Origin: Candidatus Bathyarchaeota archaeon B26-2
GTDB taxonomy: Archaea > Thermoproteota > Bathyarchaeia > Bathyarchaeales > B26-1
Length of the DNA stretch: 49,032 bases
NCBI GenBank assembly: GCA_001593935.1
Contig: LUCE01000005.1
Span: 1 to 49,032 of the forward strand
Direction: 5' to 3'
The notes under the pieces are model-generated. The model saw nothing but the letters and a program-made list of their open reading frames with translations. It searched no databases and was not told the origin of the DNA. How positions within the stretch are numbered: position 1 is the stretch's first letter; the number at the start of each line of letters is the position of its first letter. Below are positions 1-49,032 of this stretch, in pieces. A program made the position numbers and the translations under genes.

Positions 1-9
1 GTTGTTTCT

Positions 10-32
10 TCACACATTGTGACTACTTGTGA
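10..32. promoter_or_regulatory. GTGA-box cluster at the left edge
   Basis: A TCACA box (10-14) is followed by GTGA boxes at 19-22 and 29-32. The boxes resemble half-sites of the TGTGA-N2-TCACA palindromes found further right at 2796, 2812, 3795 and 17913. No gene is visible here, and a related gene or element may lie to the left of the window. On its own this cluster is weak. It is listed because similar clusters recur in the first 3.9 kb. Confidence 0.35.
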
Positions 33-123
33 TATTGACTCTTTGATGTCTCTTTTTATCGCTTCCTCCAATGAAATTTGCTTTTTTCTTATCTATATGC
101 TGTGAATTGAGGCACCCCTTCAT

Positions 124-140
124 TTCCAGTGGAGACGGGG
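124..140 (+). other. Candidate origin recognition box (ORB)
   Basis: The sequence TTCCAGTGGAGACGGGG closely resembles the archaeal Orc1/Cdc6 origin recognition box, which has a TTCCAGTGGAAAC core followed by a G run (consensus recalled from Pyrococcus and Sulfolobus origins). The visible difference in the core is GAGAC for GAAAC. It is followed by very AT-rich DNA (about 146-260), as expected for a duplex-unwinding element. Only one clear box is in the window. Active origins usually have several, often beside cdc6, so any remaining boxes would have to lie left of base 1. Confidence 0.4.
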
Positions 141-360
141 AAAGAATTTTTTTCTTTTATTGTTTTGACGGGATGAACCATGTTAACTCTTGTGAAGTTG
201 AATAGATGGAATTTATGATTATTTTTTATTTTTACTGTTTTTTTGAAGAGATTTTCTTTTCGCTTTTCACCGTTTCATTTATAACTTGTGAAGAGTTAAT
301 TGTGAAGTGATTGTGAATTCCTTTCGGTGTCTTTGCTTCCCGGCTAGAAAGGTGTAAAGT
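141..360. other. AT-rich intergenic stretch
   Basis: Bases 1-361 contain no gene. From about 146 to 260 the plus strand is made of long T-rich runs interrupted by a few GC bases. A TTGTGAAG box lies near 191. The stretch then runs into the promoter of the winged-helix gene at 362. Its composition is clearly unlike the coding DNA around it. It could be an origin unwinding element paired with the ORB-like motif at 124-140, or simply a promoter-rich spacer. Confidence 0.4.
278..318 (+). promoter_or_regulatory. Promoter with three TTGTGAA repeats
   Basis: A TATA-like TTTATAA box (278-284) is followed directly by three TTGTGAA repeats starting at 286, 300 and 311. The repeats occupy the space from just after the TATA box to the expected transcription start near 305. 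This is a direct-repeat version of the palindromes at the promoters of the genes ending at 2030 and 16106. I infer regulated transcription of the gene at 362. Confidence 0.5.
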
Positions 361-361
361 T

Positions 362-772
362 GTGCCTGCTAGGAAGATGCGTGTAGAGGTCTACGATGAG
401 GAGGGGAACCGTTACACAATCACATTTGAGGGAAGAGTAACACGGGAGAAGGCCTTAGGAATCCTAGATATTGTTGAGCTCCTCGGAGGCATGCCGAGCG
501 TTCAACCCGCATGGAAACAGCCGGAAGAGATTCCGAAGATTGAGAAGGTCCGCCTGATCTTAGAGAGAAGGTTCCCCTTGGTGTGGTTCTCAGCTAAAGA
601 CCTCAAGAACGTCTACGAGAGTGAGACAGGGGAACACATAAGCCTTAGCACAGCTTCAACATACCTCTCACGGCTTGCAGATAGAGGACTCTTAATGAAG
701 ATACGCAACTCCAACAGGGTTAAATACAGGCTGATGCCTGCCGCCACAATCCCGAAAGAGATAGGGCGGTAA
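362..772 (+). CDS. Small winged-helix DNA-binding protein
   Basis: This 136-aa protein starts with GTG. The N-terminal 35 residues look like a small beta structure followed by a helix. Residues about 58-128 form a winged helix-turn-helix: KVRLILERRF, then a recognition-helix region around LSTASTYLSRLADRGLL, then a basic wing (RNSNRVKYRL). No effector domain is visible, so it is probably a simple transcriptional regulator or a chromatin or replication-associated protein. Its promoter carries three TTGTGAA repeats, which suggests autoregulation or membership of the GTGA-box regulon. It is the nearest gene to the ORB-like motif. I do not recognise a named family. Confidence 0.75.
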   Translation: MPARKMRVEVYDEEGNRYTITFEGRVTREKALGILDIVELLGGMPSVQPAWKQPEEIPKIEKVRLILERRFPLVWFSAKDLKNVYESETGEHISLSTASTYLSRLADRGLLMKIRNSNRVKYRLMPAATIPKEIGR

Positions 773-835
773 TTTTGTTCATCCATAAATTTTAAGAGGT
801 TACTAACCAACGGTCAGTGAGGAGAGTATTAGTAG

Positions 836-2005
836 ATGACCAAGTCGATCATGGTCAATAATGATGGTCACGGCGTCTTTTACACTGGGATGTATGACTC
901 CAAGGAGTCCATAGAGCGAAACTTGGAGGTCTACCGAGATACATTCGTCAAGGTTCTGGAATGGTGTATATCATTAGGGAGCAAGTCTAACTACCCGTCA
1001 AAGGTTACGGAGCTAATCGGGGAAGACGTTAAGGAGTTCCCTAGGCGTGGGGATAGGCTACTTTCAGAGGTTCTAAGGAGACTGATTTCCAGCGGAGTCG
1101 ACCCTTTAAGGGTGGTTATCGACAAGTGCCACGAAATCAACGTCAAGGTTTTTCCGTCTATGCGTATGAACCCAGATTACAATCCCGGATGGATGGGAGA
1201 AGGCTTCGCCAAAATGTACAACTCTCGTTTCTGGTGGGAGAACCCCCATCTCAGAATCAAAGATAGAAACGGCCGCCTCCAAACAAAATTGAGTTACGCA
1301 TACCCAGAAGTCCAAAAATTCAAACTTGAGGTCTTAAAGGAAATGTTGAACTACGACATAGACGGCTTAAACCTAGACTTTCTGCGTCATCCACCTTTCT
1401 TGGGGTATGAAGACCCTTTGATAGAGGGCTTCAAGAAAGAGTACGGCCGATCGCCTTTAGATCTACCCGAAGACGACAGGCGGTGGCTACGTTACAAGGC
1501 GAGAGTTATGACAGGATTTATGTGGAAACTGCGCCGGATCCTTGATGACGTTCAAAAGGATAGAGGAAAAAGATCGGAGATCTCGGTCCGAGTTGATCAT
1601 CGCTACTACTTCAAACAAGGGTTAGATGTATCAAGGTGGATTCGCGAAGGGCTCGTCGACAAGGTTATTGTCTCTGAGCATGGTCTGGGAGGATTCGTCT
1701 TCTCTTTAAGGCCTTTTGTAGAGATGACCAAAGGCGGTCCTTGTGAGCTGTATTTTGGGGAAGAGGCCGTATGCTCAGGTCACGATCTAACTCCTGAGGA
1801 GGATAGGCTCCTAGCTCAGGGAAAGATCACCGAAAGCGATCTTCGCAGACGGAAATTGAGTTTGAAGGAGTACTGTGAACGTGCCTTACGCTGGTACAAG
1901 GAGGGAGCAGACGGAGTACACATATTCAATGACCCCCATAACAGAGAGGCCTTCAAGATTCTAGGAGACCTCGGAAAGATCAGGGAGTTTCTGAGGAGGA
2001 CATAG
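836..2005 (+). CDS. GHL10-type putative glycoside hydrolase (TIM barrel)
   Basis: This 389-aa protein has the look of the glycosyl-hydrolase-like 10 group: a single beta/alpha barrel with no signal peptide. Signs are the barrel strands INVKVFPSMRMNPDYN (about 101-116), the motif DGLNLDFLRHPPF (176-188) with a conserved-looking Asp181, and a C-terminal strand with GADGVHIFND. Members are predicted to act on polysaccharides or glycoconjugates, but their substrates are mostly unknown. The lack of a secretion signal suggests a cytoplasmic role. A GTGAGGAG ribosome site precedes the ATG, with a TATA-like tract near 785-795. It is convergent with the next gene. Confidence 0.7.
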   Translation: MTKSIMVNNDGHGVFYTGMYDSKESIERNLEVYRDTFVKVLEWCISLGSKSNYPSKVTELIGEDVKEFPRRGDRLLSEVLRRLISSGVDPLRVVIDKCHEINVKVFPSMRMNPDYNPGWMGEGFAKMYNSRFWWENPHLRIKDRNGRLQTKLSYAYPEVQKFKLEVLKEMLNYDIDGLNLDFLRHPPFLGYEDPLIEGFKKEYGRSPLDLPEDDRRWLRYKARVMTGFMWKLRRILDDVQKDRGKRSEISVRVDHRYYFKQGLDVSRWIREGLVDKVIVSEHGLGGFVFSLRPFVEMTKGGPCELYFGEEAVCSGHDLTPEEDRLLAQGKITESDLRRRKLSLKEYCERALRWYKEGADGVHIFNDPHNREAFKILGDLGKIREFLRRT

Positions 2006-2029
2006 CTAAAATCATAGAGGCCCGGGTTT

Positions 2030-2767
2030 CTATGCCTCTTCCTGTCTCCTCAACAGTTCGAGCATCTCCTTCTTTATATGGTATACGTAGGGAAGCCTCT
2101 CGGTATTACGTTCAACATAACCGCGGGAATAAAGGCTCTTCATGAGGCGGGAGGTATGTTCTCTCGTCAAGTTTATCCTCTCTCTGATCTGGGAAGCCGT
2201 CTTCTCTCCTTCTGATGCAAGAATCTCAAGAACCTTTAACTCGGTCTCGGTCAACCGTGCTAGAGCCCTCTCCCTCCTAAACGGTATAGCCGTCTTAACC
2301 TCTACACCGCTCGGTTCAGTCTCCAAGACACCGACTCTCGATGAAGCCAAGGAAGACTCAATCCTCAAAATCTTCTCATCCTGTTCCTCCTGGCGCCTAA
2401 AGACCTCTTCGATCTTTCTATCCAGCTCTCCAATCCTTGTTTCAAGGCTCTCTCGGATCTTGGAAACTTCGCTTAACTTCTCTTTTATCTCCATTATCCT
2501 CTTCTCAAAATCCTCTGAACCCGCCGTTCTCTCAGAGTTTCTAATCTTGTTAATCTCTAAGAGGACCTCCTCAGTCTTCTGAGAAACCGAACGGATCTCT
2601 TCACCCTGCCTTTCAAGGTCCTTATTAAAGCTCAATATAATATCCTCCAGAATCCCCTTTGCCTTACCATACTCCTTGTAGACCCCCCTCAACTTCCTGA
2701 GATAGATGTACGCCATGATCGATGTGGAGATTAAAAGCATGAAAGAGATAAGTAAGTACAGATCCAT
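2030..2767 (-). CDS. Membrane-anchored coiled-coil winged-helix regulator
   Basis: This 245-aa protein is read from the ATG at 2767, preceded by GAGGGGCG as ribosome site. An upstream in-frame ATG at 2806 lies inside the operator and is unlikely. Residues about 3-22 form one transmembrane helix with a basic residue cluster after it. Residues about 28-150 are a long charged coiled coil rich in Glu, Lys and Arg. Residues about 172-245 form a MarR-like winged helix (LTETELKVLEILASEG, then SQIRERINLTREHTSRLMK). A transcription factor tethered to the membrane through a coiled coil suggests signal-dependent or spatially restricted regulation. Its promoter holds two perfect TGTGA-N2-TCACA palindromes, so autoregulation is plausible. 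No sensor domain is seen. Confidence 0.75.
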   Translation of the reverse strand: MDLYLLISFMLLISTSIMAYIYLRKLRGVYKEYGKAKGILEDIILSFNKDLERQGEEIRSVSQKTEEVLLEINKIRNSERTAGSEDFEKRIMEIKEKLSEVSKIRESLETRIGELDRKIEEVFRRQEEQDEKILRIESSLASSRVGVLETEPSGVEVKTAIPFRRERALARLTETELKVLEILASEGEKTASQIRERINLTREHTSRLMKSLYSRGYVERNTERLPYVYHIKKEMLELLRRQEEA

Positions 2768-2794
2768 CTTGACGCCCCTCTTTATGATTGTAGC

Positions 2795-2829
2795 TTGTGA
2801 TATCACATATGTGTGAGATCACAAATAAA
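2795..2829 (-). promoter_or_regulatory. Promoter with double TGTGA-N2-TCACA operator
   Basis: Two perfect palindromes, TGTGATATCACA (2796-2807) and TGTGAGATCACA (2812-2823), lie 16 bp apart centre to centre. On the minus strand a TTTATTT TATA-like box (2829-2823) is preceded by AAAGG and runs straight into the second palindrome. Transcription start would fall near 2800, so a bound protein should block initiation at the membrane winged-helix gene. The 16-17 bases from AAAGG through TTTATTTGTGA are the same as at the nurA promoter (17912-17935). Confidence 0.7.
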
Positions 2830-3013
2830 CCTTTCGTCGTCAACATTAATAGAGCGATCTCTCCGAGAGAAATTACGGGAACGATATATAAAAATAGGAA
2901 TTGTTTGAGCCTTTTTATTGAAATATTTATAAATTTAACACTGATATCTATTATTACTTTTGAGGAATGTTTTTATCACGGATGAATCACCACTTTGATC
3001 TATACACGTCTCA

Positions 3014-3040
3014 TGTGATGTTGTGACCTGTGATATCATG
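3014..3040. promoter_or_regulatory. GTGA-box cluster
   Basis: GTGA boxes at 3015, 3023 and 3030 are spaced 7-8 bp, and the last forms the near-palindrome TGTGATATCATG (3029-3040). The cluster overlaps the stop codon of the gene ending at 3036 and lies about 190 bp upstream of the double operator at 2796-2823. The intervening 2830-3013 is AT-rich with no gene I can support. It may be an auxiliary binding site for the same protein. Confidence 0.45.
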
Positions 3041-3530
3041 TTCTCTTGAGGCTTTTAGGCTTGGATAGGTTTCTTAAGCCTTCTTCGAGCTCCTTCTGGA
3101 GCATGTTTATCATCCTTATATGTTCTGTTTCTGTAACTCCGCCCTCTATTAGGGTTCTGTATGCCTCAGTATAGGTGCGCAGTTTGTTCGCGATCTCCAT
3201 GTATGGCTCAAGATTTGAGGTTTCGAGGATTCCCAAGTAGCCTAGGAGGATGAGTGTGTAGATCGATTTGATGACGTTTTCTCGGGCTTGTTTTAGGGTT
3301 CTGTTGAAGGCTCCGCGGCTCACTCCCTCCTTCAGAAGTCTCAGTTTCGCCTTTTCTTCATATACAAGCTTTCTCTCGGCAATATTCTCGGAAAGAATGT
3401 CTATTAGAAGAGTTTCTATTTGTGCTCTTGTTAAATGGCTGTTTTTTATGAGTATTTTGGTGATTGGGTCTTGTAAAATTCTTGTTAGCCATCCTTGAAC
3501 GTTCTTTTTGAGATTCGATTTACCGGCCAA
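3036..3530 (-). CDS. Unrecognised basic helical protein
   Basis: This 164-aa protein starts with TTG, with GGGGT upstream. I do not recognise the family. It is predicted to be almost entirely helical, basic at the N-terminus (MAGKSNLKKN) and the C-terminus (KPKSLKRT), with no transmembrane segment. Residues about 33-70 (LTRAQIETLLIDILSENIA, then KLRLLKEGVSRGAFNRTLKQ) have a helix-turn-helix flavour: the LTRAQIE start and the G-V-S-R-G-A-F-N-R-T turn recall the C-terminal half of archaeal HTH or integrase-like proteins. It lies between two GTGA-box clusters, so a DNA-binding role is a reasonable guess only. Confidence 0.6.
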   Translation of the reverse strand: MAGKSNLKKNVQGWLTRILQDPITKILIKNSHLTRAQIETLLIDILSENIAERKLVYEEKAKLRLLKEGVSRGAFNRTLKQARENVIKSIYTLILLGYLGILETSNLEPYMEIANKLRTYTEAYRTLIEGGVTETEHIRMINMLQKELEEGLRNLSKPKSLKRT

Positions 3531-3907
3531 GGTCTATACCCCAAATGGATACAGTTTTGTAAACGTGGAAACAGCGACCGATAAGGTCGTTCCCACGGAT
3601 ACATTCACTCCACACCTAGGTAAACCACAGCCGATACCCATAGATCACTTGAATATTTAAGGTTTCAACGTGTAACGAGGCGCTTAAACCTCTCGACATG
3701 AGGTGTAAACGTGTTAAAAACCGCCCTAATCTCGTATTTTTGGTGGCTCTTCAACAGTCGTGAAGCGTTGTGATGCGTGATCTGTGATGTGATTTGTGAT
3801 GTCACAAGAAATCACGTAACATCGATGATCACGGAGGGGTCACAGTGAAAGGGAAAGGTTTAAAGGTTGAGTTCTTTATTCTTGCCTAGTTAACTGTATG
3901 GTGTTGG
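3531..3907. other. Intergenic region with hairpin and GTGA cluster
   Basis: There is no gene in this 377-bp stretch. It contains an imperfect hairpin at 3564-3597 (CGTGG with CCACG, CGACC with GGTCG, loop GATAA). It also contains two copies of GGATACA, two of GTAAACGTG, and the dense GTGA cluster described separately. A promoter for the downstream Elf1-like gene is seen at about 3851-3864. Confidence 0.5.
3768..3848. promoter_or_regulatory. Dense GTGA/TCAC cluster with palindrome, upstream of Elf1 promoter
   Basis: GTGA occurs at 3770, 3777, 3784, 3789 and 3796, mostly spaced 7 bp. TCAC follows at 3802, 3812, 3829 and 3840. A perfect 14-bp palindrome TTGTGATGTCACAA sits at 3794-3807. The cluster ends just before a BRE/TATA-like AAAGGTTTAAAGG (3853-3865). 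A position upstream of the TATA box would suit an activator, unlike the repressor-like placement at 2796 and 17912. It could also be an iteron-like assembly site. Confidence 0.6.
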
Positions 3908-4150
3908 ATGAAAGCTATGGGAAGGAGAAGGAGAAAGGTAGTCCGTATCCCTAAGAAGAAGTTGCCGAAAATCTTCCTCTGTCCGGCATGCGGCAAAGAA
4001 GCTATCAAGGTTACTATAAAGAGGTCTGAAGAGACCGCTTTTGTTCAGTGTGGAAGCTGCGGATTGACGGACGAGGTCTCCATAAAGCCGTACTTCCAAG
4101 AGATCGATGTCTACTGCGAGTTCACCGATAGATTCTATTCAAAGACTTAA
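3908..4150 (+). CDS. Elf1-like transcription elongation factor (zinc ribbon)
   Basis: This 80-aa protein has a very basic N-terminus ([17 protein letters not shown]) followed by a zinc ribbon with CPAC (about 26-29) and CGSC (about 49-52). This is the layout of archaeal and eukaryotic Elf1, an elongation factor that binds near the RNA polymerase cleft. A second in-frame ATG at 3917 (MGRRRRK) fits the family N-terminus equally well. Promoter AAAGGTTTAAAGG lies at 3853-3865, directly after the GTGA cluster. Transcribed alone; the next plus-strand gene has its own promoter. Confidence 0.8.
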
Positions 4151-4266
4151 GCGTCGAAACCGCCCTGCGTCTCCCTTAACTGCGAGGTCGTCCCCCCTCT
4201 AGGACACGTGAACTTAAAGGAACGACTCGCCTCTAATCTAGGGTTTGCAGAACTGTTATCTGTGTG

Positions 4267-4306
4267 AAAAGTTTTATAAAACCATAAGAATCTTGGCGGG
4301 AGAGGT
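4267..4306 (+). promoter_or_regulatory. Promoter and ribosome site of the first UROD-like gene
   Basis: A TTTTATAAAA TATA box (about 4272-4281) is followed 20 bases later by GGGAGAGG and then the ATG at 4308. A transcription start near 4300 would give a very short leader. This is why I use 4308 and not the in-frame ATG at 4245, which lies upstream of the TATA box. Confidence 0.55.
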
Positions 4307-4307
4307 T

Positions 4308-5465
4308 ATGACTCCCAGAGAGAGGTTGTTAGCAGCAATTTATCACGAAGAGCCTGATTATGTTCCAGTCTCACCGAGGATAATCCTGAACGACATCTAT
4401 GGTTGTTCCTGCTGGATGCATCATCTGAAGGCTGGAAGAGAATTTGATTACGACCCTCACATCATCCTCGGGCCCCAAGGGCCTCGCGCCTCATACCTCT
4501 GGTATCCTTTTGGACCCTACGACGTGAAGGATGTTAGGGTTAGGATAAGAGTGGAGACTCCACGTCACCTTGTAGTCTATAGAAAGATCGAGACTCCGGT
4601 AGGCACCTTAACAGACAAGACGAGAATCGCAAGGTCGCAGATGTGGGATCCGAGGATTAGAGCCTACTACTCACCCAATCCATACAAATTGGAGTATCTG
4701 GTTAAAGACGAGAAGGACCTAGAGATTCTGCAGTATCTAATCTCAAAACTGTATGAGGCTTTCCCGCTCTCAGATAAGTTGCCGGACTACCACGAAATTA
4801 AAAAGTGCGTCGGAGAGGATGGACTGGTTGAGTGGGCGGTCTATGGACCCCTCGACCACGTCATGGTTTATAGCTTAGAGAACATGATGATCGCCTACTA
4901 TAGAGACCGTAAATTCTTGACGAGGCTATTGCGGATACTTCACAAGCCTGTTATGGCTGAGACGGAGGCCGCGTTAGAGGCCGGGGTCGACGTGATCTTC
5001 TCTCCATGGTACTTCTGCTCCATGAGCGTCGGGTGGTCCCCCAAGATGTACCGAGACCTCTTCGTTCCGTTGATAAAAGAGCAGGTAGACCTCGTTCACA
5101 GTTATGGAGCCATCTACAACTTCTACGATGACGGTAAGCTGATGCAGACCGCTAGAATGTTGAAGGAATGCGGCGTAGACGTTCTTGAAACCCTTACTCC
5201 ACCACCCATAGGCGACGTAGACCTCGCCAATCTTAAGAAGGAGATCGGAGACAAGGTCTGCCTTAAAGGGTACATAGACTTATGGTATGTCATCCACGAG
5301 GGAACACCCAAAACCATAGAAGAGGAGGTCAAGAAGGCTATAGAGACGGCGGCTCCGGGAGGTGGCTTCATCTTGGGAACGAGCGACTCGATAAGGCCCG
5401 GTACTCCCATCGAGAACATTAAGGCTTACTTCAAGGCTGGAAGAAAGTACGGAAAATGGAAGTGA
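4308..5465 (+). CDS. UROD-fold methyltransferase-like protein (first copy)
   Basis: This 385-aa protein is of the uroporphyrinogen-decarboxylase / methylcobamide:CoM methyltransferase superfamily, opening with MTPRERLLAAIYHEEPDYVPV. It is unlikely to be HemE because the HemE-specific N-terminal Arg motif is absent. The C-terminal family block GGGFILGTSDSIRPGTPIENI is present. At the place where MtaA-type enzymes carry the zinc motif HxC it reads GAIYNFYDDGK, so the usual metal ligands are missing. Likely a cytosolic methyl- or corrinoid-linked enzyme of unknown substrate. A hairpin terminator follows at 5479-5505. Two relatives occur at 5511 and 41346. Confidence 0.75.
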   Translation: MTPRERLLAAIYHEEPDYVPVSPRIILNDIYGCSCWMHHLKAGREFDYDPHIILGPQGPRASYLWYPFGPYDVKDVRVRIRVETPRHLVVYRKIETPVGTLTDKTRIARSQMWDPRIRAYYSPNPYKLEYLVKDEKDLEILQYLISKLYEAFPLSDKLPDYHEIKKCVGEDGLVEWAVYGPLDHVMVYSLENMMIAYYRDRKFLTRLLRILHKPVMAETEAALEAGVDVIFSPWYFCSMSVGWSPKMYRDLFVPLIKEQVDLVHSYGAIYNFYDDGKLMQTARMLKECGVDVLETLTPPPIGDVDLANLKKEIGDKVCLKGYIDLWYVIHEGTPKTIEEEVKKAIETAAPGGGFILGTSDSIRPGTPIENIKAYFKAGRKYGKWK

Positions 5466-5478
5466 GAGATAGCCCCGA

Positions 5479-5505
5479 AAGGTTGAGGAGAAACCTTCTC
5501 TTTTT
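5479..5505 (+). terminator. Hairpin plus T-tract terminator
   Basis: AAGGTT (5479-5484) pairs with AACCTT (5492-5497) around a 7-nt loop, followed by CTCTTTTT. It sits 14 bp after the stop of the first UROD-like gene and just before the end of the convergent second copy, so it could separate the two transcripts. Confidence 0.55.
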
Positions 5506-5510
5506 GAAGG

Positions 5511-6665
5511 CTATTTCATGGGATATCTTCCAAACCGTCTCCACGTCTCTATTAGGATGGGCACCTTCTTCTCCCAAGCCTCCCTCGTGAAGATCGAGCC
5601 TATCGTTGAGAGTATATATCCCCCTCCAGGGGCGAAGGCTCTGATCGTATCAATGACGGTCTCCCTTATCTCTTCAGCAGTTCCCTGTTGAACCGTGACT
5701 GCTTCACTTATCCCTCCCCAAAGGCAGATGTCGGGTCCTAGATGGCTTCTAACCTCTTGGGGGCTCCTTCTCTCGACGACGGGGTCCACCCCAAAGATAG
5801 CGTCGATATCCATCTCACTCAATATTTTGGCCACCTGCATGAGTCCTATAGACATTATGTACCGAAACTTCGCTCCAGCTTGGTGGACGAGATCGATCTC
5901 CTCCCGTATGAGCGGCTCGATCATCTCCTTAAATCTCTTCACAGACCAGAAGAGAGGAGTCTCATACCAACCGTCTCGCGTGACCATGTCAACCCCTTCC
6001 TTGAGAAGTAGCCGAACTCTCATTAGGTCCCACTCGTGGACTATGCTCAACAGCTCCTTGATGAGCAGAGGCTTCCTGATCAGCCACCTTGAGAAGTTGT
6101 GTACGCCACAGATGGAGAGGAGGTACGTGCCACCGTAGCCTCCGACGCCGTTCACCAGCAAGCCGTACTTCTTAGCTAAAGCCTTCACCTCCTCGGCTCT
6201 TCGATGAAACTCCGCTATCTGTTCTTGGGAGGGCTCCTGAAGCAGATACCGGAACTTCTCGACGTCTTCGGAGCACTTAATGAGATACTCTTTAGACCTT
6301 CCACCAGCTACGACGAAGTCGCTGAAGACGGGTATATCATTCCCATGCGGCCAATCTTCAGTTTGGAGAACCACTTGTCTTAAGGCTCCAGCCGGAGTTT
6401 CATAAACCTTCAAGAGAGTCGGATTCTTCTCACCCGGCTCCATCCTCTTCGAGAGTTTAGTCTTGACGTCCGGATGGAATCTTGAGGGGGCTCCCAGATT
6501 GAGGAACTGATCTAAGCCTAAGCGTAGGATATCTACCATCTGTTCGTGTCTGCTCTTCCAGTAACGGTTTACCCAAGGCCCGATGAAAGTCGGTACGAAC
6601 GGGACACGGTCAGGCTCCTCGAGGTTCAAAGCCGTCAGCAATCTCTCCTTGGATGTTAGGCTCAT
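5511..6665 (-). CDS. UROD-fold methyltransferase-like protein (second copy)
   Basis: This 384-aa protein begins MSLTSKERLLTALNLEEPDRVPFVP, the family N-terminal signature, with GAGGGGT just upstream of the ATG. The conserved C-terminal GGGYILS block is present. The zinc-ligand position reads GAKFRYIMSIG, so no HxC motif is present and the metal site of MtaA/MtbA methyltransferases is not conserved. Convergent with the first copy and clearly divergent from it in sequence, so this is not a recent duplication. Function beyond fold is unknown; a demethylase or methyltransferase role with a corrinoid partner is an inference, and no corrinoid protein is in the window. Confidence 0.75.
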   Translation of the reverse strand: MSLTSKERLLTALNLEEPDRVPFVPTFIGPWVNRYWKSRHEQMVDILRLGLDQFLNLGAPSRFHPDVKTKLSKRMEPGEKNPTLLKVYETPAGALRQVVLQTEDWPHGNDIPVFSDFVVAGGRSKEYLIKCSEDVEKFRYLLQEPSQEQIAEFHRRAEEVKALAKKYGLLVNGVGGYGGTYLLSICGVHNFSRWLIRKPLLIKELLSIVHEWDLMRVRLLLKEGVDMVTRDGWYETPLFWSVKRFKEMIEPLIREEIDLVHQAGAKFRYIMSIGLMQVAKILSEMDIDAIFGVDPVVERRSPQEVRSHLGPDICLWGGISEAVTVQQGTAEEIRETVIDTIRAFAPGGGYILSTIGSIFTREAWEKKVPILIETWRRFGRYPMK

Positions 6666-6714
6666 ACCCCTCTTTTTCTCCTCCAGGTTCTCTAAGGGGA
6701 ACCCATCTTCTATT

Positions 6715-7212
6715 TTAGATTTTCTTCAAGGTTTTCCAGATCTTATCGCCCACGTAGTGTAGGTTCTTGACGACCCTGCCATGCTTTGCGGACTTCACGG
6801 TTTCAGAATCTGTTAGAGCTCGACCTACTGCGAGGGGTCTTCCATGACGCTCATCAACTACTAATACGAGATCGTCCTTGGAAAATTCTCCCTCTACACG
6901 GAGAATTCCCGGCGCCATGACGTCGGCTCCGTTACAGATGTGAGGTATCGCTCCCATGTCAACCACCACCCTGGGAAGGAGTGGGAGATATTCATCAAAG
7001 AGAAGCGTAGGAACGATATTATCGTCCATTCTTAAAAGCACGGCTTTGCCGTTCGAAAGGAAAACCTCGCAGTCCCTAGTCTCTAAAAGTTCGATTCGAG
7101 GTTTCGTTCCAAAAAACTCTTCGAGATCGAGTCCAAGGGACTCACGGAGTTCGGCCAAGAAGAGCCTCGTGTCCCTTCCTTTAAGACGATGCCTCCTCAT
7201 AACCCGTGACAT
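6715..7212 (-). CDS. PUA-domain RNA-binding protein (MCT-1/Tma20-like)
   Basis: About 165 aa. The C-terminal half is a PUA domain (VVDMGAIPHICNGADVMAPGI, then EGEFSKDDLVLVVDERHGRPLAVGRAL), a fold that binds structured RNA. The N-terminal half resembles the pre-PUA domain of archaeal MCT-1-like proteins, thought to act in translation initiation or recycling. A TATA-like TTATATTT lies about 29 bp upstream of the ATG at 7212, which suggests leaderless initiation there. An in-frame ATG at 7230 would add six residues but lies too near the TATA box. Divergent from LSm. Confidence 0.75.
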   Translation of the reverse strand: MSRVMRRHRLKGRDTRLFLAELRESLGLDLEEFFGTKPRIELLETRDCEVFLSNGKAVLLRMDDNIVPTLLFDEYLPLLPRVVVDMGAIPHICNGADVMAPGILRVEGEFSKDDLVLVVDERHGRPLAVGRALTDSETVKSAKHGRVVKNLHYVGDKIWKTLKKI

Positions 7213-7289
7213 AAACTTAAAATCCGACATAACAAATATAAGTTTGCGTCATTCACTAGAGAGAACTGAATGAGCGAGGATGTCTAAAG

Positions 7290-7508
7290 GTGGCAACTCA
7301 AATCCTTGAAGAAAGCATCGGAAAGACGATACTGATCCAGTTGAGAGGTGGCAAACGTCTTAGAGGAAGGCTGAAAGGCTTCGATCAACATCTTAACCTC
7401 GTCCTAGAGGAGACAGAAGACGTGACTGACTCGGAGAACTTGAAGAAGCTCGGCCTAATAATAGTCAGGGGAGATAACGTAGTCATGATCTCCCCGCCTC
7501 CTAGGTGA
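7290..7508 (+). CDS. LSm/Sm-like archaeal protein (SmAP)
   Basis: This 72-aa protein has both Sm motifs: LRGGKRLRGRLKGFDQHLNLVLEE (Sm1, about 18-41) and LGLIIVRGDNVVMI (Sm2, about 54-67). It would form a ring that binds U-rich RNA. The start is GTG (VATQILEESIGK), matching the family length. It overlaps the short leader of eL37, and this LSm-eL37 pair is a widely conserved archaeal arrangement. Confidence 0.93.
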   Translation: MATQILEESIGKTILIQLRGGKRLRGRLKGFDQHLNLVLEETEDVTDSENLKKLGLIIVRGDNVVMISPPPR

Positions 7509-7513
7509 GATCG

Positions 7514-7702
7514 ATGGGTAAGGGAACACCTTCCTTCGGGAAACGGATGGGCAAGACCGTTCATATCCGGTGTAGACGCTGCGGCAGACGGTCCTACAAC
7601 GTTAAGGAGAAGAGATGCGCAGCCTGCGGGTACGGCAGCACCCCTAGAATCAAGCAACACTCGTGGCAGACGAAAGACATTCATAGGAGGAGGCTCAAGT
7701 AA
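7514..7702 (+). CDS. rpl37e: Ribosomal protein eL37
   Basis: This 62-aa large-subunit protein begins MGKGTPSFGKRMGK and contains a zinc finger CRRC (about 19-22) and CAAC (about 34-37), the standard eL37 layout. I start at the ATG at 7514, which follows GGTGA, rather than the upstream GTG at 7505 that overlaps the LSm stop. Co-transcribed with LSm. Confidence 0.95.
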   Translation: MGKGTPSFGKRMGKTVHIRCRRCGRRSYNVKEKRCAACGYGSTPRIKQHSWQTKDIHRRRLK

Positions 7703-7781
7703 CCAGCATAAACCCTAAGCCGACCCAAAAAGTATTTAAAAGCTCTTGTCTATAGAAGCCAGCTCAGCGAGGTACAGCCTC

Positions 7782-8090
7782 ATGGTTCGAAAAGCTAGGA
7801 TAAGATTAACGAGCACAGATCACGAGAAACTCAAAGAGGTATGTAAAGAGCTCAAAGAGATCTCGGAGAGGGCTGGAGTTAAGGTTAGGGGACCGATTCC
7901 CTTACCTACCAAGCGGTTGAGGGTCCCCGTCCGGAAGAGTCCATGTGGAGAAGGAACGGCCACTTGGGACAGGTGGGAACTCCGCATTCACAAGCGTCTC
8001 ATGGACATCGACGCTGAGGAGAGGGTTATGCGTCGAATCATGAGGGTTCGGATTCCAGAAGAAGTCTTCATAAGCATAGAACTGATTTAG
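7782..8090 (+). CDS. rps10: Ribosomal protein uS10
   Basis: About 102 aa, the normal archaeal length, when read from the ATG at 7782 ([17 protein letters not shown]) preceded by GAGGT. It contains the family motif [27 protein letters not shown]-like AGTATTTAAAAG (about 7731-7742) serves it, so it has its own promoter after eL37. In many archaea uS10 follows EF-1A; here it stands apart. A start at 7746 would extend it by 12 unconserved residues. Confidence 0.95.
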
Positions 8091-8169
8091 ATGCCAGTTA
8101 TCTCCAATCCTAGGTCTCGGCTGATAATACCATTTGCGTGAGGTTTAAGGCAGCAAGTACGCGTCAGCT

Positions 8170-8655
8170 TCAGAATTTCTCGTAATGGACGATCTCCGAC
8201 AAGGGCTTCCTCTCTTTCGGTTTAGGCTTCTCAGCGGGGTAGCCGAGCGGCGTGACGGCCACGACCTTCATGTGGTCGGGTATGCCCAGAACTTTCTTTA
8301 ACGCCTCGTCGGCTCCTAGTTTTCCTATCCAGCACGTCCCTAAACCGAAGTTAGCGGCCGCCAACACAAGGTGTTCAAAGGCTATAGAGATGTCTACCAC
8401 GTGCCACCTTGGAGACGCTTCAGGGTCAGTGCAGCCGACGATCACGACAGGGGCCTCGGCGGCCCACACTGGTATGCCGAGTCTTCTCTTTGTCTCTTCG
8501 TTTCTGATCACTATGAAGTGCCACGGCTGTCTGTGGCCGCCCGAAGGGGCAAGCCGAGCTGCCTCCAGAACCTGATTAAGAACATCTTCAGGCACAGGGT
8601 CAGGCTTGTAGCGTCTTATGCTTCTCCTAGCCTTAATCACGTCCATAAATTCCAT
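8170..8655 (-). CDS. Nitroreductase-family FMN oxidoreductase
   Basis: This 161-aa protein starts MEFMDVIKARRSIRRYKPDPVP, the typical phosphate-binding RRSIR motif of FMN nitroreductases. PSGGHRQPWHFIVI and NFGLGTCWIGKL complete the flavin-binding signature. It is short, like many archaeal members, and would act as a homodimer reducing a nitro compound, quinone or flavin with NAD(P)H. The true substrate is unknown. It stands alone on the minus strand, convergent with uS10. Confidence 0.85.
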   Translation of the reverse strand: MEFMDVIKARRSIRRYKPDPVPEDVLNQVLEAARLAPSGGHRQPWHFIVIRNEETKRRLGIPVWAAEAPVVIVGCTDPEASPRWHVVDISIAFEHLVLAAANFGLGTCWIGKLGADEALKKVLGIPDHMKVVAVTPLGYPAEKPKPKERKPLSEIVHYEKF

Positions 8656-8755
8656 GCTTCATCCCTCATTCCGTCTTTGAGTTAAATTAAATAGGATGTA
8701 CCTACAAAAAAGTTTTGAAAATCTTGAATGCGAATCTTAAATGGGGTGGAGTCTC

Positions 8756-9001
8756 TTGCAAGCCTATATCCTCGTCAACACGGAGCCCGGGAGGCTCTGG
8801 AAGGTCAAGGAGGAGGCACTCAAGATTCCAGGCGTCAAGATGGCTCACGCCGTCACGGGTCAATTTGACGTCATAGCATACGTCGAGTTCGTAGATATAG
8901 ATGAGCTTGGAAGGATTATAGACCGCCTCCAGTCGATCAGCGGAGTTCTCAAGACGCATACAGCAATCTCCATGGCCGACAGACTTACTGAAGAGATCTG
9001 A
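8756..9001 (+). CDS. Stand-alone Lrp/AsnC ligand-binding (RAM) domain
   Basis: About 81 aa comprising only the effector-binding domain of Lrp/AsnC regulators (QAYILVNTEPGRLWKVKEEA, then GQFDVIAYVEFVDIDELGRII), with no DNA-binding domain. Such stand-alone domains bind amino acids or modulate full-length regulators. GGGGTGGAG followed by TTG at 8756 gives the family N-terminus; an in-frame ATG at 8741 lies before the ribosome site. It precedes the aldehyde oxidoreductase gene by 134 bp, and a functional link is possible but unproven. Confidence 0.85.
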   Translation: MQAYILVNTEPGRLWKVKEEALKIPGVKMAHAVTGQFDVIAYVEFVDIDELGRIIDRLQSISGVLKTHTAISMADRLTEEI

Positions 9002-9135
9002 AGGAATGAAGACGAACCGCCAAACCCCCTAAATCATTTTTGAAAGTCCCTTCAGAACCCTTTTAAATTCAACCGAAAGAAGAAAGGGTATAGAACGTTA
9101 AAACATACTTAAAGTTTGATGATTGGCGGTGATGG

Positions 9136-11022
9136 ATGTTGCCAGGATTCGTCGGTAGACTTGCCCGTGTAGACTTATCCAAAGGAGAGGTCCGCGAAGA
9201 GGAGATTGAAGAGGGTATTTTTAAGAGGTTTCTAGGTGGGAGAGGTCTCGCGGCTAAGATTCTCTTAGAGGAGCTCAGTCCAGACGTAGATCCTCTCAGC
9301 CCAGAGAATAAGATTGTCTTCGCTACTGGACCCTTAACGGGCACAGCCTACCCGGGAAGCGGGAAGCACATCGTGGCCGCAAAGTCTCCACTCACACTTA
9401 TATGGGGTGAGTCTACTTCCGGAGGATATTGGGGTCCAGAACTAAAGTTCGCCGGGTATGACGTTCTCATAGTCGAGGGGAGAGCTTCAAGCCCAGTCTA
9501 CATCTGGCTCCACGACCGAGAGATCGAGGTTAGGGACGGCGCACACCTTTGGGGCATGAATGTAGTTGAGGCAACCAAGAGGATACGCTGTGAGACAGAT
9601 GAACGTGCAAGGGTTGCGTGTATCGGACAGGCTGGTGAGAGGCTTGTCCGTTACGCTTGTATAATCAACGATATGAACCATGCTTCCGGGAGAACGGGCC
9701 TCGGAGCCGTTATGGGCTCCAAGAACTTGAAGGCAGTCGCCGTATACGGGAGTCACCGTAGACTTGAAGTGGTGAGGCCCGCCGAGTTCAGGAACCTGCT
9801 GGTGGAAGCCCATAAGATTCTTGAGGCGAGCTCCACAGCTCAAAGTCTCTCCAACTACGGGACTAGTGGAGGAACCCCAGCCTTAAACGAACTGGGAATC
9901 CTTCCAACCAAAAACTTCCAGACCGGAGTCTTCGAGGGAAGCGAGAGGATCTCCGGCCAAGCCATGGCTGAGTCGATCCTTGTGGGCAGAACCACGTGTA
10001 TGGGCTGCCCCATCGGCTGTATAAGGGCTGTCAGAATTGAAGAGGGACCGTACAAGGGCGTAACCGAAGAGGCTGGAGGTCCCCAATACGAGACCGTTGC
10101 GGCGTTCGGTTCTCTCCTCCTCAACGATAACTTGGAGGCTATAGCCCGCGCGCACTATCTCTGCAACCAGTACGGAATCGACACAATCTCGACGGGAGTC
10201 TCAATAGCGTTTGCGATAGAATGTTACGAGAGAGGCATACTTAGGAAGGAGGATACCGGCGGGTTAGAACTTAGGTGGGGTGACCCAGAGTTGATCCTAA
10301 AGGTTGTGGAGATGATAGCGCAACGTAAAGGCTTGGGCGACGTGTTGGCTGAAGGCGTCAGAAGGACTGCTAAGAAGTTCGGTGCGGAGGCTGAACGGTA
10401 CGCCATGCACGTGAAGGGTTTGGAGGTGCCGATGCATGAGCCGAGGGGAAAGAAGGCCCTAGCATTGTTATATGCGATCTCGAACCGTGGGGCATGCCAC
10501 TTGGTCTCGTCCCATGATACTCCCTTTGCTGGTAAGGGAATCCCGGAACTCGGGATAGAGGGCGGCCTCGACAGATTCGCCGTCGAGGGTAAAGGTAAGT
10601 TTGTGAAGAGTACGGAGGACTTGATGGGTTTCTGTAACAGCGCAGTCATCTGCAGGTTTCCCACAGCTGTTCTCAACCCCGAGGAGAACATCCCCATAAA
10701 GATGATTGCTAAGTTCCTCGGAGCCGTAACAGGCTGGGATGTAGGGCCCCGAGACCTCCAGACCTTTGGCGAGAGGGCCGTAAACCTAGCCAGAATATTT
10801 AATGTGAGGCTAGGTGTTACTAGGAAGGATGACACGATCCCCTCGAGATTCGGAGAGGAGATGCCTGAAGGCGCCAGTAAAGGCCAAAGGGTTACCACGG
10901 CAGATTTGGACCTTATGCTTGACGAGTATTATAAGGCGCGGGGATGGACCGAGAACGGTATACCGACTAGGAGAAGGCTTGAAGCCTTAGAGATCGGCGA
11001 ATTCGCTAGGTTGATCCCATAG
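9136..11022 (+). CDS. Aldehyde:ferredoxin oxidoreductase (tungsten)
   Basis: This 628-aa protein is of the tungstopterin AOR family, which oxidises aldehydes to acids with ferredoxin as acceptor. All three domains are recognisable: the N-terminal beta domain with FLGGRGLAAKIL and TGPLTGTAYPGSGK, the iron-sulfur motif CMGCPIGC at residues 288-295, and a further Cys at 500 that can be the fourth 4Fe-4S ligand. The Cys positions are nearly those of the Pyrococcus enzyme. ECYERGIL and NRGACHL lie in the pterin-binding half. It is intact with a GGTGATGG ribosome site. No dedicated ferredoxin or tungsten transporter is adjacent. Which aldehyde it uses cannot be told from sequence. Confidence 0.93.
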   Translation: MLPGFVGRLARVDLSKGEVREEEIEEGIFKRFLGGRGLAAKILLEELSPDVDPLSPENKIVFATGPLTGTAYPGSGKHIVAAKSPLTLIWGESTSGGYWGPELKFAGYDVLIVEGRASSPVYIWLHDREIEVRDGAHLWGMNVVEATKRIRCETDERARVACIGQAGERLVRYACIINDMNHASGRTGLGAVMGSKNLKAVAVYGSHRRLEVVRPAEFRNLLVEAHKILEASSTAQSLSNYGTSGGTPALNELGILPTKNFQTGVFEGSERISGQAMAESILVGRTTCMGCPIGCIRAVRIEEGPYKGVTEEAGGPQYETVAAFGSLLLNDNLEAIARAHYLCNQYGIDTISTGVSIAFAIECYERGILRKEDTGGLELRWGDPELILKVVEMIAQRKGLGDVLAEGVRRTAKKFGAEAERYAMHVKGLEVPMHEPRGKKALALLYAISNRGACHLVSSHDTPFAGKGIPELGIEGGLDRFAVEGKGKFVKSTEDLMGFCNSAVICRFPTAVLNPEENIPIKMIAKFLGAVTGWDVGPRDLQTFGERAVNLARIFNVRLGVTRKDDTIPSRFGEEMPEGASKGQRVTTADLDLMLDEYYKARGWTENGIPTRRRLEALEIGEFARLIP

Positions 11023-11027
11023 AGGGT

Positions 11028-12440
11028 TTAGTGGGCCTCCGGAGGCCTCCAAGAGAACCCTTTATCCAACGGGTAGAGGGGGCGCCTAACTCTTTTATAC
11101 TCGAGCCGTTCTATGAGCTGGTTTGTGCATCCGGGAGACAACGCTAACAAGGCTAACTTGGCCACCCTTTTGAAATCCGGAGTCAGGTATCCGAGCTTTA
11201 CGACGACTATCTTCCTCTCAGCGGGATCGATCCCGAAGTCCCTGAATGCCTCTAGAGTGGTCCAGCCGCGTCTTCGGCTTGTCAGTATGATGTCGACTCC
11301 TCCCGCCCTGAGAACGGCTCCGTCATCAGTTAACTTTAGGACTCTCCCCTTGACCTCTAAGGGATAGCCGTTAACTCTATCGATCTTACCACCAACCTCG
11401 ACCTTAAGGTTGTTCCCGACACCTGCATCCCTACAGAGGCGTACAGCCTCCGGGTCTAGGATTCCCCCTACAACAGCGTCCTCGACACCTAAGGCGAGTA
11501 GCCGTTCAACGATAAGGGGTACATCTCCTGGAGCTCCCGCCGTGACGTTGTCTCCTGAGTCAGATATGAAGACGGGTCCTTGAGAAGATGACTTGGCTAA
11601 CTTGATCATCTCATCGATCGGGCCGGCTTCAACCTCGAAGTGGAACTCTTCTCTACTATTCCAATACGCTTCGGCGAGTTTACACGCCTTGAAATAGGCT
11701 TTACCTTCGTTCCTCTTTCCGTCCGCTATGACTATGGCGCTCGCGCTGGCTTGGGGCGAATCAGCCCAAGCCATGCCAACCAGCAAGGAGGAGTCGAGTA
11801 TCCCTGGCGTCCGGTCGATAGCGTTGAGGCTGCTGTAGAGGCTGGCTGCAGGATCAACATCTGTGACTACGAGTTCTCCGGGCAGTAAGACTGGAGGCTT
11901 AACCATAACCGGGACGGGTCTGACTCTTCTCTTGAGAGAATGTAGGAGAAGCCTAGCAGCCTTAACCCGGGTCTCCGCGGCGTCGACGTGGGGAGCCGTT
12001 CTGTAGGCGGTCAACATGTCAGCCGTCTCGATGAGGCTTGGATGTATATTGCCGTGGAGGTCGAGGCTTACTGAGATCAGAGGTTCCTCGCCGACGACCT
12101 CCCTCACACCCTTAACTAGGTCGCTCTCTCCGTCTCCGATTTCCTCAACCTCCATGGCTCCGTGGAGAAATAGGCAGAGACCATCGACCTCGCCGACGTC
12201 GCTGAGTCTTCGGAGCAGTTCATCCTTAAGCTGGAGATAGGCCTCCCTCTTCACGATTCCCGAAGGTAGAGCTCTAGCGTAGATGGTTGGAACAACCTCA
12301 ACGCCTTCACCAACCAGAAATCTTGCCGCCGCCTCCTCCAGAAGGGCCTCGCCCTCAACGATGCGGAAGGCCTCAATCCCAGTGTATAAAGGATTGAAGG
12401 TGTTCGATTCGTGTCCCACACCACCTATTGCAACTCGCAT
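11028..12440 (-). CDS. M81 family metallopeptidase (MlrC-like)
   Basis: About 470 aa. The start MRVAIGGVGHESNTFNP is the hallmark of the MlrC / microcystinase C family, zinc enzymes that act on small peptides. SVSLDLHGNIHPSL and TAPHVDAAETRVKAARLL provide further likely metal ligands, and the C-terminal MlrC domain starts near GPVFISDSGDNVTAGAPGD. Two upstream in-frame ATGs (12452, 12461) add a non-conserved leader. Only 5 bp separate its stop from that of the convergent AOR gene. Substrate unknown; archaeal members may process small peptides or hydantoin-like amides. Confidence 0.85.
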   Translation of the reverse strand: MRVAIGGVGHESNTFNPLYTGIEAFRIVEGEALLEEAAARFLVGEGVEVVPTIYARALPSGIVKREAYLQLKDELLRRLSDVGEVDGLCLFLHGAMEVEEIGDGESDLVKGVREVVGEEPLISVSLDLHGNIHPSLIETADMLTAYRTAPHVDAAETRVKAARLLLHSLKRRVRPVPVMVKPPVLLPGELVVTDVDPAASLYSSLNAIDRTPGILDSSLLVGMAWADSPQASASAIVIADGKRNEGKAYFKACKLAEAYWNSREEFHFEVEAGPIDEMIKLAKSSSQGPVFISDSGDNVTAGAPGDVPLIVERLLALGVEDAVVGGILDPEAVRLCRDAGVGNNLKVEVGGKIDRVNGYPLEVKGRVLKLTDDGAVLRAGGVDIILTSRRRGWTTLEAFRDFGIDPAERKIVVVKLGYLTPDFKRVAKLALLALSPGCTNQLIERLEYKRVRRPLYPLDKGFSWRPPEAH

Positions 12441-12486
12441 CGGAGGTACCATAAGGATCACGCGCTCTAGTTTCTTGAATTATAAT

Positions 12487-12816
12487 TCACTTTTCTATCC
12501 TCTTTCTTAGAGCTTTAAGTGTTCCGGAGACGTAGATTATGTGGAATGCTGCTTTTCGGCCTCTAACCTCTGTTACGGCTGATATGGCGGTTCTCACGGT
12601 TTCGAGAGCCTTATGGGAGCATCTGAAAACTGTGTAGTTCTCGTCGGGGTTATACTCGACGAGGCTGAGGTCGGCTTGGCTGGCTCCGTACTCCCCGTAG
12701 AGCTGGAGGAAGCTCCTCCAGACCGCTCCCCAAACATCGCCTTTACTGAGTTTTCCGCATCCACTTAATTCGTCGTCTTCCAATTCGATCTTGACCGCGA
12801 TGTAACGTCTCCTCAC
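12487..12816 (-). CDS. rnp2: RNase P protein component 2 (Pop5)
   Basis: This 109-aa protein matches archaeal Pop5 (MRRRYIAVKIELEDDELS, then a C-terminal AFHIIYVSGTLKALR). Pop5 pairs with Rpp30 on the catalytic domain of RNase P RNA in tRNA 5' maturation. It overlaps the rpp30 gene upstream by 4 bp, so the two are translationally coupled and stoichiometric expression is expected. It is the last gene of the eL13-COG1325-Rpp30-Pop5 operon. Confidence 0.92.
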   Translation of the reverse strand: MRRRYIAVKIELEDDELSGCGKLSKGDVWGAVWRSFLQLYGEYGASQADLSLVEYNPDENYTVFRCSHKALETVRTAISAVTEVRGRKAAFHIIYVSGTLKALRKRIEK

Positions 12817-13559
12817 GTATCGGGGCAGTCTCCTCCTCTCCTAACAACGTAGACTCCGGGAGCCACATAGTTCGGGCTGAGTTTCTTGCGGTTCCTCTCA
12901 ACTATGCTTAGCGGAGTCTCCGAGAGAGCTGACTTGGCAGCCTCAAAGTCCATGTCAAAGAGCCGTGCTAAGGCTATGCACTCTCGAGGTTTCCTTAGGA
13001 GGAGCCTCTCAGAAGCCCCGCTTGAGAGTACGACTGGAACCCCAAACTTTCCAGCGAGGAAGACTTCCCTTCTGAGGATTGAGAGGAGGCGAACCCTAAG
13101 GAACCCGCTCAAGACGAGTAGGGGCGCCAAGTCTATCTCTAATGCGGAGAGAGCTCCCGATGCGAGTTCAGCCTCAGCGGCGTCAAAGAACCGTCCTCTC
13201 GGCTCAGGAGATTTGAAAGAGAGTATGTCAACCCTCCGGTCCTTAGCGGCCTGTCTTGCGATCTGCTTGTTGCCGCACTCGACGGCCACGATCTCGAAGC
13301 GTCTTCGGACACGCCTCAACTCTTCTAGGAGGTCTCTCGAGTTCTTCGGTGATAGGTCGACTCTAATAGCTAAGTCGACACCCTCAGATTTACAAGTCTC
13401 CTTAAGTTTCTCCACCTCCTCGGCCTTCACATCTTTAGGAAGGGTTACGCCGATGAGGCTGTATCCGAGCCTTGCAGCCTCTCTAATGAGAGCCTTGGTT
13501 GCTTCGGGATCGTCGATTGAAGGCGGCTTGAGGTGGAGGTCCGCGTAGACTCTCTTCAT
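12813..13559 (-). CDS. rnp3: RNase P protein component 3 (Rpp30)
   Basis: This 248-aa protein has a PHP-like TIM-barrel fold (MKRVYADLHLKPPSIDDPEATKAL at the start, DILSFKSPEPRGRFFDAAEAELA in the middle, LSSGASERLLLRKPRE near the end), as in archaeal Rpp30. It works with Pop5 in RNase P. It overlaps the upstream COG1325 gene by 4 bp and the downstream pop5 gene by 4 bp, so the operon is tightly coupled. Confidence 0.93.
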   Translation of the reverse strand: MKRVYADLHLKPPSIDDPEATKALIREAARLGYSLIGVTLPKDVKAEEVEKLKETCKSEGVDLAIRVDLSPKNSRDLLEELRRVRRRFEIVAVECGNKQIARQAAKDRRVDILSFKSPEPRGRFFDAAEAELASGALSALEIDLAPLLVLSGFLRVRLLSILRREVFLAGKFGVPVVLSSGASERLLLRKPRECIALARLFDMDFEAAKSALSETPLSIVERNRKKLSPNYVAPGVYVVRRGGDCPDT

Positions 13560-13999
13560 GGGATTATCCCCATCTGGCGGCAGATTTCGGCGACCTTTTG
13601 GGCCTTCTTAGCCTTGAACCGTATCTTTATGTGGATCGGGTCAGCCCTACAGAGTTTGAGGCTCTTCTTTAGGGCTGACTGCTTGTCAAGCCGGATGTAG
13701 AGGCTTCCTTCGTCTAGGCGTAGATCGAACTCGCGAAGTACCTTCTCCTTGTCGCGCTGGGTTAGGTTGAGGGAGAGATGCTTGACGATGGCCTCTATGG
13801 TTTGGGGTTCTCTAACTTTAGCCTTGAAGAATATTATAGGGTTCCCGTATTCTCCTTTGAGTCTTTCTTTCTTGAAGGTTACTTTCTCCAGATGTTCCGT
13901 CGGGATGACGGCGTGAACTGATTTTAGGACCTTCTCTTCGTCCTCGGTTGCATGAGCGAACATACCTATCTCAATGTATGCTATCGGAATCTTACCCAA
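13556..13999 (-). CDS. COG1325-type RNA-binding protein (exosome-associated)
   Basis: This 147-aa protein (GKIPIAYIEIGMFAHATEDEEKVLKSV) belongs to the archaeal DUF54/COG1325 family, predicted from gene context to be an RNA-binding subunit linked to the exosome and RNase P. It starts with TTG, 3 bp after the eL13 stop codon, and overlaps rpp30 by 4 bp. Its duplicated alpha/beta layout resembles ribosomal uL5-like RNA-binding domains. The exosome link is context-based. Confidence 0.85.
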   Translation of the reverse strand: MGKIPIAYIEIGMFAHATEDEEKVLKSVHAVIPTEHLEKVTFKKERLKGEYGNPIIFFKAKVREPQTIEAIVKHLSLNLTQRDKEKVLREFDLRLDEGSLYIRLDKQSALKKSLKLCRADPIHIKIRFKAKKAQKVAEICRQMGIIP

Positions 14000-14002
14000 G
14001 AC

Positions 14003-14284
14003 TTATCCCGCGCTCTTAGCCTCTTCTGCCTCTCGTCTTTCTGTGGGCGCCGCGCTCTTAAGTTCGGTCTCCAAAAGGCGCTTTAAGGCCTCAACGTTCT
14101 CATCATGTCTACTTCGTCTCCTAGGGTCGACAGGTATCCCGAGCCGGAGGGCCATCTTCAAGCTTAAGTTGAGGGCCTTCAACTCTTCTCTGCTGAAGCC
14201 CTTGCCTCTCCTAACTCTGTACCTCCTATGGACGATGGGGTGAACGTTCAACCTTTGCTGCGGCCTCCCGGAGAACCTTCTCAT
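14003..14284 (-). CDS. rpl13e: Ribosomal protein eL13
   Basis: This 93-aa protein carries the eL13 core: VHPIVHRRYRVRRGKGFSREEL, then LGIPVDPRRRSRHDENVEALKRLL. Archaeal eL13 is shorter than the eukaryotic form and is mostly found in TACK and Asgard lineages, which supports the inferred placement. It has an Ala/Glu/Arg tail of about 18 residues. First gene of the RNase P operon. The promoter just upstream (14285-14320) is not obvious to me. Confidence 0.9.
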   Translation of the reverse strand: MRRFSGRPQQRLNVHPIVHRRYRVRRGKGFSREELKALNLSLKMALRLGIPVDPRRRSRHDENVEALKRLLETELKSAAPTERREAEEAKSAG

Positions 14285-14321
14285 ATAAGAGTAGAAGCCT
14301 CACTAAAATCATTTACGTACG

Positions 14322-16103
14322 TTAAGGCCTTCTCTCCCGAGTGAGGTTTGAGATCAAGATTTCTTCGTTGTTCGGCGTCTTTATGAAGGTGGGGACGTTT
14401 CTCTGTTTTGTGGCTTTGTATGATACGAAGAGCCATTCACCGGTTTCGAGGTCGGTCGTCTTGTCGAGTAGATCGTAGCTTAGGCTGAAGGCGTCCGCAA
14501 TGACCATTCTGTCGTAGAACCTCGGTAGGACGCTGACGAAGTAGCTGTGGAGCTGCTGCAAAGCGTTCACATTTAGGTGGGCGACGCGTTGGCTACAGAC
14601 CCAGCAGTTTGCACGGTACTTTCTACCCTGCCGTAGCAGGGCTTCAACGGTCTTGTTCGACTCTTCGGTGAAGTCGTCTCTTCTAGTCCGGTCTGGAATG
14701 AACTCTTGAGCCTCGTCCAGAACGGTTAATACTGTTCTCCTAACCCCGTGCGTCTTCTTCAACCATAGGAGGCTTCTGATGAATCGGCTGACGATCTGAC
14801 GGGCCACCTCCGGTTCAGGCGCATAAACGATGTTGAGCCCTGAGAAGCCTCCGATGACAACCTTGGAAGCAAGCCACTCGGCATTCTTGATTACGTTTCC
14901 TTCGTCTCCCCAAGTCTCCTCGGCTGGAAGCCCCTCGTTCAATACGTTCAGTATGCTCTGTACGTCCTTCACCGTGCTGGACATAGAATGTATCGAGTCC
15001 GTGAACTCGTTCAAGATCTCTTCCAGCTGGGCCTTCGCTCTGTGGTCTTTAGCTATCTCTTCCAGGGGGGTCGTGTCGTCGTATCCGTTCTCCGCGGTGA
15101 AGCGGTTCAGCTTTGCGATGGCGATCGCCGCTTGTATAGACTCCTTCTCCCTCTTCCTCGCTATCCCGCTGAAGAGTTGCATGATGAGGCCCATGTTGAA
15201 GGCGATCTGTTCTCGCGGTTGAGAGAGGGTGATCTTCTGAACCTTTCCAGAATCCACCAGCCTTTTAATAGCGTCTATGATTAGGTTTCTGTCAAGTTTC
15301 TCTTCCAAGGTCTCCGGAACGGCTTGAGAGTCTATTATCCTCTGTACGTCCTGTCCAAAGTCTTCAGTTGAGAAGATTCTCGGAGCGAGGTCTAGGAGGT
15401 GTATGAGATACTCCCCAGCCACGTCGAAGATGACGACGGATAAGTCAGGTATCACCTCTAGGGATTTCCTCAAGAGGTAGGAGCTTAGGTTTGACTTTCC
15501 GCATCCTGTGAAGCCGAACAAGCCTGTGTGGTAACGAACAAGCTCCATTATGTTGACCGTTAAAGGTAGATTGAACCCTATTAGGGCGCCGACCTCAACT
15601 CCTCCCTCGACGCAGAGGAACTCCTTAACGGTCTCTCTCGAGAGTATCCGAGCCTCGCTTCCGACAAGCGGGGTCAGGTTTGACCTTTCAAAGCGGAGGC
15701 CGTCTTCGTCTATGTCCATGCGGTAATTCGTTGGAACAGCTATCACGTCGATCCACGTCTCCTCGCTGGCCTTCCAGCCCCTATCAATCGTCTCTAAGAA
15801 CTCTTTCCGGATCACCTTTGGGACAGCTACATCCATCCCGAGCATTTGGAAGTGCATCGGGCGGACGCCGACGACCTCGTATATGATGTAGGTTTCTCCC
15901 TCGCTGGTAGGCCTCTTCAACGCGATGAAGCTCGGCTCATGCAGTCGGTCTAGAACGTTTAGGCTGAACCTCGCCTCTACCACGGCAACTCGACTGGTTA
16001 GGGTTAACTCTCCCTCCCTTGTCCTTGAGGTTCGAGTCGTGATCTTATGGGCTCTCAGACGGGCTGAGAACTCGCCGTTCATATCGTCGAAGACTTTCCG
16101 CAT
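14322..16103 (-). CDS. herA: HerA-type bipolar DNA translocase/helicase
   Basis: This 593-aa protein has the HerA-FtsK layout. An N-terminal HAS barrel (about 1-165) is followed by a RecA-like ATPase with Walker A FGFTGCGKS (196-204), Walker B VLTVLDEAQEF (458-468) and a sensor/arginine-finger region around GRKYRANCWVCSQR (493-506). HerA hexamers move DNA and, with NurA nuclease, resect ends for homologous recombination. It starts 2 bp after the nurA stop and shares its promoter. The usual partners Mre11 and Rad50 are not adjacent. Length is typical. Confidence 0.93.
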   Translation of the reverse strand: MRKVFDDMNGEFSARLRAHKITTRTSRTREGELTLTSRVAVVEARFSLNVLDRLHEPSFIALKRPTSEGETYIIYEVVGVRPMHFQMLGMDVAVPKVIRKEFLETIDRGWKASEETWIDVIAVPTNYRMDIDEDGLRFERSNLTPLVGSEARILSRETVKEFLCVEGGVEVGALIGFNLPLTVNIMELVRYHTGLFGFTGCGKSNLSSYLLRKSLEVIPDLSVVIFDVAGEYLIHLLDLAPRIFSTEDFGQDVQRIIDSQAVPETLEEKLDRNLIIDAIKRLVDSGKVQKITLSQPREQIAFNMGLIMQLFSGIARKREKESIQAAIAIAKLNRFTAENGYDDTTPLEEIAKDHRAKAQLEEILNEFTDSIHSMSSTVKDVQSILNVLNEGLPAEETWGDEGNVIKNAEWLASKVVIGGFSGLNIVYAPEPEVARQIVSRFIRSLLWLKKTHGVRRTVLTVLDEAQEFIPDRTRRDDFTEESNKTVEALLRQGRKYRANCWVCSQRVAHLNVNALQQLHSYFVSVLPRFYDRMVIADAFSLSYDLLDKTTDLETGEWLFVSYKATKQRNVPTFIKTPNNEEILISNLTRERRP

Positions 16104-16105
16104 CC

Positions 16106-17890
16106 TCAGATTTCCTCCAAGGCCGCTCTCTCTCGCGCCCCCTCAGTCTCTTTCCTTATATCCCTAAATCTCCGGGCAATCGTGAATATCTTTTGTCTTC
16201 TGGAGAGACTTCCCAGCTCCAAGTCTGCTACTCCTCTAAGCAGACCCTTCATCATCCTGATCTCGTTCTTAACAGCTTTGTCGGCCAGATATAATAGTTG
16301 ATTGTGGCCGATGGCCTCTATTATCTCGGGGTTGTCGCACTTCGAGAGGAGACATAGTATGAAAGAGTCGAGGGGGTTCTCCTCCGCCCCCTCCCAATAA
16401 GGATAGATCTTAGCCTTCCTACCTCTCTCTAGAACCGTTATCTCCGCGATAAACTTTTCATCGGTCTTAGGGTTGTAGAACCGGTCGTAGAGAAACGTCG
16501 GCGATCTTACCGCCTTGTCAGATTTGAACTCTCTAAGTTGAAAGTATCCCCTCACGAATTGGCGTTCCAACGAGACCGCCCGCCTCGCAGCCCTCAAAGG
16601 GACTTTTCCGTCTCCTTGAATCAAGGTTGTGAAGCAGGAGTCGTAGCCTATGGTGCGCCACGGCGCCTTAAAGAGGCCGGGGTTCGTGCCGCTTAGGATC
16701 GTGAGGAATGCCCTGTCGTGCTTGAGGTTCGGCAGTTTCTCATCTGCGGGGATTAGGCCTTCCACCTTGGCGTAGGGAATTACGGCTCGAAGAAACTCCG
16801 AGGCCGAAGTATCCTTCGCGATCCCTACGACCAGCACACCTCGCTCCAGAGCTTTCTCTCTTAAGATGTGAATAAGTATCGTGTTGATCGTGTTCAGGTC
16901 TATAACGGTCAGCCACGACTCGCCCTTATCGATCATAAGCGGATGCTCAGAAGAACTGAAGACCCTCTCAACGATCGAGAAGGCAACCTCTTTTACTCTA
17001 AGCCAGTAATATCTAACATTATCCTGTAACGCCAGCGGCGCATCCTCTTTGAGAGGATCGTCGACGAATAACCCGTCATCTGAATCCTTATGCATCTGCA
17101 TCAGTTTTTTGAGGAGTTTTCTCCCCCGTTTCTCGGAGATGCCTAGTTTCTCGTAAAGTTCCTCATGAGAAAGACTCTTAACTTTCAGTAACGTCTGTAT
17201 TGCTAAGTAAGGAAGATACTGGGGTCTCCTCGATATCCAGTTGTTACCAGAACCCAGAACTGAGACAAGTTTAAAATCGAGGAGGGTTACGGGACCATGA
17301 GAGGTCTTAATCCCTAAGAGGGGAGATCTTCCCCGTCTTAGGAAGAAGCGGAAGTCGCGGGATAGGGGGCCGAAGGTTCCGGAAAGGGGTCGGTCGAGGA
17401 AGATCAGGCGCACCATCCCGTCGTCGACCGCCTTGACGGCTAAGTAGAGCTCAGCCATAGTCATCAAAGCGAAGGGTATCCTCTCAGCTGACCTCCCCAC
17501 ATCCTGTTCCATAGACTCCGTCTCGTCGGTTACTTGGAAGAGGTCTTCGGTCCATAGAGGAACGGAGGCGGAGGCCGCGAGGCGTCTATCCCTCTCAACT
17601 CTGTCGAGATGAAAACGTACATCCTCGTCTAAGGTAAAGTTGCACCTGAAACCCGTGGCGCAGACATAGAAGAGCAGCATCTCAAGAAGTTCGTCGTAAT
17701 CCATAGACCCATCTATGCCTACGGCTGCGTACTCACCGGGTTCAAGAAGAGAAGATTCGGGATCAAAGCCTCCACGCCTCTTTATGCAGGAGAGAAGGTT
17801 CTCTCTATTCGTTAACTCCCGTATCCTCCGTGTAAGTAGGTCAGCCAGATCAGACGTCTGGCTCCTAAGCCTCTCGGCAAGAAAGCCCAA
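16106..17890 (-). CDS. nurA: NurA-domain nuclease, enlarged, with inserted HTH
   Basis: This 594-aa protein is larger than common NurA proteins (roughly 340-450 aa). Nuclease motifs are visible in order: AVGIDGSMDYDE with Asp60, RLIFLDRPLSGT with Asp167, and VVGIAKDTSASEF with Lys359/Asp360. The C-terminal HNQLLYLADKAVKNE fits the final NurA helix. Between the second and third motifs, residues about 225-265 (LSHEELYEKLGISEKRGRK at the core) look like an inserted helix-turn-helix. NurA digests 5' ends while HerA, encoded 2 bp downstream, moves the DNA. The start is TTG with GGGGT upstream. The promoter bears a perfect 14-bp palindrome between TATA box and start site, implying repression. Confidence 0.88.
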   Translation of the reverse strand: MGFLAERLRSQTSDLADLLTRRIRELTNRENLLSCIKRRGGFDPESSLLEPGEYAAVGIDGSMDYDELLEMLLFYVCATGFRCNFTLDEDVRFHLDRVERDRRLAASASVPLWTEDLFQVTDETESMEQDVGRSAERIPFALMTMAELYLAVKAVDDGMVRLIFLDRPLSGTFGPLSRDFRFFLRRGRSPLLGIKTSHGPVTLLDFKLVSVLGSGNNWISRRPQYLPYLAIQTLLKVKSLSHEELYEKLGISEKRGRKLLKKLMQMHKDSDDGLFVDDPLKEDAPLALQDNVRYYWLRVKEVAFSIVERVFSSSEHPLMIDKGESWLTVIDLNTINTILIHILREKALERGVLVVGIAKDTSASEFLRAVIPYAKVEGLIPADEKLPNLKHDRAFLTILSGTNPGLFKAPWRTIGYDSCFTTLIQGDGKVPLRAARRAVSLERQFVRGYFQLREFKSDKAVRSPTFLYDRFYNPKTDEKFIAEITVLERGRKAKIYPYWEGAEENPLDSFILCLLSKCDNPEIIEAIGHNQLLYLADKAVKNEIRMMKGLLRGVADLELGSLSRRQKIFTIARRFRDIRKETEGARERAALEEI

Positions 17891-17911
17891 TCACAGACCC
17901 CGAAACAGAAA

Positions 17912-17935
17912 TTGTGAATTCACAAATAAACCTTT
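17912..17935 (-). promoter_or_regulatory. nurA-herA promoter with TTGTGAATTCACAA operator
   Basis: On the minus strand AAAGGTTTATTT (TATA-like, about 17935-17924) overlaps the start of a perfect 14-bp palindrome at 17912-17925. The expected transcription start is near 17901. The spacing and 16-17 bases of sequence match the promoter of the membrane-anchored winged-helix gene (2795-2833). A bound dimer would block RNA polymerase, so I infer repression of nurA-herA by the protein that binds TGTGA-N2-TCACA. Confidence 0.7.
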
Positions 17936-18017
17936 TATTGAGAACATGAGGTTACAGAAAAAGGAGAGGAGTCGACACGCTACTCTAACGGACAGTCCGA
18001 TGACCGACTTTTGCAGT

Positions 18018-18146
18018 TCGAAAGATTTAATAAGGTTCATGTAAAAGTATATCTTCCACCTTCCAAGAAGCTCGGACTGCTGATGCAACCATCTCCCGAT
18101 GAAGCGGTCCGACCTTCTTGGAAGGCTTCTTCTATTTTCTTTTTAA
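18018..18146 (+). ncRNA. Candidate small hairpin RNA with own promoter
   Basis: Left arm 18059-18080 and right arm 18104-18125 form a 22-position stem with 20 Watson-Crick pairs, one G-U and one C-C mismatch, closed by a 23-nt loop. Upstream is a TATA-like GATTTAATAAGG (about 18022-18033), placing a start near 18048. Downstream is a pyrimidine tract with TTTTCTTTTT (18133-18144) typical of archaeal termination. The predicted RNA would be about 95-100 nt. It lies in the 252-bp gap between the divergent nurA promoter and the end of the M20 peptidase gene. I do not recognise the RNA. A transcription terminator read from the minus strand is less likely, as no T-tract follows on that strand. Confidence 0.5.
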
Positions 18147-19531
18147 CCCTTCTCAGCTGTTTTACGGAGTCTTTCTGGTTTATAGGAGGTTATGAGGGTC
18201 GCCACGAACTTTATGGACCTTATGTAATCCTCTATCCTTATGTTCTCGTTTGGAGCGTGTACGTTCGAGCGGGGATACCCGACGCCTCCGCCGGAAGCCA
18301 CCGGGATTCCCATCCAGTTTCTGATCGTATAGATAGGGCTTGTTCCAGCCGTTGTAGGCAAGACAACCGGTTTATTTCCGTAGACCTTCTCAACGGTCTC
18401 GATGAAGTACCTTGCGAAGGGGTCGCTGGGCGAGGTTTTAGCAGGCTCGTACCCGCTGTAACTCACGACCTCGATATCGCTGAAGCCTTCTCTATCGAGG
18501 TGTTCCCTGAGCATCTTGAGAAGTTTCCTAGGTTTCTGAGCCTCCACTAAACGGAAGTCCATCTTGGCCACAGCCTCACAAGGCAAGACTGTCTTGGCTC
18601 CTGGTCCCTTATAGCCCGCGTCTAAGCCGCAGATAGTCGCGGTTGGGGAGAAGTATAACGCCTTTAGAGCCTCGAACCCCTTCAAGCCTCCTAGAAACTC
18701 CTTCAGTCCGAGCTCCCTCTTCTTCTCTTCCTCCTCGAAGGGCGCCTCCTCTAAGAGTTTCCTCTCCACGTCGGATGGCTCAACAACATCGTCGTACCAG
18801 CCGGGAATCCTAATCTTTTCGTCGGGTCCCTTGATTGTGGATAGAGCCCAGACTAGGCGCCAAGCCGGGTTCGGGATGAGCGGGGCCGACGACGAGTGAG
18901 CGTCCCTCTTAGCTCCCCTCGCTCTAAACTCGACGTATATGATGCCCTTCGCCCCAAGGGTTATAACCGGCCGGTTCTTCTCGTCTACTCCGTCTCCTTC
19001 CCAAATGTAGCCGTCCGCCTTTAACAAGTGGGCATGCCCTTTAACGAAGTTCGGTAGGTGGGGGCTTCCAACCTCTTCTTCTCCTTCAACCAGAAACTTC
19101 AAGTCGATGGGAACCTCGCCGAGAACATCCCTAACCGCCTTCACGGCCTCTATGCGAGCCATGACGTTTCCCTTGTTGTCCGAGACTCCTCGAGCGTAGA
19201 TCTTGCCGTCTCTTATGGCGGCCTCGAAGGGAGGCGTCTCCCAGAGCTCTAAGGGTTCAGGCGGCTGGACATCGTAGTGGTTGTAGAAACCTATGCACCC
19301 GTTTTTCTCTTTGCCTCCACGAACCTCCCCTAAGACTACGGGGTTTCCCTCCTTAACAGGGTATACCCGAGCAGAGATTCCGGCTTCTTCCATAAGTTCT
19401 CGGAGGAGTTCGGCGCACTCTTCTATTCCTACGCCTTGGGCCGAGACGCTCGGTTGCCGGCAGAGTTTCCTCAAATCCTCAACATACTCGTCGGCCTTCG
19501 ACTCTATATATCTCATAAGGCTGCCGATCAA
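18143..19531 (-). CDS. M20 family dipeptidase/deacylase
   Basis: This 462-aa zinc hydrolase of the ArgE/DapE/CPG2 family has likely metal ligands in YNHYDVQP (His85), ARGVSDNKG (Asp118) and EGEEEVGSP (Glu151/152), plus a C-terminal NVHAPNE His. The lid or dimerisation domain begins near GAKGIIYVEFRARG. It hydrolyses a peptide or amide bond of a small substrate; length and motifs suit the M20 dipeptidase subgroup. The start is TTG preceded by GGTGA; ATG at 19516 is the alternative. No signal peptide, so cytosolic. Not in an operon. Confidence 0.88.
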   Translation of the reverse strand: MIGSLMRYIESKADEYVEDLRKLCRQPSVSAQGVGIEECAELLRELMEEAGISARVYPVKEGNPVVLGEVRGGKEKNGCIGFYNHYDVQPPEPLELWETPPFEAAIRDGKIYARGVSDNKGNVMARIEAVKAVRDVLGEVPIDLKFLVEGEEEVGSPHLPNFVKGHAHLLKADGYIWEGDGVDEKNRPVITLGAKGIIYVEFRARGAKRDAHSSSAPLIPNPAWRLVWALSTIKGPDEKIRIPGWYDDVVEPSDVERKLLEEAPFEEEEKKRELGLKEFLGGLKGFEALKALYFSPTATICGLDAGYKGPGAKTVLPCEAVAKMDFRLVEAQKPRKLLKMLREHLDREGFSDIEVVSYSGYEPAKTSPSDPFARYFIETVEKVYGNKPVVLPTTAGTSPIYTIRNWMGIPVASGGGVGYPRSNVHAPNENIRIEDYIRSIKFVATLITSYKPERLRKTAEKG

Positions 19532-19629
19532 GGTTCACCACTAGCTTCTAAAGAGGACTTGGGGGCACTTAAGCTTTAAACTTGTTTGAAAGGTCCTTAC
19601 AAGTGAGACTTTAGGTTAAGGGTTATGTG

Positions 19630-20172
19630 TCATCCTCCTCTTATCCGCGTCTTTCCTCTCGGTTTCCTCTTTAATCTGGTTCCACAGACCTCGCAGACCT
19701 CAAACTTGTAGTCCGGTGGATACTTCTTACGGCAGGCCGGACAGTACCTCAACCATTTCAGTTGAAACTTTATACCGAAGGTTATCAGCGGAGCAAAGTT
19801 TACGTTCACTTTATCCGCAACGTTCTGTATGGAGTAGTCGTCCGTCACGATCGAGGGTTCGTATCCCTGACTCTTCAACTGTAACGCCAAAGCGAGTATC
19901 TCTAAGTCGGCGTCAGAGAGGAAGATGACGTCCCCAACCTCTCTGGAGGCCATCTTAGCATCCCTTAGGAATTTGGGCTCCGGCCTCAAGAGTTTAAGTC
20001 TTCCCCTCTCGGAGGCAGCCTCGAATCTGAGCCGGGACAACGATCCCTCGAGGAGCTCATCCCTCACGGAAGGAACCGAATACTGCTGCGAATCGACGGA
20101 AAACGGGTCGTATCCCGCTATGAAGGCCGAGGAGTCCAGAATTATGGCTTTTCTCCCTTTATCTGAACTTAT
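19630..20172 (-). CDS. nob1: Nob1-like rRNA endonuclease, apparent AUA start
   Basis: A PIN domain (KAIILDSSAFIAG, then SREVGDVIFLSDADLEILALA and SIVTDDYSIQNVA with conserved acids) is followed by a zinc ribbon CPAC / CEVC. This matches archaeal Nob1, which cuts the 3' end of 16S pre-rRNA. The frame has no ATG, GTG or TTG between residue 1 at 20259 and the PIN domain. GGAGGAG stands 7 nt before an ATA codon at 20172, giving a 180-aa protein of normal length. A start at 20259 would add 29 Ser/Arg/Thr-rich residues read out of frame through the NAD kinase end, which looks non-coding. A sequencing error in the start codon is possible. Confidence 0.85.
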   Translation of the reverse strand: MSSDKGRKAIILDSSAFIAGYDPFSVDSQQYSVPSVRDELLEGSLSRLRFEAASERGRLKLLRPEPKFLRDAKMASREVGDVIFLSDADLEILALALQLKSQGYEPSIVTDDYSIQNVADKVNVNFAPLITFGIKFQLKWLRYCPACRKKYPPDYKFEVCEVCGTRLKRKPRGKTRIRGG

Positions 20173-20194
20173 GGGGCTTCTCCTCCGTGAAGTT

Positions 20195-21052
20195 TCACTC
20201 GAGGTCGGTTTCCTCTTTAACGAAGAGGAGCCGCGTCTTGAGGCGGTGGTAGAAGTCATCCTTAAACCTCACGAAGACGGTTTCATACTCCGACTTCTTG
20301 ATGGTTATGGAGGGCTCCTCTCGGCTCATCTGGGTCTGGTAATGCCCATCTATAACGACGGTCGCGCTCTTAGGCTTAACCAGATCTATGGTGAGGACCG
20401 TGTTCGAAGCGAAGACTACTGGCTTCATGACTGTGAGCGGGCAGACAGGAGTCAAGACGAAGGCGTCCAGTTCAGGGTCTAAGATCGGACCTCCAGCCGA
20501 GAGCGAATAGCCGGTTGAGCCGACCTGAGAGGCCACGATCACCCCGTCAACTCTGCAGTCGGTCACGAGTGAACGGTTCTTCCAGACCCTAACGTGGAGG
20601 ATCTTGGCGAGGCTGCGGGACGTAACGAAGATCTCGTTCAACGCGTCTGGCAGTCTCCTCTCGCCGATGTGGGACGCGAGCTTGCTGCACCGTTTCGCCC
20701 TGTACTCTCCCTTTACATATTGGTCTACGGCTTCGAGGGCGCCTTCGGGAGGGACTTCCGTTAAGAAGCCTCGAACACCCATGTCGATAGTTAGGATGGG
20801 GGGTTCAGGCTTCGGTAAGCGTAGGCAGGTCCTAAGGATCGTGCCGTCTCCTCCTATAGTGACAACTAGGTCGGTCTTCATCTTCTCTATGGGGGCGGCA
20901 GCTCTACTCCCTAGATGATCCGCGAGCCCCTCTTCCATAAGGACCTTAAATCCCTTAGACTCTAGGTACTTAGCTATCTGTACCGCGAGCCTCAAGGCGG
21001 CTTCCTTATCTAGGCGGGCGACGAGCCCCACGACCTTCGGCAAAACACCCAC
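20195..21052 (-). CDS. nadK: NAD kinase
   Basis: This 285-aa protein carries the GGDGT motif at residues 67-71 and the Gly-rich region SQVGSTGYSLSAGGPIL with VLTPVCPLT, all diagnostic of ATP-NAD kinases that make NADP. It starts with ATG near a divergent promoter region shared with aIF5A. Its stop lies 22 bp before the probable Nob1 start, so the two are likely co-transcribed. Length is standard for archaea. Confidence 0.93.
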   Translation of the reverse strand: MGVLPKVVGLVARLDKEAALRLAVQIAKYLESKGFKVLMEEGLADHLGSRAAAPIEKMKTDLVVTIGGDGTILRTCLRLPKPEPPILTIDMGVRGFLTEVPPEGALEAVDQYVKGEYRAKRCSKLASHIGERRLPDALNEIFVTSRSLAKILHVRVWKNRSLVTDCRVDGVIVASQVGSTGYSLSAGGPILDPELDAFVLTPVCPLTVMKPVVFASNTVLTIDLVKPKSATVVIDGHYQTQMSREEPSITIKKSEYETVFVRFKDDFYHRLKTRLLFVKEETDLE

Positions 21053-21109
21053 CGCACCAAAATTAATGTTCCCTGAAGTCTCTAATTAAACGTCAGTAAC
21101 GATACTTAA

Positions 21110-21221
21110 GCATTATAGTTTCTGTTGAAGATCATAACATTTTAAGGAGGGGGTGAGATAATATATGCATCAACATAGCTACGCTCTATCGCGAGTGCTG
21201 GAGATGATGAGATATGAGTAG
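21110..21221 (+). CDS. Possible 18-aa leader peptide of aIF5A
   Basis: A very strong ribosome site, AAGGAGGGGGTGAG (21144-21157), stands 8 nt before an ATG at 21165. That ATG opens an 18-codon frame ([18 protein letters not shown]) whose stop (21219-21221) overlaps the aIF5A start at 21214 in a different frame. A TATA-like CATTATAG (about 21111-21118) would start transcription near 21140, just before the ribosome site. The coding part is 21165-21221; the interval given includes the promoter. It could couple or attenuate aIF5A translation. Alternatively ATAATATATG itself is a TATA box and this frame is never made. Confidence 0.3.
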
Positions 21222-21609
21222 ACCTGTGGAGCTTGGAAGCCTAAAGGCTGGTAGTTACGTAATCATAGATGGTGAACCATGCCGCATAGTTGAGATGACC
21301 AAGTCTAAGCCTGGGAAGCACGGCTCAGCGAAGGCCCGAGTAGTGGCGATAGGGGTCTTCGATGGCGTTAAGAGGAGTTTCGTGAAGCCCGTCAGCGCCC
21401 AAGTAGAGGTTCCCATGATCGAGAAGAGGGGAGGCCAAGTGATAGCAACGCTTCCTTCAACCCTCCAAGTCATGGACCTCGAGACATACGAGATATTCGA
21501 GACCCCATTCCCAGAAGACGAGAAGCTGAGAGATAAGATTACACAAGGCGCCGAGATCGAGTACTGGCAAATATTAGGTAGAAGAAAGATAGTTAGGGTG
21601 AAGGGCTGA
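21214..21609 (+). CDS. Translation factor aIF5A
   Basis: This 131-aa protein has the family start ([20 protein letters not shown]) and the hypusination loop [10 protein letters not shown], with Lys35 as the residue modified. An N-terminal SH3-like domain is followed by an OB fold. It relieves ribosome stalling at poly-Pro and aids termination. Deoxyhypusine synthase, which makes the modification, is encoded 1.2 kb to the right. Its own ribosome site is weaker than that of the overlapping upstream short frame. Confidence 0.95.
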
Positions 21610-21615
21610 GAAGGT

Positions 21616-22683
21616 TCAGGTTTCGCCCCGTTTTATCTCTCTGGAAACTTCCTCGATGACTGTTAAGGCCCGCTCGATGTGTTCCCTCTCGATCCCCCTA
21701 TGGGTTACCATCCTAACCCCGGTTCTCTCACGGGGTAAGGCTAGGACTCCGCGTTCCCTCAACATAGATACAAACCTCTCAGAGGTCACACCCAAGCCGC
21801 CGACGTCGAAGAGAACTATATTCGTCTGAACGGTCTTGAGGTCTATCGAGATACCTTCAATCCTAGAGAGTCCCTCGGCTAGAAGCCTAGCGTTCTTATG
21901 GTCTTCCTCAAGCCGGCCGATCATCTTCTCCAAGGCGATGATTCCGGGAGCCGCTATTATGCCGGCCTGCCTCATGCCTCCCCCAAGTATCTTTCTAACC
22001 TTCCTAGCCCTCTCTATGAACTCTTCATCCCCTACGACGAGTGACCCCACAGGGCAGCTCAAGCCCTTCGAGAGGCAGAACATGAGGTTGTCGACGTGCC
22101 TCGTGAACTCTCTGACATCGACCTTCAGGGCTACGGCTGCGTTGAAGATTCGGGCGCCATCCATGTAGAGCCTCAGACCGTGCTCTTCGGCAACCTTGTG
22201 GAGCGCCTTGACGCTCTCAGGAGGCACGATTGTTCCCCCATACCTGTTATGCGTGTTTTCGATGCAGATCAAGGTTGTTTCAGGGAGGTGGATGTTCTTG
22301 GGTTTTATGGCGTTCTCGACGTCCCTCGGATCTAAGATTCCCATCTCACCCTTAATCGGCCATGGTAGAACCCCTGCTATGGCCGAGATGCTTCCAACTT
22401 CATAGTGGTATATGTGGCATTCGGCCTCGAGTATGGCGCAGTCTCCACGTTTTGTGTTGCTCATTACTGAGACGAGGTTGGCTTGGGTTCCGCTCGTGAC
22501 GAGTAGAGCCGCCTCCTTCCCCATCTTCTTGGCGGCCATCTCCTCAAGCCGGTTGACGGTCGGGTCCTCCCCATAAACGTCGTCTCCGAGCTCCGCGTTC
22601 CTTATAGCCTCAAGCATCTCCTCCGTTGGTAAGGTAACGGTGTCGCTCCTCAAGTCGATATAGTCCCTACGCGCTCTTCTCAC
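21616..22683 (-). CDS. Low-specificity L-threonine aldolase
   Basis: This 355-aa PLP enzyme of fold type I starts DYIDLRSDTVTLPTEEMLEAI, the aldolase signature. The PLP lysine is Lys206 in CLSKGLSCPVGS, and the aromatic/His region is ECHIYHYE (88-95). MDGARIFNAA is also conserved. It interconverts threonine or allo-threonine with glycine and acetaldehyde. The start is GTG; the ribosome site is weak. Acetaldehyde could in principle feed the AOR encoded at 9136, but the genes are not linked. Convergent with aIF5A. Confidence 0.9.
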   Translation of the reverse strand: MRRARRDYIDLRSDTVTLPTEEMLEAIRNAELGDDVYGEDPTVNRLEEMAAKKMGKEAALLVTSGTQANLVSVMSNTKRGDCAILEAECHIYHYEVGSISAIAGVLPWPIKGEMGILDPRDVENAIKPKNIHLPETTLICIENTHNRYGGTIVPPESVKALHKVAEEHGLRLYMDGARIFNAAVALKVDVREFTRHVDNLMFCLSKGLSCPVGSLVVGDEEFIERARKVRKILGGGMRQAGIIAAPGIIALEKMIGRLEEDHKNARLLAEGLSRIEGISIDLKTVQTNIVLFDVGGLGVTSERFVSMLRERGVLALPRERTGVRMVTHRGIEREHIERALTVIEEVSREIKRGET

Positions 22684-22771
22684 AGGCAGGTTGCCCCCTC
22701 ATGAGTATTAAAGGGTTGAGAAAAGGTATATTTGAGATTTTACTGCCTCTCTTAGGGTTGAGGTCGACGGG

Positions 22772-23707
22772 ATGAAGGCTGTTAGGCAGATCGAGATAAG
22801 AAGCGGCATGAGCGTAGGTGAACTCGTCAGGGAGATGGGAGCGACCGGGGTTCTAGGAGCCGGAAGGATCGGCGAGGCCTCCGAGATCGTAGCCGAGATG
22901 TTCAGAGATCAGAGGTGCACGGTCTTCTTAACTTTGGCCGGCCCTCTCGTCCCTGGAGGGCTCAGAAAGGTTATAGCGGACCTGCTGGAGGGCGGATACG
23001 TAGACGTTATCGTGACCACGGGAGCGAACCTCGTCCACGATATGGTCGAGGCTTTAGGATTTAAACATTATATGGGAACGTTCCAAGCTGACGATAAGAG
23101 GCTGAAAGACGAGGAGATAGGGAGGATAGGCGACATATACGTGGAGCAGAGGGCTTTCCAAAGTCTCGAGAATTGGATGTATAAGGTTCTCGATGAGCTG
23201 CCCAGCGAGGTGAAACGGAGAGTCTCCATAGCGGACCTCCTAGCCGAGATTGGGCGGAGGCTCCCAGACAAGAACTCCATACTTGCAACGGCTGCAAGGA
23301 AGGGCGTCCCAATAATCTGCCCGGCCTTCCTAGACTCGATAGCCGGCTTCCACCTCTGGATATACGGCCAAAACGGAAAGATAGGCATAGACCCCCTCCT
23401 CGACGTGAGCAAGCTCATGGATAAAGTCTACGAGGCTGAGAGAACAGGCATAATAATCCTAGGAGGAGGAGTTCCAAAACACTTCGCCCTCTTCGCAAAC
23501 ACCTTTCGGGAAGGCGTCGACCTAGCAATACAGATAACGATGGATAGGCCTGAACCCGGAGGCCTGAGCGGCGCAACCCTAGAAGAGGCGATAAGCTGGA
23601 GTAAAGTTAAGCCCGAAGGCAAAGCCGTAACAGTAATCTGCGACGTAATGATAGCGTTCCCACTCATAGTTGCAGCCGCCCTAGAATATATAAAAAACAA
23701 GAAGTGA
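22772..23707 (+). CDS. dys: Deoxyhypusine synthase
   Basis: This 311-aa protein transfers the butylamine group of spermidine to the aIF5A lysine, the first step of hypusine formation. Diagnostic motifs are TGANLVHDMVEALGFKHYMG and GGGVPKHFALFANTFR; Lys236 in the second is the active-site lysine by analogy with the human enzyme. C-terminal EAISWSKVKPEGKAV is also conserved. A 9-bp hairpin follows the stop codon. Divergent from the threonine aldolase gene, near its substrate gene aIF5A. Confidence 0.94.
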   Translation: MKAVRQIEIRSGMSVGELVREMGATGVLGAGRIGEASEIVAEMFRDQRCTVFLTLAGPLVPGGLRKVIADLLEGGYVDVIVTTGANLVHDMVEALGFKHYMGTFQADDKRLKDEEIGRIGDIYVEQRAFQSLENWMYKVLDELPSEVKRRVSIADLLAEIGRRLPDKNSILATAARKGVPIICPAFLDSIAGFHLWIYGQNGKIGIDPLLDVSKLMDKVYEAERTGIIILGGGVPKHFALFANTFREGVDLAIQITMDRPEPGGLSGATLEEAISWSKVKPEGKAVTVICDVMIAFPLIVAAALEYIKNKK

Positions 23708-23708
23708 A

Positions 23709-23732
23709 GGCGCCCAATCCTAGTTGGGCGTC
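23709..23732 (+). terminator. Hairpin after deoxyhypusine synthase
   Basis: GGCGCCCAA (23709-23717) pairs with TTGGGCGTC (23724-23732) around a 6-nt loop, with one G-U pair. It starts 2 bp after the stop codon. No T-tract follows directly, so its role may be RNA 3'-end stability rather than termination. Confidence 0.4.
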
Positions 23733-23858
23733 AACTCTATCGGACCCTTGCCTACCACATTTCACGGATTTTCCATGTTCATGTACAGGGATGCTCATGC
23801 TTCTGTAATAGGTATAAACAGTTACTTGGACGTAACGATAGTGTCCTCTACTTTTAGG

Positions 23859-24242
23859 TTAGGCGCCTTCTGATGCTACAGTGAAGTACCTTTTCCAGTT
23901 TATCTGTGTAATCTCTAAGGTGTTTCCATCCGGGTCTCGGAATGTCGCTTGCCGTCCACCCCAAGGTTCGTCGTGGGGCTCCACCACGAAGCTGACACCC
24001 CGACCCTTCAAGGTTCGATACACCTCGTCGACGTTCTCCACCAAGAACTGGATCGAGGCGGCGTCCTCGCCTATATCCACCTTCTCTCTAGGGATTAACC
24101 CGATCTCAACGCCTCCACACTCAAACCCAACATAGCTGGAATACTCGTACTTCTTGTTCAATCCAAGCGCCTTCTCGTAAAACTCCTTAGACCTTTCAAG
24201 GTTCGAGACGTATAGCGTCACGCTCCAAACGCTCTTTATCAC
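23859..24242 (-). CDS. VOC-superfamily (glyoxalase-like) protein
   Basis: This 127-aa protein has paired beta-alpha-beta-beta-beta units of the vicinal-oxygen-chelate fold. Signs are SVTLYVSNLERSKEFYEKALGL at the start and the second half FVVEPHDEPWGGRQATFRDPDGNTLEI, with metal-ligand candidates in the strand ends. Members include glyoxalase I, extradiol dioxygenases and resistance proteins; the substrate cannot be assigned. The start is GTG with GGGAGG upstream. It stands alone. Confidence 0.82.
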   Translation of the reverse strand: MIKSVWSVTLYVSNLERSKEFYEKALGLNKKYEYSSYVGFECGGVEIGLIPREKVDIGEDAASIQFLVENVDEVYRTLKGRGVSFVVEPHDEPWGGRQATFRDPDGNTLEITQINWKRYFTVASEGA

Positions 24243-24347
24243 CCTCCCACCTCCAAGACCTTCAACTCCACAATTCTCCTTGACGGGTCAAAAGATTTCC
24301 GGTCGGCGGGTCAAATCAGATGATTGGACCGCTCGCTACTACTATTT

Positions 24348-24384
24348 TTTGTTTAACAAATGAAAAAATTTATTGTTAGACAAA
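24348..24384. repeat. Inverted repeat around a TATA-like sequence
   Basis: TTTGTTTAACAA (24348-24359) and TTGTTAGACAAA (24373-24384) are 12-bp inverted arms with one mismatch, separated by 13 bp. The centre, AAAAAATTTATT (24363-24374), could be a TATA box for a transcript running right through the hairpin-rich stretch. The layout suggests an operator at a promoter. Confidence 0.45.
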
Positions 24385-24386
24385 TC

Positions 24387-24540
24387 AGGTGAGGCGCGGA
24401 GACGCTGAACCTAAAGTTTACGACACCGGCGGACCTTGAATGATCTTGGAAGGGTTATGTAACCTTAAGTAGACGCTGTTAAGGTAAAGCGCCGAGTACA
24501 ATCTACTCCTTTATGGTTTTCGGCTGACGAGAACCATAAA
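24387..24540 (+). ncRNA. Candidate structured RNA upstream of SRP54
   Basis: Three potential hairpins occur in order. AGGT/ACCT with GCG/CGC (24387-24412) has a GAG/TGA internal loop. ACCTTAA/TTAAGGT (24462-24468 with 24479-24485) has a 10-nt loop. A 13-bp stem TTTATGGTTTTCG with CGAGAACCATAAA (24510-24522 with 24528-24540) has one G-U pair and a 5-nt loop. The plausible TATA box is at about 24363-24374. No T-tract follows. It matches no RNA I know. Confidence 0.35.
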
Positions 24541-24587
24541 TATGAGGGGTGAGGAAATATATCCACAACGGTAGGAGTGGAAGAGTA

Positions 24588-24619
24588 AAGGTTTAAAGAA
24601 TCTCCCTAACTCGCATGTG
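24588..24619 (+). promoter_or_regulatory. SRP54 promoter, probably leaderless transcript
   Basis: AAAGGTTTAAAG (24588-24599) is a BRE/TATA-like element, identical over its core to that upstream of the Elf1-like gene. The GTG start of SRP54 at 24619 lies about 25 bp from the TATA centre and lacks a ribosome site, so the mRNA is probably leaderless. Confidence 0.5.
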
Positions 24620-25962
24620 TGGAGAGGCTGATTTTGGTATTAGAGAGGCTTGGTTCATCGCTCTACAGTTCCCTGAAGAAGCTCTTCAGAGCCTCGGTCG
24701 TCGATGAGGCTGTTGTGAAGGAGCTGGTCCGAGACCTACAGAGGGCCCTACTACAGGCCGACGTGAACGTTAGGCTCGTCCTAGAACTCTCAAAACGTAT
24801 AGAGGAGAGAGCTCTAAAAGAGAAGGTTCCCCCCGGAATCCCTAGAAGGGAACACGTAATAAAGGTTGTCTACGAGGAGCTGACCCGCTTCTTGGGTGAG
24901 AGGCCGGTTCCGTTAAGGGTTAAGGCCGGCAGAAGGAACGTCCTCATGCTCGTGGGGGTTCAGGGCTCAGGGAAGACGACGACCGCGGCGAAGCTTGCAA
25001 GGTACCTCCAGAAAAGAGGCTTCAAGACAGCTCTGATCTGCACCGACACATTTAGGCCTGGAGCCTTGATCCAACTGCAGCAACTCGCGAAGAGGGCGAG
25101 TATCCCGGTCTATGGGGACCCTTCAGAGAAGGACTCTGTGAAGATCGCCTTAGAAGGGCTGAGGAGATTCGAGAAGTACGACGCCGTCATAGTCGACACG
25201 GCTGGTCGACACAAGGATGAGAAGAACCTGATCGAGGAGATGAAGAGCCTCGAGAAGGCTGTGAAACCCGACGAGATAATAATGGTCATCGACGGAACGA
25301 TTGGGCAGCAAGCGGCAGCCCAAGCAAAAGCCTTCCATGAAGCCACCCCGATAGGCTCCATAATAGTCGCGAAGCTCGACGGCTCGGCTAGGGGAGGCGG
25401 CGCCCTCTCAGCGGTCGCGGCGACAGGAGCGCCCATAAAGTTCATAGGGACCGGCGAAGACCTAGAGGACCTCGAGCAGTTCATACCCTCCCGTTTCGTA
25501 GGTCGACTCTTAGGCATGGGGGACCTCCAGACCCTCATCGAGAGGGTTCGCGAAGCCGAGACCAAGATTCCAGAGAAGAGGGTTAAGGCGATCCTCCGCG
25601 GAAAGTTCACCCTCACCGACATGTACGAACAATTAGAAGCCTTGACGAGCATGGGACCTTTCGGCCGCCTAATAAAGATGCTGCCGGGAATAAGCTACGA
25701 CCTACCCGACGACATCAAGGAGACGGCTGAGGACCACCTCAAGAAGTGGAGGGTCATAATCCAGTCTATGACTCCAGAGGAGAGGGAGAAACCCAAGATT
25801 ATAAATGCCTCTAGGACGAGGAGAATAGCCCGCGGGTCGGGAACAAGCGAAGCCGACGTTAAGAGCCTGATCAAACAGTACTTCCTCATGAGGAGGATGA
25901 TGAAGACCCTCAGGAGGAAGAGGCTTCCAGCATCGCTCTTTGGGAGGAAGCTCCAAATCTAG
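24619..25962 (+). CDS. srp54: Signal recognition particle protein SRP54
   Basis: This 447-aa protein has an N-terminal helical bundle (1-100), a GTPase domain with GVQGSGKTTT (113-122) and DTAGRH (about 192), and a Met-rich M domain from about 305 that ends in the RNA-binding RRIARGSGTSEADV. It binds signal sequences and 7S RNA and docks on FtsY, encoded at 38265. The start is GTG with the frame beginning VERLILVLERLGSS. Co-transcribed with Pus10 (the Pus10 ATG lies 55 bp past the stop). Confidence 0.97.
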   Translation: MERLILVLERLGSSLYSSLKKLFRASVVDEAVVKELVRDLQRALLQADVNVRLVLELSKRIEERALKEKVPPGIPRREHVIKVVYEELTRFLGERPVPLRVKAGRRNVLMLVGVQGSGKTTTAAKLARYLQKRGFKTALICTDTFRPGALIQLQQLAKRASIPVYGDPSEKDSVKIALEGLRRFEKYDAVIVDTAGRHKDEKNLIEEMKSLEKAVKPDEIIMVIDGTIGQQAAAQAKAFHEATPIGSIIVAKLDGSARGGGALSAVAATGAPIKFIGTGEDLEDLEQFIPSRFVGRLLGMGDLQTLIERVREAETKIPEKRVKAILRGKFTLTDMYEQLEALTSMGPFGRLIKMLPGISYDLPDDIKETAEDHLKKWRVIIQSMTPEEREKPKIINASRTRRIARGSGTSEADVKSLIKQYFLMRRMMKTLRRKRLPASLFGRKLQI

Positions 25963-26017
25963 AGATTAAATGCGCCCATCACACGGTTCAGGTGCAAAAA
26001 GGAGGCCTACAGGCTCT

Positions 26018-27361
26018 ATGGAGATTCTCGAGAAGGCTCAAAGGATGCTTATAAATTATCCCCTCTGCGACTACTGCTTAGGGCGGCAGTTTGCAATGCT
26101 TGGCTACGGGATGGAGAATGACGAACGCGGCAGGATTATTAAGACTCTTCTAACGATGAGGGGGCATCAACTAGCCCTCCAGAAAGACGAGGGCGGCGTC
26201 AAGCTTCTCAAGGCTCTCGCCTCTAACGGCTCCTTCGAGATGGCTGGAGAGATACTTAAAAAGCTGAAACGCCGCGCGAAGAAGCCGTCAGCCTGCTACC
26301 TCTGTGAGGACCATTTCAAGGCTCTACCACGATTGGTGGAAAAGATTTTAGAGACGCTGAAGGAGTACGAGTACGGGTCGCTCCTAGTAGGGATTAGCCT
26401 ACCAGCCGAGGTTGAAGAGAGAGAGGACGAGTTCAAGGCTGAGTTCGAGGTTCAACACAGCGAGAGCATGAGGAACGCGTTCAGCCGGGTTATAGGGAAG
26501 ATGATCACCGAGGTTACGAAGAAGCCTGTGAACTACGCAAATCCGGAAGTAACGATCCTCGTAAACCCCTTCACCGCGGAGTTCGAGATACAGGCTAACC
26601 CACTCTACATAATGGGGCGCTATAAGAAGCTGGTGAGAGGAATCCCCCAATCCAAGTGGATCTGCATGAGGTGTAGAGGATGGGGCTGCCAGAGATGTAA
26701 CTGGACCGGGAAGATGTACCCAGAGTCGGTTGAGGAGCTCATCGCAGCCCCTGTCTTGAGGGCTACGTTGGGTGAGGACACGGCTTTCCACAGCGCCGGG
26801 AGGGAGGATATAGACGCCTTGATGCTTGGGAGCGGCCGCCCCTTCATAATAGAGGTTAAGAAACCGAAGAAGAGGCTTATCGACCTCCAGGAGCTTGAGC
26901 GGCTCATAAACGAGGAGGCGGAGGGGAAGATCGAGGTCTCGAACTTACGTTTCGTCGGTAAGAGTATGGTGAGGCGGCTTAAGCAGCTCGAGGGAGCTGA
27001 GAAAATATATAGGGTTCTGGTCGAGTTCGATAGAGAGGTCTCCGACGAGGAGCTCAAGGCTATAGAAGAGGCCTTCACGAAGACTGTTATTCGACAGAGG
27101 ACCCCCCTCAGGGTTCTCCACCGTAGGGCGGACCGAACCCGAGAAAAATACATATATGAGACGAAGGTAAAGAGATTGGCGCGGAACCGCGCTGAGATAA
27201 GGATAAGGTGTCAAGGTGGACTCTACGTAAAGGAGCTCGTAACAGGGGACAACGGACGGACGAACCCCAACATCTCGAGCTTGATCGAAGTGAAGGCGGT
27301 TCCTAAGGAGCTCGACGTCCTGAACATAATGGTTAAGGGTGGGCAAGATGGGGAAGTCTAA
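26018..27361 (+). CDS. pus10: tRNA pseudouridine synthase Pus10
   Basis: About 447 aa from the ATG at 26018, which follows GGAGG; the frame is open upstream to 25970 but not conserved. Zinc-binding pairs are CDYC (near the start), CYLC, and CMRC/CQRC. The catalytic domain shows GREDIDALMLGSGRPF (catalytic Asp about residue 264) and ends RCQGGLYVKELVTGDNGRTNP. Archaeal Pus10 makes pseudouridine 54 and 55 in tRNA. The stop overlaps the eL21 start by 14 bp. Confidence 0.95.
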   Translation: MEILEKAQRMLINYPLCDYCLGRQFAMLGYGMENDERGRIIKTLLTMRGHQLALQKDEGGVKLLKALASNGSFEMAGEILKKLKRRAKKPSACYLCEDHFKALPRLVEKILETLKEYEYGSLLVGISLPAEVEEREDEFKAEFEVQHSESMRNAFSRVIGKMITEVTKKPVNYANPEVTILVNPFTAEFEIQANPLYIMGRYKKLVRGIPQSKWICMRCRGWGCQRCNWTGKMYPESVEELIAAPVLRATLGEDTAFHSAGREDIDALMLGSGRPFIIEVKKPKKRLIDLQELERLINEEAEGKIEVSNLRFVGKSMVRRLKQLEGAEKIYRVLVEFDREVSDEELKAIEEAFTKTVIRQRTPLRVLHRRADRTREKYIYETKVKRLARNRAEIRIRCQGGLYVKELVTGDNGRTNPNISSLIEVKAVPKELDVLNIMVKGGQDGEV

Positions 27362-27644
27362 AGGTTTCCGCTCTAAAACTCGTTCCCTACTGAGGAAGAA
27401 GCCTAGAGAACGCGGTAAGATTAACATAACAAAGATACTCCGCGAGTACAAAGCGGGTGAGAAGGTAGTGATAAAGATCGATCCAAGCGTCCATAAGGGT
27501 ATGCCCCACAGGAGATACCATGGTAAAATCGGGGTGGTGACGGCTAAGAGGGGAAGAGCCTACATAGTCAACGTCACTCAGGGAGACGCCGTGAAAGAGA
27601 TAATCGTTCGCCCCGAACACCTAGCTCCGTGGAGGGAGGAATAA
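27348..27644 (+). CDS. rpl21e: Ribosomal protein eL21
   Basis: This 98-aa protein begins MGKSKGFRSKTRSLLRKKPRE and contains KINITKIL, VVIKIDPSVHKGMPHRRYHG and KRGRAYIV, the eL21 pattern. It overlaps the end of pus10; the alternative GTG at 27339 adds only three residues. It is followed by Rpo4, a common archaeal gene order (eL21, Rpo4, DUF655, KsgA, HemK2). Confidence 0.95.
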   Translation: MGKSKGFRSKTRSLLRKKPRERGKINITKILREYKAGEKVVIKIDPSVHKGMPHRRYHGKIGVVTAKRGRAYIVNVTQGDAVKEIIVRPEHLAPWREE

Positions 27645-27647
27645 AAA

Positions 27648-27986
27648 CTGCCGAAGAAAGTGCTGAAGATAAAGCCGATAACGATTCCCGAGTCCATGGC
27701 TGTCCTGAAGGCCCTAGGTGAGGAACGCCTCAACCAGTTCCAGAGGAGGTCCCTAGAGTACGTGACGAAGTTCTCAAAGGTTGATCCCAAAGCAGCGCAC
27801 AGCCTGGTGGAAGAGCTCGTTAACGAGTTTGAGATAGATGTTGAGGAGGCCGTTCAGATAGTTAACTGTATGCCGAAGAGCATAGAGGAGCTCAGGGTCT
27901 TCTTGGCGGCTGGACGTAGAATAGTGGAAACCTCGAAGCTGGAGGCCATTTTGGAAACCCTGAACAAGTATAGAACGAAAGAATGA
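27648..27986 (+). CDS. rpo4: RNA polymerase subunit Rpo4/F, apparent CUG start
   Basis: About 112 aa, homologous to eukaryotic Rpb4, which forms the polymerase stalk with Rpo7. The HRDC-like core includes NQFQRRSLEYVTKFSK and VQIVNCMPKSIEELRVFL. GGAGGGAGGA (27631-27640) stands 7 nt before CTG at 27648, giving MPKKVLKIKPITIPES, which has the same N-terminal length as methanogen Rpo4 proteins I recall. The first canonical codon is GTG at 27660, 19 nt from the ribosome site. The downstream AT-rich tract (27987-28020) may end the transcript. Confidence 0.88.
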   Translation: MPKKVLKIKPITIPESMAVLKALGEERLNQFQRRSLEYVTKFSKVDPKAAHSLVEELVNEFEIDVEEAVQIVNCMPKSIEELRVFLAAGRRIVETSKLEAILETLNKYRTKE

Positions 27987-28252
27987 AATCAAAAAATTAA
28001 GAAGAAAAAGTTATTAATTTTAACCTTCTATTTTAGGGTTGTTGAGAGGCGAGAGTGGGAGATGAGTCGGTTTAAGGGGACGCTCAACCTATCATCTTAT
28101 CGATTTTTCTTCCTAGACGACTGTCTCTCGGCGGACTCGCGTAGACTTCTCGGTAAGAAACCCGCTCAGTTAGGGAGATCCATGTAGGTTCTTAAGATTT
28201 TGGAGCCGAGATGAAAGGGTTCTAATCTGGTCGTTAATGGGAGGAGAGCAAG

Positions 28253-28828
28253 TTGGTTGAACGGAGGGGGAAAGGTCAACAATTCTACGAGGAATACGCT
28301 TACGTCTTAGACTATCTTCTCCACGGGAAACCGGGTTCCAGACCAGGATACAGGAGGGGCGCCATAGTTCAGATGGTCGGAGAGACCTACTTCACGCTCC
28401 TCGAGGCAAATGTTAGGCGCGGAGTCACGCTCAAAACTTACGACCGAATCTACGTCGGGAAGAACGTGCGCAAAGAGATCACCTATATACTCGGTAGGAT
28501 TGGATACGACGAGTTGACGACCAACGCTAAGATGGAGCTCGCCAACGTGGTTGAGAGAATAATCCAGAACAGGGAAGAATGGTTCGTAAACTTCTTCAAT
28601 ACCGCTCAGGCCGTAACCCCGCGTATGCACGCCCTCGAACTCATACCCGGCATAGGGAAGAAATACATGTGGCAGATCGTAGACGAACGAGAGAAGAGGC
28701 CCTTCGAGAGCTTCAAGGACCTCCAAGAAAGGGTTAACATACCGAACCCGGCTAAACTCCTAGCGAAGAGGGTGGTGGAGGAGCTGATGGGCGAGAGCAA
28801 GTATAGGCTCTTCACCCGCCCATCATAA
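28253..28828 (+). CDS. DUF655 family nucleic-acid-binding protein
   Basis: This 191-aa archaeal protein (COG1491/DUF655) has an N-terminal OB-like beta region (YEEYAYVLDYLLHGK, then GETYFTLLEANVRRGVTL) and a helix-hairpin-helix near the C-terminus (HALELIPGIGKKYMWQIVDE). It is conserved between rpo4 and ksgA in archaea and is presumed to act on rRNA or in transcription. It starts with TTG after GGGAGGAG. A 266-bp gap with a TATA-like TTATTAATTTTA (about 28009-28020) precedes it. Confidence 0.85.
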   Translation: MVERRGKGQQFYEEYAYVLDYLLHGKPGSRPGYRRGAIVQMVGETYFTLLEANVRRGVTLKTYDRIYVGKNVRKEITYILGRIGYDELTTNAKMELANVVERIIQNREEWFVNFFNTAQAVTPRMHALELIPGIGKKYMWQIVDEREKRPFESFKDLQERVNIPNPAKLLAKRVVEELMGESKYRLFTRPS

Positions 28829-28945
28829 CCAAGAGATTGAACGTGTCGGTTGAGAGGCCCCTTATCCAACGATATCTGGCCGACACGGCTCACTTGTGGA
28901 TGTGCATCTCATCTTAACGCCTTTTCTGTTAGGGAGATACGAAGG

Positions 28946-29788
28946 ATGAACCTCCTCAAGGAGACGATGCGGATACTCCGCGCTCACAGAATCGCTCCAA
29001 AGAAACGGCTAGGACAGAACTTCCTAGTCGACTACGACCTCCTCAAACGGATGGTGTCATACGCGGAACTGAGCCTCGAAGACACTGTTCTAGAGGTTGG
29101 GGCGGGCCTCGGCTTCTTGACAGAGATCCTCGCCGAAGAGTGCGGCCATGTCATAGCGGTTGAGGTAGACCCGCGACTCGTGAACATACTGAAGAGGAGA
29201 CTCTCCAACAGAAGAAATCTCTCCATCCTCAAGGGTGACATCCTCAAGCTGGAGGTTCCTCCCTTCAACAAGGTCGTCTCAACACCGCCGTACTCGATCT
29301 CTTCCCCCCTCCTCTTCTGGCTTCTAGCGAGGAAGTTCGAACGGGCCGTCCTAACGTTCCAGAAGGAGTTCGCTGAACGGCTCGTTGCGCCGGTCAACAG
29401 CAGAGACTACTGCAGGCTGACCGTTGCCACATACTACAGGTCTCGAGTTAAAGTCCTTGATTATGTCCCACGAGATCGGTTCTGGCCTACTCCGGAGGTT
29501 GACTCCTTAATAATCGAGTTGATGCCTAGGGAGGAACGTCCCTTCAAGGTTGAGGATGAAAGTTTCTTCTTCAAAGTTGTGAGTTTTCTCTTCACGCAGA
29601 AGAACAAGAAGGTTAGGAACGGCTTAATCGCGTTTCTCAGAGGACGTGGAGTAGAGAAAGCTGAGGCGGTCGAGATCGCAGACTCTGTTCCATTCCACGA
29701 GAAGAGAGTTAGAGAGCTTACGCCTGAAGATTTGGGGTTAGTCGTTAATGACCTTGCCAGAAGAACGCGTAGAGTGGGTCTGCTTTGA
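28946..29788 (+). CDS. ksgA: rRNA dimethyladenosine transferase KsgA/Dim1
   Basis: About 280 aa from the ATG at 28946 (MNLLKETMRILRAHRIAPKKRLGQNFLVD). The SAM motif is VLEVGAGLGFLTEIL, and the adenine-N6 methyltransferase motif appears as VVSTPPYSISSPLLF, with TPPY in place of the more common NLPY/NIPY. The C-terminal domain carries FTQKNKKVRNGL. It dimethylates two adjacent adenosines near the 3' end of 16S rRNA. The end overlaps the next gene by 41 bp. An 8-bp inverted repeat CGTGTCGG/CCGACACG lies in its leader (28843-28887). Confidence 0.93.
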   Translation: MNLLKETMRILRAHRIAPKKRLGQNFLVDYDLLKRMVSYAELSLEDTVLEVGAGLGFLTEILAEECGHVIAVEVDPRLVNILKRRLSNRRNLSILKGDILKLEVPPFNKVVSTPPYSISSPLLFWLLARKFERAVLTFQKEFAERLVAPVNSRDYCRLTVATYYRSRVKVLDYVPRDRFWPTPEVDSLIIELMPREERPFKVEDESFFFKVVSFLFTQKNKKVRNGLIAFLRGRGVEKAEAVEIADSVPFHEKRVRELTPEDLGLVVNDLARRTRRVGLL

Positions 29789-30386
29789 AGGTTTAACCTT
29801 CCGCGTGCCGGGAAACGTCTACAAGCCGGCTGAGGACACATTTCTCTTAGCTGAGAACCTCCATGTAACTCCAAGAGAGACTGTGCTAGATATGGGAACG
29901 GGCTGCGGCTTATTGGCGGTCTTATCTGCGAAGAAGACTGAACGGGTCTTCGCCATCGACATAAACCCCCACGCCGCTAGGTGTGCCTCAGAGAATGGAC
30001 GGCTGAACGGAGTTCACAATCGGCTCAACATAATCTGTGGAGACCTCTTCGAACCCCTTAGGGAAGACATAAAGTTCGACGTGATCGTCTTCAATGCTCC
30101 ATACTTGCCATCGGAGGGTCTCAAAGGTAGGTCTGAGCTTAGAGACTGGTTGGAGACCGCTTGGTCGGGTGGAGAGGACGGACGCGAAGTGATAGACCGT
30201 TTCACGTCGGAGGCCCCGAAGCGTCTAAAGAAGGGAGGCCGTATACTGCTCCTTCAGTCGACGCTCTCAGATGAGGAAGCAACAGTGCGGAGGTTTAGGG
30301 ATGCAGGTTTGAAGGTTGAGGTAATCGTTGAGAAGCCCCTCTTCTTCGAGAAGATGATTCTCCTGAAGGCCGTGAGGCCCTCCTAA
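29748..30386 (+). CDS. HemK2/Mtq2-like class I methyltransferase
   Basis: This 212-aa protein opens with the family mark FRVPGNVYKPAEDTFLLAE and has SAM motif I VLDMGTGCGLLAV. The active-site tetrapeptide is NAPY (116-119) rather than the NPPY usual for glutamine N5-methyltransferases. Archaeal and eukaryotic relatives modify the GGQ glutamine of the release factor, acting with Trm112. The substitution is conservative in position but unusual. It overlaps ksgA by 41 bp and ends the operon. The ABC genes converge on it. Confidence 0.88.
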   Translation: MTLPEERVEWVCFEGLTFRVPGNVYKPAEDTFLLAENLHVTPRETVLDMGTGCGLLAVLSAKKTERVFAIDINPHAARCASENGRLNGVHNRLNIICGDLFEPLREDIKFDVIVFNAPYLPSEGLKGRSELRDWLETAWSGGEDGREVIDRFTSEAPKRLKKGGRILLLQSTLSDEEATVRRFRDAGLKVEVIVEKPLFFEKMILLKAVRPS

Positions 30387-30396
30387 AAAAGGGGCT

Positions 30397-32265
30397 TCAC
30401 CTCGGCGTTCTCCACATAACCTTAGGCGCTTCAAGGGGCTTCCCGGGTTCCCTGAACTGCATCTCGTAGAGGCGCCGGTACAGTCCATCTTCCTTCTTCA
30501 TAAGCTCCTCGTGGCTTCCCTCCTCGACTATCCTTCCGTCGTCTATAACTAAGATTCGGTCGGCGTTCCTGACGGTTGAGAGCCTATGAGCTATCACGAT
30601 CGACGTTCTATCCTTCAAGAGCACCTTCATAGCGTTCTTTATTAGGAGCTCTGTGTAGGGGTCGATGCTGGAAGTAGCCTCGTCCAATATTAGGATCGGA
30701 GGGTTCCGCAGTAAGGCCCTTGCGAACGCTATCAGTTGCCTCTGCCCAACCGAGAGTCTCGACCCTCTCTCACCTACAACCGTCCAGTATCCATCCGGCA
30801 TCTTCTCTATGAACTCGTGGGCTCCAACGATCTTGGCCGCGTTGATGACCTCTTCATCCGAAGCCTCAAGCCTCCCGTAACGGATGTTCTCCATTATTGT
30901 GCTGTTGAAGAGGAAGTTCTCTTGGAGGACGATGCCCATCTGTCGGTGGAGGGAGCTCTGCTTAACCTTCCTTATGTCGTATCCGTCTATAGTTATGACG
31001 CCCTTCTGAGGCTCATAGAAGCGGCTTAAGAGCTTGATTATCGTGCTCTTCCCCGCGCCGGTCGGCCCAACCAAGGCAACGGTCTCTTTAGGCTTTATCC
31101 TAAAACTCATGTTATGTATCACTGGATGCGCAGGATCGTACCCGAACGTGACGTTCTTGAACTCGATCTCACCCTTAACCGAAGGAAGATCAACCGCGTC
31201 GGGGCTATCCACGATCTCCGGAGAGGTATCCAGTAGCTCAAAGATCCTCTCGGCTGCGGCTAAAGCCGACTGGATCGTGTTGTAGAAGTTCGTTAAGTCG
31301 AAGATTGGACGGAAGAACATGTTGATGTATAGGACGAAAGCTATAAGGGTGCCGACAGCCTCGTCGAGGGGGCCTAATGGCCCGTTGGGGGTGAGAGCCA
31401 TCATCCCTCCGTAAAGTATGACTATCGACATGCCCGTGGCCTGTATGAACTGTATCGTTGGGAAGAAGGTTCCCCAGACCTTAGAGGCTTGCAGGTTAGC
31501 TTGCAAGTTCTCTACATTGGCCTCTCTAAAGGCCTTCATCATCTCTCGCTCCCTCGAGAAGGACTGAATCTCCCTTATGCCGGAGATTCCTTCCTCAAGC
31601 CTCGATGTGATCTTAGAGATTTTAAGCCTCGTCTTTCTGTAGGCGGCCTTGAACTTGGATTGGAAGAACCATGCTGCGGCGATTATGAGCGGTATGACGG
31701 TCATGGAGACTAGGGTGAGATGCACGCTCATGTTTACCATGAAGAAGATAACCATTCCTAGGCTTAGGATGTTGCTGATCACTGAGGCTATGCCGGAGAT
31801 GAATGCCTCCCCTATGCTGTCCGTGTCGTTCGTCACTCTAGAAACTATGTCTCCACTGTTCGAACGGTCGAAGAAACTGAAGGAGAGCCTCTGCAAGTGC
31901 GTGAAGAGCTGGGCTCTCATCTTGAAGAGCATCTCCTGCCCTATCAAACCGATCATGTATCCTCTGAGAACCCCGGAGAGCCAGTTCACTATGAGTATCC
32001 CGACGTAGATGAGGCCGATGACCTGAAGACCGGCTAAGTCTCCCTTCATTATATACCGGGAAATAATCTCTCTGCCGAGTATGTATGGGCCTATGGAACC
32101 GGTGATAGACGTGACAATTATGGCTAGAACGGCTACGGCTAGTCTCCGTTTGTATGGGCGAATGTAGCCTAACAGCCGTGAAACCAGAACTCTGCTCGGA
32201 ACCCTTCTCTCCTGTTCAGCCAGTTCGCCGAGTCTTCTGACGCCGTGGTAGAACCCCATAATCAT
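30397..32265 (-). CDS. ABC exporter half-transporter, catalytic-Glu subunit
   Basis: This 622-aa protein has six transmembrane helices (about 35-340) and an ATPase domain. Motifs are Walker A GPTGAGKS (400-407), Q-loop VLQENFLFN, signature LSVGQ (degenerate, usual LSGGQ), Walker B ILILDEATSSID with the catalytic Glu, and IVIAHRLST with the switch His. With its neighbour it should form a heterodimer of the TM287/288 or BmrCD type: its Walker motifs face the neighbour's intact LSGGQ to make the one active site. It overlaps the upstream subunit gene by 4 bp. It exports a drug, lipid or peptide; the substrate is unknown. Confidence 0.93.
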   Translation of the reverse strand: MIMGFYHGVRRLGELAEQERRVPSRVLVSRLLGYIRPYKRRLAVAVLAIIVTSITGSIGPYILGREIISRYIMKGDLAGLQVIGLIYVGILIVNWLSGVLRGYMIGLIGQEMLFKMRAQLFTHLQRLSFSFFDRSNSGDIVSRVTNDTDSIGEAFISGIASVISNILSLGMVIFFMVNMSVHLTLVSMTVIPLIIAAAWFFQSKFKAAYRKTRLKISKITSRLEEGISGIREIQSFSREREMMKAFREANVENLQANLQASKVWGTFFPTIQFIQATGMSIVILYGGMMALTPNGPLGPLDEAVGTLIAFVLYINMFFRPIFDLTNFYNTIQSALAAAERIFELLDTSPEIVDSPDAVDLPSVKGEIEFKNVTFGYDPAHPVIHNMSFRIKPKETVALVGPTGAGKSTIIKLLSRFYEPQKGVITIDGYDIRKVKQSSLHRQMGIVLQENFLFNSTIMENIRYGRLEASDEEVINAAKIVGAHEFIEKMPDGYWTVVGERGSRLSVGQRQLIAFARALLRNPPILILDEATSSIDPYTELLIKNAMKVLLKDRTSIVIAHRLSTVRNADRILVIDDGRIVEEGSHEELMKKEDGLYRRLYEMQFREPGKPLEAPKVMWRTPR

Positions 32266-34079
32266 CCCTCCTTCACGTTCTCAGATTCGGATGGGTTACG
32301 CTTTGCCACGGCCGGTTGACCGAAGGGGCTGACCCCGGCCATGGCCAGAGCCTCTCGCTGAGCCTCATATAGGGTTTGGTAGATGCGGTAGTAGGCCCCC
32401 CTCTTCTTCATGAGTTCTTCGTGGGTTCCCTCTTCGATGATCTCCCCGTTCTCCAAGACCACGATCTTATCCGCGTTTCTTATAGTTGAGATGCGTTGCG
32501 TTATCACGAATGTGGTTCTGTCCTTGAGGAGCATGCTGAGGGCTTGTTGGATCTCGTACTCGGTATCTACGTCCACGCTTGAGGTTGAGTCGTCTAGGAT
32601 TAGGATGCGTGGGTCCATGAGGATGGCTCTGGCTATCGCGATTCTCTGCTGCTGCCCACCTGAGAGAGTTATGCCTCTCTCTCCAATAATTGTGTTGTAA
32701 CCTTTTGGAAGTCTCATTATGAAGTCGTGAGCCTTAGCGATCTTCGCCGCGCGTATTATCTCATCCATGGTGGCGTTGGGTTTCCCAAAGGCTATATTAT
32801 CTTTGACTGAAGCGTTGAAGAGAAAGATGTCTTGCGAGACTATCCCTATCTGTCTCCTCAAAGACTTCAACTTGACATCCCGGATGTCGTATCCGTCTAT
32901 GAGGATTCTTCCAGAGGTCACATCGTAGAACCTTGGGATGAGCCGGATTATCGTGCTCTTCCCTGAGCCGGTCGGGCCGAGAAGGGCGACGACCTCTCCG
33001 GGTTTAGCCTCTAAATTCACGTTCTTAAGGACCAACCTATCCTTGTTGTAGCCGAAGGAGACGTTCTCGAAGACTACGTGTCCCTTAACCGGCGGTAACG
33101 TTATGGCGCCCGGCTTATCCTTCACCTCCGGAACCGCGTCGATTATCTCGAAGACTCTGTTTGCGGCGGCTGCCATCCTCTGGTATCCCGTCCAGAACAT
33201 GCCTATGAACCAGAACGGCCTCATAAGCATGCTCACGTAAGCGCTGAAGACGAAGAGCTGGTCGAGGGTTAGGTAGCCGCCTATCACCCTAATTCCGCCA
33301 TACCAGTAGATGATGACTGTAGAGAGTCCGGCGAGGAGACTCAATAACGGCATGAAGATGTTCCGGAGCTTCACAACCCTGATCATGGTCTTATAATAAT
33401 CCGTGTTCGGCTTGGAGAACTTCTCAATCTCGAACTTCTCCCTCCCGAAGGAGCGGACAACCCTTATCCCAACGAGGTTCTCCCATAAGACCGACGTGAT
33501 GGCTCCAAACTGCTCCCTAGAGAGGTGTATTACCGGGCGAACCTTCTTTCCGTAGAGTAGGAACGTGGCGAAGACGAAAGGAGTTATGGCGAAGGATGCG
33601 AGTGTGAGCTCCACGTCCATCGAGAGCATCTGAGTTAAGACTCCGGAGAAGAGGAGGAGGGAGCTCACAACCCCCATGATCTGCCATCCTAGAAACCCGC
33701 GTATCCTATCCACGTCCGTTGTAGCCCTCGACATGAGTTGACCTGTCTGTGTTCTGTCGAAGAAGGCGAAGGACTGCCTCTGAATAGCCTTGAAGATATC
33801 GTTTCTAATATCGTAGACGACTTTCTGGGAGAAGTAAGCGTTGGCGTAACGTTGGATGAAGGAGAGGACGCCTAAAACCCCGGTGAGACCAAGTATCTGA
33901 ACCACCAGCGATACAAGCATCCCATAATCTCCCATCTTAAGAATCTCCCTTATCACCCTGCCGCCCAGCTGAGGAATGTACACGCTTAAGACCGTTGTAA
34001 CCATCATACAGGCGATGCTGAAGGCTAGGAAGATCCAGTTACGCAGCACATATTTGGCCAGCCTTCGGAGGAGACTCAA
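32262..34079 (-). CDS. ABC exporter half-transporter, degenerate-site subunit
   Basis: This 605-aa protein has six transmembrane helices and an ATPase domain with Walker A GPTGSGKS (368-375), intact signature LSGGQQQR, Walker B ILILDDSTSSVD with Asp in place of the catalytic Glu, and FVITQRIST with Gln in place of the switch His. These losses are exactly those of the degenerate subunit in heterodimeric exporters. A C-terminal tail of about 30 residues follows the ATPase. The regulator gene ends 7 bp upstream and the partner gene overlaps downstream, so all three form one operon. Confidence 0.93.
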   Translation of the reverse strand: MSLLRRLAKYVLRNWIFLAFSIACMMVTTVLSVYIPQLGGRVIREILKMGDYGMLVSLVVQILGLTGVLGVLSFIQRYANAYFSQKVVYDIRNDIFKAIQRQSFAFFDRTQTGQLMSRATTDVDRIRGFLGWQIMGVVSSLLLFSGVLTQMLSMDVELTLASFAITPFVFATFLLYGKKVRPVIHLSREQFGAITSVLWENLVGIRVVRSFGREKFEIEKFSKPNTDYYKTMIRVVKLRNIFMPLLSLLAGLSTVIIYWYGGIRVIGGYLTLDQLFVFSAYVSMLMRPFWFIGMFWTGYQRMAAAANRVFEIIDAVPEVKDKPGAITLPPVKGHVVFENVSFGYNKDRLVLKNVNLEAKPGEVVALLGPTGSGKSTIIRLIPRFYDVTSGRILIDGYDIRDVKLKSLRRQIGIVSQDIFLFNASVKDNIAFGKPNATMDEIIRAAKIAKAHDFIMRLPKGYNTIIGERGITLSGGQQQRIAIARAILMDPRILILDDSTSSVDVDTEYEIQQALSMLLKDRTTFVITQRISTIRNADKIVVLENGEIIEEGTHEELMKKRGAYYRIYQTLYEAQREALAMAGVSPFGQPAVAKRNPSESENVKEG

Positions 34080-34086
34080 GCCTTCA

Positions 34087-34722
34087 TCACCGCCCTCCCG
34101 TCGAAACTTTCGCTTTGGCCGCTTCAGTCTCCGCTTGCCTCAACATCTCGGATATCTCCTCTACCAACTCGAGGTACTCAGGGTTTCTATGGAGTTGAAC
34201 GTGAGCAAGGAGGTCTAAGAGGAGCTGTAGAGAGGGCCCCTTGATGTTCACGGGTGAAACCTGCCTAGAGATGACGTCTTCGAAGGCCTTCTTCCCTAAG
34301 GCTGCATACCTCTCTATCAGGTTAAACCATTTCTCCTCTTCTCCAGGAGGAATATGGTAGCCGAAGGCCTCTAACCTCGAGACCGCCCTCCTACAGATCG
34401 CCTTCGACCACTTAGCGATATCCTCGGAGCCAGGGACAAGCCCTTCACTGAGTGTGTAGGAGATTATGAAGACCTTGGCTGTAGCCCTATAGTACCTCTC
34501 TATGAGGTTACCTCTCACGCGGGTCTCGCTCTGCTCGACTAGGCCAGCCTTCTCCAAGGCGTTGATGTGGTGTACAATCGAGGAGACGCTCTTCCCGAGG
34601 GCCTTAGCGAGCTGATATGGACTCATCTCGCGGTGCCTCAAGTTGTGAAGTATGCTCCTTCTAACGGAGTCCGCGAAGAGCTTAGCGACCTCGGGGTCCT
34701 TGATGACCATGAAGTCTCTCAA
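34087..34722 (-). CDS. ArsR-type winged-helix regulator of the ABC operon
   Basis: This 211-aa protein has an N-terminal winged helix (FADSVRRSILHNLRHREMS, then YQLAKALGKSVSSIVHHINALEKAGLVEQ) followed by about 120 residues of helical, presumably ligand-binding or dimerisation region. It is the first gene of the operon with the two ABC subunits, so it probably controls the exporter in response to its substrate. A 7-bp inverted repeat overlaps its TATA box. The alternative ATG at 34710 would drop four residues. Confidence 0.85.
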   Translation of the reverse strand: MRDFMVIKDPEVAKLFADSVRRSILHNLRHREMSPYQLAKALGKSVSSIVHHINALEKAGLVEQSETRVRGNLIERYYRATAKVFIISYTLSEGLVPGSEDIAKWSKAICRRAVSRLEAFGYHIPPGEEEKWFNLIERYAALGKKAFEDVISRQVSPVNIKGPSLQLLLDLLAHVQLHRNPEYLELVEEISEMLRQAETEAAKAKVSTGGR

Positions 34723-34755
34723 AGAGGTTCACCGTCCTTAACATTTGTGTGTAAT

Positions 34756-34773
34756 GCTACATAAAAATGTAGC
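34756..34773 (-). promoter_or_regulatory. Operator GCTACAT-N4-ATGTAGC over ABC operon promoter
   Basis: Perfect 7-bp arms (34756-34762 and 34767-34773) flank AAAA. On the minus strand the centre reads ATTTTTAT, which would be the TATA box, with a transcription start near 34738 and the regulator ATG at 34722. A dimeric winged-helix repressor bound here would block TBP. The obvious candidate is the operon's own ArsR-type protein. Confidence 0.6.
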
Positions 34774-34848
34774 GGTACAATTAATTTTAAGAATTAGCAG
34801 CGAACCTTTATTGGGTGCGTTTCATATAGCTAAAATGAAGGTTTCCCC

Positions 34849-35157
34849 ATGAGTGTCGAGGAAATAGCGTTACAACGGATACGTCGACTCTTCAATCTCG
34901 CTGTGGAGAACATCCACAGTGATCCCGACCTAGCCCAAAGGTACGTCGAGATAGCTAGAAAGATAGCTATGAGGGCGCGGGTGCGTATGCCTAGGGAGTA
35001 CCGTCGGCTGATCTGTAGGCACTGCAAAAGATTTATCTTACCCGGTGTCAACTCTCGTGTTCGCATCCAGCAGAGAAGGGAGCCGCACGTTGTGGTTACG
35101 TGTCTGCTTTGCGGCGGATGCATGAGATTTCCCTTGAGGGGCAAAAGCGATGAATAG
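34849..35157 (+). CDS. rnp4: RNase P protein component 4 (Rpp21)
   Basis: This 102-aa protein has two N-terminal helices (EEIALQRIRRLFNLAVENIH, then LAQRYVEIARKIAMRARVRMP) and a zinc ribbon with CRHC and CLLC. This is the archaeal Rpp21 layout that pairs with Rpp29 on the specificity domain of RNase P RNA. It is first in a plus-strand translation operon and overlaps the YhbY-like gene by 8 bp. The other RNase P proteins here (Pop5, Rpp30) are at 12487-13559. Confidence 0.93.
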   Translation: MSVEEIALQRIRRLFNLAVENIHSDPDLAQRYVEIARKIAMRARVRMPREYRRLICRHCKRFILPGVNSRVRIQQRREPHVVVTCLLCGGCMRFPLRGKSDE

Positions 35158-35446
35158 AACGGTTAGACCGTGTGTGAAGAGGAGGATTAAACGCGAGATG
35201 GCTGGTGAGAAGCCGACCGTATGGATAGGGAAGAGCGGAGCAGCTGCCTCAACGATGAACGAGATCAAGAGACAGCTGAAAGCCCAAGGGAGGGTAAAGA
35301 TCAGGGTTTTGAGGAGCGCCCTCCACGAGAGAGATATGGATGAGATAGCCTCCCAAGTCGCCGAAGAGACAAGTTCATCCATCATCGAGGTTCGTGGGCA
35401 CACATTCATCTTACACAAGCCTAAAGAGCCGAAAAAGGGTTTATAA
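35150..35446 (+). CDS. YhbY/CRM-domain RNA-binding protein
   Basis: This 98-aa protein has a single CRM domain: KRRIKREMAGEKPTVWIGKSG, then VKIRVLRSA and IIEVRGHTFILHKP, with the GxxG-like loop GKSGA. Bacterial YhbY binds pre-50S particles, and archaeal versions are presumed to act in ribosome assembly. Between Rpp21 and eS19 its context supports an RNA-processing role. The start overlaps the end of Rpp21. Confidence 0.9.
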   Translation: MNRTVRPCVKRRIKREMAGEKPTVWIGKSGAAASTMNEIKRQLKAQGRVKIRVLRSALHERDMDEIASQVAEETSSSIIEVRGHTFILHKPKEPKKGL

Positions 35447-35497
35447 GTCACCCATTCAGAATAGTGAGATGAAATTTAAAGGGATGGATGGAAAAGC

Positions 35498-35953
35498 TTG
35501 CCGACCCCCTACGACGTTCCTCCGTCGTTACTGATCGAGAGGCTCTCCGAATACTTAAAGAAGAATGTGGACGAGGTTAAACCGCCTCCTTGGGCATTCA
35601 TAGTCAAGACAGGGGTCCACGCTCAGAGGCCCCCCCAAGACCCGGATTGGTGGTTCGTCCGATGTGCGTCCCTACTCCGAAAGGTCTACGTTAAGGGCCC
35701 GATAGGGATTGAGCGGCTTCGCTCAGAGTACGGTGGAAGAAAAGACCGAGGGGTCCTCCCAGAACACTCGAAGAAGGGGAGCGGAGCCATAATCCGGAAG
35801 GCCTTACAGCAACTCGAGGAGGCCGGCCTCATCGAGACTATCAAAGGCAGAGGACGTATGATAACCCCGAAGGGCAGAGGTCTACTAGACTCTCTCTCAA
35901 CGGAGATCAAGAGGAGACTCGAGAAGATAAGCCCTGAAATAAAGAAGTATTAA
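35498..35953 (+). CDS. rps19e: Ribosomal protein eS19
   Basis: This 151-aa winged-helix ribosomal protein begins MPTPYDVPPSLLIERLSEYL and has PPPWAFIVKTGVHAQRPPQDPDWW, SEYGGRKDRGVLPEHSKKGSG and ALQQLEEAGLIE, all diagnostic. It starts with TTG (35498), with GGGATGG upstream and a TATA-like AAATTTAAAGGG (about 35472-35483) just before. Only 10 bp separate its stop from the PDCD5 start. Confidence 0.95.
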   Translation: MPTPYDVPPSLLIERLSEYLKKNVDEVKPPPWAFIVKTGVHAQRPPQDPDWWFVRCASLLRKVYVKGPIGIERLRSEYGGRKDRGVLPEHSKKGSGAIIRKALQQLEEAGLIETIKGRGRMITPKGRGLLDSLSTEIKRRLEKISPEIKKY

Positions 35954-35963
35954 GGTGGGAGTG

Positions 35964-36296
35964 TTGAGCCGCGACGAGGAGCTCGAGGAGATTCGGAAAA
36001 GGAAACTCTTGGAGCTTCAGCAGAGGATTCTCCAAGAGCAACAAGAAGCCCAGATGAGGAGGCAAGTGGAGCTCCAGAAGCAGGCTCTACTGAGGAGGAT
36101 ACTCGACCCGAAGGCTAGGCAACGTCTAACAAACTTGAGGATGGTGAAACCAGAGGTCGTCTCGCAGCTCGAGGTCCAGCTGATCCAGCTAGCCCAGACG
36201 GGTAGGGTTCCAATCCCAATAACAGACGAGCTCTTGAAAGAGATACTCTTGAGGATTCAGAAGGCTCGAAGGGAGATAAGGATCAGGAGAGTATGA
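35964..36296 (+). CDS. PDCD5-family DNA-binding protein
   Basis: About 110 aa read from TTG at 35964, which follows GGTGGGAG; the GTG at 35955 lies in that ribosome site. It is mainly helical: a Glu/Arg/Gln-rich N-terminal helix ([20 protein letters not shown]) and a core with [25 protein letters not shown], the PDCD5 signature. Archaeal members are called DNA-binding proteins, but their role is unclear. It sits between eS19 and eL39 as in many archaea. Confidence 0.92.
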
Positions 36297-36301
36297 GGAG
36301 A

Positions 36302-36457
36302 ATGGCTAGAAGTAAACCTCTTGCTAAGAAGCTCCGGCTGATAAAGGCTGGAAAAGAGAGTAAGCCCGTCCCGACGTGGGTGATCGCTAAGACTAGGGGA
36401 AAGGTTAGGGTAACCCCGAAGAGAAGGCACTGGAGAAGGACAAAGATAAAGCCCTAG
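36302..36457 (+). CDS. rpl39e: Ribosomal protein eL39
   Basis: This 51-aa protein ([20 protein letters not shown], then [29 protein letters not shown]) matches eL39, a small basic protein lining the exit tunnel. The ATG follows the PDCD5 stop by 5 bp, with GAGGAG as ribosome site. Length equals the archaeal norm (50-51 aa). The eL31 gene starts 20 bp after its stop. Confidence 0.95.
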
Positions 36458-36477
36458 AGAGAAGGAGGCGACAAGGG

Positions 36478-36906
36478 ATGGAGAAGGACGAGTCCAAAAC
36501 TTCCGAGGAAGAGGAAACCCAAGAAAGCATGGAAGAGGAGCCTATGGAAGGAGAGGAGAAAGAAGAGACCGAAGAGGCCGAGGAGACAGAAGAGGTTGAA
36601 GGACTTGAAGAGGCTGAGGAAGCCGAGGAACTTGAACTCGAAGAGGAGATCGTGGAGGAGAGAATCTACACCGTGCCACTCCGTGAAGCTTGGCGTACTC
36701 CAAGACAGAAACGGACTCCTCGAGCCGTCCGGGTCTTACGGAGTTTTATTGAGAGGCATATGAAGCCGGAGTCTATTGTAATTACGAACGAGGTGAATGA
36801 ACGCCTCTGGAGGAGGGGCATCGAGAAGCCCCCGCGGAAGGTTAGGATTAGGGCTCTTAGGGATAAGGAGGGCAGGGTGACCGTTCGCCTCGCGGAAGGG
36901 GATTGA
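36478..36906 (+). CDS. rpl31e: Ribosomal protein eL31 with acidic N-terminal extension
   Basis: This protein is 142 aa, against about 85-95 for a normal archaeal eL31. Residues about 60-142 are the eL31 domain (RIYTVPLREAWRTPRQKRTPRA, then VRVLRSFIERHMKP and RGIEKPPRKVRIRAL). Residues 1-59 are an extension made almost only of Glu with Ala, Thr and Met, strongly acidic. The ATG at 36478 follows GGAGG by about 11 nt, so the extension appears to be translated. A later start is not supported, as no ribosome site is seen near residue 59. eL31 lies at the tunnel exit, where SRP and nascent-chain factors dock. Confidence 0.92.
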   Translation: MEKDESKTSEEEETQESMEEEPMEGEEKEETEEAEETEEVEGLEEAEEAEELELEEEIVEERIYTVPLREAWRTPRQKRTPRAVRVLRSFIERHMKPESIVITNEVNERLWRRGIEKPPRKVRIRALRDKEGRVTVRLAEGD

Positions 36907-36909
36907 CCG

Positions 36910-37584
36910 ATGTCCATCTTCCTCTTCGACGCCTTTGGAAGCGCGAGCATCGGCGTCTACATGTTGGCGACGGACAACATAACGATAGTTCCAAGTCAGA
37001 CTTTAGACTCCGATGTGAAGAGGCTTGAGGAGTGGATGGAAACCAAGGTTGTTAGGACGAATATCGGAGGCTCCGTGCTGATAGGGCCTCTCGTATGTGC
37101 CAACTCCAACGGCATGATCCTGCCGCACTTCGTGCGCGACGAGGAGGTTGAGGCTATTAAGTCTGTTGCTTCTGACATGAACTTAACCATAATGGAGACG
37201 AAGAAGACGGCTTACGGAAATATGGTTCTAGCAAACGATCGGGGAGCCATCGTCGACCCGAGGCTGAAGAGGAAGGAGGTCAAGATGATAGAGGACACGC
37301 TTGGGGTTGAGGCTGTGGCCGGGGAGATCGCTAGGCTGCCCTACGTTGGCGCTTTAGCCATAGCGACGAACAAGGGGGTCTTAACTCATCCGATGATCAC
37401 AGAAGAAGAGGAGAACCTCTTGAGAGAGGTCTTGAAGACCCACGTAGGTGTGGGAACAGTCAACTGCGGCATACCATACATCGCAACGGGTCTCGTAGGT
37501 AACAGCAGAGCCGCCGTAGCGGGTTATTTAACTACTGGACCGGAACTATTTATGATAGGTCAGGCTTTAGGGGTGGTTACGTAA
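36910..37584 (+). CDS. eif6: Translation initiation factor aIF6
   Basis: This 224-aa protein has the five-fold pseudosymmetric IF6 propeller, visible as repeated N-x-x-G motifs (RTNIGGSVLIGPLVCANSNG, then YGNMVLANDRGAIVDP, VGALAIATNKGVLTHP and GNSRAAVAG). It binds the large subunit and prevents premature joining. It starts 3 bp after the eL31 stop and ends 2 bp before the LX gene. Confidence 0.96.
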   Translation: MSIFLFDAFGSASIGVYMLATDNITIVPSQTLDSDVKRLEEWMETKVVRTNIGGSVLIGPLVCANSNGMILPHFVRDEEVEAIKSVASDMNLTIMETKKTAYGNMVLANDRGAIVDPRLKRKEVKMIEDTLGVEAVAGEIARLPYVGALAIATNKGVLTHPMITEEEENLLREVLKTHVGVGTVNCGIPYIATGLVGNSRAAVAGYLTTGPELFMIGQALGVVT

Positions 37585-37586
37585 AG

Positions 37587-37826
37587 ATGAGTGAGGTTAA
37601 GGTTTACAGAGTTATCGGGAGAATCGCGAAGCCGAACCTCAAGACGATCTTCCGGAAAGAGATTAGAGCGGTCAAACCTGAAGACGCCGTCGAAGAAGTC
37701 TACAAAATCCTAGGGAGTAAGCATAGGGTCAAACGATTCCATATAAAGATCGAAAGGGTTGAAGTCATTGAAAACCCCGACGAAATAAGGGACCCCACCA
37801 TAAGGGCCCTAACCTTAGGTGAGTGA
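37587..37826 (+). CDS. rplX: Ribosomal protein LX (eL18a)
   Basis: This 79-aa protein has the LX pattern VKVYRVIGRI, then FRKEIRAVKPEDAVEEVYKILGSKHRVKR and IERVEVI. Archaeal LX corresponds to one domain of eukaryotic eL18a. It overlaps the leader of prefoldin alpha and follows aIF6, the order seen in most archaea. Confidence 0.93.
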   Translation: MSEVKVYRVIGRIAKPNLKTIFRKEIRAVKPEDAVEEVYKILGSKHRVKRFHIKIERVEVIENPDEIRDPTIRALTLGE

Positions 37827-37828
37827 AC

Positions 37829-38293
37829 ATGTCGAGCGACGAAGAAGAGTTTAGAAGACTCGTAGCGGAGATCCGCTTCTTAGAGGGCGCCGCTGAGTCT
37901 ATACGGTCGAGGATAAACATCATCAACGCTGTCCTAGCTGAGTTCAACTCCGCAAGTAAAACCTTGGAAGGTCTGGAGAAGGAGAAGGTGGAGGTCCCCA
38001 TACTCGTCCCGATCGGAGGAGGCTCGTACGTAAAGGCGAGACTGGACGATCCGGATAAGGTGATCTACGGGATCGGAGCCGGAGTGGCGTTAGAGAAGTC
38101 CATGAATGAGGCGAGGGAGGACATCTCGAACCGCATAGCCGAGCTCGACCGGACTAGGAGGTCCCTCGAACAGCAGCTCAACCAGATCATAGAGAAGGCT
38201 CGGGATGACCAGAACCGCCTTCAGGAGCTGAGCGCGCGGCTCAGCCGGGGAGCGAAGAGGACCGATGTTCGAAAGGCTTCGAGAAGGACTTAG
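37829..38293 (+). CDS. pfdA: Prefoldin subunit alpha
   Basis: About 154 aa from the ATG at 37829, preceded by GGTGA. Two long coiled-coil helices (EEEFRRLVAEIRFLEGAAES and the C-terminal RRSLEQQLNQIIEKARDDQN) flank a beta-hairpin region with VPILVPIGGGSYVKARL and VIYGIGAGVALEKS, the alpha-prefoldin hallmark. The hexamer delivers unfolded proteins to the thermosome. Its end overlaps ftsY by 29 bp. Confidence 0.94.
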   Translation: MSSDEEEFRRLVAEIRFLEGAAESIRSRINIINAVLAEFNSASKTLEGLEKEKVEVPILVPIGGGSYVKARLDDPDKVIYGIGAGVALEKSMNEAREDISNRIAELDRTRRSLEQQLNQIIEKARDDQNRLQELSARLSRGAKRTDVRKASRRT

Positions 38294-39170
38294 CAAGTTC
38301 GTCGATAAGGTTGCCACTGTAGAGCTCAAAGCTGAGGACCTCCAACCGATCCTCTGGGACCTAAAACTGCTTCTTATAGAGAACGATGTTGCCGTAGTAG
38401 TTGCCGACAAGATATGTGAGGAGGTTGAACGCCGCCTCTCAGGCTTGAGGGTTAGAAGGCTGGAGGACCGAAGGAGGATCGTGAAGGAAGCCTTGAGGTC
38501 GATCCTCCTTGAGGTCCTTACGCCGCCTAGTGACGTGGACCTCCTAGAGGCTGTAGAGAAGAAACGCAGAATGAAGGAGCCCCTAGTAGTCCTATTTGTG
38601 GGAATTCACGGAACAGGTAAGACCACGACGATAGCTAAAGTTGCGAATCTCCTCTTGAAGCGGTACTCCGTCGTCTTGGCGTGCAGCGACACCCATCGAG
38701 CCGGGTCTATTGAACAGCTCGAGGAACATGCGAGACGTATAGGAGTCCGCACAATTAAGCATCAGTATGGAGCGGACGCGGCTGCCGTTGCCTTTGACGC
38801 CGTCCAGTACGCGAAGACTCGGGGTATAAACGTTGTCCTCATCGATACGGCCGGCCGAATGCAGACTGATAAGAACCTTATGATGGAGATGCAGAAGATC
38901 GTTCGCGTAGTCAAGCCTGATCTAGTAATATTTGTTGGGGACGCCTTAGCCGGAAACGATGCGGTGTACCAAGCCGAGGAGTTCGACAAGTTCGTCCAGA
39001 TCGATGCCTCCATCCTCACGAAGGTGGACGCCGACGTGAAGGGTGGAGCCTCGATATCCATAGCTTACGTAACCAAGAAACCCATAATCTTCATCGGAAC
39101 GGGTCAGCGGTACGAAGACCTCGAACCCTTCAAACCAAACCTCATAATCGATAAGATTCTGAAACCCTAA
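38265..39170 (+). CDS. ftsY: SRP receptor FtsY
   Basis: This 301-aa SRP-type GTPase starts MFERLREGLSKFVDKVATVEL, with a short N domain and no long acidic A domain, as in archaea. GTPase motifs are GIHGTGKTTTIAK, DTHRAGSIEQLE, DTAGRM and TKVDADVKGG. It receives SRP-ribosome complexes at the membrane; its partner SRP54 is encoded at 24619. Last gene of the translation operon. Confidence 0.96.
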   Translation: MFERLREGLSKFVDKVATVELKAEDLQPILWDLKLLLIENDVAVVVADKICEEVERRLSGLRVRRLEDRRRIVKEALRSILLEVLTPPSDVDLLEAVEKKRRMKEPLVVLFVGIHGTGKTTTIAKVANLLLKRYSVVLACSDTHRAGSIEQLEEHARRIGVRTIKHQYGADAAAVAFDAVQYAKTRGINVVLIDTAGRMQTDKNLMMEMQKIVRVVKPDLVIFVGDALAGNDAVYQAEEFDKFVQIDASILTKVDADVKGGASISIAYVTKKPIIFIGTGQRYEDLEPFKPNLIIDKILKP

Positions 39171-39221
39171 GTTCCATCCCCGGAGGATGAGGATTCATCC
39201 CTGAAATTTAGGAGTGAAGAT

Positions 39222-41195
39222 TTAAGGCGGAACCGCGTCTTTACTGAGTTCTCTATCTGTCACGTCGCCTACGAGTGGCCTCTTAACCGGGAACCTTAAA
39301 GGTCTCTGTTCCCGTTTCATCTCCGATATGTCCCACCCTTCAAAGAAGTCGTAGAGGACCCTCCCTTGACAGTGCTTCGGGGGTTCTATTCCCAAGATGT
39401 AGGATACTGTTGGAGCCACATCGACCAACTGAACTGGACCCATCATATCGACAGGCCTGACGTAACCCTTCTTAACATTTTTCCCTATCATCATGAAGGT
39501 TGCGTAGTTCGAGGAGATTTCAGTCTCAGCCGTAGGTATCATTGGGCCGTGACTCGCACCTCCAATTATTGTAGACCCCTCGTTTAGGAAATCGACATGT
39601 CCCCAAGCGAACGCCGGCGAATAGGCGAAGACAACGTCGCCCACATGTTCCCCCCAAAGCCCTATCATAGGCGCATCTTCTCTCCTCAAGGCGAAGGCTA
39701 TAACGTAATCTCCATATTGATCCTTGCAGCTTCTAAGGACGTCTATGACCTCTCTCCTAACGTTTTCGTACTCAGAATCTTCGACGACGCCTCCTTTATA
39801 CTTACTTTTGAGGTTGACGTAGACGTTCGTTAGGCTTATGAAGATTTTGCTCTTAGCCCAGTTAACCCTCTTCGTTCCCTTATGCTCCTCGACTTCCACC
39901 AGCCCCCTATCAGCTAAGGCCTTAACGATGGAGTACCTCTTTCTCTGAGGCATGGACCCATGGTCAGAAACCACGATGAGATAGGTCTCTTCGTCTAGGT
40001 ACTTTAAGAACTCCCCCACAAGTTCATCGGCAATCCGGTATCCCAACCTAAGGATTCTCCACGCTTCCTCAGCCTTCTCTGAGTTGTACTTTCCCCCAAC
40101 GGGGTCCACCGAACCCAGAATCCTATGCTCCAGCGTATCCAGCAGGTGCCAGTGCATCATGTAGAGTGAAGCGCCTTTATTCATGAGGTATCCTGCGGCG
40201 TCTGCGATCCACCTTATCTGATACTCAAACTCTTCAATAAAGGTCTGTTCATCCACCAGCCCCCTGAAGAAGGTCCAAGAGACCGCGTCGTTGATGTAGG
40301 GTCCAAACCTTTCAACAAGCCTCTCTGCTACTTTGGGTGGATGGGTGAAACCGGACACAGGGTAGACTTGAGACCTATAAAGTTTGAACTTTCCACCGTC
40401 TCTTGAGAGTTCGACGAGTTTAAACCTTACAGTTCCAACCTTATCTTCGCCTTCTACGACGAAGGTCTCTCTAAACCAACCGCTCCATTCACCCTCCTTC
40501 AAGGTGCATAGAGCCTTGGAACAGTCCTTATCCTTTGATAGGAGACACATCTGATATCCACAACCGTCCACATCCAACAGCAAAGCATAATAGGACACAC
40601 CTCTGCCCCCAACATTGGGCAAAACCTTGATCTCCGTCTCTAAGGGTGGAGAGTAGACTTTAGGGACGTTGACCCATCCCTCCGCTTCCCTAAACTTGAT
40701 CGGAATCAACGTGGTCTTCGAGTTTCCCTTTACGTCCACCGCAAGGGCGTCGCTAACGTAACAGGCATTGGAGCATATCTCGAAGTAGAAGATGCCGGGC
40801 CTCCAGAACCAATCTACGTGAATCGTCATGTCGGTCGTCGGCGGGTATCCCACAAAATAGTGAAGGACGCTCTTCAAGCCTTGTCTCGCCGCGGCTTCCC
40901 AGAGGTACTCTGCCTTACAGAGGTTCGATGACATGGCTTCGTCTCCGTGAATCTCCGTAACGGGTTCACCGTAGCTATGCCTCCCCCAAGTAGCTATTCC
41001 ATGCGTTCCCGGCCATGAACCAGTCGCTATGGTTGTCCAGTTTTCGGGAGTCTGAGCGGGAACGGCTGAAAGAGCCTTAGAGAAGCATCCGTTATCCATT
41101 ATTCTCTTAAAATTTGGGCAAGTTCCATCTTTTGCAAATCTCTCAGCGAGTTTAGGTGAAAGTGCGTCTAGGCCAATCACGAAAACTCTCTTCAT
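39222..41195 (-). CDS. Alkaline-phosphatase-fold phosphodiesterase/phosphotransferase
   Basis: About 657 aa from the ATG at 41195 (MKRVFVIGLDALSP). It is of the type I phosphodiesterase/nucleotide pyrophosphatase group. Likely metal ligands are Asp in GLDAL, the nucleophile Thr region QTPENWTTIATG, VSDHGSMP, and ASHGPM near the end. Residues about 180-310 form a large insertion that is probably a beta domain. No signal peptide is seen, so it is likely cytosolic. It may release phosphate or sugar-phosphate from a glycan or nucleotide; the substrate is unknown. It is convergent with FtsY, and the neighbouring genes suggest glycan metabolism. Confidence 0.82.
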   Translation of the reverse strand: MKRVFVIGLDALSPKLAERFAKDGTCPNFKRIMDNGCFSKALSAVPAQTPENWTTIATGSWPGTHGIATWGRHSYGEPVTEIHGDEAMSSNLCKAEYLWEAAARQGLKSVLHYFVGYPPTTDMTIHVDWFWRPGIFYFEICSNACYVSDALAVDVKGNSKTTLIPIKFREAEGWVNVPKVYSPPLETEIKVLPNVGGRGVSYYALLLDVDGCGYQMCLLSKDKDCSKALCTLKEGEWSGWFRETFVVEGEDKVGTVRFKLVELSRDGGKFKLYRSQVYPVSGFTHPPKVAERLVERFGPYINDAVSWTFFRGLVDEQTFIEEFEYQIRWIADAAGYLMNKGASLYMMHWHLLDTLEHRILGSVDPVGGKYNSEKAEEAWRILRLGYRIADELVGEFLKYLDEETYLIVVSDHGSMPQRKRYSIVKALADRGLVEVEEHKGTKRVNWAKSKIFISLTNVYVNLKSKYKGGVVEDSEYENVRREVIDVLRSCKDQYGDYVIAFALRREDAPMIGLWGEHVGDVVFAYSPAFAWGHVDFLNEGSTIIGGASHGPMIPTAETEISSNYATFMMIGKNVKKGYVRPVDMMGPVQLVDVAPTVSYILGIEPPKHCQGRVLYDFFEGWDISEMKREQRPLRFPVKRPLVGDVTDRELSKDAVPP

Positions 41196-41345
41196 CTCCA
41201 CCACCTCGACGACAACCTTCAAATTTTATACTCCTATGCAATATCGCTGTACGCTATTAAAACTGACGCGTCAGAGATTCGGAATAGAGGAGCGAAGGAT
41301 GTTTCGGAATAGTCCTCTCTGAACGCCTAGCTCCGAGAGAACAAG

Positions 41346-42494
41346 TTAACCCGGCCTATACCTTCTAAGTCTCTTTACTACTTCTTTATAGTGGATCACG
41401 TTTTCTTTAGGCATAACGTGAGGCAACCCTCCAGCGCTCATAAGTATGTAGCCGCCACCCGGCGCTCCTATCCTTATGCGATCCGACACGTGCTCGTAAA
41501 TCTCTCTTCTATTATACGTCCCGATGTATTTGCTTATGCCTCCTCTAAGGGTGATTCTGTCGCCGTACTTCTCCTTAACCTCGGCTAGGTCGATTACCTT
41601 AGGGTCTAATGGGTCCAGAGCGTCGATTCCTGTGTCTACCATCTCTTTAAGGATCAAGTTGATGTTTCCGTGGCAGTGATGGAAGACGAATACGCCCATC
41701 TTATGGTATTCCTTAACCAGTCTCTTCTCCCAAGTATGAAAGATGTCCTTGTATGCTTCTGGAGAAAAGAAGAGGGACCTCGTTGTTCCCATGTCGTTGC
41801 CGATGCGGATGGCGTCTAAACTCGCTTCGTCGAGGATCGCCTTACTCAGCTCGATCTGATGTTTCATCCCAAACTCAACCAGCCTTTTGGCGAAGTTCTG
41901 GTCTCTGGCGATGTCCATAAGAAACTGGGTTAGTCCCCTCAACCAATGCCACGTCATCACGAAGGGGCCATTGTGAAACCCCTCAACGAAGTATCCTCTC
42001 TCCTTAAACCACTCAACCTCTCTGGCTATGGATTCAATCTGAGGTGTATACTCTTCAAGGTCCGGCGGCTCGATGCGGTCTAGGTCCTCCGGCCACCGGA
42101 CCGGTGAATGTAGAACCTTGTGAAAGTACGGCTTCCTGCGAGTAAGGGTTATGGAACCGTAAGCTTGCTTCACAATGATGTAGCCGTCTTCCCTCCTGTC
42201 ACATACGACGGTCTCACTCAGGAGGGTGGGCGCGTTCACTCCCACAGTTACGATGTCGTTCCCCCACCAACGGGCCAACATTAACTTCCTCTTCAAGCCA
42301 TACGCACTCCTCCCCTGACGGGACGCCACAAAGAGGTCAACAGTTCTCCCTAACAGGTCACCTACGAAGAGGTCTAGGGCCTCAGGAGTGGTGAAGGCCT
42401 CGACTATAGGAACCATGTCTGGCTCTTCGTGGTATAAAGCCGCAACAACACGATCGACGTGCCGCATAACGACCAACCTGCTCATCTTCAACAT
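41346..42494 (-). CDS. UROD-fold methyltransferase-like protein (third copy)
   Basis: This 382-aa protein shows family signatures RHVDRVVAALYHEEPDMVPI and a C-terminal GGGYILMSAGG. Unlike the two copies at 4308 and 5511 it keeps an HxC-type motif, FHHCHGN, at the usual zinc site, although the second Cys of MtaA enzymes is not visible. It may therefore be a genuine metal-dependent corrinoid methyltransferase. The ATG at 42467 (MRHVDR) is an alternative start that suits the family better; a TATA-like CTGTATAG near 42505 also favours it. Confidence 0.75.
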   Translation of the reverse strand: MLKMSRLVVMRHVDRVVAALYHEEPDMVPIVEAFTTPEALDLFVGDLLGRTVDLFVASRQGRSAYGLKRKLMLARWWGNDIVTVGVNAPTLLSETVVCDRREDGYIIVKQAYGSITLTRRKPYFHKVLHSPVRWPEDLDRIEPPDLEEYTPQIESIAREVEWFKERGYFVEGFHNGPFVMTWHWLRGLTQFLMDIARDQNFAKRLVEFGMKHQIELSKAILDEASLDAIRIGNDMGTTRSLFFSPEAYKDIFHTWEKRLVKEYHKMGVFVFHHCHGNINLILKEMVDTGIDALDPLDPKVIDLAEVKEKYGDRITLRGGISKYIGTYNRREIYEHVSDRIRIGAPGGGYILMSAGGLPHVMPKENVIHYKEVVKRLRRYRPG

Positions 42495-42692
42495 CCACTA
42501 TACAGAGTCATCATTAGGGGCACGAAGCATCTAATGTTTGTAACTGAACTTGACTTATAAGGAGGGTGGAGGCTTACATGTTATCTCAGGAAGTCTTAAA
42601 AGGGCAACCGGTTACTCTTCGTTCTTGTAGGCTGAACCAGCCGGGTGGAGAGGGAAACATGCGTAAAGTCACGGGTTCTGGAGGGTAGACCG

Positions 42693-44339
42693 ATGGTGAG
42701 GGAATCACCTCATCCACCTCTCAAGAGCCTCATCATGGAGGCCCTGGTCAACGGGGCTCCCGAAGTTCTAGACTCCCTTGACGAGGAGACAGGCCGCTTC
42801 GTTGTGGATGGAGGATGGGGAATCACAAGCCAAGACGTGATCTACCCTCTAGCCCTACTATACAAGACTGAGGACCCCGCGAACCCTTACCGCGGAGATG
42901 AACGGTTCAAGGAGGCGGCTCTGCTTGGAGGGGACTGCATCCGCAGGTTCCAGTACGAGGATGGACGCGTCGAGTTCCTTAAATCAGATGGCTCCCGGTG
43001 GGGCGCCACCTACATGCCCTGGACCATGTACCACTGGCTCGAGACCTACATCCTCTTGAGGGATGAGATGGATGAAGAGCGCCGTAGAGACTGGTGTGAA
43101 GGGTTAACCCTAGCCCTAAACGGGATGAAGCGAGAGATCAAGAAGGCTCACGTCCACAATATTACCACATGGAAGGGCATGACCTTATATCGAGCCGGAC
43201 GGTTCTTCAATAGAAGAGACCTAATGGATGTAGGCCGCTCCATGGTCCGTAGAGCAGTGGAGGCTCAGGACAAGGCCGGCTTCTGGCCTGAGCATGGAGG
43301 GCCTACAACGCATTACAACCTCGTTTACATCCACTCGTTAGGGCTTTACTATGAGTTCTCCGGGGATGAGAGGGTTCTAGAATCCTTACGGAGGGCTCTA
43401 GAATTTCAAATAGCCTTCACCTACCCAGATGGAGCCCTCGTCGAGACTGTTGACGGTAGAGTTAAGTATGGGCCCTCCGTCTCAACCTCGGCGATCGCGG
43501 CCTTCACCCTCTTCCCAAAGGGTAGAAGGTATGCACGGTTTCTCTTAACCCGCATGAAGGAGAGGGGTCAACTCAGACGTTGCACCGCTAGCTTGGCCAC
43601 GGCTTATAGATATGTCCACACGGGTTCAGAGGAGGAGATTCCTCAAGACCGTAGGTTCTACAAGGTCTCTCCCTTGAACGGTAAGGCTCTGGTGAAGAGA
43701 GAAGGCTCATGGTTCTATTGTCTCAGCGCCTTCTTAACGAAACCGACCCCGAACAGGTGGGGTATGGACCGCCAGAACTACCTCAGCCTCTGGCATGAAG
43801 CGTCAGGTCTGATAATCGGCGGAGGAAACTCGAAGAACCAACCCGGCTGGAGCAACTTCGTCGTCCATGATCATGGGAGGACTCTTCACATGGCAGACGC
43901 GGCTAGAATCAGCTCCGGTAAAGATGTAGACATGCTTGATCTTCTATACGGGCAAGTACACTGCAAAATCAGTGTCTATACAGTGAGTGACGGCGAGGCG
44001 CTTATAGAATACTCGACAGCCTCCGTAAGGGAACCGGAGCGACCCATCCAATATAACTTGACTCTGCACATGGTTCCCGGCGAAACGATCAAGGCATCCT
44101 CAGGGCTGGAGAGAAGACTGGACGAAGAGGAGGTTATTATCCCTAAAGTCAGCGGTTGGGTCGCCCACAAGAATTGGCGTGTAGAGTTCGACAGGGAAGT
44201 CAGTCTCAAATGGCCGGTGAGGCCGTTCAATCCATACCACAAAAGAGGTATCGCCCCACTCTCGATGGCCGCCTGCACGCTTTCCGGAGTTCTAAGGGGT
44301 GAGGAGAGTCAGAGATTTAGGATTCTCGTCGAAGATTAA
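42693..44339 (+). CDS. Predicted alpha/alpha-toroid glycan-active enzyme
   Basis: About 548 aa from the ATG at 42693. Residues about 20-300 are repetitive helices with aromatic-rich turns (MPWTMYHWLETYILL, then FWPEHGGPTTHYNLVYIHSLGLYYEF), typical of (alpha/alpha)6 toroid lyases and hydrolases such as heparinase II/III or GH88/GH105 relatives. The C-terminal 200 residues look beta-rich, with GWSNFVVHDHGRTLHMADAA, as in the beta-sandwich of polysaccharide lyases. I cannot assign a family. The membrane gene starts 24 bp after the stop and is probably co-transcribed. No secretion signal is visible. Confidence 0.6.
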   Translation: MVRESPHPPLKSLIMEALVNGAPEVLDSLDEETGRFVVDGGWGITSQDVIYPLALLYKTEDPANPYRGDERFKEAALLGGDCIRRFQYEDGRVEFLKSDGSRWGATYMPWTMYHWLETYILLRDEMDEERRRDWCEGLTLALNGMKREIKKAHVHNITTWKGMTLYRAGRFFNRRDLMDVGRSMVRRAVEAQDKAGFWPEHGGPTTHYNLVYIHSLGLYYEFSGDERVLESLRRALEFQIAFTYPDGALVETVDGRVKYGPSVSTSAIAAFTLFPKGRRYARFLLTRMKERGQLRRCTASLATAYRYVHTGSEEEIPQDRRFYKVSPLNGKALVKREGSWFYCLSAFLTKPTPNRWGMDRQNYLSLWHEASGLIIGGGNSKNQPGWSNFVVHDHGRTLHMADAARISSGKDVDMLDLLYGQVHCKISVYTVSDGEALIEYSTASVREPERPIQYNLTLHMVPGETIKASSGLERRLDEEEVIIPKVSGWVAHKNWRVEFDREVSLKWPVRPFNPYHKRGIAPLSMAACTLSGVLRGEESQRFRILVED

Positions 44340-44363
44340 TTTTTAGGGGCGAAAGTTCAAAAG

Positions 44364-44978
44364 ATGGTTAGAGCCTTGAGACGGTCTGAGAGGAGAGTCT
44401 CTCCTCGACTTTCCCTAAAGACGATTGTGATACCGGTCTTATTCGTCAACATCCTCTACACGGTCGAGGTCGTCCCGTTCCTAGGGATGATGCTGGTCGA
44501 GATAGCGTTGCTTACCATAACCGTTCTAGCAGGACTAGCTATAAAGTTCGTAGCCTCGATCTATGGGAGGGACTTTAAGAAGGGGTTGGCCCCAGGCCTA
44601 GACAACCTAATAAGCGAACTTCTCGTAAGGAAGAGGGTCTCATCAACCTTCTTTAGGCTCTACCTCTGGAACCTCTCTATAGCCCTGCTCCTAATCTCGG
44701 TCGGCTTCATAACGTTTGGAACTTTTCCTCTCGTGTGGGCCTTTCTGACCCTAGGTCTAGCGGCTCCAAGCCTCGGCTCCTTCAAGGGCCGCCCCCACCT
44801 CTGGTTCGAGGCATCCGCCTTCCTAACATCAGCGTCTCTCGGTCTCTGGGGAGGCCTGAGAATAGGTAACGTCCAAGCAGTCTCCGTTGTTTCCCTACCA
44901 CTTATAGGGTTCATACTGGTGCTTCACGGTTCAGCTGCCTTGCTAGAAGCCTTGGAGACCCGTCCTGAAGGAGAATAA
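44364..44978 (+). CDS. Small polytopic membrane protein
   Basis: This 204-aa protein has about five or six hydrophobic segments (around 21-40, 42-66, 98-120, 122-138, 145-160 and 172-195) and short loops with basic residues at the N-terminus (RRSERRVSPR). I do not recognise the family. It follows the predicted glycan enzyme at 24 bp and probably shares its transcript. The FtsX-type gene converges on it. Confidence 0.65.
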   Translation: MVRALRRSERRVSPRLSLKTIVIPVLFVNILYTVEVVPFLGMMLVEIALLTITVLAGLAIKFVASIYGRDFKKGLAPGLDNLISELLVRKRVSSTFFRLYLWNLSIALLLISVGFITFGTFPLVWAFLTLGLAAPSLGSFKGRPHLWFEASAFLTSASLGLWGGLRIGNVQAVSVVSLPLIGFILVLHGSAALLEALETRPEGE

Positions 44979-44994
44979 AGGAAGGGGGCTACTC

Positions 44995-47985
44995 TTATAG
45001 GCCCCTTATGATTCTAGGCCTCTCTTCTTCCCAGTCTCCTAGGATGTCTCTTATGAACCGGACGGTTCTGTCGATGAACGATCCGGGTATCCCAGGCTTC
45101 TCAGGGTTAACCTCGAGGCTTAACACGTAGAAGTCGTCTTGAGCCCTCTTCACAGCTGTCAGCGTGTTTACGGTTCCAAACCTTTGCCCGCTCTCCAAGA
45201 TCACGTAGGTGAAGTTGAAGGTCCTTATCTGGTGGCCTTCAGGGGTCTCTCTCTCGCTCTCTTCGTAGCCTTCAATCCTCTCGAAGAGCCCCTTCTCTAG
45301 GGAATGCATCCTCCCTGAGAGGTAGGAGGCGAAGAAAGTAATCTCTCTCGCCTGAATCCTAATGGGCATAGTCATCCTCTGAGACTGATAGACTTTCCAG
45401 ATCTCCTCTTCTCTCTTCAGCTTCTCTTTCTCGGTCTCATATTTAATCTTCTTGACTAAGGACGGAGTGACCTTCAAGGCCGCCCTGGAAGCAGGCCTTA
45501 TGGCGGAGAGGACGGCTGTTCCCAGAGCTATCAAGACGCCTATGACGCTCCAGTACCACTCGAGTTTCTGTCTGACAGATATGTCAACGTCGAAGATGCT
45601 CATGAGACGGTACGCGCTCATCCCAAGTAGATAGCCTACGCCTCCCCCCACAAGCCCCATCACCACAGACTCAGCTAGGAAGAGGGCTGTTATATGCGTC
45701 GGATTGAACCCTACGCAGGTCAATGTGAAGATCTCCTTCGTCCTCTCGTTGACGATCGAGATCATGATCAATCCTAGGTTGAAGAGGACTATTAGAAGCG
45801 GAACGAGGAGCGATATGCCGCCCATCTCTAAGTATTCACCGAAGTGGTATTGGAGGACGTCATTTTCAGAGGAGATCCAGACGTTGTACTCCTTTCCTTG
45901 GACTATGTTCCTAGCAAAGGCGTCGAGGTCTACTGTTCCATCGGTCTTCACCGCGATCCTGTAGATTGCGGTGTCCTCTACCTTGAGAGCTTCCCGCCAG
46001 TTCATGATTATAACTTGTGATGGCGTTGAGAGCCTGTAGTCTCCTCCCTCGAATCTGTATGGTATGATGGGGTTTTCATCCATGTCGGTGATGCCGGAGA
46101 GGTCACCGGCATTTATCAAGCCTACAACTGTGAGGTTTCCGTAAAGTTGAAGCCCCGCTTGGGTATGAGCGTAGAAGGCTACTTTTTCTCCAACTCCGAC
46201 GCCTAGAAGGCTGGCGGCCTCTTGGCTGATGACAACTCCCTTCTTAACAGAGTCTAAGTCCCCAAGATCACCGCTGGTCAAGAGTTGACCTATACGGGTG
46301 AAGTTCCCTTCTGAAGCCGGATCTACCCCTATTATCCCGTGTACTTGAAGTTCCACATCGGAAACCCTTAGAACCCCCGTTAATGCCTTTTGGGGTTTGT
46401 TGAAGACAAGTGGCGAGACGACGGTTATGCCTCTATACTCCTTGAACCAATCAATTTCGTCCTCGACGATGGGCCAGTACGGCTCCTGGGTCCCAGCCCA
46501 GATGGGAGGTATATTCTTAACTAGGGCTCCTTCATAGGCTGGCTGGGTATTCAACGGAGTGATCACGAGGCCTATGACCCTCCCGAAGGATGTGAAGGCC
46601 GTGAACGCCATGACCAGTATCGCGAGGGACATTATGCCGAGTACACCTCGGCTTAACCGACGTTTCACGTTCCTCTTGGCTATCGAGAAGACCACGGTCA
46701 ACACGGACTGCAACGGGTATCGTCCAGGGATGTCGGGCTCCTTGATGAACCTCGGGATCACGAAGGAGATGAAGAAGGCCAATAATAGACATGCCACAGC
46801 TAGGCTTAGGAGGAACTTCAGCTCAACTATCTGTAACCCTGGGTAGACGTAGTACAACAACGCGAAGGCTACGGCGTAGAAGAATATGGACGAAATCATC
46901 TTTTTCTTGAGGTCTTCAAAGATGAAGAACGCTGTTGTGACGGCGAAGAAGGCTGGGTATAGAGGCATGAAGACTGCGCTTGAATTGGCTGTTAGCCACA
47001 TATTATTCATGTTTATGGCTATGTTGATCATGAGTGTGCTGTACGCTGTCCTTAAGAGTTCGATTCCTTCCTCGTATTTATGCTCGGAGAGGAGCTTTTG
47101 AGTCTGCTCTATGTCTCCCCTAACCTTTCCCATGTCCTCCTTGAGCTTCCCAAGATAGAAGCCGGCGTCTTCCATCTCGTTCATTCTGTTCCAAGTTAGG
47201 TCGAAGAGGCCGTTCACGTAGTTTATGCTAGAGAGTAAGGCGTAAAAACTAAGATCGGCGGTGGTGAGTTCTCCACGTTCAAGCGAGTAATGGCTCGCAT
47301 GGTTGTCGATGGGGAAGGAGATTCTACTCGCGCGGGGAAACGCTATGGGGTTCAAGGGGTCTTTCAAGAGGGCTGTGAAGCTAACTTTCAGATCAACTTG
47401 AACTCCGGACGGAACGATCACAACGGTTGGGGAAAAACCGAGGTCTGTCCTATGCCGGCCTGCAGATGGCCCCCAAGTAAAGATGTTCGTAAAGTTTTCG
47501 TTCTCGTTATTGAGGTTTGGGGGTTCTCCAGTAGCCGGGTCAACAACGTAGACGCTGTATCTGCTGCCGATCCTTGAGATGTAGAGAATTTTCCCCTCCA
47601 AGGTTATTGAGGCTCCGGGGTAGAGTCTTAAGTCGATCTGGGTTACCGGTTTGCTTATCTTCAGATTTACGCTTTTGACGGGTACGGTGTCGAGGCCGGG
47701 GGTTTCCGGCGAGTCGTAGTACGCGTAGAGCCTATAGACTTGGTTCATGGTTACGTTTATCTGGTAGAAGCCGTTCTCGTCTGTAGTTATAATGTTCTTT
47801 TCGTAGGTGTAGACGTTCAGAACTATTACGGTCGCGTCCGATATGGGGTCTCCCGTCAATGAGTCAGTTACGAAACCCCGAAGAACAGCGGTCTCTTCAG
47901 CTCGAACAGAGTTCACGTTGATCGCGAGGGTTAAGGTGAGTAGTAGGGGGATAAGAACGAGCCACGTTAAGTCTCTTCTCTGCAT
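44995..47985 (-). CDS. Large FtsX-type permease with N-terminal beta domain
   Basis: About 996 aa from the ATG at 47985. A signal peptide (MQRRDLTWLVLIPLLLTLTL and following, cleaved near VRAEE) is followed by a carboxypeptidase-regulatory-like domain (AVLRGFVTDSLTGDPISDAT). A helical region (about 255-325) leads to transmembrane segments near 345-410, then a MacB/FtsX unit: one helix near 455, an extracytoplasmic domain, and three C-terminal helices with GFNPTHITALFLAESVVMG. A cytosolic tail follows. FtsX proteins normally pair with a MacB/LolD-type ATPase, but none is in the window. Likely exported, acting at the cell surface. Confidence 0.82.
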   Translation of the reverse strand: MQRRDLTWLVLIPLLLTLTLAINVNSVRAEETAVLRGFVTDSLTGDPISDATVIVLNVYTYEKNIITTDENGFYQINVTMNQVYRLYAYYDSPETPGLDTVPVKSVNLKISKPVTQIDLRLYPGASITLEGKILYISRIGSRYSVYVVDPATGEPPNLNNENENFTNIFTWGPSAGRHRTDLGFSPTVVIVPSGVQVDLKVSFTALLKDPLNPIAFPRASRISFPIDNHASHYSLERGELTTADLSFYALLSSINYVNGLFDLTWNRMNEMEDAGFYLGKLKEDMGKVRGDIEQTQKLLSEHKYEEGIELLRTAYSTLMINIAINMNNMWLTANSSAVFMPLYPAFFAVTTAFFIFEDLKKKMISSIFFYAVAFALLYYVYPGLQIVELKFLLSLAVACLLLAFFISFVIPRFIKEPDIPGRYPLQSVLTVVFSIAKRNVKRRLSRGVLGIMSLAILVMAFTAFTSFGRVIGLVITPLNTQPAYEGALVKNIPPIWAGTQEPYWPIVEDEIDWFKEYRGITVVSPLVFNKPQKALTGVLRVSDVELQVHGIIGVDPASEGNFTRIGQLLTSGDLGDLDSVKKGVVISQEAASLLGVGVGEKVAFYAHTQAGLQLYGNLTVVGLINAGDLSGITDMDENPIIPYRFEGGDYRLSTPSQVIIMNWREALKVEDTAIYRIAVKTDGTVDLDAFARNIVQGKEYNVWISSENDVLQYHFGEYLEMGGISLLVPLLIVLFNLGLIMISIVNERTKEIFTLTCVGFNPTHITALFLAESVVMGLVGGGVGYLLGMSAYRLMSIFDVDISVRQKLEWYWSVIGVLIALGTAVLSAIRPASRAALKVTPSLVKKIKYETEKEKLKREEEIWKVYQSQRMTMPIRIQAREITFFASYLSGRMHSLEKGLFERIEGYEESERETPEGHQIRTFNFTYVILESGQRFGTVNTLTAVKRAQDDFYVLSLEVNPEKPGIPGSFIDRTVRFIRDILGDWEEERPRIIRGL

Positions 47986-48353
47986 GGTTGGTCCCAACGT
48001 CGGGATATTGGAATAGAATAAGTATAAAAACTAACTTATAAAGTTGAAGTTCATCTACGTTACATTTGTAGTTTAGGCTTCTCGGCTTGACGTGTCTTTG
48101 GGAGTCGTAACTCACCCATCCTTGGTAGGAATCGTATTCTGGTTATAACTCCCCTTTTTTACTGTCTCCTTTTTTCTCAGATTTTAGATGTCATCCACAA
48201 GCCGATGAAACGAGCAGAAGCATATTCTTTCTAGATATAACTTCCTTATTGAAGATAACTTCCTTATTGAAGAAGTTAAAACATAATTCTCGAGTGAATT
48301 TCACCATAAATCTTATTTAATAGTTACAACCAAAAAAGGCTTGGGAGAGTAAG
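47986..48353. other. Intergenic region between divergent membrane genes
   Basis: This 368-bp AT-rich region separates the FtsX-type gene (left, minus) from the last gene (right, plus). A minus-strand TATA-like TTTTTATACTT lies near 48022-48031. A tandem 18-bp repeat lies at 48237-48272, and a plus-strand TATA-like CTTATTTAATAG lies at 48312-48323. I see no small gene or RNA. Confidence 0.5.
48237..48272. repeat. Tandem 18-bp direct repeat, possible operator
   Basis: ATAACTTCCTTATTGAAG occurs twice, head to tail and identical (48237-48254 and 48255-48272), then AAGTT. Each unit contains the inverted pair CTTC-N6-GAAG. It sits about 40 bp upstream of the TATA-like box at 48312, the position of an activator or upstream regulatory site for the gene at 48354. 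Confidence 0.5.
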
Positions 48354-49032
48354 ATGTCTTCAGAGATTGAGGTTAGAAGAGTTTCAGTGAAGACGCTCGT
48401 CATCGGCGTAATCTTAATACTTCTCTTCAATATGTTCTACTTCACAATCTGGCGCACAATCGGCACGAACATCGGGACTTGGCAGGGCGTAACCTATGGA
48501 AGGTCGCCCATGCACTCCCCATACACAGCTGGCTGGGGAAGGTTCTACCTTGCCATGACGTCGGTCTCGCTTGTGCTGATAATCGCCACGATCGTGAATA
48601 TGGTGAAGCCCATCTTTCACAAGCGCGACATCGCAGTAGTCTGCATGATGCTCATGATCGCGGGCTTCATGACTTCCGCCGGTTGGAGCAACGCCTACTC
48701 CACGGTTCCAATGACATTCTTCACTTACGGTTGGGGATACCTCTCCCCAACGAGGATACCTGCGGAGGAAGATGTAACCAGAATCCAGATGTTCTTGGCC
48801 GATATTATGCAGTGCGGGGCCGACAAGGAGTACTGGCAGATGGTTATGTCGACGTGGTGGTCACCGATCAGATGGGACTACATCATGCCGATGATAATCT
48901 GGGGCTCTACCCTCCTAACGGTACTCGGCCTACTAGGAGTATTCATAGCCCTCATAGTCAGGAGGCTCTACGTCGACGTCGAAGCCCTAACATTCCCGAT
49001 AGCAAACCTAACAAACGAGATGATCGAGACCA
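48354..49032 (+). CDS. Polytopic membrane protein, DUF6785-like (cut by window edge)
   Basis: The first 226 codons of a longer gene. ATG at 48354 follows GGGAGAG by 4 nt. The visible part has hydrophobic segments near 15-34, 64-84, 94-112 and 186-212, with aromatic-rich loops (YGRSPMHSPYTAGWGRFYL, FTYGWGYLSPTRIP, WWSPIRWDY). RRLYVDVEALTFPIANLTNE after the fourth segment resembles the R-x-W-V-x-x-E-x-L-x-F-P-L pattern that I associate with DUF6785 and OPT-like transporters. That assignment is from memory and tentative. The right end is missing. Confidence 0.6.
   Translation, partial: MSSEIEVRRVSVKTLVIGVILILLFNMFYFTIWRTIGTNIGTWQGVTYGRSPMHSPYTAGWGRFYLAMTSVSLVLIIATIVNMVKPIFHKRDIAVVCMMLMIAGFMTSAGWSNAYSTVPMTFFTYGWGYLSPTRIPAEEDVTRIQMFLADIMQCGADKEYWQMVMSTWWSPIRWDYIMPMIIWGSTLLTVLGLLGVFIALIVRRLYVDVEALTFPIANLTNEMIET

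Follow-up and report, generated by a model that had tools for sequence, protein, structure and literature searches.

A probable stand-alone small-RNA gene with a near-invariant hairpin loop in one family of Bathyarchaeia

Among the archaeal small RNAs described so far, the sRk RNAs of Pyrococcus abyssi are encoded in intergenic regions and have BRE/TATA promoters, and some of them carry K-turns which are bound by L7Ae (PMC3124441). The sRNA162 of Methanosarcina is a lineage-limited, structured RNA with compensatory changes, for which masking of a ribosome binding site serves as the model (PMC3510493). Kink-loop RNAs that bind L7Ae are represented by the C'/D' motifs of archaeal box C/D RNAs and have been studied by L7Ae RIP-seq (PMC5539422). 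Here, we describe a hairpin in a 49,032-nucleotide stretch of the genome of Candidatus Bathyarchaeota archaeon B26-2 (contig LUCE01000005.1), hereafter the window. Like the sRk RNAs, it is intergenic, possesses its own BRE/TATA promoter, and has a structure conserved in one lineage, but it consists of a single short hairpin of 67 nt for which a kink-loop is only a possible reading (PMC3124441). With sRNA162 it shares the limitation to a lineage, the structured nature, and the compensatory changes; sRNA162, however, is longer, contains three stem loops, and employs a single-stranded linker, whereas the only candidate pairing region here is the hairpin loop, and its target is hypothetical (PMC3510493). 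As in L7Ae-binding kink-loop RNAs, an apical YYGA opposite AUGA could give tandem G-A pairs and a bulged U, but in contrast to C'/D' kink-loops there is neither a box C/D at the ends nor a single-stranded guide beside D' (PMC5539422).

No Rfam family matched in the window at the gathering threshold, nor convincingly at E 10, the best sub-threshold match being mir-1253 with 21.6 bits vs a threshold of 103. An archaeal box C/D guide was rejected because the ends form a 12-bp stem and the D' guide position is paired, and a box H/ACA RNA because the stem is broken only by a 1x1 mismatch and the T-rich 3' sequence is without ACA. A conserved promoter of its own is located upstream of the conserved intergenic structure, which is the feature that characterizes stand-alone archaeal sRNAs. 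Since it has no Rfam match, fails the guide features, and fits the BRE/TATA type, the hairpin may be classed as a new family-restricted archaeal intergenic sRNA.

Structure and distribution of the hairpin

The features of the locus, in coordinates of the window, are as follows:
16106..17890, - strand: putative nurA, named from its place beside herA, not adjoining the hairpin in B17_G17
18017..18033, + strand: archaeal-type promoter, composed of a BRE-like TTCGAAA (18017-18023) and a TATA box TTTAATAA (18026-18033)
18055..18059, + strand: predicted start of transcription, placed some 30 nt past the TATA start on the basis of the spacing
18059..18125, + strand: small-RNA hairpin with a 12-bp lower stem, a 1x1 C-C mismatch, a 9-bp upper stem, and a 23-nt apical loop
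18071, + strand: 5' member of the C-C mismatch that is invariant in the alignment, opposite 18113
18089..18105, + strand: invariant apical stretch CCAUCUCCCGAUGAAGC, identical in three genomes, a probable binding surface
18126..18145, + strand: T-rich tract, probable terminator, running into the peptidase 3' end on the other strand
18143..19531, - strand: M20 family peptidase (Pfam PF01546, E 3e-31), the neighbour common to all three loci

An inverted-repeat search returned arms at 18059-18081 and 18103-18125, which are 91% complementary and have 21 nt between them, and in the predicted fold 12 perfect pairs are followed by the 1x1 C-C mismatch (18071/18113) and by 9-10 more pairs. The stretch 18018-18146 folds with -43.1 kcal/mol vs a mean of -24.3 for shuffled sequences (z -5.56), and none of 200 dinucleotide shuffles was as stable. 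Among the 80-nt stretches of the 49-kb window the hairpin ranks third in stability, the two more stable ones both lying within long ORFs. Near-perfect arms around a loop, the first 12 pairs being perfect, had been proposed at this position by an earlier sequence-only reading and are borne out by these data; the TATA-like box upstream and the T-rich tract right after the hairpin, which belonged to the same proposal, are likewise present.

In a search with a covariance model, relatives of the hairpin were found in two genomes, Ca. Bathyarchaeota B26-1 (LUCD01000060) and B17_G17 (QMYL01000109); the two orthologues score 98 bits (E 1.9e-20) and 87 bits (E 1.2e-17). Apart from B26-2 itself, its GTDB family is represented in the search set by these two genomes alone; B26-2, B26-1, and B17_G17 are labelled G000, G001, and G002 there, respectively. 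Elsewhere in the order the model gave no convincing match, nor did it in the remainder of the class (257 genomes in all) or in a phylum sample of 398 genomes, the latter two sets having been scanned with stricter filters by which weak matches can be lost. One match (G213, E 0.0019) is a short hairpin that shares CTTCCAAGAAGCTC without the loop and was treated as chance. The exact 17-mer of the loop occurs 33 times across all GTDB contigs, where by our estimate about 30 matches are expected by chance, and only two Bathyarchaeota contigs among the 33 fit the model as a hairpin. No counterpart was detected in the flanks downstream of peptidase orthologues in other families. Taken together, the comparison suggests a family-restricted small RNA, so far found in three related species.

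Genomic neighbourhood

The hairpin lies between the end of the peptidase gene at 18143 and the start of putative nurA at 17890, both genes being encoded on the - strand, at a distance of 18 bases from the former and about 170 bases from the latter. The same M20 peptidase gene adjoins it in all three genomes. Putative nurA gave no match in a Pfam search and owes its name to the position next to herA. A link of the hairpin to nurA, beside whose promoter the sequence-only reading had placed it, is not upheld by this distance nor by the comparison: in B26-1 the hairpin is located between peptidase and nurA, and in B17_G17 it lies past the peptidase, the next gene being that of a ribulose-phosphate epimerase. 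Because the hairpin of B17_G17 thus adjoins the peptidase gene without having nurA on its other side, a function as nurA leader was ruled out. Among the window ORFs there is no + strand gene close downstream, and therefore the hairpin is not the leader of a + strand mRNA either. The second copy of CAGTCCGA (17993-18000) within a short palindrome, CGGACAGTCCG (17989-17999), which had also been pointed out earlier, does exist, but neither sequence is kept in the sister genome B26-1, so that a meaning of this repeat is unsupported; since they are absent there, the palindrome and its repeated core are probably due to chance.

As a separate observation, a perfect palindrome, TTGTGAATTCACAA, is present at 17912-17925 next to the putative promoter of nurA (AATAAAAGGTTTATTT, - strand). 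B26-1 retains the outer TTGTG...CACAA of this palindrome but has a different centre, a pattern that might be expected of a regulator site.

Promoter, strand, and evolution of the stem

The BRE/TATA stretch is identical at 16 of its 17 positions (94%) in both relatives. In the comparison with B17_G17, identity amounts to 94% in the promoter, 82% in the hairpin, and 76% in the tail vs 44% in the region 5' of the promoter. The distance from the TATA start to the stem start is exactly 33 nt in each of the three genomes, and this spacing is unchanged while the sequence between the two elements has drifted to 60% identity. In archaea, transcription usually starts about 30 nt past the TATA start; from this and the fixed spacing, the start is predicted at the foot of the stem. 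The T-rich tract is probably a transcription terminator, and the sequence 3' of the hairpin is T-rich in both relatives too, the T-tract of B26-1 being weak.

Within the stem, pairs 1-67 and 19-49 have changed from C-G to U-A, with both sides altered. B17_G17 lacks both partners of one pair, and one of its G-C pairs has become A-U, a change which the alignment tool leaves uncounted and which was read by eye. Pair 7-61 is either A-U or G-U and pair 20-48 either U-G or C-G, and the C-C mismatch is invariant in all three genomes. The search for covariation that had been advised thus revealed changes that preserve pairing, but 61 of 500 shuffles of the alignment columns gave as high a value, and covariation among these three sequences, two of them close, is not significant because of their small number. 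On the - strand the wobbles 7-61 and 20-48 become A-C mismatches, and they are standard pairs on the + strand only, which identifies the + strand as the constrained one.

The strand assignment bears on the question whether the hairpin could be part of the - strand, i.e. a 3' UTR element of the M20 peptidase mRNA that serves as end stabiliser, terminator, or processing site. Its location some 18 nt beyond the stop codon of the peptidase gene, which it adjoins in all three genomes, is in agreement with such a role, as is the slightly better fold of the - strand, where the apical loop CAUC-GGGA-GAUG is GNRA-like. We nevertheless consider it unlikely, as two variable positions are A-C on the - strand and G-U on the + strand, the + strand has a conserved promoter whose distance to the stem is fixed, no long T-run directly follows the hairpin on the - strand, a terminator does not need an invariant loop, and a counterpart of the hairpin past the peptidase is absent from other families.

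The + strand RNA might alternatively be a cis-antisense or convergent device that enters the peptidase gene at the 3' end and regulates its expression. An overlap with the peptidase gene of a few bases only, an adjacency that could be plain synteny of close relatives, and a stem and an invariant loop that a simple antisense overlap would not need make this quite unlikely, even though in each of the three genomes the hairpin gene is convergent with the peptidase gene and abuts it, and its T-tract overlaps the gene end.

The length of the inverted repeat would also be compatible with an element acting at the DNA level, either a mobile remnant or a protein-binding or recombination site. The hairpin is present in a single copy in the B26-2 genome, so that the genome-wide check for a scattered mobile palindrome was negative and a MITE or REP-like palindrome, which should have dispersed copies, was rejected; no copies occur in viral contigs, the promoter is conserved at fixed spacing, and pairing is kept via G-U pairs, which are meaningless in DNA. 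A DNA-level role therefore appears most improbable.

The apical loop and the proposed function

Within the loop, four freely variable bases are followed by 17 bases, CCAUCUCCCGAUGAAGC, that are invariant in the three genomes. The YYGA at 18080-18083 and the AUGA within CCAUCUCCCGAUGAAGC opposite to it are both present, with invariant GA positions, and allow an L7Ae-type kink-loop to be drawn with tandem G-A pairs, a bulged U, and a G-C closing pair. The RNAalifold consensus picks a CAUC-UCCC-GAUG mini-hairpin over the kink-loop, and the invariance itself prevents a choice. Neither of the two folds fully explains the invariance of CAUCUCCC, and for this reason we propose that this segment pairs with a G-rich RNA; the binding partner of the loop is probably a protein or a G-rich site in an mRNA. 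A small peptide was rejected, as the reading frame that follows AUGAAGCG is not maintained (MKRSDLLG... vs MKRLTFLE...).

Complements of the loop are not commoner in B26-2 than those of a reversed-pattern control (49 vs 61), and most of the inspected matches lie in ORFs encoding FVGR-like peptides. One candidate site overlaps the start of a provirus capsid gene in both B26-2 and B26-1 and allows 13 pairs including G-U, which is about what chance could give. Genes for a phage-type capsid (PF05065) and a cement protein (PF09956) are located on B26-2 contig C63 (L197:748-2138, L196:608-1986) and have close homologues on B26-1 contig C113; both genomes probably harbour an HK97-type provirus. Complementarity of the loop to rRNA was at shuffle level, tested on 16S and 23S rRNAs of other families, as no 16S was found in the three hairpin genomes. 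The loop resembles the pre-23S leader (AUCUCxCGAUGAAGC, 14/15), but this likeness was dismissed, since by our estimate about 0.2-1 such matches per genome are expected by chance; of that leader, other families and B17_G17 retain no more than about CUCACGAUGA. Apart from the hairpin, a GUGAG stem in the pre-23S leaders of the order is followed by a conserved 3' arm, CUCACGAUGA, some 45 nt ahead of the 5' end of the 23S, and this element (L074:1501-1558; also L099, L100, and L103) can be drawn as a K-turn.

Because the promoter is fixed, the stem keeps its pairing, and the loop keeps its letters, a transcribed hairpin with a recognition loop is suggested. We regard it as very probable that the + strand from 18059 to about 18145 constitutes a stand-alone small-RNA gene belonging to one family of Bathyarchaeia; the idea of an independent small RNA, put forward by the sequence-only reading, is strengthened by the conserved promoter, the fixed spacing, the pair-keeping changes, the + strand G-U pairs, and the single copy. 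We infer that the BRE/TATA promoter would start a transcript of about 75-90 nt at or within a few nt of the stem foot, which would end at the T-rich tract. The near-uninterrupted stem would protect and display the apical loop, whose 17-nt stretch is under strong sequence constraint and would act as a binding surface; that the RNA works through its loop in trans is favoured with some confidence. For the reading as a whole, a stand-alone sRNA gene whose stem displays a trans-acting loop, we estimate a probability of roughly 0.6. We further infer from the GA-rich loop edges that they may form an L7Ae-type kink-loop. The C-rich CAUCUCCC would, as a conjecture, be available for pairing with a target RNA at a G-rich, Shine-Dalgarno-like site, on the pattern of sRNA162 (PMC3510493), and an antisense action on an mRNA is accordingly put forward tentatively. 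A regulatory RNP specific to Bathyarchaeia, in which L7Ae occupies the kink-loop and the C-rich loop pairs with Shine-Dalgarno-like sites, restraining the HK97-type provirus via the capsid start, is highly speculative.

Among the seven papers that a full-text literature search for Bathyarchaeota and 'small RNA' returned, none had a title about small RNAs, and the small RNAs of Bathyarchaeia have apparently hardly been studied. The predicted promoter, strand, and start together with the constrained loop provide a concrete, checkable entry into this field, and metatranscriptomes of sediments holding these archaea could confirm the small RNA.
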